A stretch of DNA of 64,000 nt, from assembly GCF_017447225.1 (NCBI RefSeq), contig NZ_JAFSNZ010000060.1, positions 1-64,000 of the forward strand. The letters run 5' to 3'. The notes under the pieces were generated by a model. It saw only the letters and a list, made by a program, of their open reading frames with translations. It made no database searches and had not been told where the DNA came from. The translations under genes and the position numbers were made by a program. How positions within the stretch are numbered: position 1 is the first letter of the stretch; every line of letters starts with the position of its first letter. Positions 1-64,000 of this stretch are shown one piece after another. The DNA comes from Methanobrevibacter sp. (lineage in GTDB: Archaea > Methanobacteriota > Methanobacteria > Methanobacteriales > Methanobacteriaceae).

Positions 1-115
1 ATTACTGGAATAAGAGGTGATTGAACATAATATAAGAAAAATACGATATATTTTACTTATTTAGAATTTATGAAGACCAATTTGATCTATAAATAAAAAT
101 TAAAACCATCACCAT

Positions 116-202
116 CTAAAAATTAATTATGGGACACTCCCTAATATAATCTGATTTAATAGCTTCTGCAAATTCACGAGCAATTTCAACCCTATTATGC
201 AT
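116..202 (-). pseudogene. Remnant of a minimal nucleotidyltransferase (MntA-like)
   Basis: A 28-codon frame starts at ATG 202 behind a GGTGATT ribosome-binding site and stops at TAG 116-118. The peptide begins MHNRVEIAREFAEAIKS, which resembles the first helix of MNT-type minimal nucleotidyltransferases, the antitoxin half of HEPN/MNT pairs. It ends where the catalytic GSxARG...DxD block should start, so no active site is encoded. I read it as a truncated gene, not a functional small protein. No intact HEPN partner is adjacent. The family assignment rests on recall of a short N-terminal segment and is tentative. Confidence 0.4.
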
Positions 203-239
203 GATAATCACCAATTAAATTCAATAATTTTATAGTTAA

Positions 240-620
240 TTATTTAATTCCAAATATTATTAAATCTTTTAAAAGTGCACATGTGTGAAAAAACACATCA
301 TTTATATATAAAAAAAACTCTGTGTGTGATTCATGATTTTTAAATGTGCTTAACAATGGATGGGCTTTCAATATGAATTTTTCACATCCATTATAGCTAG
401 TCCTTTCAAACCAAGTATACTCATCAATAATCAATTGAATATCATCAAAATTACAATGGCCCCAACTGTTATCATAGTCAACATCCAATTTTTCAAGGTT
501 ATTGAGAACTTCACCCTTAAAAACAACAGTTATATCATCTAAATTCAAATCATATTCTTTTAAAAGAGAGACACATTCATCAAGCAAATTAATTGAGTTA
601 TCAGTTTCAACTAACCACAT
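240..620 (-). CDS. Hypothetical protein, 126 aa
   Basis: An acidic soluble protein with a start at 620 preceded by GGTGATATT. It has no signal peptide, membrane segment or motif I recognise. The composition (many Asp, Asn, Leu and aromatic residues, one CEKF cysteine) suggests a small globular alpha/beta protein. The nucleotidyltransferase remnant lies 37 nt downstream on the same strand, so the two may once have been one transcript. It lacks the Rx4-6H motif of HEPN toxins, so I do not call it a toxin. No function can be assigned. Confidence 0.6.
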   Translation of the reverse strand: MWLVETDNSINLLDECVSLLKEYDLNLDDITVVFKGEVLNNLEKLDVDYDNSWGHCNFDDIQLIIDEYTWFERTSYNGCEKFILKAHPLLSTFKNHESHTEFFLYINDVFFHTCALLKDLIIFGIK

Positions 621-684
621 AATATCACCATGATTAATTAAACACCATTCAGGTAATGATTAAGGTTTTAAGTAATTAAATATT

Positions 685-972
685 CATGGCCTGTCGAGAG
701 TAACCCACCTTCTGTTTCAACAGCATTCATCTTAGCGAACTACCTTGCCTACAACAGTGATCATCAGCAATTTTGCTCTTGCATCTTATGGGATAGCCGT
801 TTCACCGATTCTTTTAATGTCCTCAATTAAATATCATCGTCAACCATTAAAAGCCGTGTCGTTTCTGCTCTATTGCCATACCTCTCAGCATACATTTTTC
901 AATGCCATAATCTGTACGATGGGCGGAGTTTCCTTAGTTAAAATAACCAGCAGCTGTCTTCAACTTGCCATG
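685..972 (-). ncRNA. rnpB: RNase P RNA
   Basis: Read on the minus strand this stretch contains the universally conserved RNase P RNA blocks in order: AGGAAACTCCGCC (P4 5' strand, CR I), GCAGAAACGACA (CR II), GGTGAAACGGC (CR III), AAGAGCAAA (CR IV) and ACAGAAGGTGGGTTA (P4 3' strand, CR V). The ends CATGGC (972-967) and GCCATG (690-685) are complementary and would form helix P1, which sets the boundaries. The length of about 288 nt fits archaeal type A RNA. It is the catalytic RNA that removes 5' leaders from pre-tRNA. It begins 17 nt after the initiator tRNA on the same strand. Open frames across it are spurious. Confidence 0.93.
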
Positions 973-989
973 AAAATTTTAATTAAAAG

Positions 990-1064
<75 letters not shown>

Positions 1065-1150
1065 ATATAAAAACAAAATAAATCGATATTAATATTATAT
1101 TTAAGATAATATATAAAACTTTCGATGCAAAAAAAGAAAAGTCGAATTAA

Positions 1151-3448
1151 TTATTCGACTTTAATAGTGTTTGCAATAGCATATCCATTAAAACTTGACG
1201 TTATGATGTAATTTCCCGGCATCAGGTTAATATTGAGACTTGCAATACCGCTGGCATTTGTTGTGCGAGTATAGAAAACACCGTTAATATTAAATCCGAC
1301 GTCCTGATTTGGATAAGCCAATCCATTACCATCCAACAGTCTGACATGGAATTGATCCGGAGTGCCATAATCTTTAACCAAATCCTCAGCAGAGAGCACA
1401 TCTAAAACAGTGATATTATTGGATACTGCAAATCCTCCGGATTCACATGTGATGATGTAACTGCCCGGCCTCAAGTTAATATTGAGTTTGGCCATGCCTG
1501 TGGAATTTGTAAAGCGAGTGTATAAAACACCGTTGATGTTGAATGTGACGCTTACGTTTTCACCGGCAGCTTTTCCGTCATCACCAATTATTTGAACGCA
1601 ATATTGGGAGTCATTCTTATAATATTTGACCAAATCCCTGTTCTGCGTAATTTTAGGAAGCACAGTGATGTTATTTGAAAAATATTGGCCTGTGACATTA
1701 TTGATTGCTGTGATTATGTAATCTCCCTGATTCAAGTTAATGTTCAATCTTGCAAGACCGTTTTCATCAACCTTACGCTCATACATCACACCGTTGATGT
1801 TGAACAAGACAGTAGTTCCTTTATCCAGGAAGTTACCTTCACTATCACGGAAAGTGGCATAATATTGGGACTCATTTCTGAAGGTTTTAACCAAATCTGT
1901 TCCGTTGACAGTGTCATTGACAGTTATAGTGGAATTGACAGAATACCAACCGTAAGTTGTTGTAGCTCCATAAATTCCGCTGTTTAAATTAACGGCAAGT
2001 GAAGCAATACCTTTTTCATCAGTCGTTTTAGTGTAATTCTTACCGTTCAGGTTTATCACAACAGTAGCATTGCTGATTGGATTTGACTCATAATCAGTCA
2101 GATTGACGACTAATTTCTCACTTCCACCATAATATTTAGTTACATCCTCAACAGTCAGGATAACAGGATTGTCGCTTACGATTATCTCAACAGCATTATT
2201 CTCATTATCAGCACTGGCAATTAGATAATATTTGCCTTCTTTGGAAGATGAGAATGACTCATCAGTCAGGTTTCCGCCGGATGATGAAATTGTGATATTT
2301 CTTTTAGGCATTGTGGCCTCAACATCACCAAGATAAAAAGCGTATGCATAACCTGTTGACTCGTTTGTCTTTAATGATGTTGAGTCAACTGTCAGGTTCA
2401 AAGTGATTATTGAGGAAGGAGCATCCAAACGTTTGACAACATTTGACCAGTCAGGAGAGTTTTTACCCCACCAGTTACCGTCGATTGTTGAATTGAAGTA
2501 CTGTTCGAAGTAATCGCTTAAAAATACAGTGTCACGACTGTTGTTTACAAAGACATTGTTATAGACATCACCGACACAGCCTTCAAGATAAATAGCTCCG
2601 CCTTCTTTTGCATAATTGTTAATGAAAACATTGTTGAAAATGGTCATGTTGGCATATGCTGTGTGCATTCTTCCCTTACAGATATGGATTGCACCTCCGC
2701 AGTCACGGGCAGAATTATTGACAAATAGACATTCGCTTACATTTATAGTTCCGATCCAGTGATAGATTGCACCGCCAAAACTGCCGTCATGTTCATCATG
2801 TGCGGAGTTGTTGATGAACGTTGAATTGAACACTGTAAGAATACCGCCATAGTTTCTTACGGCACCACCATCTCTGTAAGCATGATTAGCTATGAAAGTA
2901 CAATCAGTAATAGTTCCGGTTCCCTTATTTGAGACGGCACCACCATCGATTCTGGTTACATCATTTTCAACGAATAAACAGGAATCTATATCAATGGTAG
3001 CTCCCCTTATGCTTTCAACACAGCACGCATCTTCAGCATAATTATTGTAAAAGCTCAAGTTATACATGTTTAAATCCTTGTTGTTCCATATTACAGTATC
3101 TGTACAATTAACAAATTTTAAACCAGACAATGTGACATTATTGGCGTTGATTGTAAAAATTCGGGACCCTGTGAAAATCGCATTGCCATTCGCCTTAATG
3201 AGCAAATCATTGGAAGAAATGACAAGATTAGTGTTGTTAGAACCCTTATATATACCATCGTTAATTAGAATGGTATCATTATTACCGCTGTTGCTTAACG
3301 CCAGATTAAGATTATTATATGGGTCATCAATTGTACCTTGACCATCTATTGTTGTATTCATACCTACATAATATGTTTCATTATTTGCAGAAACTATAGG
3401 CATCATAATTAAAAAAACAAATAAAAGTAGTACAAATATCCTTTTCAT
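1151..3448 (-). CDS. Adhesin-like secreted protein, beta-helix plus four Ig-like repeats
   Basis: A 765-aa secreted surface protein. Residues 1-21 form a signal peptide (MKRIFVLLLF..VSA). Residues about 95-330 are a right-handed beta-helix with repeated GGAxxN, FxNN and FINN rungs. From about 434 there are four Ig-like repeats of roughly 80 residues (434-511, 518-598, 605-682, 689-765), each with D(L/V)xKxY at the start, NINGVxYxR in the middle and LNINLxPGxYIIT near the end. The protein stops exactly at the end of the last repeat with no membrane anchor or sorting motif, so the repeats themselves may bind the pseudomurein wall. Cysteines cluster only in the helix. The same repeat family occurs in the protein at 50864-53878. 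The ligand is unknown. Confidence 0.85.
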   Translation of the reverse strand: MKRIFVLLLFVFLIMMPIVSANNETYYVGMNTTIDGQGTIDDPYNNLNLALSNSGNNDTILINDGIYKGSNNTNLVISSNDLLIKANGNAIFTGSRIFTINANNVTLSGLKFVNCTDTVIWNNKDLNMYNLSFYNNYAEDACCVESIRGATIDIDSCLFVENDVTRIDGGAVSNKGTGTITDCTFIANHAYRDGGAVRNYGGILTVFNSTFINNSAHDEHDGSFGGAIYHWIGTINVSECLFVNNSARDCGGAIHICKGRMHTAYANMTIFNNVFINNYAKEGGAIYLEGCVGDVYNNVFVNNSRDTVFLSDYFEQYFNSTIDGNWWGKNSPDWSNVVKRLDAPSSIITLNLTVDSTSLKTNESTGYAYAFYLGDVEATMPKRNITISSSGGNLTDESFSSSKEGKYYLIASADNENNAVEIIVSDNPVILTVEDVTKYYGGSEKLVVNLTDYESNPISNATVVINLNGKNYTKTTDEKGIASLAVNLNSGIYGATTTYGWYSVNSTITVNDTVNGTDLVKTFRNESQYYATFRDSEGNFLDKGTTVLFNINGVMYERKVDENGLARLNINLNQGDYIITAINNVTGQYFSNNITVLPKITQNRDLVKYYKNDSQYCVQIIGDDGKAAGENVSVTFNINGVLYTRFTNSTGMAKLNINLRPGSYIITCESGGFAVSNNITVLDVLSAEDLVKDYGTPDQFHVRLLDGNGLAYPNQDVGFNINGVFYTRTTNASGIASLNINLMPGNYIITSSFNGYAIANTIKVE

Positions 3449-3532
3449 AACATAACCTCTGAATTATGATATGAAATAATATTTATTTCAAATGACTTAT
3501 AAAAATAGTGAAAAAATAAGGAGAAAAGAGAA

Positions 3533-4033
3533 TTATTTTTCTAAAGCTTCAATTCTCTTATCGATATCATTGAGTTTTTCTTCAGTTGCTTGCTGGAATT
3601 CCTGAGAGGATTTCTTGAATTCATGGTAATCCTTATCCAAAGCATCAACAGAACTGGCAGTTTCTTTGAATTTAGCTTCAAGGTCTTCCAAATCATCAGT
3701 AGTGGCAAGAGCCCAGTCTTTAATCAGTTGGTCGCTTTTCTCATCTAGAAATGCATCAAGCTTATTGGAAAATGCATCTGTACTGATACCTGTGTCGATA
3801 TCGCTTAATTTGATTTTGATTCTGTCAGTCATGGAATTGGATTCTTTTTCTTTTTTCAAATCTGCATATTCTGCATTGTTGTTGAGCACTTCACCCATAT
3901 GGGCATCAGCGCTTGTAGGAACATAACTTTTGATTTTTTCCATTGTTTTCGGACTGTTCAAAAGATAATAATAAACCAATACAACAATAGCTATTATTAA
4001 AATAATTACTGCAACAGCTTCAACAGCATCCAT
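3533..4033 (-). CDS. Membrane-anchored coiled-coil protein, 166 aa
   Basis: An N-terminal hydrophobic helix (about residues 5-26) is followed by a charged, mostly helical region ending in a heptad-rich coiled coil (about 105-166, finishing with KLNDIDKRIEALEK). No enzyme motif is visible. It lies 8 nt downstream of a second single-TM coiled-coil gene (4042-4446) on the same strand, so the two are probably co-transcribed and may pair. The gene is one of a divergent set facing methionine aminopeptidase. The function is unknown; a structural or scaffolding role at the membrane is inference. Confidence 0.75.
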   Translation of the reverse strand: MDAVEAVAVIILIIAIVVLVYYYLLNSPKTMEKIKSYVPTSADAHMGEVLNNNAEYADLKKEKESNSMTDRIKIKLSDIDTGISTDAFSNKLDAFLDEKSDQLIKDWALATTDDLEDLEAKFKETASSVDALDKDYHEFKKSSQEFQQATEEKLNDIDKRIEALEK

Positions 4034-4041
4034 AATAACAC

Positions 4042-4446
4042 CTATTTATTCCTATTGAGTTTTTTCTCTTTAGCTTCGATTTCCTTAAGCATTTTCTCTA
4101 ATTTCTTTTGCTCAGTTTGTGCTTCTAATCTTGCTAATCTTTCGTTAATCTCACTATGCAAGTAACCGATTTCATTTCTTACATCAGTAGTTGATTGTCT
4201 GATTGCCTTGAGAGAATCCTGTTGATCTTGAGGTAATGGGATTGGATTATCCATTAATCTTTTAGATTCAATATCTTTTTCAACCATAGACATTTTTTTA
4301 AGTTGGATTTCTTTTTCAAGCATTTCAACAGATGTTTTTGCTTGAGCAACTCTTCTCCATTGAGCAACAACAATAATAACAACTAATGCAACAATAACCA
4401 ATATAATTAATAAGAACATTTGATCAGGAATTGTTGGAATATCCAT
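4042..4446 (-). CDS. Membrane-anchored coiled-coil protein, 134 aa
   Basis: I chose the ATG at 4446 (MDIPTIPDQ) because GGAGGTAA sits just upstream; a longer frame reaches 4467. Residues about 9-29 form one strongly hydrophobic helix. After WRRVAQ the rest is charged and helical with heptads (RNEIGYLHSEINERLARLEA) and a Lys/Glu-rich tail. It is probably an N-in or N-out single-pass protein with a cytoplasmic coiled coil. It is the first gene of a pair with 3533-4033 and is divergent from map with about 80 nt between starts. No known family was recognised. Confidence 0.75.
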   Translation of the reverse strand: MDIPTIPDQMFLLIILVIVALVVIIVVAQWRRVAQAKTSVEMLEKEIQLKKMSMVEKDIESKRLMDNPIPLPQDQQDSLKAIRQSTTDVRNEIGYLHSEINERLARLEAQTEQKKLEKMLKEIEAKEKKLNRNK

Positions 4447-4527
4447 AAATTTACCTCCAATATTCATTTAGATATAATAAATATTTAAACCTTATTGAAT
4501 ATAACATTTATTATTAAAGTGATTATT

Positions 4528-5445
4528 ATGATTGATTCTTATATAAAAGCTGGAAAAATTGTTTCAAAAATACGTACAGATGCATCAAAAATGATAAAGG
4601 AAGGATGCCTGGTTCTGGATTTGGTTGAATACGTTGAAGGAGAAATCTTAAAACAGGACGCAGACATTGCATTTCCATGTAACGTTTCAATTAACGAAGT
4701 TGCAGCGCACTACACTTCTCCAGCAAATGATAAAACAGTTATTCATGCAGGGGATTTGGTTAAACTGGATTTGGGAGCTATGGTAAACGGATACATTGCA
4801 GATTCTGCAGTGACCGTGATGGCTGAAGGAAACATAGAAGAGAGATTCACTCAGGACCAGATCAATGAAAACCGGGAACTCATCGAAGCTTCAGCGGCAG
4901 GACTTGAAGCTGCAATTGCAACTGTTAGAGCTGGAGTTGAACTTAACAAAATCGGCGCTGCAGTACATGAGGCAATAAGCGATTTTGACTTTAACCCTGT
5001 ATTCAACCTGATGGGACACAGTCTGGAGCAAAACAATTTACATGCAGGAATTTCCATACCGAATTATGACAATAACGACACTTTCAAATTGGATGAAGGA
5101 CAGGCCATAGCTATCGAGCCATTTGCAACAACAGGCGTGGGCCATGTCAATGATGGACCGGGACACTATATTTTCTCATATATGGCAAACAAGCCATTCA
5201 GAATGAAATCCACACAGAAAGTCTTAAACTACATTCAAAAAAATAACCCATACGTTCCATTTTCAGGAAGATGGATTACCGACGAATTTGGAGAAAGACG
5301 TGGTGGAATTGCATTAAAACAGCTTTCAGAAGCAATGGCAATCTATCCATATGCACCACTTAAAGAAAAAAAGGATTGTTTTGTTTCTCAAAAGGAACAT
5401 ACTGTAATTGTAGAAAAAGAAGGTTGTACAGTTACAACATTATAG
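4528..5445 (+). CDS. map: Methionine aminopeptidase, type II
   Basis: Removes the initiator methionine from nascent proteins. The archaeal/eukaryotic type II pita-bread fold is complete at 305 aa. Expected dimetal ligands are present: D81 (KLDLGA), D92 (IADSAV), H164 (MGHSLEQ), E197 (IEPFAT) and E290 (SQKEHT), with H61 and H172 also conserved. I start at ATG 4528 (MIDSYIKAGKI), preceded by GTGAT; an in-frame ATG at 4495 would add 11 hydrophobic residues not typical of the family. It is monocistronic, with a hairpin terminator right after the stop. Confidence 0.93.
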   Translation: MIDSYIKAGKIVSKIRTDASKMIKEGCLVLDLVEYVEGEILKQDADIAFPCNVSINEVAAHYTSPANDKTVIHAGDLVKLDLGAMVNGYIADSAVTVMAEGNIEERFTQDQINENRELIEASAAGLEAAIATVRAGVELNKIGAAVHEAISDFDFNPVFNLMGHSLEQNNLHAGISIPNYDNNDTFKLDEGQAIAIEPFATTGVGHVNDGPGHYIFSYMANKPFRMKSTQKVLNYIQKNNPYVPFSGRWITDEFGERRGGIALKQLSEAMAIYPYAPLKEKKDCFVSQKEHTVIVEKEGCTVTTL

Positions 5446-5475
5446 AAGAGTTAACTCTCTTCATTACTTATTTTT
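5445..5475 (+). terminator. Hairpin terminator after map
   Basis: The stop codon is followed by an inverted repeat (GAAGAG..CTCTTC around AGTTAACT) and a T-rich tract. It lies between the convergent map and frhB genes and could serve both strands, as the following A-run is T-rich on the minus strand. Confidence 0.6.
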
Positions 5476-5502
5476 TAAAAAAAAAAGAAAAAAGAAAGAA
5501 GA

Positions 5503-6354
5503 TTAGTAGATTGTAGGGATACGTACACCCATTTTTGCTCTTCTTTCACGTTCTGCGGTATTTTTGTCTTTTTTACCTTTAGCTAATTTTTCAAGTAAAG
5601 GAAGACCTGGTTTTACATCGTCCATTGGTTTGGTTTCGATTAAACCTGCGTCAACAGCAGCTTTAAATACTGATTCACCATCATCAGTTCTGGTTAAAAC
5701 AGTAGACCAACCGTCAGGTGAACCTACAGAACCAGTAGATACATCAGCCCATTCAGCAACGTAATCTTGACATACGTTACATCCGGATTGTTCGTATCCG
5801 TGAGTTTCTTTAATAGCTAATCCTTTGTCTTCACCATCTTTGGTTAACCAGAATTTACCTTTACCGATGTCCATTTTACTAGCTTCGGTTAAGTCATCAA
5901 ATCCTAATTTAGCAGTTGCGAAAGTGTCAAGAGAAGCCATAGGGAAGTTTTCCATACAGTAGATACCGATGATTAATTTTACTTTATCAGCGACAAATCT
6001 TGTGAATGGATAAGCTTTAGCTTTTCTTAAACCTTGTACTTGACATGGAGTTGCGACTACACCGACTTTTTCAAGACCGTATTGACGTGTTGCTTCTTTT
6101 AAAACAGATAAGGTTGGGGACATTGAGTATTTGGTTCCTGCAGCTGCAATTACTTCATCGGATGAAGTTACAACAGTAGGAGTAGGCCTCCAATCTTCAT
6201 CAGGAGTTCCAGCAACTACAGCACCTTCAATGATTCCCTCATCGAGTGCGTAACAGAGTAATGCTGAAACAATTCCTCTGTCTTGTGATACATCTAATAT
6301 TTTTTGTTCAGTAGATCTTGCAGATAATGCTTCTTTATAAGTACCTAATGGCAT
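5503..6354 (-). CDS. frhB: F420-reducing [NiFe] hydrogenase, beta subunit
   Basis: FrhB is the FAD- and [4Fe-4S]-containing subunit that passes electrons from the hydrogenase to coenzyme F420. The 283-aa length is typical. Visible features are the [10 protein letters not shown] start region, the [12 protein letters not shown] motif, [10 protein letters not shown], and [20 protein letters not shown], which supply cluster cysteines and the flavin pocket. It is the last gene of frhADGB, 11 nt after frhG. The C-terminal tail ends in a basic stretch ([13 protein letters not shown]). Confidence 0.95.
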
Positions 6355-6365
6355 ATCTAATCCTC

Positions 6366-7220
6366 CTAAAGTCCTGTTTCCTTTTTAATTCTTCCTTCAG
6401 GTAACCAAGATCTTGGACACATTACGTAACAAGTTCCACACTTAATACATCTGTCTCTGTCACAGCTAGGTCTACCTTCAGAATAGCCCATTGCCCTTGT
6501 TGGACAAGCTAGACCACAAGTTCCACATCCAGAACATAATCCTTGGCGAATTACGTTGGTTAATACGTCACAACCACATCCAGCATTGCATGCTGCTAAA
6601 TCCATAGCAGGTTTTAAGTAATCTAAATCACCTTCACATACTGCTACAACGGTTTTTGCAATCATTTCAGGAGCTACTGGACAACCAGGAAGTGCTGCAT
6701 CAACTTTAACTAATGAACTAATAGGTAAGAATGCTTCGTGTTTTGGTTGTGCTTGTTGACCACCACGTGCGTAGGTAGTGAAACAACCGGTTACAGCACA
6801 GGAACCAAATGCAACGATTAAGCCTGATTTTTCTCTTGCCATTAAAAGTTCTTGAACACTGTGTTCGTCTTGTAAACAAACAGATCCTTCAATTAAACAT
6901 ACGTCCATTTCAGGCATTTCTTCAGCGAAAGTACCATGTACCCATTTGTCAACTAAGGTTTGTCCGTATACAATATCAACCATATCGGTTAAAACGGTAG
7001 CTAAAATGTCGTAATTTTCAGTTAAAGACATTGCATCACCAGTACAACCACTTAAGTGAATGTAACCAATACGAGGTTTTGCTGAAGCAGCTTTGGTTTC
7101 TGCAGGAGCTTCTGCTTTAACTTCTTCTTTAACAGGAGCAGCTTCAACTTTTTTTTCTACTTTTGGTGTTTCTGCTGGTTCAGAAGAACCACCGAAAGCT
7201 TTTTTCAATTTATCAAACAT
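6366..7220 (-). CDS. frhG: F420-reducing [NiFe] hydrogenase, gamma subunit
   Basis: The small, electron-transferring subunit with three [4Fe-4S] clusters. The core begins at [15 protein letters not shown] (about residue 48) and carries the proximal-cluster cysteines ([23 protein letters not shown]). The C-terminal ferredoxin part has [15 protein letters not shown] and [15 protein letters not shown]. The odd feature is an N-terminal extension of about 47 residues: a short basic amphipathic start ([11 protein letters not shown]) and an Ala/Glu/Lys/Pro linker that, as far as I recall, is absent from characterised FrhG. frhD and frhG overlap by one base (TAATG). Confidence 0.94.
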
Positions 7221-7789
7221 TATTTTACCCCAATTTCATTTAAAATAATATCTATAGCTTTAGGAATTGCCTTTGCAACAGGTTCTGTTAAACCCATATC
7301 AATATCCGGAGTTGGAATTTCAGCAGGTTTGCATCCAACAATAACAACCTCACATTTTTCGGAAATCTTTTGAAGAGGTTCTTCAACAGTCATTCCGTGA
7401 GGGTTATCATATTTTCCCGCCTGCATTACTTTTGGATCAAATACATCAACTGTTCCAGGTTCGGCCTGAAACTCAACAACATCCAACACGATTAATTTTT
7501 TCCAATCATACTGATCGTAGAGAGGGAAGAAATTAGTAGGAGCTGCGGTTCCGCCATCAATGAACTGAACATTATCAGGCAATTTGATACCTTCAAATTT
7601 TTCTTGTATCTGACTTAAAATATCTTTATCAAATTCATCTTCAACATATGAAGTAACAGCAGGATCATAATAATCCTTTTTATCATCAAAATATTTTTGC
7701 AATATATTTATAAGAATAGGACCGAATCCATCATCCTTAAATAATATGTTTCCACATCCAACCACAATAATATCGGAATTGTAAGGCAT
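7220..7789 (-). CDS. frhD: Coenzyme F420 hydrogenase maturation protease
   Basis: The endopeptidase that trims the C-terminus of FrhA after nickel insertion. It carries the family N-terminal motif [14 protein letters not shown], the DVVEF aspartate region and the NPHGM histidine that bind nickel during proofreading. At 189 aa it is of normal size for FrhD. It sits between frhA (18 nt upstream) and frhG (one-base overlap), the order known from other Methanobacteriales. Confidence 0.93.
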
Positions 7790-7807
7790 TTAATATTTCC
7801 TCCAAAC

Positions 7808-9022
7808 TTAGATTCTCACCATTTCATTTTTAAGAACGGATTTGTCTTCATCGTCAACTACCATTACGTGAGTAGCACATGATAAACATGGGTCGTAAGC
7901 TCTGATAACATGTGGACCAAACTCGTGGTGGAATCCTTCTGTAGCAGGACCCATTGTTGGAATATTCCAAGTAGTTGGTACAATTGCGGAATAGAAAGCG
8001 GTTTTTCCTTCAACAACTTTTGCCATGTGTACATCAGTTCCTCTAGGACCTTCAATTACACCAAATCCAAGTTCACCAGTACCTCTTTTATCGTAACTTA
8101 CATTTGCAGGTGCTGCAGGATCAATTGCATCTAATGCTTCTAAACAAGCATCGTAGTTTTTAATCATTTCATCTGCACGAGCAACATGTTGTGCGATAAC
8201 ACCTTTGTCTTTGAAACCTGCGAATTGTTCCATCCTTGCTCTAGGACCGGTTTCAACATTTACGCCTTCCCATAATGGAATTACTGAACATGCTTTTTTA
8301 CCAATTTCTGGGTCATCATACCATGCTTCAGGTAATACTTCAGAGAATTTGCTCATGTCAAATTCGTTGGTACCGTAAGTTGCATCCATTGCCATTAATG
8401 GCTGGTTGACTACACCTAAATCTTTAGGTAAACCTGCTTCGAGAACACAGTTTTTGATGAATTCAATGTGTGCTTCGAGTTTTGGTCTGAATGCAGTCAT
8501 TCTTTCGATTAATCTTTCTTTGGTGAATGGAGTAATGTTTCTTGCCATACCACCGACTCTAATATCAGATGGGTGAATACCTTCACCAGCAATCATTTCA
8601 ACAACATATTGAACGGTTTTTCTGACTTCACTTACACTGTTAACTGCATCTGCGAATTTGTCCTCAGGGACAACATCCGGTGCAACTAAGAAGTGGTGAA
8701 TTGCTGCACTGTTAATACCGTGTGCTGCTGCGACGGCTTTTCTTAACAATTTAGCAGTTTTAGGAATTTCGATACCTAATGCCATATCCATTGCTTCAGC
8801 GGAAGCCAAAGTATGTGGAATTGGACAAACACCACAGATTCTTTGACATAAAACTGGAGCGGTTTCAGGTGCTTTGTTAAGAACCATCTTCTCTAAACCC
8901 CTAACAGGAGTTATACTTAGATACATACCTTTTGTAACAATCCCTTCATCGTCAACTTCCATGACCAATTCGGCATGACCTTCTTGACGAGTTGTAGGAG
9001 ATATAACTACTCTATCTTTCAA
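7808..9022 (-). CDS. frhA: F420-reducing [NiFe] hydrogenase, alpha subunit
   Basis: The catalytic large subunit. The four nickel-ligand cysteines are in [10 protein letters not shown] near the N-terminus and [11 protein letters not shown] near the C-terminus; both are cysteine, so this is not a selenocysteine form. The tail after CATH is the peptide removed by FrhD. I prefer a TTG start at 9022 ([15 protein letters not shown]), because AAGGTGA lies at the right distance and this matches the usual family start; the alternative is GTG at 9031, which would overlap that ribosome-binding site. It is the first gene of frhADGB, whose product oxidises H2 and reduces F420 for methanogenesis. Confidence 0.95.
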
Positions 9023-9053
9023 ATATGTCACCTTCTTTCGTAATTAAAAATTT

Positions 9054-9069
9054 GTTATTTATAAATAAC
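9054..9069. promoter_or_regulatory. Perfect 16-bp palindrome in the frhA promoter region
   Basis: GTTATTTATAAATAAC is its own reverse complement and lies about 31 nt upstream of the preferred frhA start. The central TTTATAAA resembles an archaeal TATA box, so the site may be a TATA element, an operator overlapping it, or a chance AT-rich palindrome. Confidence 0.4.
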
Positions 9070-9626
9070 GATATATATATTTCTAAAATAACATTAATAA
9101 GTACTACTTTCAGAATTAAATAGTAAAATTTATATAATAAAAAATCTAAGCCGAATACTGCGAGATTTCATATGAAAAAATAATAAAAGTAATAAATCCT
9201 TTAAAAAAAGTGTGACAAAGTTTAGGTAAGACAAAAAAAGAATTCGTATAGAAAATATGAGAATAACCGCAAAAAAAGAGCCATATGAAATAAAATTAAT
9301 AACGAGAAATTTTGCCTAAAATTTACTAATTTGAGATATTAAAAAATTCAAGAAAATTGTCTGATTTCACCCACCATCTTAAGAAAATATAATTTCATAT
9401 CAGGAACATGAGCCAGAGTAATCACCATATGATCAAAATCATCATAATTCCATTAATAACGAAAAACCTCACTTGAATATAGTAAAAATGCATAGTAAAT
9501 TATTTATAACATTAGTGTTAAAATTTGTGTATTAAAAAACATTTAAGTATTTTAATAAACATAAGATTATTCAATTGTTGAAGATTAATTCAATACTTAA
9601 AAAAATATTATATAGGAGGTGCAATC
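9070..9626. other. Long AT-rich intergenic region upstream of frhA
   Basis: More than 500 bases separate frhA from the divergent secreted-protein gene. It is very AT-rich. I see TATA-like elements near both genes (for example around 9499-9508 for the rightward gene) and a short open remnant at 9348-9452. No tRNA or recognisable structured RNA was found. Confidence 0.5.
9348..9452 (-). pseudogene. Short protein-like remnant, family unknown
   Basis: A 34-codon open frame flanked by stops reads WNYDDFDHMVITLAHVPDMK and continues to a TGA at 9348-9350. The composition looks protein-like rather than random AT-rich translation, with an internal ATG preceded by no clear ribosome-binding site. It may be the leftover end of a decayed gene. 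I cannot name the family. Confidence 0.25.
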
Positions 9627-10124
9627 ATGGACAAAGCAAATCTAATAATTTCTATCATTATTGTGTTATGTATTGCGACAGCAGTTGCAGCTTACGGTAT
9701 AATAAATAATCAAGATGCAGTATTTTCAGATTTAGCCAGTATGGATAGTGGCTCTGGAAGTAGTGGTAGTGGCGGTATTGGAAATAATACAACCCATACT
9801 GGAACATCCACTGGTTCTGGAAGTGGATCATCTAGTGGTGGAAGTGGTTCAAGCTCAGGAACTGGTAGTGGATCAGGCTCCGGTGGCGGTTCCGGAGGAG
9901 GCTCCGGCGGTGGATCTGGAGGAAGCTCCGGTTCAGGAACAGTGCACACATCTTCCCAAATCAGATCACTTGCAATGGATCATGTAGAAGTATCTGGTTG
10001 TTATGCTGGAACTCCAAGATATTCCGGCGGATACTGGTACATTAATATCTACAACAGTACTGATGATACCGTTGTAACCAGTTTTGTTATAAATGACAGA
10101 ACAGGTCATGTTGACCTCGGGTAA
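9627..10124 (+). CDS. Secreted or membrane-anchored Gly/Ser-linker protein, 165 aa
   Basis: Residues about 5-25 form a hydrophobic signal or anchor helix (LIISIIIVLCIATAVAAYG). Residues about 40-105 are almost pure Gly/Ser with a few Thr, a flexible linker. The C-terminal 60 residues form a small domain (SQIRSLAMDHVEV, SGGYWYINIYN, VVTSFVINDRTGHV) that resembles a PepSY-like alpha/beta unit: one helix, then strands, with the product ending in a turn. The ribosome-binding site AGGAGGTG is strong. The gene stands alone with its own terminator. A linker-displayed extracellular domain is the likely design; the function is unknown. Confidence 0.8.
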   Translation: MDKANLIISIIIVLCIATAVAAYGIINNQDAVFSDLASMDSGSGSSGSGGIGNNTTHTGTSTGSGSGSSSGGSGSSSGTGSGSGSGGGSGGGSGGGSGGSSGSGTVHTSSQIRSLAMDHVEVSGCYAGTPRYSGGYWYINIYNSTDDTVVTSFVINDRTGHVDLG

Positions 10125-10150
10125 ATTTTAAAAATTTACCATCTTTTTTT
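10120..10150 (+). terminator. Hairpin plus T-run terminator
   Basis: GGTAAATT and AATTTACC form an inverted repeat that includes the stop codon of the preceding gene, followed within a few bases by seven T residues. Confidence 0.65.
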
Positions 10151-10215
10151 ATTTTACTCAAAAATAAATAACTATATATAATAAAAAAAACAAAATAAAT
10201 AATTGATGTTTATGA

Positions 10216-10289
10216 GGGCCCGTAGCCTAGCTGGATAGGGCGTCGGACTTCTAATCCGAAGACCCCGGGTTCAAATCCCGGCGGGTCCG
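10216..10289 (+). tRNA. tRNA-Arg (TCT)
   Basis: A complete cloverleaf: acceptor GGGCCCG/CGGGTCC, anticodon stem TCGGA/TCCGA with loop CTTCTAA (anticodon TCT), T loop TTCAAAT, discriminator G. CCA is not encoded. It reads AGA and AGG codons. Confidence 0.95.
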
Positions 10290-10345
10290 CTTTCATAAAA
10301 GTTTCTTTTTTTATTAGATAATTAATTAAAACATAATTATTTTAT

Positions 10346-10419
10346 GGGCTTGTAGCCTAGTCTGGAAGGGCGTAAGACTCCTAATCTTAAGATCGAGGGT
10401 TCAAATCCCTCCAAGTCCG
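10346..10419 (+). tRNA. tRNA-Arg (CCT)
   Basis: A complete cloverleaf: acceptor GGGCTTG/CAAGTCC, anticodon stem TAAGA/TCTTA with loop CTCCTAA (anticodon CCT), T loop TTCAAAT, discriminator G. It lies 56 nt after tRNA-Arg(TCT) and its 3' end is one base from the end of the convergent EndoQ-like gene. Confidence 0.94.
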
Positions 10420-10420
10420 T

Positions 10421-11608
10421 TCAAAAATTATCCAAAGTAATGACTTTGGGACTTTTTTTCTCTTTTAATTCCAAATCAAAATTAATTTCACCATATTTAC
10501 CTCCCCCACCAGGAATAATGTCAATGGTATTAGCTCTAAATGCATCAATGGCCTTAGACACATTTGAATCGATTTTTTCAATATCAGAGATGTCAGCATC
10601 AATCAGCACATTGATTTCACTGCCAGAATTATCAATCAGCTTTTGCCAGATATTCTGAACAGTCTTCGTAGTAACTCCCTTGCCATAGACAGTTGAAATA
10701 AGCTCAGCCAAAGGCATTAAATGAATATACGGTGGTCTGAAATCAGGACAATGAGGCTCATCATAATCAGAGATTTCAGAAATTCTGTAATCAACACCCT
10801 TTTTGATTCGACCGCCACAATCACATTTCATCTTATTGTCTTTTGCAATAACAGGATCAACTAATTTAAAGCATTTGGTACATGCGGTCATGTGATATTT
10901 GCCCAGGTTCGGAACAAGACCATAGTTTGCTTTAATATCCGAATGTTTTATCGCATGTTTGATTGATGAAAATGAAATATCTTCAAGCTCAATTTGATTA
11001 AACTCACGACCCAATCTGTGCGGCCATGGGGAATGGGCATCGGAATTGCTCAGGAAAGTGAAGTCCTTCAGCTCATCAACAGTATCGGCCATGCTTGTGT
11101 CTGCAGACAGCCCCAACTCAACAAAGTCAACCTTCTTTTCATAACAGTCATAGATGCTGTCAAAGGACTTGTACATCCCAGTCCAGGGAGTGAATGCGTG
11201 AGCCGGACCGATCAGACAATCATATTCGCGAACCATCTCCAATATCTCAGCACCATTGAGATTAGTCTTTGGCCTTCCATCAACAGTTTTGTTTCGGGAA
11301 GGCAATCTCTCCGACAGTTCACGTGCAATATCAATGTCTGGAATGATAATAAGATGATGAATCTTGTTTTTGCCTTCAATTTCCGTTGTTATGACAAAAT
11401 CCATGCCGTCCGCAGAATAAATTCCATCACCAGAGGGAGCTGTTGATTGTTCAATTATATCTAGCCATTTGGGATGAAGACCATCACCGGTTCCTAAAAG
11501 CCCCAAACCCTTAAGTCTAGATTTGGGAGCAATATTTTTAATCAGCATGTCCTTAGATGATGCCATTGAAAAACAGCTATGAATATGAAAATCAGCATTG
11601 ACCAACAT
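10421..11608 (-). CDS. Endonuclease Q-like PHP-domain DNA repair nuclease
   Basis: Archaeal EndoQ nicks DNA 5' to deaminated bases (uracil, hypoxanthine, xanthine) and abasic sites. The PHP metal-binding motifs are in place: DFHIHSCFS near residue 7, TGDGLHPKW, TEIEGKNKIHHL, GPAHAFTPW, and LSNSDAHSPWPHRLGREF. A zinc-binding stretch follows (CTKCFK...CDCGGRIKKGV, about 240-275), as in EndoQ. The 395-aa length fits. It is the last gene of the L44e to PAC2 cluster, 12 nt after the marker-5-like gene. EndoQ is reported to work with PCNA, whose gene lies 4 kb away. Confidence 0.85.
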   Translation of the reverse strand: MLVNADFHIHSCFSMASSKDMLIKNIAPKSRLKGLGLLGTGDGLHPKWLDIIEQSTAPSGDGIYSADGMDFVITTEIEGKNKIHHLIIIPDIDIARELSERLPSRNKTVDGRPKTNLNGAEILEMVREYDCLIGPAHAFTPWTGMYKSFDSIYDCYEKKVDFVELGLSADTSMADTVDELKDFTFLSNSDAHSPWPHRLGREFNQIELEDISFSSIKHAIKHSDIKANYGLVPNLGKYHMTACTKCFKLVDPVIAKDNKMKCDCGGRIKKGVDYRISEISDYDEPHCPDFRPPYIHLMPLAELISTVYGKGVTTKTVQNIWQKLIDNSGSEINVLIDADISDIEKIDSNVSKAIDAFRANTIDIIPGGGGKYGEINFDLELKEKKSPKVITLDNF

Positions 11609-11620
11609 GAATATGAATAT

Positions 11621-12199
11621 TCAAATTGAACTATTTAAAATTTTTTTAAAATCAGAAAATGGAAGTTTTTCATCAGGTTTTTTCAAATCAGTGTTTATAT
11701 CGTCACTGACTGATGTGTCAAAATCCTTTAAAAACAGATTAACCCTATTAATCAAATCAATAATCTCATCTCTTGTAGTTGGATAAGCCAATCGCAATAC
11801 TGGAATATCCAATTGACCTACAATATGTGCGGCCAGGGAATGGGCATTATTGCATCCGTTGCCGCAAAATAAAATCAGTTCGTTTAATACATCATACATC
11901 GGCTCGTATTTTAGGGGCCTTTGACCTAAAATAATTGCGGCATCAGCCTTATCCAATAACGGAGCCAAAAGAGAAATACGGCCCCTAACCCCTGATGGAG
12001 TTTCACTGGACAGGTTAACCTTGAACCTCTCCTGCTTGCAGAAGCCGGAGAATTCTTGCACAAAAATGTTAAAATCAGGATTTAAATCAAGTTCATTGTT
12101 ATATTTGGAAAAATTAGTTGGAGACAAATAACTATGTCCGTTCTTTTCAATTAAAGGCACAATAATCATTGCACCATCAGGAATCACAATAACGTTCAT
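11621..12199 (-). CDS. Methanogenesis marker 5-like protein
   Basis: A 192-aa protein starting at ATG 12199 (MNVIVIPDGAMIIVPLIEK); a TTG at 12229 would add ten aromatic-rich residues and overlap the upstream gene. The PSGVRGRISLLAPLLDKADA block, the cysteine in FCGNGCNNAHSL and the final PVLRLAYPTTRDEIIDLI segment resemble the methanogenesis marker 5 family, a methanogen-specific family of unknown function. It may be the orthologue or a divergent paralogue. It follows the PAC2 gene with a 22-nt gap and precedes the EndoQ-like gene. Confidence 0.6.
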   Translation of the reverse strand: MNVIVIPDGAMIIVPLIEKNGHSYLSPTNFSKYNNELDLNPDFNIFVQEFSGFCKQERFKVNLSSETPSGVRGRISLLAPLLDKADAAIILGQRPLKYEPMYDVLNELILFCGNGCNNAHSLAAHIVGQLDIPVLRLAYPTTRDEIIDLINRVNLFLKDFDTSVSDDINTDLKKPDEKLPFSDFKKILNSSI

Positions 12200-12221
12200 A
12201 AAAAAATAAAAAATTGGATAA

Positions 12222-12992
12222 TTATCCAATATATCTTAAATCATCAGCATTGCCTGCATTGGCACGATTAATTAAATCTTGTTCCATTTGCTGAGCTTTA
12301 GCTAACATTTGTCTAGTTTCTTCAGCTCTTTCATCAAGTTTTTCTGTATTGATTTCGAAATTAAGCAATTCAGCAAGTTTTAATAAAACGCCTTCAGCAG
12401 ATTCAGCATCAATGAAGTAACCAGGGGTTTCACCCATAAGACATGCACCATATATTCCTCTGCGCATTCCCAAACCTAAGAATAATCCGGAAGCGCCTAC
12501 GATTCCCCCATCATTGGATCTCATTTCAACACCGACTTCTTCTAGAAGTTCAATGTGAGCTTCATCACTAGCAGCTCCCAAAACTCTCGGATTTTCAACA
12601 GGCTGACCTGTAGGGACACCACCTAAAGTGAAAATTCTGGAGATATCGAATGGTTCTAAAAAGTCCAGGATTTCATTGCAAACAATATATTGGCCATCTG
12701 GAGATAAAGATTGAGTATTTCCACCGATTAATATAATATCCACATTATCTTCGCCTAAATCACGAATATAATATAGTTCATTAAGCATGTTTTCAATCAT
12801 TCCGCCTTCACCAACCAGAACCTGCGGAGGGAAAGTTGGAGAATAGATTTCTGCAAATTTAGTTGCTTCAAGCTCATCAATCATATGGTCTGCAACCAGT
12901 TTACCGACATGACCAACACCAGGTAATGCTTCGATAAAAATAGGATTATTTAATTCTACTTCCTCTAAAACAGTAATTTCAGTAGCTTTCAT
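12222..12992 (-). CDS. PAC2-family protein (proteasome assembly chaperone-like)
   Basis: A 256-aa member of the archaeal PAC2 family (COG2047). Family features are NPIFIEALPGVGHVGKLVADH at the start, EGGMIENMLNELYYI, GGNTQSLSPDGQY and GASGLFLGLGMRRG. The last 45 residues form a charged helix. In archaea the family is thought to act as proteasome assembly chaperones, but this is transferred from distant relatives. The start codon region overlaps the 3' end of nop10 by 14 nt, so translation is coupled. Confidence 0.88.
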   Translation of the reverse strand: MKATEITVLEEVELNNPIFIEALPGVGHVGKLVADHMIDELEATKFAEIYSPTFPPQVLVGEGGMIENMLNELYYIRDLGEDNVDIILIGGNTQSLSPDGQYIVCNEILDFLEPFDISRIFTLGGVPTGQPVENPRVLGAASDEAHIELLEEVGVEMRSNDGGIVGASGLFLGLGMRRGIYGACLMGETPGYFIDAESAEGVLLKLAELLNFEINTEKLDERAEETRQMLAKAQQMEQDLINRANAGNADDLRYIG

Positions 12993-13158
12993 TTTTACTC
13001 CTTAATTCTTTTTTTAATATACGGCGATATTTTCCGTATTTATCTTCAATAGAAAATTTTGGAGGATAAATAACTTTAAGTTCGCCTTTACATTTAGGGC
13101 ATTTATCCTCTAAAGTATAAATTCCACATTCTGGACATTTATGCATTTTCATACTCAT
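12979..13158 (-). CDS. nop10: Ribosome biogenesis protein Nop10
   Basis: A 59-aa protein of the H/ACA RNP, which guides pseudouridylation together with Cbf5, Gar1 and L7Ae. It shows the zinc ribbon HKCPECGIYTLEDKCPKCK and the conserved YPPKFSIEDKYGKYRR segment. The start is the ATG at 13158 or one of two ATGs within the next 12 nt. The stop TGA lies inside the PAC2 gene. It sits 6 nt after aIF2-alpha; the aif2a-nop10-PAC2 order is widely conserved in euryarchaea. Confidence 0.93.
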   Translation of the reverse strand: MSMKMHKCPECGIYTLEDKCPKCKGELKVIYPPKFSIEDKYGKYRRILKKELRSKNESY

Positions 13159-13164
13159 AAGAAT

Positions 13165-13962
13165 CTAATCATCTAATTCTCTTAAAAATGAACCGTTTCC
13201 TTCAGATTCTTCCACAACAGCAATACATCTTTCAGCAGCTGCCTTAAGTGCTTTTTCAGCAAGCAAGTAATCTGTGGATTTTACAGTAATTCTGTATCTA
13301 GGAGCACCGACACATTGGATTTTGATTTCCTCTTCCTCATCACCATTGTCTTCTGCAGCCTTAAGTGCGGCAATGATAATTTCCACACCATTAGGAACAA
13401 AAGTTTCAATGTCTACATATCCATTAATATGAACTTCCGGAGGAGTGATATTTTTCTGTGCCACTTCAGTAATGGCATCAGCCCAATCCTGAGGTATTCC
13501 TTCTTCAGTCAGAGATTCAGCACCTTCATCGGAAGCAGTTTCAAATGCACCATAAACATCACCGAAGATATCCATAAGTTCATAACCCACTTCATCATAA
13601 GCTTCATCCAAGGATTTATCTAAAGATTTAGCAGATAATTCCAGGAATTTTTCAGCTTTCTGTTCGATTTTCCAATGTTGAATCTTTTTAGTTCTTTGAT
13701 CTTCACGAATTCTTTTTAAAGAAGCATCTACATGTCCTTTTTTAGGGTTAACTCTTAGAACACGGCATACTATCTTTTGATTTTCTCTTACGTGATCTCT
13801 AATGTTTTTTACCCAACCAGCAGAGACTTCAGAAATGTGAATAAAAGCTTCTTTGCCTTGATATTCTTCCAATTTAGCGAATGCACCATAACTAAGAACT
13901 TTGTAAACTGTACCTACAATAAGCTCTCCTTCATCAGGCCATTCTTGACTTTTTCTTACCAT
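13165..13962 (-). CDS. aif2a: Translation initiation factor 2, alpha subunit
   Basis: aIF2-alpha is part of the heterotrimer that delivers initiator Met-tRNA to the ribosome. An S1 RNA-binding domain covers residues 8-85 ([33 protein letters not shown]), followed by the helical domain and the C-terminal alpha/beta domain that binds aIF2-gamma ([13 protein letters not shown]). I use ATG 13962 ([12 protein letters not shown]), with GGGGTGAT upstream. Length is 265 aa, as expected. It is in the L44e, S27e operon. Confidence 0.96.
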
Positions 13963-14030
13963 GCAAATCACCCCAAAAACAAGTAAAAATTAAAAAATAG
14001 TTAAAAAAAATAAGTTAAAAACTAAAGAAT

Positions 14031-14210
14031 TTAGTTTAAAACTTTTTCGATGTGTGCTGTAATTTTAGCTTTAGCACCACGAGATTTGACTAAAGTTTTA
14101 CCGCAAATAATACATTTGACGTCAGAAGCTGCACGGTCAAAGATTATTTGTTCATTGTCACAATCTAAACATTTAACTTTTAAAAAGTTTCCTCTTCCTT
14201 TACTAACCAT
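14031..14210 (-). CDS. rps27e: 30S ribosomal protein S27e
   Basis: A 59-aa zinc-ribbon ribosomal protein with CLDCDNEQ and CIICGKTLV as the two cysteine knuckles and the usual KVKC start. I use ATG 14210, which has GGTGGTTA upstream. It begins 9 nt after rpl44e ends, the standard archaeal pairing. Confidence 0.97.
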   Translation of the reverse strand: MVSKGRGNFLKVKCLDCDNEQIIFDRAASDVKCIICGKTLVKSRGAKAKITAHIEKVLN

Positions 14211-14219
14211 GTTAACCAC

Positions 14220-14498
14220 CTATTTTGCTACAAATTCAGGTTTTCCTGTTCTGAAAGATTGTTTAATGTGAGATTTACCACATTCTTTACATTTAGCTCT
14301 TAAGTCTAATTTTTTAACTGGTTTGTTTCCAGCAGGTAAAGGCCTTGGATAACCTCTGTAACCAGCAGTAACACGTCTGAATTGTCTTTGTCCCCAAGTT
14401 AACTCACTAGCTTTTCTTTTTTTAGCAGTGTGGAGTTCATGCATTGTATGTTTTTTACAATGAGGACAGTAAGTTCTTTTTTCTTTTGGTATTTTCAT
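14220..14498 (-). CDS. rpl44e: 50S ribosomal protein L44e
   Basis: A 92-aa ribosomal protein. The paired cysteines are YCPHCKKHT and CKECGKSH, with the family block [15 protein letters not shown] in the middle, which contacts the E site of the large subunit. It is the first gene of the operon rpl44e-rps27e-aif2a-nop10-PAC2 and on to EndoQ. A TATA-like TTTATAAT lies about 70 nt upstream. Confidence 0.97.
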
Positions 14499-14737
14499 AT
14501 TTCCACCGTAATTTTTTTATTTTAATCCGCACCAGAAGTGCTTAATTAAATAGTCATTATAAATCTAGTTGTAAATTTATCTAAACACAATTTATCTTAG
14601 AAATCGTTAGAGATAGAAACTGCATAGTAACCGTTTATGTCTACAAACAGCAAAAATCCAAATTATAATAAATAATTTTTTAATATTACAAATAGATATG
14701 AGATATAGTTATATTTTTTAGAGTATTTAAAGTTATC

Positions 14738-15685
14738 TTATATTTTAACAAAACGAGCTTTTCTGTTTTTCACAAAAATATTTGCATTGATTTTTGGCAA
14801 CGTTACTATATCCTGTGGCCTGAAAGGACCGTAAACCTTTTCATCAATTCCCATAATAGAACCTATATCATCCAAAACAAGAATGGTTACAATTTCAGAT
14901 TCCCTGGTTCTTTTGGGAACATCCAGATCAATGAACTGATCATCCCCGCCCAGAATTTCAATATCATCAAAATTTTCTGATTTTGCAGGAGCCTCTTTTT
15001 TAGCTTCAGAAGCTTTGGATTTGGCAATCTGCTTTTCAATAGGTTCTCGTATCTCATCCGTGATGACTTTAGCTTTTGAAATCTCATCAATTCTGTCTAA
15101 AACCTCATCTTCAGAATCACTTGAAGACTCATCAACCGGTTCAGACTCTTTTGAAGTACTTTCAACATCATTTTGATGATTATCCATGGCGATATCTGCA
15201 ATATCACTTAAGCTGGAAGCTTTTTCAGCCTCTTCAGGAGAGCTGTCCTCATCCACATCCTCAACATCGTCTTCTACAGTTGAAGAAGGCTTAGGGACTT
15301 CCTGGCCAGAAAGGTTGATTCTGTGGTTTTTAAGGGTTTCTATTATTGAAAAATAAAAGGTTTCCTCTTCAGGAGTTAAATTAAGAGGCATTGAATCCAC
15401 CAAATCAAATTCCTGCTTTCCCGCAAAAAGATGATATGACCTGTTCATGTTCAAGACAGCGGCATTTGTAATCTTATGCTCACGTCTTTCACAGATTTCT
15501 GTGGCTATTCTTCTGGCCTCATTTAAAGTATTATACACATCAGAAAACGGATCATCTATAGCTGATTGTTTCAACTCATTGATATAGTTATGAATATCTT
15601 CATAAAATGTTTCTTCAACATGAGCTAATGTACCATTGTCACGTTCTTTTTTCTGAATTTTACGCAATGTTTGAAATAAATCCAC
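14738..15685 (-). CDS. GINS complex subunit (Gins51 type)
   Basis: A subunit of the GINS complex, which joins MCM and Cdc45/GAN in the replicative helicase. The N-terminal helical A domain is at residues 1-130 (YHLFAGKQEFD, LTPEEETFYF). The small beta B domain is at the C-terminus (about 262-315, ending PFRPQDIVTLPKINANIF). Between them is a long acidic, Ser-rich linker (about 135-260) that looks disordered, which makes this protein larger than most archaeal GINS. It lies 55 nt downstream of pcn, a known archaeal pairing. Confidence 0.85.
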   Translation of the reverse strand: MDLFQTLRKIQKKERDNGTLAHVEETFYEDIHNYINELKQSAIDDPFSDVYNTLNEARRIATEICERREHKITNAAVLNMNRSYHLFAGKQEFDLVDSMPLNLTPEEETFYFSIIETLKNHRINLSGQEVPKPSSTVEDDVEDVDEDSSPEEAEKASSLSDIADIAMDNHQNDVESTSKESEPVDESSSDSEDEVLDRIDEISKAKVITDEIREPIEKQIAKSKASEAKKEAPAKSENFDDIEILGGDDQFIDLDVPKRTRESEIVTILVLDDIGSIMGIDEKVYGPFRPQDIVTLPKINANIFVKNRKARFVKI

Positions 15686-15740
15686 TTAATATCATCTCTG
15701 ATGGTTTTTAAAAAAATAAAATAAGAAAAAAACAAATGAA

Positions 15741-16475
15741 TTAATCATCTGTTTCTAATCTTGGAGCAAGCAAGAAACTAAGTTTACCATCACCAGTGAC
15801 CATAGTTAAGGTTAAGCTCAATGGCATGTCAGTACCTAAACTAATTTCAGCTTCCTCTGAAAATTTGTCTGCTTTAAGCATTTCTCTAATTTTATCTAAT
15901 GAAAATAGAGATTTTTCATGCTCTTTAATATTTTCGCCGTGAAGATACTTGATACTTGCATCACCAAATTCACCATCAGCAGATGCGATAAAGTAATCTT
16001 CATCAACTTCCAAAGCAATTTTATCTGAAAATATCTCAATATCGTTAATTGAATCTTTTAATATAGAGAAACGAACTTTGAATGAAGTCGGGTGATTAAT
16101 TTGAGGCGGAGTAGGATTATCATACTCGATGTCAATCAATCTGATTTTAAATGTCCTTGTTGCATCACCTTCAAAAGTGATGATGAAATTTCCTTCATCA
16201 ACAGACATTAAAACTCTATCTTGAGATTTTGCCCTTTTAAGAACCCTCATGAATTCATCAGTGTCTATATTAATTTTTTCAGGGATATCACAAATATATT
16301 CATCGAATAAACTTGCTTTCAATTCTAAATGAACAAATGTTATGTGACTACGGTCTAAGGCATCTAATCTCATACCTTCACTATCAGTTTGGATTTGTAC
16401 TTCATCAACGATTGATGAAATAGCATCAAAACTGGTTTTTAAAATACTAGAATCACTTAATTCCGCTTTAAACAT
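15741..16475 (-). CDS. pcn: DNA polymerase sliding clamp (PCNA)
   Basis: The 244-aa homotrimeric processivity clamp. Family features are the N-terminal [27 protein letters not shown], the interdomain loop around [17 protein letters not shown], and LAPRLETDD at the C-terminus where PIP-box partners dock. It heads a two-gene unit with gins. Clients encoded in the same window include RFC small and large subunits and the EndoQ-like nuclease. Confidence 0.97.
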
Positions 16476-16560
16476 AAATAATCCTCGAAATTTTATTAAA
16501 TTAAAAATATATAATAATATTAAATATTATGTTAATCCTATATAATAAATATTTTCATTA

Positions 16561-16595
16561 GAAAAAAAATAAGAAAAAAGAAGTAAAAACTTCTT
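16561..16595 (-). terminator. Terminator of the trp operon
   Basis: Just beyond the trpA stop on the minus strand, AAGAAGT and ACTTCTT form a 7-bp stem with a 4-nt loop followed by a long T-rich run. It resembles an intrinsic terminator. Confidence 0.65.
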
Positions 16596-16598
16596 AAT

Positions 16599-17369
16599 TC
16601 ACCGACAGGCATTTTTCATTTCAGATACATACTGTTTCAATGCTTCAGAAGCATTTTCACCATGCTCTTCAATGATTTTTACAATTGCACTTCCGACAAT
16701 TACACCATCTGCAATTTCAGATATTTTAGATGCCTGTTCTGGAGTGTTAATTCCGAAACCAACAGCTACCGGTAAATCACATACATCACGAATATCTGAT
16801 ATTATTGCATTCAAGTCAGTTTTTATTTCTGATCTCATACCAGTAACTCCCAGTGATGATACAACATAAATGAAACCTGTAGCATCGCCGGCAATCTTCT
16901 GGATTCTTTCTTTTGAGGTTGGCGCAATCAATGAAATCACATCAACATCATTTCTAGCTGCGATATCTGCAATTTCGCCTTTTTCTTCATATGGCACATC
17001 CGGAGTGATTATACCGTCAATTCCACATTCATTACATTTTTTGAAGAATTCCTCATAGCCATAGAAAAATACCGGATTGATATAGGTCAGAAAGACCAAT
17101 GGAACATCTGTCTTTTGACGAACTTCTCTAACGATTTCAAAAACATCATCAGTAGTTGTATTGTGCTTTAGCGCCCTGACATTTGCATCCTGAATTACAA
17201 CACCTTCTGCCATCGGATCTGAAAATGGAATTCCAATTTCGATCAAATCACAGCCCGCTTCATCCATGGCCAGAATGTATTCAACAGTCTTTTCGACAGT
17301 CGGATCTCCTGCTGTTAAAAAACCGATAAATGCAGTTTCATCCTTAAATGCATTTGCAATTCTACTCAT
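16599..17369 (-). CDS. trpA: Tryptophan synthase, alpha subunit
   Basis: Cleaves indole-3-glycerol phosphate to indole and glyceraldehyde 3-phosphate. It is a 256-aa TIM barrel with the catalytic Glu in [16 protein letters not shown], the Asp in [11 protein letters not shown] and the phosphate loop in [10 protein letters not shown] and GVIVGSAIV. It is the last trp gene, overlapping trpB by 8 nt, and is followed by a terminator hairpin. Confidence 0.97.
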
Positions 17370-18546
17370 TTAACTCAACTCCCCTGTATTCCGCTATGGA
17401 TTTTACGTCCTTATCTCCTCTTCCGGACAGACAGACAATTATGATATCGTCATCATTCATTTCCGGTGCGATTTTTATTGCATGGGCCACAGCATGTGAA
17501 CTTTCAATAGCTGGTATAATACCTTCCATTCTGGATAAATATTCAAATGCCTCAACGGCTTCCTCATCTGTAACAGCCACATATTGAGCTCTTCCGGAAT
17601 CTCTCAAATAAGCATGTTCCGGACCGACACCGGGATAGTCAAGTCCTGCGGAAATTGAATATACCGGAGCGATTTGGCCATATTCACTCTGATTAAATAT
17701 TGATTTCATTCCATGGAATATTCCGATTTTTCCGTTGGTCAAAGCTGCAGCATTATATGGTGTGTCTATTCCTTTTCCACCGGCTTCACAGCCAATCAAC
17801 TGAACATCTTCATCTTCGATGAAATTATAAAATGCACCCATTGCATTGCTTCCACCACCAACACAAGCTAAAACAGCAGTTGGCAATTTTCCTTCTTTTT
17901 CAAGAATTTGCTGGCGAGCTTCGGCACTTATTACTGCCTGGAAATCCCTAACTATTTGAGGGAATGGGTGTGGTCCCATCGTTGAACCTATAACATAATT
18001 AGTATCATTGACATTAGCTATCCAATCCCTGAATGCATCGTTTACAGCGTCCTTTAATGTTTTAGTTCCTGATTTTACAGTATGCACTTTTGCTCCAAGC
18101 AATTCCATACGATATACATTCAAAGCCTGTCTTTGGGTATCGACTTCACCCATAAAGACTTCACATTCCATATCCAAAAGAGCAGCAGCCGTTGCTGTTG
18201 CCACACCATGCTGACCCGCACCAGTTTCTGCAATGACTCTTGTTTTTCCCATTTTTTTAGCAAGCAAAACCTGTCCTAAAACATTATTAATCTTGTGCGC
18301 ACCCGTATGGTTTAAATCTTCCCTTTTGAGATAAATTTTTGCCCCACCAATGTCTTCTGTCATTCTTTTTGCATAATATAATAAAGAGGGTCTTCCCGCA
18401 TACTCTTTTAACAAGGTATTTAACTCATCGACAAAATCGGGATCGTTCATGTAATGGTTGTACTGTTCCTCCAGATATAATAACTCATTCATTAAAGTTT
18501 CTGATATGTATTGACCCCCATATTCGCCATATCTTCCGTTACTCAT
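17362..18546 (-). CDS. trpB: Tryptophan synthase, beta subunit
   Basis: PLP enzyme that joins indole and serine. This 394-aa protein is the standard TrpB1 form that pairs with TrpA. The PLP lysine is in [11 protein letters not shown], the phosphate-binding loop is GGGSNAMG, and [13 protein letters not shown] is the substrate loop. Its 5' end overlaps trpF by 8 nt. Confidence 0.97.
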
Positions 18547-19141
18547 TCATAGCCTCCATCAATTCTTTAATTTTTAATTCATCTTTATAACCGTCAGTTT
18601 CTAAACTGCTACTTAAATCAATAGCATATGGATTGAACTCTTTTATGGCTTCAGAAACATTGTAAGCATTCAGTCCCCCTGCCAAAAAGAATTCTTTTTT
18701 TAAATCTTTTCTTATTAGTCGCCAGTCAAAGGTTTTTCCACTGCCTTTTCCACTGTCCAACAGCAAATAATCTGCAAGTGAATTGTCATATTCCTTCAAA
18801 TCTTTCTTATCAGACATTTCAATTGCTTTAATAATTTTTAGTTGATAGTTAGTTTTTTGCTTTAATTTATTAATATAGTCTTCACTTTCACTGCCATGCA
18901 ACTGTACAATGTCTATTATTCCATCATCGTATAATTTTAAGACTTCTTCAATGTCTGCATCCACAAAAACTCCAACAGAAATTATAGAGGAGTCCAAATT
19001 TTTCTTCATTTGAAAAGCCAGTTCATGAGTGACTTTTCTTGGAGAATCTGCAAATACAAAACCAATATAATCCGGCTTATATTTATTTACGATATCAATA
19101 TCTTCCAATCGCCTCAATCCGCAGATTTTGATTTTAGCCAT
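18539..19141 (-). CDS. trpF: Phosphoribosylanthranilate isomerase
   Basis: Third step of the tryptophan branch. A 200-aa TIM barrel with the catalytic cysteine in KICGLRR near the start, the general-acid Asp in GVFVDAD, VQLHGSE, and the phosphate site LAGGLNAYN followed by IDLSSSLE. It overlaps both neighbours (trpC and trpB) by 8 nt. Confidence 0.96.
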
Positions 19142-19910
19142 TTTTCAACTCCAAAATCATAGCTTTTTTATCATCACTTTTCATTAAAGTTTCACCAATT
19201 AAAACTGCATCAACATTATTTTCCTTCAATCTGGTGACATCTTCCTTTGTTTTAATACCACTTTCTGATATAAAAACAATATCTTCACCGACACATCTGC
19301 GTAAGTTAATACTATTTTCAATGTCTACAGTAAAATCTGTCAGGTCACGATTATTGACACCGATGATTTCAGCACCGACACTTAAAGCCTTCATGATTTC
19401 AGTTGAATCGTGAACTTCCACAATAGCTGACAAACCTAAAGAATGTGCCAAATCCAGATATTTCTTTAACTCGACAATATCCAAAATAGCTACAATTAAC
19501 AAAACCGCTGAAGCTCCGAGATATTTGGCCTGATAAATCATGTACTCATCAATGACAAAATCCTTTCTTAAAATAGGGATTGAAACATTTTGTGCAATTT
19601 CCTTTAAATAATCATCATCCCCCTTGAAAAAGTAAGGCTCTGTCAGAACAGAAATCGCAGATGCACCTGCAGATTCATAATCCTTGGCAATCTGAATATA
19701 GTCAAAATCCTCGGCAATCAGACCTTTAGATGGAGAAGCCTTTTTAACCTCAGCAATAATGGAAATGTCATTGCTTTGAAGAGCCCTTTTAAAAGGAAAT
19801 TCCTCATTAATTTCCATGTAAGAAATTTGTCTTTTCAAATCATCGAGCGGAATAATGGATTTTTCCAAATCTATTCTTTCTTTTGTTTTTTCAACAATCT
19901 CATCTAACAT
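19134..19910 (-). CDS. trpC: Indole-3-glycerol phosphate synthase
   Basis: Closes the indole ring. The 258-aa protein has the catalytic Lys and Glu positions of the family: ISIIAEVKKASPSKGLI, ILRKDFVIDEYMIYQAK, GVNNRDLTDFTVD and ISESGIKT. I start at ATG 19910 (MLDEIVEKTK); a TTG at 19919 would overlap the trpD stop. It is not fused to trpF, unlike in E. coli. Confidence 0.96.
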   Translation of the reverse strand: MLDEIVEKTKERIDLEKSIIPLDDLKRQISYMEINEEFPFKRALQSNDISIIAEVKKASPSKGLIAEDFDYIQIAKDYESAGASAISVLTEPYFFKGDDDYLKEIAQNVSIPILRKDFVIDEYMIYQAKYLGASAVLLIVAILDIVELKKYLDLAHSLGLSAIVEVHDSTEIMKALSVGAEIIGVNNRDLTDFTVDIENSINLRRCVGEDIVFISESGIKTKEDVTRLKENNVDAVLIGETLMKSDDKKAMILELKNG

Positions 19911-19915
19911 AATAA

Positions 19916-20923
19916 TCAACTATTTGTGAATTCAATGAACTTTTCAAGCTGTTGCAATGCCTTACCTGAATCAATTATCTCTTCAGCTACCCGAACACCA
20001 TCCGCAATTGACTCAACAGCACCGGCAACATATAGTCCTGCGGCTGAGTTTAAGACAACAGCATTTCTTTTCGGACCTTTCTGACCATTCAGTATATTTA
20101 ATGTAATCTGGGCATTTTCTTTAGGATCTCCTCCAACCAAATCCCCCTTACTGCATTTTTCAAATCCAAAATCACTCGGATCAATTTCATAGGATTTGGT
20201 TTTGCCATCCTTAATCTCACAGACACATGTCTTATCACTTACTGAAATCTCATCCATTCCGTCCACGCCATAAACGGATAATGCGGATTTTACGCCCAGA
20301 TTATTTAATACTTTTGCTAAAGGTTCTACTAATTCTTTATCATAAACCCCCAAAACCTGCATAGTAGCACCGGCAGGATTGGTTAGGGGGCCTAGAATAT
20401 TAAATATTGTTCTGATTCCAAGCTCTTTTCTCACACCAGCAATATATTTCATTGCAATATGATAGTTTTGAGCAAATAAAAAGCATATATTATTTTCTTT
20501 TAAACATTCCAGACTTTTTTCAGGAGAAATATTAATGTTAACTCCCAACTCCTCCAGGACATCGGCAGCACCACATTTACTTGATGCTGAACGGTTTCCA
20601 TGTTTTGAAACTGGAACTCCTGCTGCAGATATTACTATTGAAGATGTGGTTGAAATATTGAATGTATTTGAACCGTCACCACCGGTTCCGACAATTTCCA
20701 AAGCTTCAACATCATTCAACAATCTTACACAGTGATTTCTCATCGCTTCGGCAGATGCGGTAATCTCATCAATTGTCTCACCTTTCATGGACATTGCTGT
20801 CAAATAGGAACTCATCTGAATTTCACTGGCCTGTCCACCCATAATTTCATCCATTGTCTGATAAGCTTCATCATAAGTTAAATCTTCTTTTCTTGATACT
20901 TTTAAAATTGCTTCCCTAATCAT
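19916..20923 (-). CDS. trpD: Anthranilate phosphoribosyltransferase
   Basis: Transfers phosphoribose from PRPP to anthranilate. A 335-aa protein with the signature VGTGGDGSNTFNIST (PRPP-binding glycine loop), KHGNRSASSKCGAADVLEELG, and LGPLTNPAGA. It is adjacent to trpG (no gap) but not fused to it. Confidence 0.97.
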   Translation of the reverse strand: MIREAILKVSRKEDLTYDEAYQTMDEIMGGQASEIQMSSYLTAMSMKGETIDEITASAEAMRNHCVRLLNDVEALEIVGTGGDGSNTFNISTTSSIVISAAGVPVSKHGNRSASSKCGAADVLEELGVNINISPEKSLECLKENNICFLFAQNYHIAMKYIAGVRKELGIRTIFNILGPLTNPAGATMQVLGVYDKELVEPLAKVLNNLGVKSALSVYGVDGMDEISVSDKTCVCEIKDGKTKSYEIDPSDFGFEKCSKGDLVGGDPKENAQITLNILNGQKGPKRNAVVLNSAAGLYVAGAVESIADGVRVAEEIIDSGKALQQLEKFIEFTNS

Positions 20924-21493
20924 TTAAATCACCTCTAAAAAATTTCTCAATAAAGTCAAACCATCTGGAGTCAATATGGATTCTGGATGGAATTGAAGTC
21001 CGTAAATATCATATTGCTTATGTTTTACTGCCATGATTTCACCGTCATCACAGGCCTTTGACAGTATTTCCAATTCATCAGGCAGGCTTGATTCCACAAG
21101 GCTCAGGGAGTGATAACGTCCTACACTGATTTCATCACCCAATCCTTTAAAAATCAAATCGTCATTTAATTTAATGGTTGATGATTTTCCATGCATTAAT
21201 CTCGTAGCATATGATATTTCACCGCCAAATGCTGCACAGATTGACTGGTGACCCAAACAAACTCCCAAAATAGGAATTTTGCCTTTAAACTCACGTACCA
21301 CATCAATACATATTCCTGCATCCTGAGGTTTACCCGGACCAGGAGATAAAATAATGGCATCAGGATTCAATTCATCAATTTCCTCTAAATTAATTTTATC
21401 ATTTCTTGAAACCTGAATATCCGGATTGATTTCACCAATCAGCTGATACAGGTTATATGCAAAACTGTCATAGTTATCTATTAAAAGAATCAT
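20924..21493 (-). CDS. trpG: Anthranilate synthase, glutamine amidotransferase component
   Basis: Supplies ammonia from glutamine to TrpE. The 189-aa class I amidotransferase has the oxyanion segment LSPGPGKPQDAG, the nucleophile in ILGVCLGHQSICAAFGG, and the His/Glu dyad in GLQFHPESILT. It overlaps trpE by 4 nt (ATGA). Confidence 0.97.
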   Translation of the reverse strand: MILLIDNYDSFAYNLYQLIGEINPDIQVSRNDKINLEEIDELNPDAIILSPGPGKPQDAGICIDVVREFKGKIPILGVCLGHQSICAAFGGEISYATRLMHGKSSTIKLNDDLIFKGLGDEISVGRYHSLSLVESSLPDELEILSKACDDGEIMAVKHKQYDIYGLQFHPESILTPDGLTLLRNFLEVI

Positions 21494-22986
21494 TCTAAAC
21501 CCCCATCGGCAAGTTTCAATGCATTGATTACGGCAGCAGCCTTATTCATGCACTCATCAAATTCATTGTCCGGTACACTGTCTGCAACAATTCCCGCACC
21601 AGAACGAATAAATACCTTATTGTTACGTTTGAATGCAATTCTAATTGAAATACAAGTGTCAAGGTTTCCGCTTAAATCGACATATCCGATAGCGCCACCA
21701 TAAATTCCTCTTTTGTTGTTTTCAAGTTCATTTATGATTTCACATGCCCTTATTTTTGGAGCTCCGGATAATGTTCCCGCAGGCAAAATGGAATCCAGCG
21801 CAACAAGACAATCCAAATCATCCCTTAGGATTCCGGACACTGTAGATCCGATATGCATCACGTGAGAAAACCTTTCGATTGACATGTACTTATCGACAGA
21901 CACTGAGCCGATTTTAGCAATCCTTCCAATGTCATTTCGTCCCAAATCAACAAGCATATTGTGTTCGGCCAATTCCTTTTCATCATTTAAAAGCTCTTCT
22001 TCCAAGTCCAAGTCTTCCTGCGGAGTTTTACCGCGAGGTCTTGTTCCTGCAAGAGGGAAAGTATATAATTTATTATCATTAACCTTAACCAATGTTTCAG
22101 GTGACGCACCAGCTATTTCAATATCATCACTTGAAAAATAAAACATGTAAGGAGAAGGATTTGTAGTTCTTAAAACCCTATATGTGTCGAATAGACTTCC
22201 TTCAATGTCTGCTTCAATCCTATTGGACAGCACAACCTGAAAAATGTCTCCTTCCTTAATGTAATTTTTTGCTTTTATAATCATTTCCCCGAATTTTTCA
22301 CGGGAAAACGCATTTCTGAAATCAGACTTTAATTTTAACGGTGCAATTTCAGCCTTTTTACCGTTTTTAATTAATTCTGCGATTTTTTTTAGCTCATCAC
22401 AGGCTCTTTTATAATTATTTTCCAAATCATCAGTTTTCATGTTGACGATGATGACTATTTTCTGGCGGAAGTTATCAAAGGCAATTACCTTGTCAAAAAG
22501 CATTATGTCAATGTCTTTAAACTGGTCGTGGTTTTCAGCATCCAAATTTAAGGAAGGCTCTGAATACTTAATGTAATCATAAGCAAAATACCCTACAAAA
22601 CCTCCAGTAAATGGCGGTAGGTTTTCAATTTTTGGAGATTTGTTCTGAATAATCAAATCCCTTATAATATCGCTTGGATTATCAGTTTCTATTGTCACGA
22701 CATCATCGGTCAGTTCATTGAAATCAGAATCGCCCTTAATCTGAACTGAAGAGTTTTGGCATGTAAATTCCAATAAAGGATCGAAACCTAAAAAGCTGTA
22801 TCTTCCCCAATTTTCAGCGTCCTCGATACTTTCCAGCATGTAACAGTGTTTACTTATACCTTTTAAAATCCTTAATACTTCTATCGGAGTTGCTATATCT
22901 GAAAGCAATTCGTAAGCTATTGGAATCCTTTTATATTCCTTATTTCGAGCAATTTTTTTTACATCATCTAAACTTGGGGAAAACAT
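21490..22986 (-). CDS. trpE: Anthranilate synthase component I
   Basis: Converts chorismate to anthranilate with TrpG ammonia. A 498-aa protein with an N-terminal regulatory part containing the tryptophan-binding segment YELLSD (about 26-31) and a catalytic part with GDIFQVVLSNR, AGASPETLV, LAGTRPRG, DLGRNDIGR, and LPAGTLSGAPK. It is the first gene of trpEGDCFBA; start ATG 22986 follows GTGATAAA. Candidate TrpY boxes lie 43-78 nt upstream. Confidence 0.97.
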   Translation of the reverse strand: MFSPSLDDVKKIARNKEYKRIPIAYELLSDIATPIEVLRILKGISKHCYMLESIEDAENWGRYSFLGFDPLLEFTCQNSSVQIKGDSDFNELTDDVVTIETDNPSDIIRDLIIQNKSPKIENLPPFTGGFVGYFAYDYIKYSEPSLNLDAENHDQFKDIDIMLFDKVIAFDNFRQKIVIIVNMKTDDLENNYKRACDELKKIAELIKNGKKAEIAPLKLKSDFRNAFSREKFGEMIIKAKNYIKEGDIFQVVLSNRIEADIEGSLFDTYRVLRTTNPSPYMFYFSSDDIEIAGASPETLVKVNDNKLYTFPLAGTRPRGKTPQEDLDLEEELLNDEKELAEHNMLVDLGRNDIGRIAKIGSVSVDKYMSIERFSHVMHIGSTVSGILRDDLDCLVALDSILPAGTLSGAPKIRACEIINELENNKRGIYGGAIGYVDLSGNLDTCISIRIAFKRNNKVFIRSGAGIVADSVPDNEFDECMNKAAAVINALKLADGGLE

Positions 22987-23028
22987 TTTATCACTAAATT
23001 ATCTTTTTGTATATAACTATTAGAATAA

Positions 23029-23064
23029 TGTACTATTTAAAACCTTGTAGTATTTTTTTGTACA
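23029..23064. promoter_or_regulatory. Candidate TrpY operator (TRP boxes) upstream of trpE
   Basis: Three TGTACA-like hexamers are spaced through the trpE promoter: TGTACT at 23029-23034, TGTAGT at 23046-23051 and a perfect TGTACA at 23059-23064. TGTACA is the TRP box bound by TrpY in Methanothermobacter. A TATA-like TTTAAATA on the minus strand lies among them. No trpY gene is found next to the operon here. Confidence 0.5.
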
Positions 23065-23076
23065 TTTTTATATCGG

Positions 23077-23114
23077 GTGATGAAAATTGTTCTGAGTGAT
23101 AAAAATTGTTCTTA
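23077..23114. repeat. Tandem 19-bp direct repeat
   Basis: Two abutting 19-bp units, GTGATGAAAATTGTTCTGA and GTGATAAAAATTGTTCTTA, match at 17 of 19 positions. They lie between trpE and the divergent nuclease gene, just beyond the TRP boxes. They could bind a regulator for either gene. Confidence 0.7.
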
Positions 23115-23216
23115 GAAAACCATTTTATATAATATAATAGGGTTTAATTTAAAAAATAAAGAATTTAAATAGGAAAAATAAAATATTAAGCAGCAAAAAC
23201 TGTTAGGAGGGAAAAA

Positions 23217-23933
23217 ATGAGTAAATTTCAGGAAGACATGATCTTCAAAAACATCAGCGAAGAAGAGATACAAATCCTTCTGGAGATTGTTGGAAAAGAA
23301 TCTGAAAATGTTAATATCTGGACAAAAGAGTTAAGGCAAATAGACCCGACAACATACAAACCAGATTTAATTATAGAATTAGATGATCAAAATCTGATAA
23401 TTGAATTCCAAAGCACAGAAGTTGATGATGATTTTTCAAGAAGAGCTCATGTATATGTTGCAATAACAGACCAGAAAAAGGAAAATGATAAAGAAGTTAA
23501 TTTAGAAGTAATAAGTACAGCAGAACAATCAAAACAAATCAATTACAAAGTCAATAAGTACAATACTTTCACATATGACATAATAGGCTTTGAAGAATAT
23601 GATGGAGAAAAAATAATCAAACATGTTGAAAAAAAGATAGAAGATGAAAAAGAAGTTAGTTCAGAAGAAAGTATATATTTGTCTTTAGTCCCATTAATGG
23701 ATAAAAACAAAAATCATAATATAGAAAAACAGATAAAACAAGTAGTAGACATGCTTGTAGAATCAAACAAAAACAACTCGTCAGAAAATACATTATCTTT
23801 AGGAATCATGTGGTTATTAGTCGACAAATATGTTAAAACTCCAGAGTTAAGAACACTACTAATTGATCTGTTAGGTGATAGAATGAGTGCTATATACGAA
23901 TACGGAGAAAGAAAAGAAAAAAAAGGAAAATAA
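23217..23933 (+). CDS. Rpn-type PD-(D/E)XK nuclease/putative transposase, C-terminally truncated
   Basis: A 238-aa protein with a PD-(D/E)XK nuclease core: D50 in YKPDLIIE and E63-x-Q65 in IIEFQS, typical of the Rpn recombination-promoting nuclease group that is abundant in Methanobrevibacter. The C-terminal helical region ends YGERKEKKGK. The frame is closed by TAA, with a second stop (TGA) two codons on, and then stays open in the same frame through the family's usual EGIEEG-rich tail. So the gene has lost its C-terminus by nonsense changes. The start has a strong site (AGGAGG). Whether the shortened protein is active is unknown. Confidence 0.8.
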   Translation: MSKFQEDMIFKNISEEEIQILLEIVGKESENVNIWTKELRQIDPTTYKPDLIIELDDQNLIIEFQSTEVDDDFSRRAHVYVAITDQKKENDKEVNLEVISTAEQSKQINYKVNKYNTFTYDIIGFEEYDGEKIIKHVEKKIEDEKEVSSEESIYLSLVPLMDKNKNHNIEKQIKQVVDMLVESNKNNSSENTLSLGIMWLLVDKYVKTPELRTLLIDLLGDRMSAIYEYGERKEKKGK

Positions 23934-24101
23934 GAATGAATAAAAGAAGGAATTGAAGAAGGCAGAAAAGAAGGAATTGAAGAAGGGGAAAAAACAATAG
24001 TTTTAAACCTATATGATTCTAAAATGACACCACAGGAAATATCAAAAAAAGCAAAAATTGACCTCAAAAAAGTAAAAAAGATAATAAACGAACAGGACTA
24101 A
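23934..24101 (+). pseudogene. Detached C-terminal tail of the Rpn-type nuclease
   Basis: In the same frame as the preceding gene and past stops TAA (23931) and TGA (23937), the sequence encodes IKEGIEEGRKEGIEEGEK followed by a helix-turn-helix-like MTPQEISKKAKIDLKKVKKI and ends at TAA 24099-24101. This is the typical tail of the family (Gly/Glu-rich helix repeat, then a small DNA-binding-like segment). It has no start codon or ribosome-binding site of its own. It overlaps the end of the convergent gene by 4 nt. Confidence 0.75.
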
Positions 24102-24499
24102 TTCATTTTATCCTGCTCTCGATTGAAATCAATTACAATCTTTTTAATTTCACGTGATTCCAAATAAGGTAATTTTTCTTTTAATTCAGATTCTAAGCTT
24201 TTATTCATTTCAAATCTTTTTTTGGAATATTCTTCATCACTTAATGAGGATTTATATTCCTTATTTAAATTTGAATATTTAGTGATTAATGGCTGAATAA
24301 TAGTGACAATGTCCTTATCCAACTGATCATTAATCTCTTTTCTTTTTTTTACATCACCTATAAATCCAACCAATGTTGTAAAGAATCCTAAAATAGTTAT
24401 TGTTAATGCAGGAACCAAATAATCATGATTATCTATGAAAAATACTGATAAAACAATTCCTATGAAAATTAATGCTATTCCTAACTTTTTTATATTCAT
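24098..24499 (-). CDS. Two-TM hypothetical protein, 133 aa
   Basis: Two hydrophobic helices (about 5-22 and 28-50) are followed by a charged helical cytoplasmic-type tail of about 80 residues with no recognised motif. The start at 24499 has GAGTGATA upstream. It begins 9 nt after the CPBP protease gene, so the two are probably co-transcribed. The family was not recognised. Confidence 0.7.
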   Translation of the reverse strand: MNIKKLGIALIFIGIVLSVFFIDNHDYLVPALTITILGFFTTLVGFIGDVKKRKEINDQLDKDIVTIIQPLITKYSNLNKEYKSSLSDEEYSKKRFEMNKSLESELKEKLPYLESREIKKIVIDFNREQDKMN

Positions 24500-24508
24500 G
24501 TTATCACT

Positions 24509-25285
24509 CTAACGCTTATTAATATATCCCCATTCTTGACGTATTGATATTATAATCAGATAAAATGACACAACTGCCAAGATAGAAAATAAAACTATAA
24601 ATATACTATTTGTAAAAATCAAATTTCCAGTGTCAATATGATATAGGATTTCTGCCAGAAGATTATTCAGGAAATGTGCTAAAATACATGTTAGGATGTT
24701 TTTAGTCTTTATGTAAATTATACACATGCAAACAGCAAATACAAATGCAGAAATAATGCTTCCGTAACTATGAAGCGCCCCGAACAATATTGAAGTTATA
24801 ATAATTGAAAATGAAACCGGAACAAACAGATTAAGTCTGTTTAAGAATACTCCTCTAAATAAGAGTTCTTCACATATCGGTGAAATGACAATTGTTGAAA
24901 ACATTGCACCCGCATCGGCTAGAGAATTCAGTGGAATTAATGGAACAAAAAAAGCAGTGACTAATGAATCCAGACCAGGAATATAATTCAATGCGAAAAA
25001 TGACAGATACAACATTCCATAAGAAAAGAAAACGTTAACCAAAACTATTGTAACAAGAGATTTGGGACTAATCTTTGAAAAAACAGTGTTCCAGTCATGC
25101 TTAAATCCATCACCAAAAACTCTCAATCGATATACAAAATATAAAATAACTACCACATACAGCCAATCATTGCTTAAAGGATAGCCAATGAATTCAGAGA
25201 GAATTAATATACCGGTTAATGCAAGTATTACAATTAAAACTTCCAAAATAGTAATTTTTTTAAGACCCTCATTTAAAGAAGACAT
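24509..25285 (-). CDS. CPBP-family intramembrane metalloprotease
   Basis: A 258-aa polytopic membrane protein with the three CPBP (Abi/CAAX prenyl protease-like) motifs: EELLFRG (about 139-145, the EExxxR motif), FGALHSYG (FxxxH) and HFLNNLLAE (HxxxN/D). These Glu and His residues form the intramembrane metal site. The substrate is unknown; members process or bind prenylated or bacteriocin-related peptides. It is upstream of the 133-aa two-TM gene. Confidence 0.88.
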   Translation of the reverse strand: MSSLNEGLKKITILEVLIVILALTGILILSEFIGYPLSNDWLYVVVILYFVYRLRVFGDGFKHDWNTVFSKISPKSLVTIVLVNVFFSYGMLYLSFFALNYIPGLDSLVTAFFVPLIPLNSLADAGAMFSTIVISPICEELLFRGVFLNRLNLFVPVSFSIIITSILFGALHSYGSIISAFVFAVCMCIIYIKTKNILTCILAHFLNNLLAEILYHIDTGNLIFTNSIFIVLFSILAVVSFYLIIISIRQEWGYINKR

Positions 25286-25342
25286 AATAAATGATTTGAT
25301 TATATTAATATAAAAAATAATAAGATATGAAGTTAATGAAAA

Positions 25343-26041
25343 TTAACTTCCTAAACTGTAAATTAATCCGGAACAGCGACTTTGGAATATGGATAAGTAC
25401 GGCATCACTAAAAAGAATAATACAATGTTTATAATTAGAGAAGCAAGTGTGCTTACAGCTCCACTACCGCCAGCAATATTAATTGTAGCTATTCCCAATA
25501 TTGTAAATATAAATGATATGACAAAAATAACAACAGCTAGAATAACAGATGATATTATAGCAACTCCAATATAATTTAAGATATATCTTCCATAACCAAT
25601 TGAGGAAATAATATCATTTAATTCACCGAAAGCAAAAGCTTTTTTTAATGAATCGTCATTTGCTGCCATATGTGGAATTGCAGCATATGCAAACAAAGCA
25701 AATATTATGAATAAAATTATTCCAATAATCAATAGAATCCATGATCCGTTTACAAGACCTCCGAAAAGGACAAGGATTGGAATTATCAAATAAATCAGAT
25801 TTACAACAATATACTTTAAACCATCGATAAACATTCTTTTAAAATCATTGAACTCCGGAGGAACATCCTCACCATTAATCATACTTTGAGTAGATAATTT
25901 AACAACCCTATAACTATACCCATAGAAAAATACCATTGGAATTAATAAAAAATTAAAAAAGGATAAAACGCCCAATAACAAAAGATTTGATATTTTTCTT
26001 GAAGCGAATTCAAAAGAATCTTTATAAATATCTAAAATCAT
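25343..26041 (-). CDS. DUF4013-like membrane protein
   Basis: A 232-aa polytopic membrane protein starting at ATG 26041 (MILDIYKDSFEFA), one base after the stop of the upstream regulator gene, whose GAGGAGG provides the ribosome-binding site. The segment GYSYRVVKLSTQ...DVPPEFNDFKRMFIDGLKY is characteristic of DUF4013 proteins, common in Methanobacteriales. The rest is about five or six hydrophobic helices. The function is unknown. Coupling to an Xre regulator suggests joint control. Confidence 0.75.
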   Translation of the reverse strand: MILDIYKDSFEFASRKISNLLLLGVLSFFNFLLIPMVFFYGYSYRVVKLSTQSMINGEDVPPEFNDFKRMFIDGLKYIVVNLIYLIIPILVLFGGLVNGSWILLIIGIILFIIFALFAYAAIPHMAANDDSLKKAFAFGELNDIISSIGYGRYILNYIGVAIISSVILAVVIFVISFIFTILGIATINIAGGSGAVSTLASLIINIVLFFLVMPYLSIFQSRCSGLIYSLGS

Positions 26042-26042
26042 T

Positions 26043-26246
26043 CTAAATTTCCTCCTCAATGATAAAAACATCTTCAATTTTTTCTTTATCCAATATTTTG
26101 GTTATTTTATAGGCTAACAATAATGAAGGATTATATCTAGCATTTTCCAATGCATTAATTGTTTGACGAGTGACACCAGCAGCATCGGCCAATTCCTGTT
26201 GTGTTAATCCTTTGATGTGGCGAAACTCTCTAATTTTTGTTTCCAA
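26043..26246 (-). CDS. Xre-family (Cro/CI type) transcriptional regulator, 67 aa
   Basis: A single helix-turn-helix protein: [20 protein letters not shown] (about 14-33) is the HTH, followed by [20 protein letters not shown]. It belongs to the small YozG/YvaO-like regulators that lack an effector domain. The start is TTG 26246 with GGTGATTATT upstream; no ATG is available. It is translationally coupled to the DUF4013-like gene. Upstream DNA holds two TTTATATAT copies that may be its TATA box or operator. Confidence 0.88.
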
Positions 26247-26414
26247 ATAATCACCTATATTTACAAAATAAATTTAACCTTAATGTAATATATAAACTGA
26301 TGCATATATAAATATTATTGCAAAAAAATTTTACACAAAAAATAAGGTCAAACTATAATAATAGACAATGAAAAATATATTAATGTTTAATAATTTAAAA
26401 TGAGATGATTAAAA

Positions 26415-27764
26415 ATGGCTATACACCCAATTGAATTTAGGTATGGTACTCCCGAAATGAAAAGAATTTGGGAAGAAGAAAACAAATTACAAAGAATGTT
26501 AGACATCGAATCCGCACTCGCACAGGCAGAAGGCGAATTAGGAATAATTCCTAAAGAAGTTGCTGATGAAATATCACGTAAGGCCACTACAGAATTCGTT
26601 AAATTAGAAAGAGTTAAAGCAATAGAAGCTGAGACCAACCACGATATAGCAGCATTATCCAAAGGAATCACTGAAGTCTGTGATGACGGTGCCGGAGAAT
26701 ATGTTCACTTCGGAGCTACATCAAACGATATTGTAGACAGCTCAAATTCATTGCTCATCCGTGACTCCATCGATGTTCTTGAAGAAAAAGTGGAAAGATT
26801 AACTAAAATAATGCTTGAATTAGCTGAAGAAAACAAAATGAAAGTATGTATCGGACGTACACACGGCCAGCATGCACTTCCAACAACATACGGTATGAAA
26901 TTTGCGCTTTGGGCGGATGAACTCCACAGACAATATGAAAGATTGGAACATGCAAGAGCAAATGTCTGTATCGCAATGATGGACGGAGCAGTTGGAACAA
27001 CAGCCGCATTAGGTACTGACGGATGGAAAATACACAAGACCGTTGCACGTATCTTAGATTTGCCTGCAGCTAAAATTACGAATCAGGTAGTTCAAAGAGA
27101 CAATCATGTTGAATTCATATCCACATTGGCAAACATCGCATCAACATTGGATAAAATTGCTTTGGAAATAAGAAGCCTTCAAAGAACAGAAATTATGGAA
27201 GTTGGAGAATACTTCGATCCAGAAAAACAAGTCGGAAGCAGTACAATGCCACATAAAATGAATCCTATTACTGCTGAAAGAATTTGCGGTGTTGCAAGAA
27301 TCGTCAAATCCTATGTTAACGCAGCATTAGACAACAACCCGTTATGGCATGAAAGAGACTTAACCAACTCCTCCTGTGAAAGGATAATGTTTCCGGAAAG
27401 CTGCATTTTAACAGACTACATATTAAACCTTACAATTAAGCTAATGACCAATCTGGTATTCTACGACGAGAATATTGAAAGAAACCTAAACTTGACCAAC
27501 GGTTTAATTATGGCTGAAAGATTAATGGCTGAACTTACAAGAGCAGGCATGGGAAAACAGACCGCATATGGAATTGTAAGGAAAAACGCCATTAAAGCAA
27601 ATAAAGAAAAATTATTGCTTGGCGAACTCATATTGGAAGATGAGGAAGTTCAGAAATACTTAACCGAAGAGGATGTTGAAAAAATAATGGATCCTCACAC
27701 ATACACAGGTTCCATTGAAATAATCATTGATGAATTATTAGAAGACTCCAAATCCTGGTTTTAG
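26415..27764 (+). CDS. purB: Adenylosuccinate lyase
   Basis: Acts twice in purine synthesis, cleaving SAICAR and adenylosuccinate to release fumarate. The 449-aa fumarase/aspartase-fold protein has HFGATSNDIVDS (substrate-binding), the catalytic His in RTHGQHALPTTYG, and the flexible signature GSSTMPHKMNPI. The start at 26415 follows GAGATGATT. A membrane-protein gene starts 8 nt downstream. Confidence 0.97.
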   Translation: MAIHPIEFRYGTPEMKRIWEEENKLQRMLDIESALAQAEGELGIIPKEVADEISRKATTEFVKLERVKAIEAETNHDIAALSKGITEVCDDGAGEYVHFGATSNDIVDSSNSLLIRDSIDVLEEKVERLTKIMLELAEENKMKVCIGRTHGQHALPTTYGMKFALWADELHRQYERLEHARANVCIAMMDGAVGTTAALGTDGWKIHKTVARILDLPAAKITNQVVQRDNHVEFISTLANIASTLDKIALEIRSLQRTEIMEVGEYFDPEKQVGSSTMPHKMNPITAERICGVARIVKSYVNAALDNNPLWHERDLTNSSCERIMFPESCILTDYILNLTIKLMTNLVFYDENIERNLNLTNGLIMAERLMAELTRAGMGKQTAYGIVRKNAIKANKEKLLLGELILEDEEVQKYLTEEDVEKIMDPHTYTGSIEIIIDELLEDSKSWF

Positions 27765-27772
27765 GTGATAAA

Positions 27773-28612
27773 ATGAGTGTTAAAGAATTAAAATCCGTTG
27801 ATATATCTTCATATACTATCATATCAACAGGGATTGTTGCATTGATTTGCCTATTAATATCTTTAATTATTGCAGGAACAGTCAGTCTTATGGTGCCGAA
27901 TAGTTTTGGAGTAATGATTTATACTGTTCCAACAATTGTTTTCAGCGGAATAATATGCAGCATCTTTTTACACTTCAGCGGAGCATATCTTTACAATATC
28001 CTATCTAAAAGAATAGGTTGCATTAAATTCAATATTGAAGGAGATTATATTGAAAAGATTTCTACAAAAGAAACTGCATTGCTTGTTGGAACAATAACAC
28101 TAATAATATTGCTTGTAGTATACCTGGCATTTTCCCTGTTGATTCCATTGTTTTTAAGCTCTTTAATTACGGTTTTAATGTATGCTTCACAAACTGCGGT
28201 TGCATCAATCATATACCAAGCAATGATTGTTATTTCCAATCCGACATCAATAATTTTTGGAATAGTGGCTGTAGTAATATTTACTTCAGTATTTACATTA
28301 CTTGGAACATACATTTACAACCTATTGGGGTCAAGTGAAAGAGGAATAAGTGTAAAACTTGAAAATGAAGGAGATTTAGTCCAACTTGAATCAATTAATC
28401 CATTGGATTTTGGTATAGCTATTGGCGCAATATGTCTTATTTTAAGTTTCATAATAGGATTAATTATGATTTTAAGTGGAACTGCAGTATTTTCTGCATT
28501 ATCAAGCATATTAGGTACATTTGTAAGTTCATTTATTGGAGCTGTGCTAATTGCTTTTTGTTATAATTTCCTTGCTCCAAAAATTGGAAAATTAAAAGTA
28601 GAATTGGAATAA
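27773..28612 (+). CDS. Membrane protein with an internal repeat, 279 aa
   Basis: A polytopic membrane protein with a repeated unit. Each unit has two hydrophobic helices ending in a YxYN(I/L)L segment, then a short soluble loop with GxIxxxLE-type sequence: GAYLYNILSKRIGCIKFNIEG, GTYIYNLLGSSERGISVKLE and FCYNFLAPKIGKLKVELE (positions near 75, 180 and 262). This looks like three copies. No family was recognised with confidence. It starts 8 nt after purB and ends in a terminator hairpin. Confidence 0.75.
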   Translation: MSVKELKSVDISSYTIISTGIVALICLLISLIIAGTVSLMVPNSFGVMIYTVPTIVFSGIICSIFLHFSGAYLYNILSKRIGCIKFNIEGDYIEKISTKETALLVGTITLIILLVVYLAFSLLIPLFLSSLITVLMYASQTAVASIIYQAMIVISNPTSIIFGIVAVVIFTSVFTLLGTYIYNLLGSSERGISVKLENEGDLVQLESINPLDFGIAIGAICLILSFIIGLIMILSGTAVFSALSSILGTFVSSFIGAVLIAFCYNFLAPKIGKLKVELE

Positions 28613-28642
28613 AGAAATCAATTGATTTCTTTTTACTTTTTT
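28611..28642 (+). terminator. Terminator after purB operon
   Basis: AAAGAAATCA and TGATTTCTTT form a perfect palindromic stem overlapping the stop codon, followed by a T-rich run. Confidence 0.7.
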
Positions 28643-28654
28643 AGGTTAATATAA

Positions 28655-29785
28655 ATGAAAACAGATAGATTTGAAACATTTTTTGATGCTATAATAGCAA
28701 TAATAATCACAGTCCTTGTATTGAAATTATACCAACCAGAACAAGCAACATGGAGTGCGATTTGGACCCTAAAAATACAATACTTAACCTATTTACTTTG
28801 TTTTATCATAATTTTTAATACATGGTACAATGATCATGACTTTTTCAAATTAATAGATGAAATTGACAATAAGATAGTATGCATATATGGTGTTCTAATA
28901 TTTCTATTATCATTGTTACCTTATTTTTCAGCATGGCTAACTTTATATTTCTATTCAGCACATGCACAATTAATTTTTGGCTTATTATTCATCTCAACAA
29001 ATCTGACATACACATTTTCAACTTATCTAATATGTAAAGCAAATCCTGAAAATGAAATATTAAGTAAAATTAATTTTTTAAAAATTAGACGCTACATACC
29101 AAACATTATTATTTTATTTGGTATGATATTAACTTGTACAATTTTTATCCCTGCAACATACATCACCTGTTTAATTGCAACTTCAATATGGATAATAATA
29201 GTTAGAATGCCAAATAACATAACTGAAGATAAAAATCGTTTTGAAGCATTGATCGATGCAATTGTTGCAATAATACTGACCGTTATTGTATTGGAAATTA
29301 CAATGGCTAGTGGAGGCAATATAACTGACCTTTTAAATCTAAAAGTAGAATTCTTAGCATATATTATAAGTTTCATCGTATGCTTCAATTACTGGATGTA
29401 CAATAATGATTTATTCAACCGTGTAAGCAGAATTAATTATGATGTAATCTGGTCAATGGGATTTTCATTATTTGTGCTTTCACTAATCCCATATTTTACA
29501 AAATTTGTTTCTGAAAATTTCTATTCCGCAGTTGCACAATCTGCATATGGCATTTCTTTCATATTAATTATTGTATCCTGGATAATGACAACAAATAATC
29601 TAAAAAGGATTAACAACAATATTAATCTTCATCATATGATTAAAAATAATTATCCTTTATATATAATGTTAACTATCACAATTATTGGATTTATAATGGG
29701 CCATATTTTTTATCCGCCACTAATAATACTGTTTTGTTTTGTTTCAATTATATTTATGTGGGCAACAAACATTATATTGAATTAA
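28655..29785 (+). CDS. TMEM175-family protein, two fused 6-TM repeats
   Basis: A 376-aa membrane protein made of two homologous halves (about 1-185 and 190-376). Each starts with the family's first-helix motif: RFETFFDAIIAIIITVLVL in repeat 1 and RFEALIDAIVAIILTVIVLE in repeat 2. In TMEM175 channels this helix (RxxxFSD) lines the potassium pore. Here the Asp and following Ile/Ala are kept while FS is changed. Prokaryotic members are usually single 6-TM units that form tetramers; the tandem form resembles the vertebrate lysosomal channel. Ion selectivity cannot be read from the sequence. Confidence 0.8.
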   Translation: MKTDRFETFFDAIIAIIITVLVLKLYQPEQATWSAIWTLKIQYLTYLLCFIIIFNTWYNDHDFFKLIDEIDNKIVCIYGVLIFLLSLLPYFSAWLTLYFYSAHAQLIFGLLFISTNLTYTFSTYLICKANPENEILSKINFLKIRRYIPNIIILFGMILTCTIFIPATYITCLIATSIWIIIVRMPNNITEDKNRFEALIDAIVAIILTVIVLEITMASGGNITDLLNLKVEFLAYIISFIVCFNYWMYNNDLFNRVSRINYDVIWSMGFSLFVLSLIPYFTKFVSENFYSAVAQSAYGISFILIIVSWIMTTNNLKRINNNINLHHMIKNNYPLYIMLTITIIGFIMGHIFYPPLIILFCFVSIIFMWATNIILN

Positions 29786-29818
29786 TATATATTTTATAAA
29801 TAATGGGAGAGTAAGTAT

Positions 29819-30823
29819 ATGAAAGATATTTTCGATGAATGTCAATTTAGAGATTTGAAGATTAACAGCAGAATTATCCGTACCGGTGCTTGGCAAAGAG
29901 AAACTGAGGACGGAGGATATTTAACGCCTGCAGTATATGACAAATATGAGAAAATGGCCAAAAGCGGCGTTGGATTAATATTGTCTGAAATGTTTGCACT
30001 GGACCGCAAGGATAGATTTTTTGAATATTCAGCAAACATGAACTATAAGGGATTCGTTAAAGATTATAAGCAAATTACTGACATTTGCCATAATTATGAT
30101 GTTCCTGTTTTAGGCCAGCTGGCATTTTTCTACTATGATGATGGAGACAACCAAAAGGCAGAGCCTAATGACTTAACAATTGAAGGGATAAGAAAATTAC
30201 AGGCTGAAGTAATTATGGCCGCTAAAAAATTCTCATTTGCAGGATTTGACGGCATACAAATCAATATGGGAAACAATTTTTACTTATCAAGATTTACAAA
30301 CCCCTATTTCAATCAGAGAGAAGACGATTATGGCGGAAACACTTTAAACAGAATGAGAATAGTTCTGGAGATAATCAAACTAATTAAAAAAACAATAGGA
30401 TTTCATGTCAGCTGCAGAATAAACATTGAAGACGTTAGAAAAGGCGGGTTGACACAGGAAGAGAGCATGAAAATGGCGAAGTTACTTGCCGAAAATGGTG
30501 CCGACAGCATCCAGATTACAGGAAGAACCATTTCAATGAAATATGATGCAAAAGAAAAACATATCTTTTTGGATTATGCAAATCAATTAGCACAGGAAGT
30601 AGACATTCCAGTTATATTGGCCGGAAATTTAAGGGATATGGAAACTATGAACGAAATATTGAATACAAACAATGTGGAATTCATGTCACTGTCAAAACCC
30701 TTTGTTGCTCAGGCAGATTTCTTAGCTGACTGGAAAGCAAACGGAAAAGGATCATCAAGATGCAAAGGATGCAATAACTGCTATTCAAAAAAAGAAAGCA
30801 GATGTTTCCAATATAGTGACTAA
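29819..30823 (+). CDS. Old yellow enzyme-like NADH:flavin oxidoreductase
   Basis: A 334-aa FMN-binding TIM-barrel protein. Family segments are RIIRTGAWQRETEDG (start of the barrel), VGLILSEMF, GFDGIQINMGNNFYLSRF with NPYFNQREDDYGG (the strand carrying the conserved RxDxYGG-type motif), RINIEDV, and VILAGNLRD for FMN phosphate. The C-terminus has a cysteine cluster, RCKGCNNCYSKKESRC, suggesting an iron-sulfur or zinc site as in longer OYE members, though no second FAD domain follows. The substrate is unknown. Confidence 0.82.
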   Translation: MKDIFDECQFRDLKINSRIIRTGAWQRETEDGGYLTPAVYDKYEKMAKSGVGLILSEMFALDRKDRFFEYSANMNYKGFVKDYKQITDICHNYDVPVLGQLAFFYYDDGDNQKAEPNDLTIEGIRKLQAEVIMAAKKFSFAGFDGIQINMGNNFYLSRFTNPYFNQREDDYGGNTLNRMRIVLEIIKLIKKTIGFHVSCRINIEDVRKGGLTQEESMKMAKLLAENGADSIQITGRTISMKYDAKEKHIFLDYANQLAQEVDIPVILAGNLRDMETMNEILNTNNVEFMSLSKPFVAQADFLADWKANGKGSSRCKGCNNCYSKKESRCFQYSD

Positions 30824-30831
30824 AAAAATAG

Positions 30832-30872
30832 AATTAATTGATTATAAAATCAATTAATTTTTAACTCTTTTT
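30832..30872. terminator. Bidirectional terminator between convergent genes
   Basis: AATTAATTGAT and ATCAATTAATT form an inverted repeat with T-rich flanks on both strands, between the oxidoreductase and copA. The copA stop lies inside it. Confidence 0.55.
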
Positions 30873-33337
30873 ATAGGTGGCACGTAACGTTTAAGCAGTA
30901 ATGAAAGAGAAATGACCGTCACTGAACTCAATGCCATAGCCAAACCAGCGAATTCTGGCTGGAACATTATGCCGAAAGTAGGATATAATACTCCTGCAGC
31001 AACTGGAATTAATATTGAATTATATGCGAATGCCCAGAAAATATTCTCTTTAATTCTTCTCATAACCTTTTTAGAGAACTGTACAGCGGCCACAACATTT
31101 TCCAAGTCGCCTTCCATTACCACAACATCCCCACTTTCCATTGCAATATCAGTACCGTTACCCATTGCAACACCGATATCCGCCTGCGTTAATGCAGGTG
31201 CATCGTTGATACCGTCTCCAGTGAACAGTACTTTTTTAGAACCGTTCGCCTGAATATTTTGAACAATATCCAATTTGTTTTCAGGCAATATTCCTGCTTT
31301 GACATTATCGATGCCCACATCTTTTGCAACAGACAGTGCTGTGCTTTCATTATCTCCTGTTAACATGTATGTTTCAATGCCCATCTTATGCAATTCTTCA
31401 ATGGTTCTTTTAGAATTTGGCTTGACCTTATCTGAAAGACTTAAAATTCCTCGAATAGCTCCATCAACAGCTAAAAGAATAATCGTTTTGCTTTGATTTT
31501 CCAAATCAGTGTAAGAATTTAAAACATCATCATTAATTTCAACATCATAACTTTGCATTAGTGATTTATTTCCTGCAAGAACAGATTTTCCGTCAATTAC
31601 TGCCTTGATACCCTTACCGGTTACATTTTCAAAGTCCACTGTGTTTAATAATTCTAATCCTTCTGCCTTTCTGACAATAGCTTTTGCAATAGGATGGTTG
31701 GAATTCTGTTCAACGGAAGCAGCAAGTGCAATCAACTCATTTTCATCAATACCGTATGCTATGACATCATCCACTTCAGGCTTACCTTCTGTGATAGTAC
31801 CTGTTTTATCAAATGCCGCAACATCAATCTGACCGGCATTTTCCAGAGTATCACCATTTTTAATCAGAATACCAAATTCAGCTGCTCTTCCGACACCAAC
31901 TGTTACTGCAGTAGGAGTAGCCAAACCCAAAGCACAAGGACATGCTACAACAAGGATTGATATTAAGCATGTTAATGAGAACAGTAATGTAGCTCCTAAA
32001 AGGAAATACCAAATACAGAACACTGCAATAGCTATTGTTAAGATAACCGGAATAAAGTAAGTGACAATGGTATTTGCAAATTTCTGAACCGGAGGCCTTG
32101 AAGACTGAGCCTTTTCGACCAAGCGGATAATGTTTGAGAGAACAGTTTCAGAACCGATTTTCAATGCTGAAATAATTAAGACACCATCCTGATTGATAGT
32201 ACCTGCAAAGACTTCTTCACCATCCTTTTTAACTTTAGGAATAGGTTCACCGTTAATCATGGATTCATCAACATATGATTCTCCACCTATGACCTTACCG
32301 TCAACAGGTATTTTATCACCGGGTTTAACGAGAAGTTTGTCCTCAATATTGATTTCGGCAATTTGAACTTCCTGTTGAGAAATGACCTCATTGTTTTCAT
32401 CAACTTCAACCAATGTAGCCACAGTTGGCTGAAGACCAATCAATTCACGAATTGAATCGGAAGTTCTCTTTTTAGCTCTTGCTTCCAGATACCTACCAAT
32501 CATTAAAAATGAAGGTAGCATTACTGCAGATTCATAGAACATGAAAGTGTGGTCCAATACGATACCGAATGTTCCCAGAATACTTGATCCGTAAGCCACA
32601 ATAATACCCATGGAGTACATTACATCCATATTCAAATTCTTATGCATCAGACCGTTGATTCCAGCTTTTAAAATTGGAAGTGAAACATATAAGAATGGCA
32701 AAATACTTACAATCAGTGAAAGCAATCCCATTGATGATATATCAATTCCTGTGGCATGATGTATCTGGTGGGTTAAACCCATTAGGGGATCCCACATGCT
32801 GTACATCAGAATCATTAGAATAGCGGAAAATATCAAACCGACAATGATACGATTTCTTTTGCTTATAAGGTCTTGTCTGTATAATTCCTCTTCATCTATT
32901 TCTGTCTGTCCATCGATTCCTAAAAGTTCAAATCCCAAATTATTTATGACCTTTTCCATATCGTCAATGGTAACTTTACTCTTATCATAACGAACATATG
33001 CAGTTCCGGAAGTCAAATCTGCCTTGACATCGAAAATTCCGTCTAAACGAATCAGGAAGTTTTCAACATTCATTGTACATGAAGCACAATGCATTCCGTC
33101 AATCCTTAAAGTAACTTCATCTGAATGTAACTCGAACCCTAAATTTTTGACTATGGATTCCATTTCATCATAGCTCATTTTCTTAGGGTTGATTGTAATA
33201 TGTAGTTTGTTTGAAGCCAAGTCTGCATCAACTGCTTCCACACCTTCTTCACGTTCAAATGTTTTATTGACACTTAAAACACATGAAGCACAATGCATTC
33301 CTTCAATAGGTACATCCATATCTTTAAGCTTTGCCAT
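30854..33337 (-). CDS. copA: Copper-exporting P1B-type ATPase
   Basis: An 827-aa Cu(+) pump. Two N-terminal heavy-metal-associated domains carry GMHCASC (C16/C19 and C84/C87). The membrane part has the metal-binding VACPCALGLATP. The catalytic part has DKTGTITEGKP (phosphorylated Asp), the SNHPIA nucleotide site and GDGINDAPAL. The last two helices contain YNSILIPVAAG and MALSSVTV, matching the copper-specific P1B-1 subgroup. No copper-sensing regulator is adjacent. It appears monocistronic. Confidence 0.95.
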   Translation of the reverse strand: MAKLKDMDVPIEGMHCASCVLSVNKTFEREEGVEAVDADLASNKLHITINPKKMSYDEMESIVKNLGFELHSDEVTLRIDGMHCASCTMNVENFLIRLDGIFDVKADLTSGTAYVRYDKSKVTIDDMEKVINNLGFELLGIDGQTEIDEEELYRQDLISKRNRIIVGLIFSAILMILMYSMWDPLMGLTHQIHHATGIDISSMGLLSLIVSILPFLYVSLPILKAGINGLMHKNLNMDVMYSMGIIVAYGSSILGTFGIVLDHTFMFYESAVMLPSFLMIGRYLEARAKKRTSDSIRELIGLQPTVATLVEVDENNEVISQQEVQIAEINIEDKLLVKPGDKIPVDGKVIGGESYVDESMINGEPIPKVKKDGEEVFAGTINQDGVLIISALKIGSETVLSNIIRLVEKAQSSRPPVQKFANTIVTYFIPVILTIAIAVFCIWYFLLGATLLFSLTCLISILVVACPCALGLATPTAVTVGVGRAAEFGILIKNGDTLENAGQIDVAAFDKTGTITEGKPEVDDVIAYGIDENELIALAASVEQNSNHPIAKAIVRKAEGLELLNTVDFENVTGKGIKAVIDGKSVLAGNKSLMQSYDVEINDDVLNSYTDLENQSKTIILLAVDGAIRGILSLSDKVKPNSKRTIEELHKMGIETYMLTGDNESTALSVAKDVGIDNVKAGILPENKLDIVQNIQANGSKKVLFTGDGINDAPALTQADIGVAMGNGTDIAMESGDVVVMEGDLENVVAAVQFSKKVMRRIKENIFWAFAYNSILIPVAAGVLYPTFGIMFQPEFAGLAMALSSVTVISLSLLLKRYVPPIKRVKN

Positions 33338-33411
33338 ACTATCACAACCTATATAGATTATATATGAAAATAAGAATTTATAAAGTTTAGGTATACAAAA
33401 AAAATTAAAAA

Positions 33412-34644
33412 TTAGAAGACACAGGATGTGTCCTTAACCACGTTTCCGTCCTGAATAACCCTAATGATGTTATCAGGATTAGTTAAGACACTAATATCCA
33501 CTAAAGGATTTTTTTCAACGAAAATCATGTCTGCGCATTTTCCCTCTTCAATTGAACCGATATCTGACCTGCCTAAAAATTCGGCAGCCTTTGAAGTGGC
33601 GCATGATATTGCCTGCTTTGGAGTCATTCCGATATCAACCAGATTAATTAATTCCTTTAAATTGTGTCCGTGAGGAATTACACCGCTATCCGTACCCATA
33701 ACGATATTGACTCCCTCATCATAAGCAATTTGTATATTTTCCTTGTGAACTTTAACGATTTCCTTTAATTTAGCCAATTTCTCATCGGCATAATTGTCCC
33801 ATGAAGGAAATCCGTGCTCATACAAGAACTGATGAACCAATAATGTTGGAACTAATGTGACATCATTTTCAACCATTTTATGAGAAGTTTTAACATCAAT
33901 GAAAGTTCCATGTTCAATTGATGAAAATCCAGCATCAATAGCCTTATTCATACCTTCAAGACTGTGGCAATGAGCAGATACCTTTAAATTATTGAGTTTA
34001 GCTTCACCAACAATTGTTTTAAGCTCTTCCAAATTAAATTGAGAAAATTCAGGAGACGTGTTTGTGGTCAAAACACCTCCGCTACACATTACCTTTATAA
34101 AATCAGCGCCTGCTCTTTTGACTTCACGGGTTTTCTTTAAAACTTCATATGGTCCGTCACATCTTCCTTTTGGAAAACCAGGATACATTATTTCCATGTC
34201 AAAGCCTGAAGGAAGCATCAAATCGAAATGCCCACCAGTCATGACCAATGGCGTAACACATATTTCTATTTTAGGCGCTGTAAACAGACCTTTCTGTTGA
34301 GCCAGTTTAACTCCTACATCCGCTGATCCGCAATCTCTAATTGTTGTAACTCCTGCATCTATTGTCTGTTTTCCATGAGGCACACCATTATAGAAATGAA
34401 TAGCTAATGGATTAGCCATATTTTCTTCTTTGTGAAAACCTTTAGCTAAAATATGAGTATGACAATCAATAAAACCCGGAAGCACATAATTTCCATTACC
34501 CTCAATAACCTTTACGTTTTCCTTTGTGTTTATTTTTCCTGAAGAAATTTCCTTGATGTATTTTCCTTCAATCAAGATGTTTAAGTTTCCTTTAAACTCG
34601 TCATCAGGGTTAATAACATTAACATTTTCAATTAGAGTCTGCAT
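33412..34644 (-). CDS. Amidohydrolase-family metal-dependent hydrolase
   Basis: A 410-aa amidohydrolase of the imidazolonepropionase/prolidase-like group. The metal-binding residues are in GFIDCHTHIL, VSAHCHSLEG, SIEHGTFID and MGTDSGVIPHGHN, the last supplying the catalytic Asp. I start at ATG 34644 (MQTLIENVNVI), preceded by GTGATA; an in-frame GTG at 34653 would touch the upstream gene. It follows the phosphomevalonate dehydratase small-subunit gene by 9 nt, so they share a transcript. The substrate is unknown. Confidence 0.85.
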   Translation of the reverse strand: MQTLIENVNVINPDDEFKGNLNILIEGKYIKEISSGKINTKENVKVIEGNGNYVLPGFIDCHTHILAKGFHKEENMANPLAIHFYNGVPHGKQTIDAGVTTIRDCGSADVGVKLAQQKGLFTAPKIEICVTPLVMTGGHFDLMLPSGFDMEIMYPGFPKGRCDGPYEVLKKTREVKRAGADFIKVMCSGGVLTTNTSPEFSQFNLEELKTIVGEAKLNNLKVSAHCHSLEGMNKAIDAGFSSIEHGTFIDVKTSHKMVENDVTLVPTLLVHQFLYEHGFPSWDNYADEKLAKLKEIVKVHKENIQIAYDEGVNIVMGTDSGVIPHGHNLKELINLVDIGMTPKQAISCATSKAAEFLGRSDIGSIEEGKCADMIFVEKNPLVDISVLTNPDNIIRVIQDGNVVKDTSCVF

Positions 34645-34653
34645 CAGTATCAC

Positions 34654-35043
34654 TTATAAAATCGTAATAGTCCCATTATCCCCATCAACTTCAACTACAG
34701 CACCGTTAGTTAATTCATCCGTGCTGGCCGGAGAATCGACCATCGGAATATCGGACATTATGGCACCTGTAGCTATAATCGGTTCTGCATTAAGGCATAT
34801 TATGGCTTTTGGAGCGGTGTTGTTTTTCATCATCTGAAAAATCACATAAGAACCTACGGTAGACCCTTTTCCGCCAGGGATAAATAAAACTTTGTCTTTA
34901 ATACTTTGGCCTTTCAATTCATGGTTCGGGTCAATTACTACACCGTTTTCGGGATTTACCCCACCAAGAAAACTGATAGGCTCTGAACTAACCAATAGCT
35001 CTCCTTTTCCTTTTCCTTTAGCAATATTTCTACATTCAATCAT
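34654..35043 (-). CDS. Phosphomevalonate dehydratase small subunit (AcnX/DUF126)
   Basis: A 129-aa swivel-domain protein of the DUF126/AcnX small-subunit family. Family features are [38 protein letters not shown] and the [20 protein letters not shown] segment near the substrate loop. With a large AcnX subunit it forms phosphomevalonate dehydratase of the archaeal mevalonate pathway, making trans-anhydromevalonate 5-phosphate for isoprenoid lipids. The large subunit is not in this window. A downstream amidohydrolase is in the same unit. Confidence 0.85.
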
Positions 35044-35089
35044 TAAGAAATATTATATAATAACTACTATTTAAAAAATTAGATTGGAA

Positions 35090-36346
35090 CTAAACAACAT
35101 CCTTTTTCATTACTTCACGTAAAACCGCTGTTGCATAAGATCCCTTGTTAATTGAAAATTCAGCCAGCACACCATCATCAGTTGCCTTTGCAGATGCATC
35201 CCATACCTGGAATCTGACTGCTCTTCTAAGGCCATGGCTTCCTAAGCGAGGCATTTTCGGAACTTCGAAATCGCTTTTATCAAGACTATAACTTTCAAGA
35301 ATGTTCTTTTCCATTTCACCAACTTCCCCTCCGGCAAAAGGAACTTTGGTGCCGTATAAAGGAACTGTAGGGTTAACTTCAAAATTATCAATGAGCTTTT
35401 GATATTCCTCAGGAGTTTTATCACGTACAATACGCTCTTCCTTATCTATTATAATATCCCCTTCAATGTATCTGTTAATTCCCATCTCCACCCTGTGACT
35501 AACGGCATCATTGAATAAGTAAGATTGATATGCATGGACAAACATTCTCTGCAATGGTTTTGGAAGTGCGTGCAGAGCATTCATATATGCCTTATCGTCC
35601 AATTCACCTTTTTTAGAATCCTTGATTAACTGACGGACCATCATTTTTTCATATCTCATTCCCTTGCCCATTAATTCCAATGACTTTTCCAAATCCCCAT
35701 CATCATAGGCCTGTCTTGCAAGCTGGTTTTCGCCGCTTTCTTCAGGAGATGGGTTGCCAACATATCTTCTGACAGCTTCAGCCAAATCATTTTGGATTAA
35801 GGCTTCACCAACCAAATGAGTATTGGTTCTAGGCTTACCGAAACGTTGCCATCCATAATAATTAGGAACACCGGTCACTTCCAATTGCTTTAAGACTTCA
35901 TTTGCAACATCCGCACTTTTTTCAATATCGTCCAAGTCACGAATTAGAATTCTGAATTTGTTTCCATTAAGCTGACCCATTCTGAGTTTTTTACGGCCTC
36001 TGGTAATTTCTAAAAAATCAGTCTTATAGATATCCAAGTTTTCGACTTGTTTGAATTGTTCTTCTGAATCCATGTTTGCAATGCAAATCCATTGGCGGGT
36101 AAGGGCTTTTTTATCCTTCATTCCGGCAAAACCCATTCTTTTTCTGTCAATATGCAAATCACGGGCAATATCTAAAACAACATCCAAGGTTGTTCTTCCA
36201 AGCTTTTCAATCCAAATCCAGACATTCGGACCTTCACCTGTCGGAAGCATTTCCGGAATTTCTTCGACATAAAAATCTTCATATTGGTTTCTGATTGACC
36301 CACCAATTCCTTTCTGACTGGTAACATAAGTATTAGCATTTAACAT
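35090..36346 (-). CDS. truD: tRNA pseudouridine(13) synthase
   Basis: TruD makes pseudouridine at position 13 of tRNA. The 418-aa protein has EDFYVEEIP, the catalytic Asp in GFAGMKDKKALTRQW, NYYGWQRFGKPRTNTH, and the inserted TRUD domain, ending LPRLGSHGLRR..FSINKGSYAT. I place the start at ATG 36346 (MLNANTYVTSQKG), with TGTGAT upstream; the longer frame runs into the tRNA-Arg gene and is not real. It begins 18 nt after that tRNA on the same strand. Confidence 0.93.
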   Translation of the reverse strand: MLNANTYVTSQKGIGGSIRNQYEDFYVEEIPEMLPTGEGPNVWIWIEKLGRTTLDVVLDIARDLHIDRKRMGFAGMKDKKALTRQWICIANMDSEEQFKQVENLDIYKTDFLEITRGRKKLRMGQLNGNKFRILIRDLDDIEKSADVANEVLKQLEVTGVPNYYGWQRFGKPRTNTHLVGEALIQNDLAEAVRRYVGNPSPEESGENQLARQAYDDGDLEKSLELMGKGMRYEKMMVRQLIKDSKKGELDDKAYMNALHALPKPLQRMFVHAYQSYLFNDAVSHRVEMGINRYIEGDIIIDKEERIVRDKTPEEYQKLIDNFEVNPTVPLYGTKVPFAGGEVGEMEKNILESYSLDKSDFEVPKMPRLGSHGLRRAVRFQVWDASAKATDDGVLAEFSINKGSYATAVLREVMKKDVV

Positions 36347-36364
36347 AGTATCACAAAACAAAAA

Positions 36365-36439
36365 ATGCCCCGGCCGGGATTTGAACCCGGGGAATGGGAT
36401 CCGCAGTCCCATGTGTTATCCAAACTACACCACCGGGGC
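36365..36439 (-). tRNA. tRNA-Arg (GCG)
   Basis: A complete cloverleaf: acceptor GCCCCGG/CCGGGGC, D arm GTGT/ACAC, anticodon stem TGGGA/TCCCA with loop CTGCGGA (anticodon GCG), T arm CCGGG/CCCGG, discriminator A. CCA is not encoded. A T-rich tract follows, then truD. Confidence 0.95.
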
Positions 36440-36931
36440 AGGACAAAATAAGCTATCACATTAATATAAGATTTTCATAGTATATAATATTTTTTTAAAA
36501 ATGATAAATTTCATTAGTCTTTGATTTGAACTAGACAATAATTGAAATATGGATTAATTAAATCAATACAGAAACTAATCCTTTTATTTAAATAACTGAA
36601 AAAACACGTTTAAATGAATTGGTAACTTGATATGAAATATGATATAATAGTGATATATACGAAAAAGTTCAATTTAATATTTTAAAATGAATTTGGCAAT
36701 ATTTAATGAATTAAATTGAATATACATAACATACACACATGATAAACGAAAAGAATTGATAATCTTTATATAATATTAAAAAAAGAAGGAATATTGTGCA
36801 TTGACTGGTGGAAATACACCACCACAAAACTAAATTTCTGCTGGGAAAATGTACAAAATTGTATGTAAAGGCTGATATATTCACCACCAAACACGTATAA
36901 GTATCGGTCTATTACATACAAAGGTTTAATA
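36440..36931. other. Intergenic AT-rich region with one hairpin
   Basis: About 490 bases between tRNA-Arg and the pilin-like gene. I see no convincing gene. TATA-like sequences near 36470-36490 could drive the tRNA. A 6-bp stem (TGGTGG at 36806-36811, CCACCA at 36819-36824) followed on the minus strand by a T-rich run may terminate the pilin-like transcript. A further ACCACC occurs near 36882. Confidence 0.5.
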
Positions 36932-37369
36932 TCACCAAAGATACAATGTGTATGAATAACCATCAAAATTACGTGTTGCAACTGATATCGTTTCCGCTTT
37001 TGAAAAATCGCCTGAACTGGACAATACTTTTGAATCAAGTTTGTTTGATTCTACAAAACGATAGTTAGTTAATTTCAATTCGCTGAATTTTTCATCACAT
37101 ATTTCTGAAACTTCCCTAATTGATTTTTTGGAATTTCTATTATCTTTCAGAACAGAAGTGATTTCTGATAAAAAGCTATGATCATAAAAATCAACCCTGC
37201 CACCCAATATTTCCATTATATCCTGAGCATCCTTTGAATCATGAGAAATATCTGAGTATGTCGGATTTGGAATTGAAACTAATGAATTCAGCATTAACAA
37301 GGCAATGAATAATATGCTTAAAGCAATTAAGGCGTCTGCAATATATAAATTTCCAGTTTCATCTTTCAT
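36932..37369 (-). CDS. Type IV pilin-like protein, 145 aa
   Basis: The N-terminus MKDETGNLYIADALIALSIL is a short charged leader followed by a long hydrophobic helix, as in archaeal type IV pilin-like proteins processed by a class III signal peptidase. The remainder is a polar domain of about 105 residues (coil-rich, one Cys in EICDEKF) ending in aromatic GYSYTLYLW. No classic pilin motif past the helix is seen, so the assignment rests on the N-terminus. It stands alone; no secretion ATPase is nearby. Confidence 0.65.
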   Translation of the reverse strand: MKDETGNLYIADALIALSILFIALLMLNSLVSIPNPTYSDISHDSKDAQDIMEILGGRVDFYDHSFLSEITSVLKDNRNSKKSIREVSEICDEKFSELKLTNYRFVESNKLDSKVLSSSGDFSKAETISVATRNFDGYSYTLYLW

Positions 37370-37420
37370 GAAAAGATGTTAACTTCCATAATATATAAAA
37401 AATATGGAAGTGTGAAAAAA

Positions 37421-38785
37421 TTAATTTTCATTTATATACTTTATAACCTTTTCCTTCTTAGCAATTGCATCTTCACATGCTTTTTGAACTTTTTCCTGCA
37501 TGATTTCAAAGTCTTCCGGTGTCGTATCACCGACTAACTTCTTAATTTTTGTGTATGCAGCTTCTCTAAATAAAGGAACGAGCTTTTCGGTTGAAGAGTC
37601 TTGTTTAATCAAGATCGGTTCGCCGCTATCAGTGACCTGACCAATTTCTGAGATGTCAACTCCTGCTGCAGAAACAGTTTTCTTAACATCACCGGCAATA
37701 TCTTCAGGCACTACAAGCATTAATGAATCTGTAGAAACTCCCAATGGATCTATATTTAATGTTTCAAGCATATTCAATACATTTGGGGCCACCATTTTTC
37801 TAATATCTTCTTCATAGAATTCAAGACCGACACCAGTGGTGTTTGAGATTTCATGCGCATCTCCCCTAAGACCGCCATTGGTAACATCAGTCATTGCATG
37901 GATATCCTTTACCAAATCAGCTTCAAACAGAGATTGTGACGCCTGAACAAAATTAACGTTCATAGTATCCCATACAACATCAAAAAATCCGTTATACAAA
38001 GCTGTTGTAGTAATAGTTCCTCCGCCTGAACCTTCAGTTAAAAGAATCACATCCCCTTTGGTGGCACCTTTACGTGCTGTTGGAGGATAATCTGATACTC
38101 CAACACTTCCCACAGCAGAAACAAACCTGTCACCTAAAACCATATCTCCACCGACTCTTAAAGTACTTCCGGCAACAATAGGAACTCCGACAAGCTCAGA
38201 AACTGCTGCAACACCTGCAGTGAAATCAAAAATCTTTCCGACATCCCCGTCATCGGCCAAGTGAACATCACTTAAAATAGCTACAGGATCCGCTCCCATT
38301 ACACAGACATCCCTCAATGTTGCTCTTGTAACATGAAAACCTCCTAAAAACGGATATTCACTTAATCTGGAATGGATTCCGTCAACTGCTGTTGTAATAT
38401 AAACATCATCATTTTTTGCCCTTGAACGTACAACACCACCATCATCCTGTTCAGTCGGATTAACTAATGATGCAGTATTGGTTGATGCCACAATATCAGC
38501 TATTCTTCTGTGAACAAAGAAATCACCGGCTCCACGAGATCCAACACCCATTTCACCCATGCCAACACCAGATTTGGTAATTTCAGCAATTTCCTTTAAG
38601 AATTCATCATCACTTTCTTTTAATTTTAATGTTGTTGAAACTTCATCAATTACTGCTTGCGCCATTTTTACAGAGTTTTCATCGGAAATATCTTTATATT
38701 CCCTTATTCTTTCAGCTAAAAGAACTGATAAGTCATCATAAGAATAATCATCAATTCTTGCACGGACAAATCCTTCAATATCCAT
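37421..38785 (-). CDS. AIR synthase-related (PurM/HypE-fold) protein
   Basis: A 454-aa protein with the PurM/HypE/SelD ATP-binding fold: an acidic helical N-terminus, GSRGAGDFFVHRRIADIV, TTAVDGIHSRLSEYPFLGG, TLRDVCVMGADPVAILSDVHL, MTDVTNGGLRGDAHEI and LGVSTDSLMLVV. A further 60-residue helical tail follows the fold. Related methanogen proteins include methanogenesis marker 2 and uncharacterised AIR synthase relatives; I cannot tell which reaction this one performs. It starts 5 nt after hisH, in an apparent cfbD-hisH-purM-like unit. Confidence 0.8.
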   Translation of the reverse strand: MDIEGFVRARIDDYSYDDLSVLLAERIREYKDISDENSVKMAQAVIDEVSTTLKLKESDDEFLKEIAEITKSGVGMGEMGVGSRGAGDFFVHRRIADIVASTNTASLVNPTEQDDGGVVRSRAKNDDVYITTAVDGIHSRLSEYPFLGGFHVTRATLRDVCVMGADPVAILSDVHLADDGDVGKIFDFTAGVAAVSELVGVPIVAGSTLRVGGDMVLGDRFVSAVGSVGVSDYPPTARKGATKGDVILLTEGSGGGTITTTALYNGFFDVVWDTMNVNFVQASQSLFEADLVKDIHAMTDVTNGGLRGDAHEISNTTGVGLEFYEEDIRKMVAPNVLNMLETLNIDPLGVSTDSLMLVVPEDIAGDVKKTVSAAGVDISEIGQVTDSGEPILIKQDSSTEKLVPLFREAAYTKIKKLVGDTTPEDFEIMQEKVQKACEDAIAKKEKVIKYINEN

Positions 38786-38790
38786 AGTAA

Positions 38791-39387
38791 CTACTCCTCA
38801 ATATTAACAAAATTCTTTAAAATCTTCAGTCCAGCCTTTCCGCTTTTTTCCGGATGGAACTGTGTGGAAAATAAATTGTTCTGACTTAAAGCTGCAGCAA
38901 CATCTATCCCGTAATCACAGGTTCCGGCAATAATATCCCTATCATCAGGAATTACATGATAAGAATGAACAAAATAGAAATATTCACCATCTATCCCTTC
39001 CAGAATAGGACAATCCTTAACCACATCCAATTTATTCCAGCCCATATGGGGAATCTTGACACCTTCCGGCAGGAATTCACAATGCCCTTTAAATAAATCA
39101 AGACCTTTAACATCAGGGCTTTCTTCACTTTCACTCATGAGAACCTGCTGACCCAAACAGACACCTAAAAACGGCTTATCGTCATTAACATGCTCTTCAA
39201 TCACTTCACGAAAGACTTCCAAATTTTCCATTGCGGAACCGAAAGCACCAACACCAGGCAAGACCAGATGTTTTGCATCTGCGATGACTTCAACGTCATC
39301 AGTTATCTGAAAATCCTCACCAATCTTTTTAAATCCGTTGGAAATGCTTTTTAAATTTCCGCTTTTATAATCAATAATCGTTATCAT
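38791..39387 (-). CDS. hisH: Imidazole glycerol phosphate synthase, glutaminase subunit
   Basis: Provides ammonia to HisF in histidine and AICAR synthesis. A 198-aa class I amidotransferase: VLPGVGAFGSAM, nucleophile FLGVCLGQQVLM, HMGWNKLD, YFVHSYHV, and catalytic His/Glu in STQFHPEKSG. Those segments distinguish it from TrpG. hisF is not in the window. It lies between cfbD (1-nt gap) and the AIR synthase relative (5-nt gap). Confidence 0.96.
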   Translation of the reverse strand: MITIIDYKSGNLKSISNGFKKIGEDFQITDDVEVIADAKHLVLPGVGAFGSAMENLEVFREVIEEHVNDDKPFLGVCLGQQVLMSESEESPDVKGLDLFKGHCEFLPEGVKIPHMGWNKLDVVKDCPILEGIDGEYFYFVHSYHVIPDDRDIIAGTCDYGIDVAAALSQNNLFSTQFHPEKSGKAGLKILKNFVNIEE

Positions 39388-39388
39388 A

Positions 39389-40471
39389 TTATTCCATCCA
39401 TCCGATAGCTGACCTAATCATTAATCCGAAGTCAGAATCTACAATTTCGTCCGTTCCTAATGTTTTAGAGTGTGCATCAAGCTCAGCAACAACATGAGTG
39501 TATCCCAATTCACGCAATGGCTCCACTAAACGAGGCCCATCAGTTACGGCAACTGATTCAACATCAAAGTCCTCTACCGGAAACGCATGAGGAACACCGA
39601 ACACCACAATCAAATCCAAATTCTTATCTTTGAGATAGTCTGCTGCCTTATCTGCAGTTATAGGATATTCATCAAGCCCACCAGTTATGAAATCAGGTTC
39701 AATATCCAGCTGGTCTTTAATATTTACCGCATGTTGTCTGATTCTTGGAAGACCAATGTTTTCATCCAGATTAGCTACGAAAATAGGTTTATTGTCCGGA
39801 TTAATTTCTTTATAATCAAAGTTAATAATATCAGCAAATAAGTATGAAGTTTCTTTTTTAACGTTGAGTACGAAAGCAACTTTTTTATTTTCTTTCAGTG
39901 CTTTTACAACAGTTTTTGCAACTATTTCTTTTGAATCTCCGAAATTAGGTTTAATATATTTGCCCTGAGCCATTCCTCGAGTCTTTTCAACTTCAGTTGC
40001 CTTCTCAAGCATTTCAATTTGCCTGTCAGCCTCCTCTTGAGGAATCACACCGCATTCAACGGCCGCCTCCAAAACCATTATTGCTCCAACAGTGTTGTCT
40101 CCTTCACCCGAACCTCCATGAGATTCAACCGGAATTACGGTACACGGCAAATCAGCAGTTGCAATCGCTTCTTTTAAATCCTCACCGATAATCATGCTCG
40201 CACATGTGCCTGCAATACCCATAAGCTTTGGCTTAAAGGCATCATAAGCCTCAGTTAATGTATCGACTAACTTTTCACCGGCACCCAATATAAAATCATT
40301 TTCTGACATTCCAGTAGTTACAACACGCACACCATCGCTTTCTAAAAGTCTTGCTGTTCTAAAGCAACACCCAGTAGGCCCATGCATAACAATAACATCA
40401 ACATTCATATCTCTCAACGTGTAAAGAGTAGCAGCAATCGGACTTGGTCTCGGATGTATAATTTTAATCAC
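39389..40471 (-). CDS. cfbD: Ni-sirohydrochlorin a,c-diamide reductive cyclase, catalytic subunit
   Basis: CfbD is the NifD-like partner of the NifH-like CfbC. Together they perform the ATP-driven reduction and ring closure in coenzyme F430 synthesis, needed by methyl-CoM reductase. The 360-aa protein shows the nitrogenase-like cluster cysteines in [17 protein letters not shown] and [13 protein letters not shown], plus [15 protein letters not shown]. It matches the family in length. cfbC is not nearby. Grouping with hisH is unusual functionally but may only reflect shared transcription. Confidence 0.92.
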
Positions 40472-40536
40472 CTAATTTATCAATGAATAAATATTTAAAA
40501 TTTTTAGTTAATATAATTAATTAAGGAGATTGCATT

Positions 40537-40935
40537 ATGAAACTCAATAAAAAAATTTTGGAAGAAAAAATCAGAGATTACAGGACTTTTAAAAGCTGTT
40601 CTGAATCAACACTGATGGGGCTTTGTGAAACGGCAGAATATCCCATTTCCCAATCCGACATGTGCAAGCTGGCCTGCGGATTTGCGGGCGGAATGGGTGG
40701 AACCTTTGATGAAGGAACCTGCGGTGCTGTCACCGGCGCATTGATTGCCAATGGTCTTATTGTTGATGATGAAGTAAAAATTAAAGCCAATGCTAAAGAA
40801 ATTTTCAATGCGTTTAAAGAAGAATACGGCACAGTACGCTGTGATAAAATAAGTAAAAATGGAGAAGACAAATCTCCATGCGTTGACTGCTGCGTATTTA
40901 TTGCAAATAAAGTTGCTGACTTATTGGATGAATAA
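40537..40935 (+). CDS. C_GCAxxG_C_C family redox-type protein
   Basis: A 132-aa protein with the ordered cysteines of the C_GCAxxG_C_C family: SCSESTL, CKLACGFAGGMGGT, GTCGAVTGALIA, VRCDKIS and the CVDCC pair near the C-terminus. Family members are suspected redox or metal-cluster proteins, often near transporters and oxidoreductases. It is divergent from cfbD with about 65 nt between starts, so both promoters share that gap. The precise role is unknown. Confidence 0.87.
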   Translation: MKLNKKILEEKIRDYRTFKSCSESTLMGLCETAEYPISQSDMCKLACGFAGGMGGTFDEGTCGAVTGALIANGLIVDDEVKIKANAKEIFNAFKEEYGTVRCDKISKNGEDKSPCVDCCVFIANKVADLLDE

Positions 40936-40956
40936 CTATTCATCTTTTTTCTATTT

Positions 40957-42318
40957 TTAATTCAATGTTGATTTCAATTTTCTAAGAGTGTATTTAGCAT
41001 ATGTGAAGTTTAGAACTGATGCGATTATTCTACCAACAGCAAGACCTACCCATATACCAGTCAATCCCCAATTTAAAACTATTCCAAAAAGATACGTGCA
41101 ACTTACAGTGAAAATCAGCTCCCTAATGATTGTCCATGCAAGACTTGTTGTCCCTCTTCCGATTCCCTGATACATAAAACTTGATGGCATACCTATACCT
41201 ACAAGAAGCAAACCGAATGAAGCTATTCTTAAAAAGTTTGTAATCTCCGGAATTAACGGAGCTGTTTCTGGAGTGTATGCAAAAATTAATGACAGCTGCG
41301 GTGCAAAAATTACTAAAATAAGCATTATTGCTATTGCAAACACCATGGCAAATTTGGTACCGTAAGTGTGTGTTCTTGAAAGATATTCCCAGTTTCTAGC
41401 ACCATATGCGCTTCCGCTTACAGCTGAAACTGCGCTGGCAATAGCCGTTAAAGGCATTATACCGAAGAGATATAATCTCTGACCTGAAGTGAATGCTGCA
41501 ATACCATATTCCCCTCCGACTGATGAAATAAACATCAGATAAAAGCTCATTGCAAGTGACATCATGAACATGTCCAAAGAAGACGGAATGCCTACCTTTA
41601 AGATATCTCCGGATATTTTTGACTCATATTTGAAATCCTTAAAAGTAACATCGACATAAGTATCCTTTTTTATCAAAATCCAGTACATGATTACTGCAGC
41701 CGAACCAACGGAACTTACAATTGTTGCAAGGGAAGCTCCGGCAGAACCCCAGCCAAATACATAAATGAAAAGAGGATCCAAAACGAAATTTAAAACAACA
41801 GAGACGATGATTGCATACATCGCCCTTTTCATGTCACCTTCACCACGAAGAATGCCGCTTCCGCCGTTTGCAAACATGAATGCGAAGAGACCCAGAAACA
41901 GTGGAGTTCCATACTTAATTCCTTCAACCAGTGACTGTCCGCTTGCACCATAAGCCTTTAATAATGGTTCCTGTATTATGAGTAAAATCAGAGTTAATAT
42001 AATTGATGCTATTAAAAATATTATAAGAGAATGTGTGGCGGATTTGCTTGCTCCTTCATGATTTTTTGCACCGACAGCACGGGAAATACTGCTTGTGGCA
42101 CCATTTCCAAGTCCGACACTAACACCATTTAAAATCATGAATATCGGAGTTACAAAACCGATTCCGGCAATAGCTGCCTGACCTAAACCGGCAACCCAAA
42201 TTCCATCAACAATATTATATGATGCTGTCAGAAGCATTGATATCATTATCGGAATAGCCAATTTTCTAATGGCTATTTCCGGCTCACCTCTCATCAATTC
42301 CACATTTTCATTAGCCAT
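40957..42318 (-). CDS. MATE-family efflux transporter
   Basis: A 453-aa twelve-TM antiporter of the MATE (NorM/DinF-like) family. The two halves repeat the pattern: PIMISMLLTASYNIVDGIWVAGLG at the start of the first and IPSSLDMFMMSLAMSFYLMF at the start of the second, with GNGATSSISRAVGA and GILRGEGDMKRAM. It is likely to expel organic cations or drugs using Na+ or H+. It has no adjacent regulator. Confidence 0.92.
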   Translation of the reverse strand: MANENVELMRGEPEIAIRKLAIPIMISMLLTASYNIVDGIWVAGLGQAAIAGIGFVTPIFMILNGVSVGLGNGATSSISRAVGAKNHEGASKSATHSLIIFLIASIILTLILLIIQEPLLKAYGASGQSLVEGIKYGTPLFLGLFAFMFANGGSGILRGEGDMKRAMYAIIVSVVLNFVLDPLFIYVFGWGSAGASLATIVSSVGSAAVIMYWILIKKDTYVDVTFKDFKYESKISGDILKVGIPSSLDMFMMSLAMSFYLMFISSVGGEYGIAAFTSGQRLYLFGIMPLTAIASAVSAVSGSAYGARNWEYLSRTHTYGTKFAMVFAIAIMLILVIFAPQLSLIFAYTPETAPLIPEITNFLRIASFGLLLVGIGMPSSFMYQGIGRGTTSLAWTIIRELIFTVSCTYLFGIVLNWGLTGIWVGLAVGRIIASVLNFTYAKYTLRKLKSTLN

Positions 42319-42359
42319 AATACTCCCCTCATTATTTAATATTCTTTAATTAATACTAT

Positions 42360-43361
42360 TTAAATGAAAATATAAACTCCGACAAGAATTATAAGTAAAA
42401 TGACATTTAATATCGTGAATATTTTCAAATATTTGATTTTAAATTCACTATGTTCACGAACGAGAATCTTATAAGAGATAAGATTGGCCATAGATGCTAT
42501 AAGCGTACCGAAACCGCCAATATTGATTCCAATAATAATTGCCTCATAATTGGCACTGAATCCGCTTAATAAAATTGCAGCTGGAACATTGGAAATAACT
42601 TGTGAAGCAAGAATGCCCCATATAACCTCATTGCCTGCAATCCATTGAGTAAAAAGCGAATAGAAAATCGGAATATTTTCGAGATTGCCTATTAATATGA
42701 AAAGGGCGATGAAAGTCAAAAGCAGATAATAATCAATACCGAGAACAACTCTTTTAAAGAAATTTTCACTATTAAAAGTTATCTTATCCATTTGAGGCAG
42801 AACAATTTCATTTTTTGGAATAAATAAAGATGACACTGCTAAAAATACAAGAGAAACCAAAATATACGGCAACAGCAATAAGAAAAATGATACGAATGAA
42901 ATATCAGATACAGTATACATTACAATATTGTGCGGAGCTCCAATCGGAAGAACCATGCATCCCACATTGGCTGCGATAGTCTGCAAAGACACTGTAATTA
43001 TTGCCAAATCAATTCTATCAACTTTTTTTAAAGCCAATATAGTGAATGGTACGAAAATAATTAAAGAAACATCATTTGTTATAAATATAGAACTTAAAAA
43101 ACATGTAAAAATCAAAACTAAAGAAAGTTCACGAGTATTTCTTATTTTAGTCAATAGCTTTCGAACCAGTCTCTCAAAAACAGACAGGTTCTTTAAAATT
43201 TCAACAAAAAACATTATTACTAAAAGCAATAATATTGTATCCCCATTAATGTAATAAAAATAATTAATGCTAGGTTTTACAAAAAAACAAGAAATTATGG
43301 CCAATATTAAAGAAATGGAAAAAACAGTTTCTTTTTTAAAAAAATCAAAAGCTTTAGTCAT
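42360..43361 (-). CDS. Ion transporter-superfamily permease (ArsB/SLC13-like)
   Basis: A 333-aa membrane protein with about ten hydrophobic helices. FITNDVSLIIFVPFTILALKK and IAANVGCMVLPIGAPHNIVMY are the paired re-entrant hairpin motifs of the ion transporter superfamily (ArsB, NhaD, DASS types). I start at ATG 43361 (MTKAFDFFKKE), 4 nt after the preceding stop. It is shorter than typical ArsB (about 430), so one or two helices may be missing. The substrate is unknown; an arsenite or organic anion role is only a guess. Confidence 0.8.
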   Translation of the reverse strand: MTKAFDFFKKETVFSISLILAIISCFFVKPSINYFYYINGDTILLLLVIMFFVEILKNLSVFERLVRKLLTKIRNTRELSLVLIFTCFLSSIFITNDVSLIIFVPFTILALKKVDRIDLAIITVSLQTIAANVGCMVLPIGAPHNIVMYTVSDISFVSFFLLLLPYILVSLVFLAVSSLFIPKNEIVLPQMDKITFNSENFFKRVVLGIDYYLLLTFIALFILIGNLENIPIFYSLFTQWIAGNEVIWGILASQVISNVPAAILLSGFSANYEAIIIGINIGGFGTLIASMANLISYKILVREHSEFKIKYLKIFTILNVILLIILVGVYIFI

Positions 43362-43365
43362 GATA

Positions 43366-43680
43366 TTAATCAGCATCCTCATCCATCGCTTCAAGCAAAA
43401 AGCTAACTGGCCTGAATCCATCATTGCATGAAATCATAGCGGATTTCTTATTTTTCATCCACCCATCATAAAAATCTTCAGCACCGCAAGATAAGGCCAT
43501 TACAAAAGAGGAAATGCTTTCCCATGCACTATCGCAAAAATCGTCAGGCTTTACCCATCCATTAGCAATGAAAACATCACCAAGCTCAACATCACATTCA
43601 TGTTCTAAAGGATTTTCATATTCCTCAATCAAATCATCATATCTTGCTTTTTTCATAACTGTGATTTTTACTTTTTTCAA
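43366..43680 (-). CDS. TIGR04076-family protein
   Basis: A 104-aa small cysteine-containing protein resembling TIGR04076: a KKVKITV start, CDVELGDVFIANGW, FCDSAWESISSFVMALSCGAEDFYDGW and a final SCNDGFRPVSFLLE. The start is probably TTG 43680, with GGTGATAA upstream. The family has no known function. It is translationally close to the downstream permease (4 nt from stop to ATG). Confidence 0.85.
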   Translation of the reverse strand: MKKVKITVMKKARYDDLIEEYENPLEHECDVELGDVFIANGWVKPDDFCDSAWESISSFVMALSCGAEDFYDGWMKNKKSAMISCNDGFRPVSFLLEAMDEDAD

Positions 43681-43710
43681 TATTATCACCTAAAAAAAGA
43701 AAATGAAGTA

Positions 43711-44901
43711 TCATTGACGTGTAATGATACTGATAATGTCGCCATCTTTTAGTTCATAATCACTGGCAACGCGCATATTTGACCTGGCATCGACAGCATG
43801 CATGAACTTATCACCAATGTCTGAGTGAACCAGATACGCTAATTGACGAGGATTGGAACCTCTTTTAAGCAGTATTCCATCAGGCAGGACATTGCCTTTC
43901 TGGTCAGTGTATTTATGTTCATCCTGAACAGGATAAACAACAATATTTTCAAGCAGGTTAAAAATACCGTAATTCAAAGCATCCTGAATACCTGTGCTTC
44001 CATATTTGTCCAGAATATTGGTTTGAATATATTCCAATGCCTTTAATTGATTTTCAGATAATTCTTCAGGTTTTAAAATTTCAAAATGATCATCACCAGG
44101 AAGATAACTAATTAAACCAGCCTCATTAGCTCTGACCAATGCGATTTCGGATTCTGCTGAAGCAGGAATGACATTAGGATATTTTTCCTTAATTCTTTTA
44201 ATGTTTTCTTCTGATGTTGGTAAATCCGCCTTATTGGCCACAATCATCATAGGCTTGGCTATTTTAAGAACATTTCTTGTTAATTCAATCAAATCTTCCT
44301 CTTCCCATTTATTATAATCCGGTTCGATGTTTCTTTTTGCTTCTATAATATCTTCAATAGCTATTCCAGTACCGGATAATTGATCGAACAATACTTTTGC
44401 AATGTCTAAATGTTCTGCACCGACTTTTCTTATAAGCCTGACCCAATTTCTGGATAGGATTCCATACATCCACATGACGATTTCATTTTCTAAAAATTCC
44501 AAATCATCAAGAGGGTCATGACTGCCAGGGTCGACAGGATTGCCTTCAAGGTCTGTTGAACCGGAAGCATCGATAACATTGATAAATACTTTAGCTTGCA
44601 TTAAATCATCTAAAAATTTATTTCCTAATCCTTTTCCTTCATGTGCTCCAGGAACCAGTCCTGCAACATCTATTAATTCTATAGGAAGTAATCTTTTTCC
44701 ATCAACACAAATTGAATTTCTCGGATTGCATGTGACGCCTAATTCTTGGCATGGACAATCTTTAATAACATGAGCAACAGCTTTATTCGCATCTATTGTT
44801 GTAAATGGATAATTTGCCATTTCAACAGTTGAAGAAGTTGCTGAATTGAAAAAAGATGATTTCCCAACATTTGGTTTTCCACAAACTGCAATTTGAAGCA
44901 T
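43711..44901 (-). CDS. ychF: YchF-family translation-associated GTPase/ATPase
   Basis: A 396-aa OBG-HflX family P-loop protein. The G1 motif is [16 protein letters not shown], switch II is [21 protein letters not shown]4 is [10 protein letters not shown] (altered at the nucleotide specificity site typical of YchF), and a C-terminal TGS domain reads [27 protein letters not shown]. Members bind ribosomes and hydrolyse ATP. Start ATG 44901 ([11 protein letters not shown]). Confidence 0.93.
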
Positions 44902-44973
44902 AATAATCAATAAAATATTTAATTTTTAAAATATAAATAGTTTCATGAACTTATTTAAGAAATAAGGTGAAAT

Positions 44974-45840
44974 ATGGAAAATGAAAAACCAGCCGGAATG
45001 AAAATAAGACAAGGATTTCAAACATTTCTAACACAAACGAGAGGAAATACGACATTCAAACCAGAGCTATTTGATTTGATTGATGTTGATATTAAAGTTA
45101 ATAATTTGCCCCAAGTATTCCACAATTACAAAATAATTAACCTAACAGACATTCATTTAGGCCAATGGATCAGTCCACAGTATCTTGATGGTGTTGTGGA
45201 TTACGTAAATAAACTAAAACCGGATATGATTACATTAACGGGAGATTACGTATCTTACATTATTGACGGATATGAAGATTCACTTTTAAATTCATTTAAA
45301 AGATTAAAGGCTAAAGATGGAAAGTTTGCTGTTTTGGGAAATCATGATCATTGGAACGGTGCGGACAGAATAAGAGAAATCTTAGAAAAATCAGATGTCA
45401 TCGAATTAAGCAATGATGTCTATTCAGTTGAAAAAGATGGCGAATACATTAATGTATCAGGTGTTGACAGCTGTAGCGTCGGTGCTGATGATTTGGACAA
45501 GGTGCTTAGGAAATTACCGGATAACGGATACAGTATTTTGCTTGTTCATGAACCTGATTTCGCTAAAATATCATCAAAAACCAACAGGTTTGATTTGCAG
45601 ATTTCCGGCCATTCACATGGTGGACAGCTGGTAATACCTGGAGTTAAAACCACTCCGTTCAGATGCTCTTATTCCGTCAAATATCCTGTAGGAGCATACA
45701 AGGTTGGAAACATGATTCAATATACGAGCAAAGGTCTTGGAACCAATTCATTTTGGCTTAGAATTAATTGTAAACCTGAAATTACATTATTCCACCTTAA
45801 AACGACTAAAAGAAAGAATATAGAAATAACTGAGGGTTAA
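44974..45840 (+). CDS. Calcineurin-like metallophosphoesterase
   Basis: A 288-aa binuclear metallophosphoesterase of the YkuE/LpxH-like group. Metal and catalytic motifs in order: TDIHLG, TLTGDYVSY, VLGNHDHWNG, LVHEPDF and SGHSHGGQL. It lacks a clear signal peptide. The start has GGTGAAAT upstream. The stop TAA is followed with no gap by the ATG of the next gene, so the two products are made together. Possible substrates are nucleotides, phospholipids or cell-envelope phosphates. Confidence 0.9.
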   Translation: MENEKPAGMKIRQGFQTFLTQTRGNTTFKPELFDLIDVDIKVNNLPQVFHNYKIINLTDIHLGQWISPQYLDGVVDYVNKLKPDMITLTGDYVSYIIDGYEDSLLNSFKRLKAKDGKFAVLGNHDHWNGADRIREILEKSDVIELSNDVYSVEKDGEYINVSGVDSCSVGADDLDKVLRKLPDNGYSILLVHEPDFAKISSKTNRFDLQISGHSHGGQLVIPGVKTTPFRCSYSVKYPVGAYKVGNMIQYTSKGLGTNSFWLRINCKPEITLFHLKTTKRKNIEITEG

Positions 45841-47946
45841 ATGAACATCAATAACTTAATCAAATCGGCAGTAGTTATTATTTTGATTGCAATAGCTAAC
45901 ATAGGAACCATTATTGCAGCTTCAATGATAAATGATACAATCATACTAGGAAATTGGTATAATGCGATTATCATTGCAATTGGAGTTACTATAGCCAACA
46001 TCATATTCTGGCCGATACTGGTGAAATATTTAATGAAGTTTATTGTATGGACATTTGGAATTGGTGCGCTGATTATTAACTCAATAATTTTTTATGGAGT
46101 TTCATGCCTGATTCCTGGAGTTTCACTTAGTGCAAGTGATGCATTTCTGGTACCACTTGCAATGGCAATTGCTACTACAATTATTTCAAACATAACGGAT
46201 GTTGACTATTATGACACATACATAACCCGTGTGTCAGATTACGTTTCAAGAGAAAAACCCCTCTATAAACGAAGATTTCCTGGTCTGATAATGCTTGAAA
46301 TAGACGGATTATCAATTGATATTTTAAAAGAGGCTATTGATAAAAACATGATGCCTACACTTAAAAGATGGATTGAATCCGATAGCTACACCTTAAAAGG
46401 CTGGGAAACGGACTTGTCATCACAGACAGGTGCCTGTCAGGCAGGGATATTACATGGAAACAATGAGAACATTGTAGCTTACAGGTGGGTTGAAAAAGAG
46501 AATGACAATCAGATAATGATTTCCGGGAAATTGGCTCATGCTCCGATAATTGAAGAGAGAATATCTGACGGAAACGGGCTTTTATGCGATAACGGAACAA
46601 GCATTACAAACATGTTTACTGGAGATAGCCCTAATCCCATACTTACATCATCCAGATTTAAGTTTATGACAAAAAGGTATAATCAATCATTGAATGTGGT
46701 ATTTCTGGAGGCATATTCATTCCAAAGAGTTATTGTTCTGTTTTTATGGGAGATATTGGTTGAAGTGAAATCCCAAATAATGCACAGATTAAAGAATATT
46801 CAGCCCAGACTTAGGAGAAACATTGTTTATGCGACAATAAGGTCCGGAGCGAATGTTCTTTTACGTGAAGTAGCTACGGAAACATTAATCGGAGACATGC
46901 TTAAAGGAGATATCAACAGTGCATATGCTAGTTATGTGGGCTACGATGAAGTTGCACACCACTCAGGAATTAGGGACGATGATGTGTGGAATGTGCTTAA
47001 ACAAATTGATTTACAATTTAAAAGGCTTGAAAAGGCTCAAAAAAGCTGTGAGAGGAACTATGAGTTTGTAGTTTTATCCGACCATGGCCAAGGGAATGGT
47101 GCAACATTCAAACAAAGATACGGCATAACTCTCGCAGATTATGTGAGAAGGCTTCTGCCGGATGACATGAAAATTTATGATAAAAATCAATTTATTTCAG
47201 ACCACTTTAGAGATGCATACATTCCGGAAAACAAGCAAATTGAAAGCATTATAGGAAAAGTAGATGACATAAAAGAGACAGAATTCTTTTCAGATACAAT
47301 TGAAACTTTAAAAGATAAAAGCCCTGATTTTATAAACATAGAACGTGTAGAAGAGATAACATCAAAGTATAAAAATAATTTGGATTACATTAAAAGACAT
47401 GAAAGTAAGGAACAAACCACTAAAAAAGCTGAAGATTCTGAGTTGATTGTTCTGGGTTCTGGGAATTTAGGTCTGATTTATCTAACGCAATGGCAAAAAA
47501 GATTGAATTACGAAGAAATAGTAATGCTGTTTCCAAATCTAATTCCTGGCCTTGTAAAACATTCCGGAATAGGATTTATATTAGTGGAATCATTCACCGA
47601 TGGTCCGATGGTTATCGGTGCAGATGGAATATATTACCTTAACAATGATAAAATAGAAGGGAAAAATCCATTGGAAAACTTTGGAAAAAATGCTGCAATG
47701 CATCTTAAAAGACATAATAAGTTTGAGCATATGCCGGATATTTTAGTTAATAGCTTTTATGATCCTGAAACTGAAGAGATATGTGCATTTGAAGAATTAA
47801 TCGGTAGTCATGGAGGGCTTGGAGGAAGCCAAACAAGACCATTTATCCTATATCCATCAAATTGGGAAGATCCAGGTGAATTGGTTGGTGCAAAATCAAT
47901 TTATGATTTCTTAAAAAAAGAAATGAATGAATTAAAGGACTCTTGA
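45841..47946 (+). CDS. Holin-like membrane domain fused to a phosphodiesterase domain
   Basis: A 701-aa protein. Residues about 7-115 form four hydrophobic helices of the phage-holin-4/mycobacterial type. From residue 148 an alkaline phosphatase-like (type I phosphodiesterase/sulfatase fold) domain begins: LIMLEIDGLS supplies D155, DLSSQTGACQAG the nucleophile region near T196, YVGYDEVAHHSG a metal site, and VVLSDHGQG the D/H pair. The membrane part likely anchors the enzyme. The ATG directly abuts the metallophosphoesterase stop. It probably hydrolyses phosphodiesters or sugar phosphates at the membrane; the substrate is unknown. The 3' end overlaps the convergent sirtuin gene by 15 nt. Confidence 0.85.
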   Translation: MNINNLIKSAVVIILIAIANIGTIIAASMINDTIILGNWYNAIIIAIGVTIANIIFWPILVKYLMKFIVWTFGIGALIINSIIFYGVSCLIPGVSLSASDAFLVPLAMAIATTIISNITDVDYYDTYITRVSDYVSREKPLYKRRFPGLIMLEIDGLSIDILKEAIDKNMMPTLKRWIESDSYTLKGWETDLSSQTGACQAGILHGNNENIVAYRWVEKENDNQIMISGKLAHAPIIEERISDGNGLLCDNGTSITNMFTGDSPNPILTSSRFKFMTKRYNQSLNVVFLEAYSFQRVIVLFLWEILVEVKSQIMHRLKNIQPRLRRNIVYATIRSGANVLLREVATETLIGDMLKGDINSAYASYVGYDEVAHHSGIRDDDVWNVLKQIDLQFKRLEKAQKSCERNYEFVVLSDHGQGNGATFKQRYGITLADYVRRLLPDDMKIYDKNQFISDHFRDAYIPENKQIESIIGKVDDIKETEFFSDTIETLKDKSPDFINIERVEEITSKYKNNLDYIKRHESKEQTTKKAEDSELIVLGSGNLGLIYLTQWQKRLNYEEIVMLFPNLIPGLVKHSGIGFILVESFTDGPMVIGADGIYYLNNDKIEGKNPLENFGKNAAMHLKRHNKFEHMPDILVNSFYDPETEEICAFEELIGSHGGLGGSQTRPFILYPSNWEDPGELVGAKSIYDFLKKEMNELKDS

Positions 47947-48783
47947 AATCCAATAATCCAATATTTCTTCAACATTTTCATCGAAACTTATTGTTTTAGA
48001 TTCATTTTCTTTTATAGCTCCAGCATAATCCTTATTTAATCTGATTAATGTCGCATTTGGACTATCATGAGTCATTTGTTCAAACGGATAACGGATAATG
48101 ACCGGAGTATTGAAACCAACACCAATTTCTAAAAATACAACATTTTTATCGCCGATTTTATTTATAAAGTCCATATAACGTTGTCTGGCTTCATGCCATT
48201 TTTCATCCTCTACGAAAAGATTATCTTTTCTAAGATTTGTTTCCATTTCAGCCCCGCAAACAGGACATTTAGGAACCAGATCTGATGGGATTTTACAGTC
48301 AACAGTCTTTTCAACCATTTCCTTTATTAATTCCTCATCATCATACAGTTTGTCATGGCATGCTTCACTGCATTGCAGAAGACCATAATCTCCCTGTGTT
48401 GCAAATATTCTTTCATCCTCAAATCCGTTAATCCAAAACTGATGTTCCACATTTGTCGTTAAAACGAAATAATCCTTATTTTCAACCAGTTTTAATAATT
48501 TCTGATATACATCTGTTTCACCAACACCAAATCTGTTAACATTGATATGTCTTGCCCAATAAGCCCATTTCTCTTCCGAGGTCTTGAAAGGATAAAATCC
48601 TGAGGAATACATGTCCCTCATTGAATATTTTTCAATGAAATCGGCAAAATTATCAGTGAAACGCTTACCTGCATACTCAATTCCTGCTGCAGTTGACAAA
48701 CCTGCACCAGCCCCTATAACTACAAAATCCGCATCATTAATTTTTTCAATAGCTTTATCTAATCTTAACACAAAACGATCCAT
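47932..48783 (-). CDS. SirTM-type sirtuin (protein ADP-ribosyltransferase candidate)
   Basis: A 283-aa Sir2-fold protein. NAD-binding GAGAGLSTAAGI (24-35), TTNVEHQF (109-116) and GVGFNTP (221-227) are seen. A zinc set is formed by C138 and C142 (QCSEACH) and C173/C176 (CPVC). The catalytic His of deacetylating sirtuins is replaced by Gln130 in TQGDYGLLQC, a hallmark of SirTM sirtuins, which ADP-ribosylate lipoylated carrier proteins in staphylococci and streptococci. Start ATG 48783 follows GGTGATTA. It begins one base after the macrodomain gene ends. Confidence 0.85.
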   Translation of the reverse strand: MDRFVLRLDKAIEKINDADFVVIGAGAGLSTAAGIEYAGKRFTDNFADFIEKYSMRDMYSSGFYPFKTSEEKWAYWARHINVNRFGVGETDVYQKLLKLVENKDYFVLTTNVEHQFWINGFEDERIFATQGDYGLLQCSEACHDKLYDDEELIKEMVEKTVDCKIPSDLVPKCPVCGAEMETNLRKDNLFVEDEKWHEARQRYMDFINKIGDKNVVFLEIGVGFNTPVIIRYPFEQMTHDSPNATLIRLNKDYAGAIKENESKTISFDENVEEILDYWISRVL

Positions 48784-48784
48784 T

Positions 48785-49567
48785 TTAATCACCAAATAAC
48801 AAATTTTTATATATCAAATAATCATCATCACCAAATACATTAAATATTACATGCTCCAAAGAGCTTTCATTGAAATTCAAGTATTCATTTACAGTTCCAA
48901 TGGCAATTTCAGCTGCTTTTTCTTTAGGGAAATTAAAAACACCTGTGGAAATACAGCAAAAAGCAATTGATTTTAAATTATGGTAGCTAGCTATCTCCAA
49001 ACATGATTTGTAACAGCTGGCAAGTCTTTTACAGTCCAAATCATCCGGTTTTGAATTTGAAGCAATCGCCGGACCGACAGTGTGAATTACATGTTTGGAA
49101 GGCAAGTTATAAGCATCAGTGATTTTTGCTTTTCCTATATCCTCATCCCTGTTTTGAGCTTTCATGATTTTTTCACATTCAAGCCTCAATTGGATACCGC
49201 TAGCTGAATGGATAACATTGTCAATACAGTTATGCATTGGTATAAAACAGCCCAACAATTTGGAGTTGGCGGCATTGACAATTGCATCTACTTTCAGCTG
49301 AGTTATATCACCCTGCCAAAGCATTAATTTACCATCAAATTCAGTAATGTCTTCCACGCCTACCAAATCTTTAGATAATGTTTCATTTGTGAGAAATTCA
49401 TCCTGAACTTCCAAAAATTCTTCGCTTATTGGGTTAGGTGGCCTTACGTTCATCAGTGAACGAAGCAGATTTCTCTTTTGAAAGTTATCATTGGGAAGTT
49501 CTATATTATCATGTCTCTCATTAATCAAATAATTTAAAAGATAGTCTAATTGCTGATTTGTATCCAT
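48785..49567 (-). CDS. Zinc-dependent macrodomain protein (protein-ADP-ribose hydrolase)
   Basis: A 260-aa macrodomain protein with an N-terminal helical extension of about 75 residues. Core motifs are [18 protein letters not shown] (85-101), [20 protein letters not shown] (104-123), and STGVFNFP. C107, H112 and C114 match the zinc-binding loop of the SirTM-associated Zn-macro class, which reverses ADP-ribosylation. It is the first gene of a two-gene unit with the SirTM-type sirtuin and is divergent from the HxlR regulator. Its likely job is removing ADP-ribose from the sirtuin's target. Confidence 0.88.
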
Positions 49568-49638
49568 TTTAATTCCTCCTTACCCTATTATATTATCAGC
49601 CCATATTTAAATGATTTTTGTAACTAAAAAGGAACTAA

Positions 49639-49654
49639 GTTACTTTAAAGTAAC
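49639..49654. promoter_or_regulatory. Perfect 16-bp palindrome between macrodomain and HxlR genes
   Basis: GTTACTTTAAAGTAAC is an exact palindrome in the 152-nt divergent gap, 66 nt from the HxlR start and 72 nt from the macrodomain start. A further GTAAC half-site is at 49620-49624. The position and symmetry suit a dimeric winged-helix regulator such as HxlR. Confidence 0.65.
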
Positions 49655-49719
49655 ACTATTATTAACAATATATTTAATATTTATTAAAATTAAAATTAAA
49701 AATAAGAAGGTGAATTTCC

Positions 49720-50097
49720 ATGTCTGACGATACAGTTTGTCCGGTAGATAGAACATTAAGCTTAATAAATAAAAAATGGAGTATTCAAATAATAAGAGAC
49801 CTCTTCTTTGGAAAAAAACATTTTAAAGAGTTTAAAGAAGGAAAAGATATAAGTAATAAAGTATTATCCAGTTGTCTGGCTGATTTAGAGGAAAATGGGC
49901 TGATAGAAAAAAGAGTCCTGAATACAAAGCCTGTAAGTACAGAATATTCATTGACCGAATATGGAAAGTCAATGAACAGAATCATCTATGAAATTGCGAT
50001 GTTTACATTGGATGATGAAAAAGACAAGGTTTACAGCGAAAAGACAAAAGAAGAAATGAAAGAAAATTTCAGACAAACATTGAAAATTGATGATTAA
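49720..50097 (+). CDS. HxlR-family transcriptional regulator
   Basis: A 125-aa winged-helix regulator of the HxlR type: CPVDRTLSLINKKWSIQIIR, FGKKHFKEFKEGKDISNKVL, LSSCLADLEENGLIEKR and the wing VSTEYSLTEYGKSM. Cys9 (TVCPVDR) sits where redox or electrophile-sensing members keep their cysteine. It is divergent from the macrodomain/sirtuin pair and one base upstream of cbiE. It probably regulates its own promoter and that pair. Confidence 0.93.
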   Translation: MSDDTVCPVDRTLSLINKKWSIQIIRDLFFGKKHFKEFKEGKDISNKVLSSCLADLEENGLIEKRVLNTKPVSTEYSLTEYGKSMNRIIYEIAMFTLDDEKDKVYSEKTKEEMKENFRQTLKIDD

Positions 50098-50098
50098 T

Positions 50099-50746
50099 AT
50101 GGATGGAAAGATATTTATTATTGGAATAGGTCCTGGGGCTGAGGAATATCTGACTTTAAAGGCAGTAGATTGTGTTAAAAATTGTGATTACACAGTTGGA
50201 AGCACAAGAGCCATTGACCTTTTTAGCGATGTTAAAAATACCATTGCATTTAATGTGAAGGATTTGTTGGATAAGCTGGAAGAAGGAGTGGATTTGGCCG
50301 TTGCCGGCAATAGCGTTGCAATATTATCCACAGGAGACCCAGGATTTTCAGGAGTTTTAAATACCGTACTGAGAATTTCAAAAGAAAAAGGATTTCCAAA
50401 AGACAATATTGAGGTAATACCTGGAATCAGTTCACTTCAATTGGCCGCTGCCAGAAATCATATACAATGGGATAATGCGAATGTCATGACATTTCACGGA
50501 AGAGAGAATATAGAAGACATATTGGAAGTTATTGATAATGGAAAAACCACAATTGCACTTCCTTCAAGAAAAGTTAAGGACATGGCTCAGTTTTTACTTG
50601 ACAATGGCGTCAGCGAGACAAGGCCTGTTACAGTTTGTGAAAGACTTTCATACCCTGACGAAAAAATTGTCTCCACTTCACTAAAAAATATTGCCTCAAG
50701 CGAATTTACCTACATGTGTATTATGATAATAGAAGGTAAAAATTGA
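50099..50746 (+). CDS. cbiE: Cobalt-precorrin-7 C5-methyltransferase
   Basis: Tetrapyrrole methylase of the anaerobic cobalamin pathway, methylating C5 of cobalt-precorrin-7. A 215-aa protein with FIIGIGPGAEEYLTLKA, LSTGDPGFSGV (the SAM-binding GDP motif), VIPGISSLQLAAAR, and the final ERLSYPDEKIVS. I start at ATG 50099, right after the HxlR stop. CbiT, often fused or adjacent, is not here. Methanogens need corrinoids for methyltransferases. Confidence 0.92.
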   Translation: MDGKIFIIGIGPGAEEYLTLKAVDCVKNCDYTVGSTRAIDLFSDVKNTIAFNVKDLLDKLEEGVDLAVAGNSVAILSTGDPGFSGVLNTVLRISKEKGFPKDNIEVIPGISSLQLAAARNHIQWDNANVMTFHGRENIEDILEVIDNGKTTIALPSRKVKDMAQFLLDNGVSETRPVTVCERLSYPDEKIVSTSLKNIASSEFTYMCIMIIEGKN

Positions 50747-50863
50747 TGTCAGAAATTCATTTTAATAATGTTTTACTTTTTAAATTTTAAATTAAAATCT
50801 TTATAAGTCTAAAATCATAGTTTCAGTGTTAATTACTAAAAAAATTAACAGGTGAATGATACT

Positions 50864-53800
50864 ATGATTAAAAAGATAACAAGCATTGCTTTTATTTTCT
50901 TAACTATTTTTTTAATTAGCTCTGTTTCAGCAGCAGAACCGGAAAATGAAACAATGACAACACAAAATTATGGAAATGACATTCATATTGAAAGTCATGA
51001 TATAGAAATGTATTATAAAGACGGAACACGTTTTGAAACATTGCTGGAAGATGGGAACAGAAATCCCATAAGCAACGCAACGGTAACATATGGAATAAAC
51101 GGTATTGATTATTCACGCCAGACTAATGAAAACGGACTCTCATCAATTGCAATCAACTTGAATAGCGGAAAATATACTATAACAACTACTGCAAATGAAA
51201 CTTCCGTGAATAATATCATTAACGTGAAAAGTACCGTTTATTCATCAGATGTAGTAAAAATATTTAGGAATTCAACACAGTATTATGCCCTGTTTTTAGA
51301 TGAAAAGGGAGATCTGCTTAAAAATACCGACGTTAGCTTCAACATTAACGGCGTATTTTATACAAGATTAACCAATGAAAGCGGAATTGCAAAGCTAAAC
51401 ATTAATCTGAATCCGGGAAAGTATATCTTAACCGCAACAAATCCTAAAACAAGCGAAATGATAAGCAATACTATAACAGTACTTCCTTCGATTATAAACA
51501 ACAACGATGTGGTGAAATATTATAAAAACGGCACACAGTATCATGTAACAATAGTTGGAAAAGATGGAAAAATAGTAGGTTCCGGGGAAAGCGTAGAATT
51601 CAACATCAACGGAGTATTCTATTATCGCCAAACCGATGAAAAAGGAATAGTTAAACTGAATATAAATTTAGGACCTGGAGATTATATTATAACTGCACAA
51701 TATGAAGGTTATAAAGTTTCAAACAACATTAAAGTATTGCCGACCATAATAACAAGAGACATTAGGATGGAATACAGGGACGGAACAAAATTCAAAGCTT
51801 ATATCATCGACGACACGGGAAAGCCAGCAGAATATGAAAAGGTTACATTCAACATCAACGGAGTGTTCTACACCCGAACCAGCGATGAAAATGGGATTGC
51901 AAATTTAAACATAAACCTCAGAATCGGAACATACATCATCACTTCCGAATATAATGGATTGAAAACATCAAATAACATTATAATTGAAACTCCAAGTGAA
52001 AAAGAAATCATTTCAAGCAACAATTTCACATACGAAATTAAAATACCTAATTACGTGAACATAACATGTCCTTATGTTTATGACAATAGTGTTTATACTA
52101 TTGAAAGCGGAATAAACGGAATTATAAGATTAGAGAAAAATCAGCTGATAAACATCCAGATTGGACCTAAATACTACACATTTTCAACAGGTTACATGCC
52201 AGAATACAGTCCCACATATTTGGGCAGTGATTATTATCTGTTGCCATTTGACAATAGTCCTACACAACACACATATAATTTCGAAAAACTGACTGGATAT
52301 GGATTGATTTTACATAGGAGCGGAGACTACACGCATCTCATTTATAGAAACAACTGCAGTGACAATGTAGAACAGTTCGGAGCGTATATTGACAAGGGGA
52401 TAGATAAAAGTGAAATAATAAATTACATCCAAAATGGTGAAAGTATGGCAAAAGTTCAATTCCAGACCATGAGCTTTGATGAAATGGGATTGAAATACAG
52501 CCTATCAAAAATCTACGGATGCTCAATATATGACTTTGATTATAAAAGCTACAATGAGCTGACAAGAGGCAATACAGAAAAGATTAAATTTGTAAACACC
52601 AATGAGACTGTGACATTTGACTATTACGGCAAAAAAATTGTCGGATACATTAGTGAAGAAAACATTATTACCAAATTCAATGCCCCTAACTGCATAGAGT
52701 TTGAAAAAGAGGAACTGATAACCTATGGATTGAGCGAAAAATATAAACGTGACTTTGATTTGATGCAATCATTTGCCATAATCAGCAAAAAGGTAGATGA
52801 AAAAACCGTAAATGACTGGATTTCATGCGAAAATGACTATAAGACAAATGCAGGAATGCAAAGTATGTATTCAATGTTTTTAACAACACTAAATACCGCA
52901 TATCTAAGCGATAAATTAGCGGATGAATTAACAAAAGAATATGATGTCAGCTGGATGAGAAAAAACAATACTGTGCTTCTTGGATCCATGAACTGGAAAG
53001 AGACTTATCAGCATATCCTGACTCCAAACATGGGAAGGTTCATTGAAGGAGAAAATGAAAGTGAAATCATATCTTATCGCTTCGTCAACTCAATACTGCT
53101 GTCAAAAATTGAACAGCATACCTTAAAACCGATAGCTAAGGATGCGGATGAGAATATCACATCAGTGTTTGATGATGTCTTCAAATCCTTAGCATCATTT
53201 AAAGCAAGCGTCGTATATTACAACAATACAGCAATCATAAGTGACGAAGAGGGCAATTCAAGTTTTATGATTGATCTGGAAAGCGGACTGGTTACACCGT
53301 TATCTGTAAAAGATGGTTTTGCATACAAAGGCGTTACGATAACAAGAGATTGCGGACTATGCAGCATCACCAGCATGGCAAAAGCGATAATGATAAGTGT
53401 CAATAATGGCATTTTAGGAATAAATGACCTGTTAACTTATGTGGGAGACAATATACAGCCATTAACAACATTAGCATTTAAAGGAACATTATTAATAAAA
53501 GGTATTGCCGGCGCATTGCTTGGAGGTAGCTTAACAGTGGGATTAAGCGTTATTGGAACTGCAACAAGTGTTCAAAGTATTGGGGTTTATATTACTGAAA
53601 ATTATGTTGAAAACAAAGATCTCCATACAGCATATGATTATTTCACATTTACACGACCGGGATATTTCCAGAATACGAAAATTTACAATATTCCTCATGA
53701 AGACGGAAGTGTTGACTATATAGAAATCCCGATAAACAAGAACAACACCTATGACAGAGAACATGTGAAATATATAAGTAAAGGTAAAGTGAAAACATTA

Positions 53801-53878
53801 ACTAAAGAAGAAACATACCAATATTTTACAGAAGAATCCTGGAGCCCATTTAATGTTCCGCAGAAATACTGGAGATGA
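50864..53878 (+). CDS. Large secreted protein: four Ig-like repeats plus unrecognised C-terminal region
   Basis: A 1004-aa protein; ATG 50864 follows GGTGA. Residues 1-23 are a signal peptide. Four Ig-like repeats span about 46-122, 129-207, 215-293 and 299-376, each with NINGVFY-type and LNINLxPGxYI motifs. The remaining 630 residues belong to no family I know. They hold scattered cysteines (402, 498, 553, 610, 655), a DCGLCSITSMAKA motif with C830/C833, a hydrophobic stretch at about 873-905 (GIAGALLGGSLTVGLSVIG) and an aromatic C-terminus. The repeats are probably a wall-binding or stalk part and the C-terminal region the working part. Its stop overlaps a tiny membrane-protein gene (ATGA). 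Confidence 0.85.
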   Translation: MIKKITSIAFIFLTIFLISSVSAAEPENETMTTQNYGNDIHIESHDIEMYYKDGTRFETLLEDGNRNPISNATVTYGINGIDYSRQTNENGLSSIAINLNSGKYTITTTANETSVNNIINVKSTVYSSDVVKIFRNSTQYYALFLDEKGDLLKNTDVSFNINGVFYTRLTNESGIAKLNINLNPGKYILTATNPKTSEMISNTITVLPSIINNNDVVKYYKNGTQYHVTIVGKDGKIVGSGESVEFNINGVFYYRQTDEKGIVKLNINLGPGDYIITAQYEGYKVSNNIKVLPTIITRDIRMEYRDGTKFKAYIIDDTGKPAEYEKVTFNINGVFYTRTSDENGIANLNINLRIGTYIITSEYNGLKTSNNIIIETPSEKEIISSNNFTYEIKIPNYVNITCPYVYDNSVYTIESGINGIIRLEKNQLINIQIGPKYYTFSTGYMPEYSPTYLGSDYYLLPFDNSPTQHTYNFEKLTGYGLILHRSGDYTHLIYRNNCSDNVEQFGAYIDKGIDKSEIINYIQNGESMAKVQFQTMSFDEMGLKYSLSKIYGCSIYDFDYKSYNELTRGNTEKIKFVNTNETVTFDYYGKKIVGYISEENIITKFNAPNCIEFEKEELITYGLSEKYKRDFDLMQSFAIISKKVDEKTVNDWISCENDYKTNAGMQSMYSMFLTTLNTAYLSDKLADELTKEYDVSWMRKNNTVLLGSMNWKETYQHILTPNMGRFIEGENESEIISYRFVNSILLSKIEQHTLKPIAKDADENITSVFDDVFKSLASFKASVVYYNNTAIISDEEGNSSFMIDLESGLVTPLSVKDGFAYKGVTITRDCGLCSITSMAKAIMISVNNGILGINDLLTYVGDNIQPLTTLAFKGTLLIKGIAGALLGGSLTVGLSVIGTATSVQSIGVYITENYVENKDLHTAYDYFTFTRPGYFQNTKIYNIPHEDGSVDYIEIPINKNNTYDREHVKYISKGKVKTLTKEETYQYFTEESWSPFNVPQKYWR

Positions 53879-54081
53879 AAAAAATGTCTTTAATTGAGCA
53901 AATAAAAGAAAATTGGAATAAAAATCCGTTAATTGTTAAAATAACATTTATTCTTCTGGTAATATCATTCATATATGATATGGCAACAGGACAAACATTC
54001 AGCATATTCTTTTCAGTATGTTTGCTACTGTTTATAATAGCTGAACTGGTAAACTGGTTCTACTATAAAAAAGAAGAGTAA
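53875..54081 (+). CDS. Two-TM small membrane protein coupled to the upstream secreted protein
   Basis: A 68-aa protein with a basic N-terminus and two hydrophobic helices (about 18-36 and 43-62), ending WFYYKKEE. Its ATG overlaps the upstream TGA; a second ATG at 53884 has GGAGATGA at better spacing and would give 65 aa. No homologous family was recognised. Strict coupling to a large secreted protein suggests a partner, anchor or protective (immunity-like) role, but this is inference. Confidence 0.7.
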   Translation: MKKMSLIEQIKENWNKNPLIVKITFILLVISFIYDMATGQTFSIFFSVCLLLFIIAELVNWFYYKKEE

Positions 54082-54093
54082 AAAAAGTTTTTA

Positions 54094-54130
54094 AAGTTAA
54101 AATTTAATAATTTTAACTTATTTTTATTTT

Positions 54131-54132
<2 letters not shown>
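54094..54132. terminator. Bidirectional hairpin terminator
   Basis: AAGTTAAAATT and AATTTTAACTT form an 11-bp stem with a TAAT loop, flanked by T-rich sequence, between the convergent small membrane protein and arsA genes. Confidence 0.65.
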
Positions 54133-55180
<1,048 letters not shown>

Positions 55181-55220
55181 TTATTTTATTCTTTTTAATA
55201 TATAAACATTATTAATTAAC

Positions 55221-55616
55221 TTAAGTATCCCATTTACCGATAATCCATTTGCCATCAATTTTTTTAAAATCCATTACCGTATCAATTGTCCATGAACCGC
55301 TGGCTCCATAGACACGGGCGGTCAAAGTAACATCAGATATTAACGTAGCGTTTTCATTATCATCAAACAGAATATTCGGATCATGAATCACTGATTTGAA
55401 ATAATTGAGAGTTCCATCCACCACTTCATCAATGAACTGTGATTTGGTCTGTTTTTTACCTGACATGTGAGTTAAAATATAATCATCAGCCATAAGTTCA
55501 TTTAATTTGATTTCATCCTTGTCAATTAATGCCTGCTGATATTCAACAAAGCAATCCAAAACCTCTTTTTCCGAACCATCAAAAGTTCTTTTTGATAGAA
55601 TTTCTACATCACTCAT
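55221..55616 (-). CDS. NTF2-like (DUF4440/SnoaL-type) protein
   Basis: A 131-aa cone-fold protein: an N-terminal helix with LDCFVEYQQALIDKDEIKL, MADDYILTHMSGKK, and beta strands ending in TVMDFKKIDGKWIIGKWDT. Members are ketosteroid-isomerase-like enzymes or ligand-binding proteins. No catalytic residues can be assigned. It is between arsA and nadE, transcribed leftward and divergent from nadE. Confidence 0.8.
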   Translation of the reverse strand: MSDVEILSKRTFDGSEKEVLDCFVEYQQALIDKDEIKLNELMADDYILTHMSGKKQTKSQFIDEVVDGTLNYFKSVIHDPNILFDDNENATLISDVTLTARVYGASGSWTIDTVMDFKKIDGKWIIGKWDT

Positions 55617-55680
55617 AATAATATATTATATAATAAAAGAACTATATTAATTACTAATGAAAAATTAAGTGGTGTTTGAT

Positions 55681-56474
55681 ATGAACGAAATTCCAAAAAT
55701 TAATGTTGAAAAAACAAAAGACGATATTGTTGAATTCGTTCAAAATAAAGTATCAGAAGCTAATGCAGACGGACTTGTAGTAGGATTAAGTGGGGGAATA
55801 GACTCCACATTAGCTGCATTTTTAGCTTGTGAAGCTGTTGGTAAAGAAAACGTGTTTGGAATTGTAATGCCTTCCACAACAACCCCAACAGAAGATAAAC
55901 TTCATGGTACTACAATAGCACAGTTATTAGGTATCAATTATAAAGAAATAGCTATTGATAGTATTTTAAACGAATTCTTATCAGTTACACAGTTAGAAGA
56001 AAACAGATTGGCTATTGGAAACCTCAAAGCTAGAATAAGAATGTCAATCATTTATTTTTATGCTAATTCTAAAAATTATTTGGTTAGCGGTACCGGAAAC
56101 AGAAGCGAAATCCTAATCGGATATTTCACAAAACACGGAGACGGTGCTTGTGATATTGAACCGATCGGAGACTTATACAAAACCGACGTTTATCAGTTAG
56201 CCAAATACTTGGAAGTTCCACAGGAAATCATCGATAAACCTCCTAGAGCAGGATTATGGAATAATCAGACTGATGAAGATGAAATTGGAATGACCTATGA
56301 ATTACTTGATAAAATATTATACAAATTCATAGAACAAGGAATTGATGCTGACTCAATTGCTGAGCAGTTAGATATTGAAGTTGATGAAGTTAATAATATC
56401 ATAAATAGAGTTAATAGGAACAAACATAAATCTGAAGTTCCTGAAAGCCCTAAAAAGACTTTAATGGTGATTTA

Positions 56475-56475
<1 letters not shown>
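55681..56475 (+). CDS. nadE: NAD+ synthase
   Basis: Amidates nicotinic acid adenine dinucleotide to NAD+. The 264-aa protein has the PP-loop [48 protein letters not shown] and [19 protein letters not shown]. With no glutaminase domain it is the ammonia-dependent form. I use ATG 55681, preceded by GGTGTTTGAT. Its stop TAG shares one base with the GTG start of leuS. Confidence 0.96.
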
Positions 56476-59321
<2,846 letters not shown>

Positions 59322-59342
59322 TCTGTTAAAATAAAAATAAGT

Positions 59343-59370
59343 AGGGATATTAATCCCTTTTTCTAATTTT
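59343..59370 (+). terminator. Terminator after leuS
   Basis: AGGGAT and ATCCCT form a 6-bp stem with an ATTA loop, followed at once by T residues and a further T-run. Confidence 0.7.
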
Positions 59371-59850
59371 TTAATCTATAAATAATCTTAAACCTTGAAT
59401 GATTAAACATGCACCGATAAGAATTGCAGCATAAATTGGCTCTGCAATTGAATATACTGCAAGAGCTACAGCTATAATACCGAATATTAAAATCAATACT
59501 GAAGTGGTTTTTGAAAGTCTTGATTCTGCAATGAGACCAACAATCCCAAAGAAAATCATTATAAATCCAATAATGTAAAACTGCAAACCGACAAGGAAAG
59601 ATAATGCATCGATAGCAAAAATAAACAATAAACCGAATATTATCGCAATAATTCCAATGATAATATTTACCAGTGAAAAATGAGTTAGCATGTTCCAAAC
59701 GGAAAATCCGTTAATTATTGAAGCAAAACCAAAGAATAGCAAGCTTACTCCAACAATGACAGACACTAACTCTGCACTGAACATTGGGAAAATTATGAAA
59801 ATTAACCCCAAGATTATGAATAAAATTCCTGAAATCTTTTCAATATTCAT
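59371..59850 (-). CDS. DUF308-like (HdeD-type) membrane protein
   Basis: A 159-aa protein with six hydrophobic helices in the repeated pattern GILFIILGLIFIIFP, LLFFGFASIINGF, IIIGIIAIIFGLLFIF and LIGACLIIQGLRL, typical of DUF308/HdeD membrane proteins. The function is unknown; in bacteria HdeD relates to acid stress. It is downstream of two paralogous 3-TM genes and probably co-transcribed with them (15-nt gap). Confidence 0.78.
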   Translation of the reverse strand: MNIEKISGILFIILGLIFIIFPMFSAELVSVIVGVSLLFFGFASIINGFSVWNMLTHFSLVNIIIGIIAIIFGLLFIFAIDALSFLVGLQFYIIGFIMIFFGIVGLIAESRLSKTTSVLILIFGIIAVALAVYSIAEPIYAAILIGACLIIQGLRLFID

Positions 59851-59865
59851 TATTTCATATCCGTT

Positions 59866-60135
59866 TTAAATAATTCCACAAGCTTCTAACATGGACTGCA
59901 TACCTAAAAGAATAATTGCAACTCCACCAATAATTTCAATATAATCAGCATATTGAATAGCCACTTTGGTTCCGTAAGTTCCAATTAAAAACCAGATAAT
60001 TACTGCAATTAGACTTAATCCACCTAAAATAATTGGATTAACACCAGCAACAGCACCTTGTGAAGCTAAAATTAAATTTTCAATGTTTCCAAAAATAAGT
60101 AAACCAGCGAAAGGAGCATACTCTTTAAAATCCAT
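59866..60135 (-). CDS. Three-TM small membrane protein (paralogue B)
   Basis: An 89-aa protein with three helices. It starts MDFKEYAPFAGLLIFGNIEN; the polar residues NIEN then SQG near the first helix, and a closing GGVAIILLGMQSM helix, are shared with the neighbouring paralogue. The layout resembles one half of duplicated six-TM cation or amino-acid exporters such as MntP/LysE or TMEM165, but I cannot confirm this. The start has GGTGATAAT. Confidence 0.7.
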   Translation of the reverse strand: MDFKEYAPFAGLLIFGNIENLILASQGAVAGVNPIILGGLSLIAVIIWFLIGTYGTKVAIQYADYIEIIGGVAIILLGMQSMLEACGII

Positions 60136-60144
60136 ATTATCACC

Positions 60145-60426
60145 TTAGCTTTTACTCCTAATTGATTTGACAGCTCCAACAACACTTTGAATACCTAAAA
60201 TAAATATTGCAAGACCACCAATGAAATTAATGTAATTTGCATACTGCATAGCAACTTCAGTAGCTACCGTACCAATAAACAACCATATAATTACAACAAT
60301 TATACTTAATCCACCTAAAACCTTAGGATTAACTCCACTAGTAACACCCTGTGAAGAAAGGATTAAGTTTTCGATATTTCCAAAAATAATTAAACCAATA
60401 AAAGGCATGTACTGTTCTAAAACCAT
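60145..60426 (-). CDS. Three-TM small membrane protein (paralogue A)
   Basis: A 93-aa paralogue of the next gene (59866-60135), sharing GLIIFGNIENLILSSQG, GVNPKVLGGLSII, IIWLFIGT and the closing GGLAIFILGIQSV helix. The pair lies nine bases apart, so they are likely to form a heterodimer with inverted or parallel halves. It is the first gene of a three-gene unit with the DUF308-like protein. The start is preceded by TGTGATATT. Confidence 0.7.
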   Translation of the reverse strand: MVLEQYMPFIGLIIFGNIENLILSSQGVTSGVNPKVLGGLSIIVVIIWLFIGTVATEVAMQYANYINFIGGLAIFILGIQSVVGAVKSIRSKS

Positions 60427-60505
60427 AATATCACATAATTCCTTTTGACAATTATGATTTTTATTTTAAAAATATATAATATTTTTCAAAAAAATAAGAG
60501 TGGAA

Positions 60506-61237
60506 TTACAATTTACGTGCAAAAAGCAAATAACCACTGTGTCCGACCATTCTGGTTTTAGGTCGGGTTCCCTGCTGTCTTACCTCAAGGCCACGTTCCA
60601 AAGTTTCCAAAATTTCAATATCATAAAAGTTAAGCTTTTTAGCAACCTTGTATGAAACTTCAGCCTGATCAATGTATGGGGCATAGACAACCAGCCATCC
60701 GCCAAGATTTAATGAATCATAAACCTCTTCAAATATCTCATAAGGCTTTGGAAGGTCCAAAAACACCAAATCAATATTTTCCTCATCAATGCCTTCCTTG
60801 ATATTCCTGTTTTTGACTTCAATATTTTCAATGCCGAAGGTGTCAATATTTTTCTTTGCGACTTCAGCAAAGTCTTCACGGATTTCATAGGTATAAACCT
60901 GGCCTGTTTCGCCCACAACATTACCAAAGTGAAGTGCAATGGCCCCGGCACCGGTTCCGGCATCGACAACTCTTGAACCTGCACCCAATCCAGTGTAAGC
61001 CAATACTGTTCCAATATCCTTTTTAATTAATATGGAACAACGGCGATCCATTAAATCTATGAAGTCATTGACATTAGGTTTAACAATTTTAAATGAATGG
61101 TCAAGATGACTTTTTACTTCATCACCAATTTCTGCATTTGACAAAGCTTCGGCAGAGACAATACCCAAATCACTTTGAAATTCCTGGCCTTCTTTTAAAA
61201 TATACTTCTTACCCCTTTCATCTAAAATCATTTTCAT
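60506..61237 (-). CDS. trmI: tRNA (adenine-N1) methyltransferase TrmI
   Basis: Archaeal TrmI methylates adenines 57 and 58 in the T loop of tRNA. The 243-aa protein has the SAM-binding VVDAGTGAGAIALHFG and YTYEIREDF, DLVFLDLPKPYE, and the final HSGYLLFARKL. The N-terminal small beta domain is present. It follows htpX by 8 nt on the same strand. Start ATG 61237 has GGTGAAAAA upstream. Confidence 0.9.
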   Translation of the reverse strand: MKMILDERGKKYILKEGQEFQSDLGIVSAEALSNAEIGDEVKSHLDHSFKIVKPNVNDFIDLMDRRCSILIKKDIGTVLAYTGLGAGSRVVDAGTGAGAIALHFGNVVGETGQVYTYEIREDFAEVAKKNIDTFGIENIEVKNRNIKEGIDEENIDLVFLDLPKPYEIFEEVYDSLNLGGWLVVYAPYIDQAEVSYKVAKKLNFYDIEILETLERGLEVRQQGTRPKTRMVGHSGYLLFARKL

Positions 61238-61245
61238 TTTTTCAC

Positions 61246-62199
61246 CTATTCAAGTTCAGACAATCTTTTAACTCTTTTTAATGAATCAGGATGTGTTGAC
61301 ATTAATTCCATTAATTTATTGGTAGTAGTTACTTTGATTTGTGAGTTAGCCAATTTTCTTAACTCATCATCACTGATAGATCCATCTCCATCGAAGTCAA
61401 TTTGTCTGAAATCATTGATATCATTTCTTGCATTATTGATATCATTGACAAAGAATGCTCTATTTGTATTTAAATCTTTAATGGTTTGCTCATTGGTTCT
61501 AGCAGCACCATAAGATAATTTATATAAAGCTGATACTAATGCGGCAGGCCTGTTTCCAAATTCAACGGATGCCTCATCAGCATAGTATTCACGGGTTCTT
61601 GAAATGAACAGCACCAAAAGCTGACCAATCAAATAAAACAAATAGCCTAAAATACCTATAATGAATCCTCCGCCATTCTCATTTCTTGAAAACATGAAAG
61701 ATAATGCAATATAGTAACAAATCATAGGTATCACGCTGACAGCGGCAGTAACCATCATATCATTATGCTTAATATGACCCATTTCATGACCTAAAACAGC
61801 TCTTAGCTCATCACGGTCAAGCAATCCCAAAATAGGTCTTGTAATTGCAATATGGCCACTTCTGGATGATCTTCCATAAGCAAACGCATTTGGAATATTA
61901 ATTTCTGAAATGCAAACTTCCGGCTTTGGAACTCCGGCAGCCTGAGCCAATTCTTCAACCATCTGATGGATATTTGGAGCTTCCGCTTCACTTAAAGGCC
62001 TTACATTCATTGAACGTTTAACAAGTGAAGGACCAAACCAATACTGCAAGAACACGATCACTAAACTAGCAATCATGAAAAAGCTCCATGAACTAATTCC
62101 AAGATACATTCCGGCAAGCATTACAAGGAAATAAACGATTGTAAACATTATAATCATTGTAAGCCACATTCTCAATTTAAGTTTCCATGTGCCTCTCAT
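61246..62199 (-). CDS. htpX: HtpX-type membrane zinc metalloprotease with an EF-hand-like loop
   Basis: A 317-aa integral-membrane protease for quality control of membrane proteins. Two N-terminal helices (about 12-32, 40-55), the zinc site HEMGH at 138-142, two more helices and the third ligand region REYYADEA (203-210) are present. After RTNEQTIKDLNTNRAF there is an insert with IDFDGDGSISDDEL: D268, D270, D272, S274, S276 and E279 fit the 12-residue calcium-binding loop of an EF-hand. The C-terminus STHPDSLKRVKRL is the usual HtpX end. Calcium binding is predicted, not shown. Confidence 0.92.
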   Translation of the reverse strand: MRGTWKLKLRMWLTMIIMFTIVYFLVMLAGMYLGISSWSFFMIASLVIVFLQYWFGPSLVKRSMNVRPLSEAEAPNIHQMVEELAQAAGVPKPEVCISEINIPNAFAYGRSSRSGHIAITRPILGLLDRDELRAVLGHEMGHIKHNDMMVTAAVSVIPMICYYIALSFMFSRNENGGGFIIGILGYLFYLIGQLLVLFISRTREYYADEASVEFGNRPAALVSALYKLSYGAARTNEQTIKDLNTNRAFFVNDINNARNDINDFRQIDFDGDGSISDDELRKLANSQIKVTTTNKLMELMSTHPDSLKRVKRLSELE

Positions 62200-62350
62200 A
62201 ATTTATCACCTTTAATTAATTATTATTATATGTTATACTTAAAAATTTAATGGAACACAATTCCTTAAAAATATTACTTTTCAACCACTACCACAAATTA
62301 ATTATTAATAGACTAACAAATATTTTAACATTACAAAGTCAGGTGATTTA

Positions 62351-63298
62351 ATGAGTGGACCTTGGGTAGAAAAATATAGACCACAAAGCCTAGATGATAT
62401 TGTAGGCCAAGAACATATTATAAATAGACTTAAAAAGTATGTTGGCGAAGAGAGCATGCCAAACTTAATGTTTACAGGACCTGCCGGTGTTGGAAAAACC
62501 ACAACAGCACTGGCATTAGTTAAATCAATTCTCGGTGAATACTGGAGGCAAAACTTTTTGGAATTGAACGCTTCAGATGCAAGGGGAATTGACACAGTAA
62601 GAAATGACATTAAAAACTTCTGTAGATTAAAACCTGTCGGCGCCCCATTTAGAATAATATTTCTGGATGAAGTGGACAATATGACAAAGGATGCTCAGCA
62701 TGCTTTAAGACGTGAAATGGAAATGTATACAAAAACAGCTTCATTTATCCTATCATGTAATTATTCATCAAAAATTATTGATCCGATTCAGTCAAGATGT
62801 GCAATATTCAGATTTGCACCTCTTAAAGGAGAAGAAGTTATCGAAAGATTAAAGTACATCTGTAATGAAGAAAGCTTCGATTATGATGAAAAAGGTATTG
62901 AAACGATAGTATATTATGCTGAAGGAGATATGCGTAAGGCAGTTAACATCCTGCAGGCAACAGCTTCTGAAGGAGAGCACATCACAGAAGACAGCGTTTA
63001 TGATGTTGTTTCAAAATCAAAGCCACAGGATATTTCTGACATGATTACAAAAGCACTTACCGGAGACTTTATGGGTTCAAGAAAGCTCCTGCATGAAACA
63101 ATGGTTCTGCAGGGTACAAGTGGAGAGGACATGGTTTCCCAAATCTATCAGGAAGTATCAAGAAGGGTTCTTGACGGAAAAATGGATCCTGACTTTTATA
63201 TTGATGTTATCGAAGCAATAGCTAACTGTGACTTTAGAATAAGAGAAGGTTCCAATCCGAGAATACAACTTGAAGCCCTTTTAACCAAATTCTTATAG
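62351..63298 (+). CDS. rfcS: Replication factor C small subunit
   Basis: The clamp-loader small subunit that loads PCNA. A 315-aa AAA+ protein with Walker [15 protein letters not shown], Walker [16 protein letters not shown], sensor [11 protein letters not shown], arginine-finger motif IQSRCAIF and the C-terminal collar. The start is preceded by AGGTGATT. rfcL follows after 12 nt. Confidence 0.97.
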
Positions 63299-63310
63299 AA
63301 AGGTATTCAA

Positions 63311-64000
63311 ATGTTATGGACAGACAAATACCGACCAAAAAACCTAAAAGAGATATTAGGTAACAATAAGGAAAAAAAGATAATTCAAGATTGGGTTAAC
63401 AATTGGAAAGCAGGCAATCCTCAGCAGCCCCTGCTTTTAGTTGGACCTCCGGGAATTGGAAAGACAACTTTTGCACAGGCAATCGCCAAGGAATTTTCAG
63501 AATATATTGAGCTGAATGCAAGTGACAAGCGTTCACAGGACGTTATTAAAAGCACGATTGGTGAGTCATCATCATCAAGGTCACTTTTCGGAGACGACTA
63601 TAAACTGATTATAATGGACGAAGTCGATGGTATTCATGGAACCAACGATCGTGGCGGAGTCAGAGCTATTGGAGAGATTATTAAAACTTCAAAACATCCT
63701 TTAATTTTAATAGCCAATGATTTCTACTCCAAAAGGCTTCAATCCATTAAGCCAAAATGTCAAGTCATCAAAATGGCTAAAATCAGAGGTCCAACAATCA
63801 ACAAAATGCTTAAAAATATTGCTGAAAAAGAAGGCATTGAATATGATAAGGAAGCTCTCAAGGAATTATCCAAAAAGGCAAATGGAGATATCCGTTCTGC
63901 AATCAATACTTTTCAGGCAATTGCCGACACTTCACATGAACTGACAATGGAAGATGTTGAAACAGTCACAACAAAAGACGACAGATCAACAATCATTGAC
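63311..64000 (+). CDS. rfcL: Replication factor C large subunit, 5' part
   Basis: Open to the window edge, about 230 codons visible. [19 protein letters not shown] is the family start; Walker A is [17 protein letters not shown], and a Walker [10 protein letters not shown] follows. It is the second gene of the rfcS-rfcL unit and is incomplete here. Its product forms the heteropentameric clamp loader with the small subunit. Confidence 0.95.

Follow-up and report, generated by a model that had tools for sequence, protein, structure and literature searches.

The extended SirTM operon of Staphylococcus and Streptococcus encodes a writer–eraser pair, a class M sirtuin (SirTM) and a zinc-containing macrodomain (Zn-Macro), together with GcvH-L, LplA2, OYE and LLM, and is associated with redox genes (PMC4518038). 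Archaea possess a minimal form of this arrangement. The Methanobrevibacter oralis macrodomain, MorMacro, was crystallized (8RSI, 8RSJ and 8RSK) and assigned to a lipoylation-free minimal operon; it strips PARP1 E988Q of Asp/Glu-linked ADP-ribose but does not demodify S. pyogenes GcvH-L (PMC11490716). In the fungal protein Mfs1 (8RSN) the two domains are fused, and the Mfs1 macrodomain, like MorMacro, cannot demodify SpyGcvH-L. The native target of the archaeal SirTM/Zn-Macro pair that lacks lipoylation genes was an open question in the 2024 structural paper (PMC11490716).

The locus described here lies in a 64,000-nucleotide stretch of Methanobrevibacter sp. DNA, hereafter the window (contig NZ_JAFSNZ010000060.1). 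It shares with the M. oralis minimal operon the genus, the macrodomain (65% identity to MorMacro), the zinc loop and the lack of GcvH-L and LplA. The archaeal minimal pair itself is therefore already known, and the first-pass annotation, which suggested a new ADP-ribosylation switch, overstated its novelty (PMC11490716). However, the HxlR regulator, the proposed operator and the probable link to the ACGX system reported below are absent from that paper, a term search of which returned neither HxlR nor any regulator of the operon. The window locus resembles the extended operon in its writer–eraser pair, class M catalytic residues and redox-gene association, but it is devoid of GcvH-L, LplA2, OYE and LLM, has an HxlR regulator instead, and belongs to a genome from which lipoylation is missing altogether. 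Mfs1 differs from the window pair in being a single, eukaryotic polypeptide. The genes of the pair are as follows.

47932..48795, minus strand: class M sirtuin (SirTM) gene, a 287-aa ORF from TTG, assigned from its match to 5a3a and its conserved residues
48785..49567, minus strand: Zn-containing macrodomain (Zn-Macro), 260 aa, assigned from its match to 8rsi, NF003163 and C107/H112/C114
49574..49581, minus strand: ribosome-binding site of the macrodomain gene, AAGGAGGA, read from the sequence

The two ORFs overlap by 11 nt, and the linkage of SirTM to the Zn-Macro is retained across the family. The SirTM start is likely the ATG located four codons into the ORF (48783). The closest solved structure to the sirtuin is S. 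pyogenes SirTM (5a3a; E 3.5e-60, 206.8 bits), and its Pfam SIR2 score of 16.7, versus 24 bits needed, falls below the canonical cut-off. The catalytic His is replaced by Gln134 in the numbering of the 287-aa ORF (Gln130 when counted from the internal ATG), the equivalent of SpySirTM Gln137. Alignment revealed a Gln at this position in 33/33 methanogen and 43/43 bacterial SirTM homologues, 76/76 overall. The partner residues Asn115 and Arg189 (SpySirTM Asn118 and Arg192) and the sequence GVGFNTP (motif GVGx[NT]TP) are also present and are kept across the aligned homologues, with Arg189 substituted in one bacterial homologue. SpySirTM Asp120 corresponds to Glu117, a conservative change. The earlier call of a sirtuin with Gln130 in place of the catalytic His is thus upheld, and alignment with SirTM shows class M residues, not a deacetylase with a catalytic His. 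The protein is a predicted mono-ADP-ribosyltransferase of proteins.

The Zn-Macro aligns with MorMacro (8rsi) with an E value of 1.9e-113 and with 5kiv at 6.4e-74, and passes the NCBIfam equivalog NF003163 (protein-ADP-ribose hydrolase; 359.6 vs 272 bits). Its NAAN motif comprises N98-A-A-N101, and the Cys-His-Cys zinc loop (C107/H112/C114) stands in place of a glycine-rich stretch. All three loop residues are invariant in an alignment of 33 methanogen homologues; among 39 bacterial homologues both Cys are invariant and the His is retained in 37/39. The zinc loop and the assignment as a SirTM/Zn-Macro pair, both proposed in the first-pass annotation, are thereby confirmed, with both ORFs where it had placed them. 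Judged from sequence, the Zn-Macro is a predicted Asp/Glu ADP-ribosyl hydrolase.

The genome, which is 96.65% complete, contains no GCV_H match and no lipoate ligase; the single weak LplA-family match is BirA. The sole biotin/lipoyl domain in the genome is that of pyruvate carboxylase subunit B (PycB), which is of the biotin type, and the GCV_H matches across the family are weak stretches within ORFs mostly of ~570 aa, the size of PycB. The absence of GcvH-like and LplA2-like genes, noted earlier for the neighborhood of the pair, therefore extends genome-wide. A lipoylated target encoded in this genome was rejected, as only BirA and PycB are present. Because the organism is without lipoylation machinery, the target is not lipoyl-GcvH-L, which supports the earlier suggestion that the archaeal target may be different.

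Upstream of the pair lie a divergent regulator and several control elements.

49604..49619, minus strand: putative BRE/TATA of the macro-sirTM operon, AAAAATCATTTAAATA, from alignment
49620..49635, minus strand: second, degenerate operator copy GTTCC-N6-GTTAC, abutting the BRE, read from the sequence
49639..49654, no strand: palindrome GTTACTTTAAAGTAAC, perfect over 16 bp, between HxlR and the pair, proposed HxlR operator
49720..50097, plus strand: HxlR-family regulator, 125 aa, with N-terminal Cys7-Pro and recognition helix KVLSSCL, from Pfam HxlR, synteny and alignment

The winged helix of the regulator scores 70.3 bits with Pfam PF01638. YodB and HypR are HxlR-type redox regulators. The window protein resembles such regulators (RrpA/RrpB models) in its fold, N-terminal Cys-Pro and divergent orientation; however, its score with the nearest NCBIfam model, RrpB, is below that model's cut-off (69.2 vs 175 bits). 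The Cys-Pro is kept in all but one of the aligned sequences that span the N-terminus, CP[VI] being general in HxlR proteins. The gene adjoins the pair at almost every Methanobrevibacter locus and at many bacterial loci, and this divergently conserved HxlR is new here.

The putative BRE/TATA is nearly invariant in 27 aligned Methanobrevibacter sequences. The chance expectation of the palindrome in the window is 0.07 at up to 2 mismatches. Operator sites were counted by pattern searches of the genome. GTTAC-N6-GTAAC occurs in three copies in the 2.16-Mb genome, confined to two regions: one copy at the pair and two before the ACGX operon, between that operon and a paralogous HxlR gene. One of the latter is identical letter for letter to the operator of the pair. 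No copy adjoins other HxlR genes of this genome with products up to ~56% identical to these two. The occurrence of the palindrome between HxlR and the pair, repeated at the ACGX operon, is new here. By our reading of the search, 24 Methanobrevibacter genomes hold 35 such sites, of which 11 adjoin the pair, 9 adjoin ACGX and 15 lie elsewhere. In bacteria, 6/13 HxlR/SirTM intergenic regions contain a one-mismatch copy, versus 0.07 expected. The HxlRs of the pair and ACGX loci are 52.5% identical, each divergent from its own operon, and have in common the recognition helix KVLSxCL, which is absent from the other HxlRs of the genome that were compared.

The ACGX operon, located on a different contig from the pair, is a RiPP-type operon encoding a Cys-rich repeat peptide, a radical-SAM maturase, a quinone oxidoreductase and a flavin/ferredoxin protein. 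No published experimental work on ACGX was found in the literature. The maturase passes the rSAM_ACGX model TIGR04340 (571 vs 400 bits); the adjoining peptide contains many ACGSD repeats and scores 18.5 vs 28 bits with TIGR04341. An acidic residue follows CGx in 168/179 archaeal repeats (ACGx[D/E]). The system is tied to the pair by the identical operator in this genome and by adjacency to SirTM/Zn-Macro in bacteria, but no link between this peptide-maturation cassette and ADP-ribosylation has been described. Five of the 46 bacterial SirTM genomes encode rSAM_ACGX, four of them on the SirTM locus (L029, L056, L071 and L077). In L077 the genes for the peptide, rSAM, PNPOx/ferredoxin, QOR, Zn-Macro and SirTM follow one another without interruption, and L056 and L029 are likewise contiguous co-directional operons with both systems. 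These clusters, found in Clostridium and Bacteroidales, are new here, and their cassette proteins are homologous to the archaeal ones with 46–62% identity.

ACGX genomes were defined as the 31 over the TIGR04340 cut-off; a looser family-wide tally of 135/139 genomes consists mostly of weak matches of other radical-SAM proteins. SirTM is present in 28/31 ACGX genomes versus 47/108 others (Fisher p 3e-6, without phylogenetic correction) and, within the genus, in 17/17 versus 29/50 (p 6e-4, likewise uncorrected). When only genomes with a completeness of 90% or more are counted, the genus test weakens (12/12 vs 20/29, one-sided p ~0.03, hand count). An rSAM_ACGX over the cut-off is missing from 47/75 pair-bearing Methanobacteriaceae genomes; therefore, ACGX cannot be the only target.

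An ordinary NAD-dependent deacylase activity of the sirtuin, with the macrodomain serving as an O-acetyl-ADP-ribose hydrolase, is very improbable. Distant resemblance to CobB-type models and some database names, such as that of 8rsi, deposited as an O-acetyl-ADP-ribose deacetylase, favor that assignment, but the score of 21.2 versus 243 bits is far below deacylase cut-offs, the class M motif is present, and it was rejected on the conserved catalytic Gln; the SpySirTM Gln-to-His mutant is inactive too (PMC4518038). Sir2-fold proteins are found in several defence systems, yet an anti-phage NADase system is equally far-fetched and was rejected: neither the sirtuin nor the macrodomain matched anything in PADLOC, the sirtuin gene has that of an eraser enzyme beside it, and synteny with housekeeping neighbors is fixed in Methanobrevibacter. 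Those neighbors (phosphodiesterase, metallophosphatase and CbiE) were themselves rejected as targets; they are bystanders, because they are syntenic in Methanobrevibacter only and none turned up next to the pair in other lineages.

We consider it possible, though on balance unlikely, that the pair is a general stress-response switch acting on a housekeeping protein, such as HxlR or the PycB biotin-carrier domain, with shared stress regulation as the only link to ACGX. The lack of ACGX in most pair-bearing methanogens, the position of PycB as carrier of the only biotin/lipoyl-type domain, and the varied redox neighbors of other bacterial and methanogen pairs (thiol peroxidase, flavodoxins, aldo/keto reductase, DUF1848, SnoaL-like and NmrA) agree with such a role. 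Nonetheless, HxlR alone is a constant neighbor across domains, PycB-sized matches are present in methanogens without the pair as well, and both systems are adjacent in 4/5 of the bacterial genomes having both. DUF1848 was rejected as a common partner, being a neighbor of only five pairs in bacteria and one in archaea. It is also doubtful that common descent alone makes the two HxlR paralogues recognize one motif, the two operons being independent apart from a shared type of regulator. Paralogous HxlRs, each divergent from and controlling its own neighbor, could account for similar operators, and HxlR is also linked to pairs without ACGX; however, the contiguous bacterial operons and the lack of the palindrome beside comparably similar HxlRs argue against this.

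The best explanation, which we regard as probable, is an HxlR-controlled SirTM/Zn-Macro switch responding to thiol or electrophile stress and functionally tied to ACGX where the latter is present. From its class membership, SirTM would use NAD+ to ADP-ribosylate a target protein on an acidic side chain. The Zn-Macro would take the ADP-ribose off again, a hydrolase activity shown for the M. oralis homologue. The divergent HxlR would control expression of the pair through the palindromic operator, with thiol or electrophile stress as the most likely trigger, as its family and neighbors suggest. In ACGX-bearing genomes, the ACGX system would share a regulon and a functional module with the pair, and the ACGX peptide or one of the ACGX enzymes would be the strongest candidate for the target. 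If the lipoyl-protein pair is a guide, modification may toggle a thiol-carrying factor on and off.

More speculatively, lipoate-free pairs of methanogens and anaerobic bacteria might reversibly ADP-ribosylate acidic residues of the ACGX peptide or its maturase, a proposal that we hold to be rather unlikely in this specific form. Alternatively, the acidic residue in the repeat may serve as acceptor for a radical-SAM crosslink, and the peptide is a candidate target, unproven because most pair-bearing methanogens are without ACGX. If the proposal is true, a RiPP-type thiol peptide would replace the staphylococcal lipoyl-GcvH-L, under an HxlR operator common to bacteria and archaea. Two independent signals, the shared operator in archaea and the shared operons in bacteria, name the ACGX peptide system as a specific, testable partner. 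If the link holds, each of the two orphan systems would become a clue to the other, and a conserved stress module under HxlR control would be defined in gut and rumen methanogens.

The first-pass annotation placed a SirTM/Zn-Macro pair, a predicted mono-ADP-ribosyltransferase and ADP-ribosyl hydrolase, at 47932-49567, and comparison with the sequences of solved structures bore this out. Residues 13-258 of the sirtuin match S. pyogenes SirTM (5a3a) with an E value of 3.5e-60, and the macrodomain matches MorMacro, the crystallised Methanobrevibacter oralis Zn-macrodomain (8rsi), along its entire length (E 1.9e-113, 65% identity). The sirtuin carries the class M residues Asn115, Arg189, GVGFNTP and Gln134, which replaces the sirtuin His; the Gln130 reported earlier in place of the catalytic His is this same residue, numbered from an internal ATG rather than over the full ORF. 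The Gln and Asn occur in 76/76 aligned homologues and the Arg is replaced in one bacterial homologue. Alignment likewise confirmed the proposed macrodomain zinc loop, C107/H112/C114. The pair occurs in about half of 139 Methanobacteriaceae genomes (Zn-Macro over the cut-off in 73, SirTM in 75), and archaeal SirTM sequences fall in several groups among Firmicutes in a tree whose deep support is weak, consistent with repeated transfer.

Features of the pair locus
47932-48795, minus strand: SirTM gene, class M sirtuin, overlapping the 48785-49567 gene
48785-49567, minus strand: Zn-Macro gene, zinc macrodomain, overlapping the SirTM gene
49604-49619: conserved putative BRE/TATA upstream of the macro gene, from the intergenic alignment
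49620-49635: degenerate palindrome copy abutting the BRE/TATA, from the intergenic alignment
49639-49654: palindrome GTTACTTTAAAGTAAC in the HxlR-macro intergenic region, putative HxlR operator
49720-50097, divergent from the pair: HxlR family gene

Variants of the pair were also seen. Three methanogen genomes of one genus carry a tandem second SirTM-like gene right behind SirTM (L117:6603-7466, L118:6509-7411, L129:4663-5523), without the GAG motif, Arg and GVGxNTP loop and with Gln changed to Asn, probably a conserved pseudo-sirtuin. Full-length Zn-Macro without adjacent SirTM occurs in L126 (G120) and L128 (G124), either beside CbiJ and a cation ATPase or beside a Csm6-type HEPN protein.

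The absence of GcvH-like and LplA2-like genes, noted initially for the neighbourhood, extends to the whole genome (96.65% complete). A profile search returned no GCV_H match anywhere in it, the sole LplA-family match falls below threshold and is a BirA gene (202 bits against TIGR00121), and pyruvate carboxylase subunit B (PycB) holds the only biotin/lipoyl domain. Within that completeness, lipoyl-GcvH-L can therefore be excluded as this organism's target, and to this extent the suggestion of a different archaeal target stands. Across the 139 genomes, GCV_H matches are weak stretches, mostly within ORFs of ~570 aa, the size of PycB.

The pair is thus real, yet the possible "new ADP-ribosylation switch" of the first-pass annotation was already in print: PMC11490716 solved MorMacro structures and described a minimal operon that consists of the pair and lacks GcvH-L and LplA. 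The class, its presence in archaea and the lack of lipoylation genes are therefore known. MorMacro did not demodify S. pyogenes GcvH-L and removed Asp/Glu ADP-ribose from PARP1 E988Q, and the targets of minimal systems were stated to be unknown (PMC11490716). A term search found no HxlR in the text of the two key SirTM/Zn-Macro papers, one of them PMC11490716, and a literature search combining HxlR, sirtuin and macrodomain found nothing.

Nearly every Methanobrevibacter locus found has HxlR in this divergent position, and ~20/45 bacterial pairs have an HxlR gene in their vicinity. All but one of the HxlR sequences covering the N-terminus keep a Cys-Pro; because this motif is common across the family, we only infer that the window regulator may sense redox state. 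The left half of the palindrome, GTTAC, is present in 27/27 aligned sequences and the right half is variable. GTTAC-N6-GTAAC occurs three times in the genome, once at the pair and twice at G000:C115:8969-9012, on another contig, where one copy equals the pair's palindrome in all 16 letters. By comparison of coordinates with macro, SirTM and rSAM_ACGX matches, of the 35 exact palindromes in 24 Methanobrevibacter genomes 11 lie no more than ~100 bp from the start of a macro gene, 9 precede rSAM_ACGX and 15 are elsewhere. One-mismatch palindromes occupy 6/13 bacterial HxlR-SirTM intergenic regions, against 0.07 expected from flanks. Beyond the regulator, 50852-53878 encodes a 1008-aa secreted-type repeat protein with 34-39% identity in most relatives, against ~80% for its neighbours.

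Contig C115 carries an ACGX operon. Its products are a peptide of 110 aa built from ACGSD repeats, a radical-SAM protein that reaches 571 bits with TIGR04340 (rSAM_ACGX; the cut-off is 400), a quinone oxidoreductase (QOR) resembling PIG3 and a PNPOx-type protein bearing ferredoxin motifs. Of the two HxlR genes there, one lies divergently on the other side of the palindromes. The recognition helices at the pair and ACGX loci are near-identical (KVLSSCL, KVLSNCL); KALSRSL or HILAETL takes their place in the remaining HxlRs of the comparison, none of which adjoins a palindrome. Where the sequence of archaeal ACGX loci extends far enough upstream, nearly all have a divergent HxlR and most an exact or one-mismatch palindrome. 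A second HxlR, with a one-mismatch palindrome upstream, lies at the far end of one ACGX operon (L136:2059-2439).

In some bacteria the two systems adjoin. rSAM_ACGX was found in 5/46 bacterial SirTM genomes and lies on the SirTM locus in four, its cassette proteins being 46-62% identical to their C115 counterparts. On a rough estimate, a 12-kb neighbourhood covers ~0.4% of such genomes, so that four cases in five greatly exceed chance, with the caveat that two of these four genomes are related. In L077 (Bacteroidaceae) all genes form a single run.

Single run at L077
2320-2541: ACGX peptide, first gene
2554-3591: rSAM
3609-4223: PNPOx/ferredoxin
4226-5191: QOR
5226-5975: Zn-Macro
5950-6912: SirTM, last gene

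L056 (Bacteroidales) and L029 (Clostridium) resemble it, with no ACG-repeat peptide seen at the L029 locus; in L071 the ACGX and SirTM genes form two groups facing each other. SirTM is present in 28/31 Methanobacteriaceae genomes with ACGX and 47/108 without (p 3e-6), and within the genus in 17/17 against 29/50 (p 6e-4), both ignoring phylogeny; genomes of the genus at least 90% complete give 12/12 against 20/29 (one-sided p ~0.03, calculated by hand). Genomes with ACGX thus tend to have the pair, but having the pair does not imply ACGX. In G047, a divergent lone SirTM (L122:5164-5994; 38% identity, Gln conserved) lacks an adjacent Zn-Macro; it adjoins genes for a TMEM175-like channel and a PNPOx protein and shares its contig with the ACGX operon.

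Redox genes also surround other pairs. A second methanogen lineage (L051, L053, L119, L123, L124, L132) has a glutathione-peroxidase-like protein, flavodoxins and a class II amidotransferase, and other bacterial pairs adjoin aldo/keto reductase, CMD, NmrA, SDR, FMN reductase and Rrf2 genes, paralleling the OYE/LLM genes of the extended Staphylococcus/Streptococcus operon; a role in thiol or electrophile stress fits these neighbours. DUF1848 genes occur in SirTM loci L029, L062, L063, L066, L072 and L079, in L029, L063 and L066 adjoining SirTM/Zn-Macro or between both on the same strand, and may be a further partner. Clostridia minimal operons (L030, L031, L032, L036, L040, L043, L047) have a ~263-aa protein near or just before SirTM, without a Pfam match and beta-lactamase-like by eye.

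In the mechanism we propose, HxlR would control both the pair and ACGX operons, SirTM would ADP-ribosylate an acidic residue of its target and Zn-Macro would reverse this. That the ACGX peptide is the substrate is speculative: archaeal repeats read CGx[D/E] in 168/179 cases and so offer an acidic acceptor beside a thiol, but this residue may alternatively take part in a radical-SAM crosslink. What is new here is the HxlR regulator, the putative operator and the ACGX connection, which make the target amenable to direct experiment.
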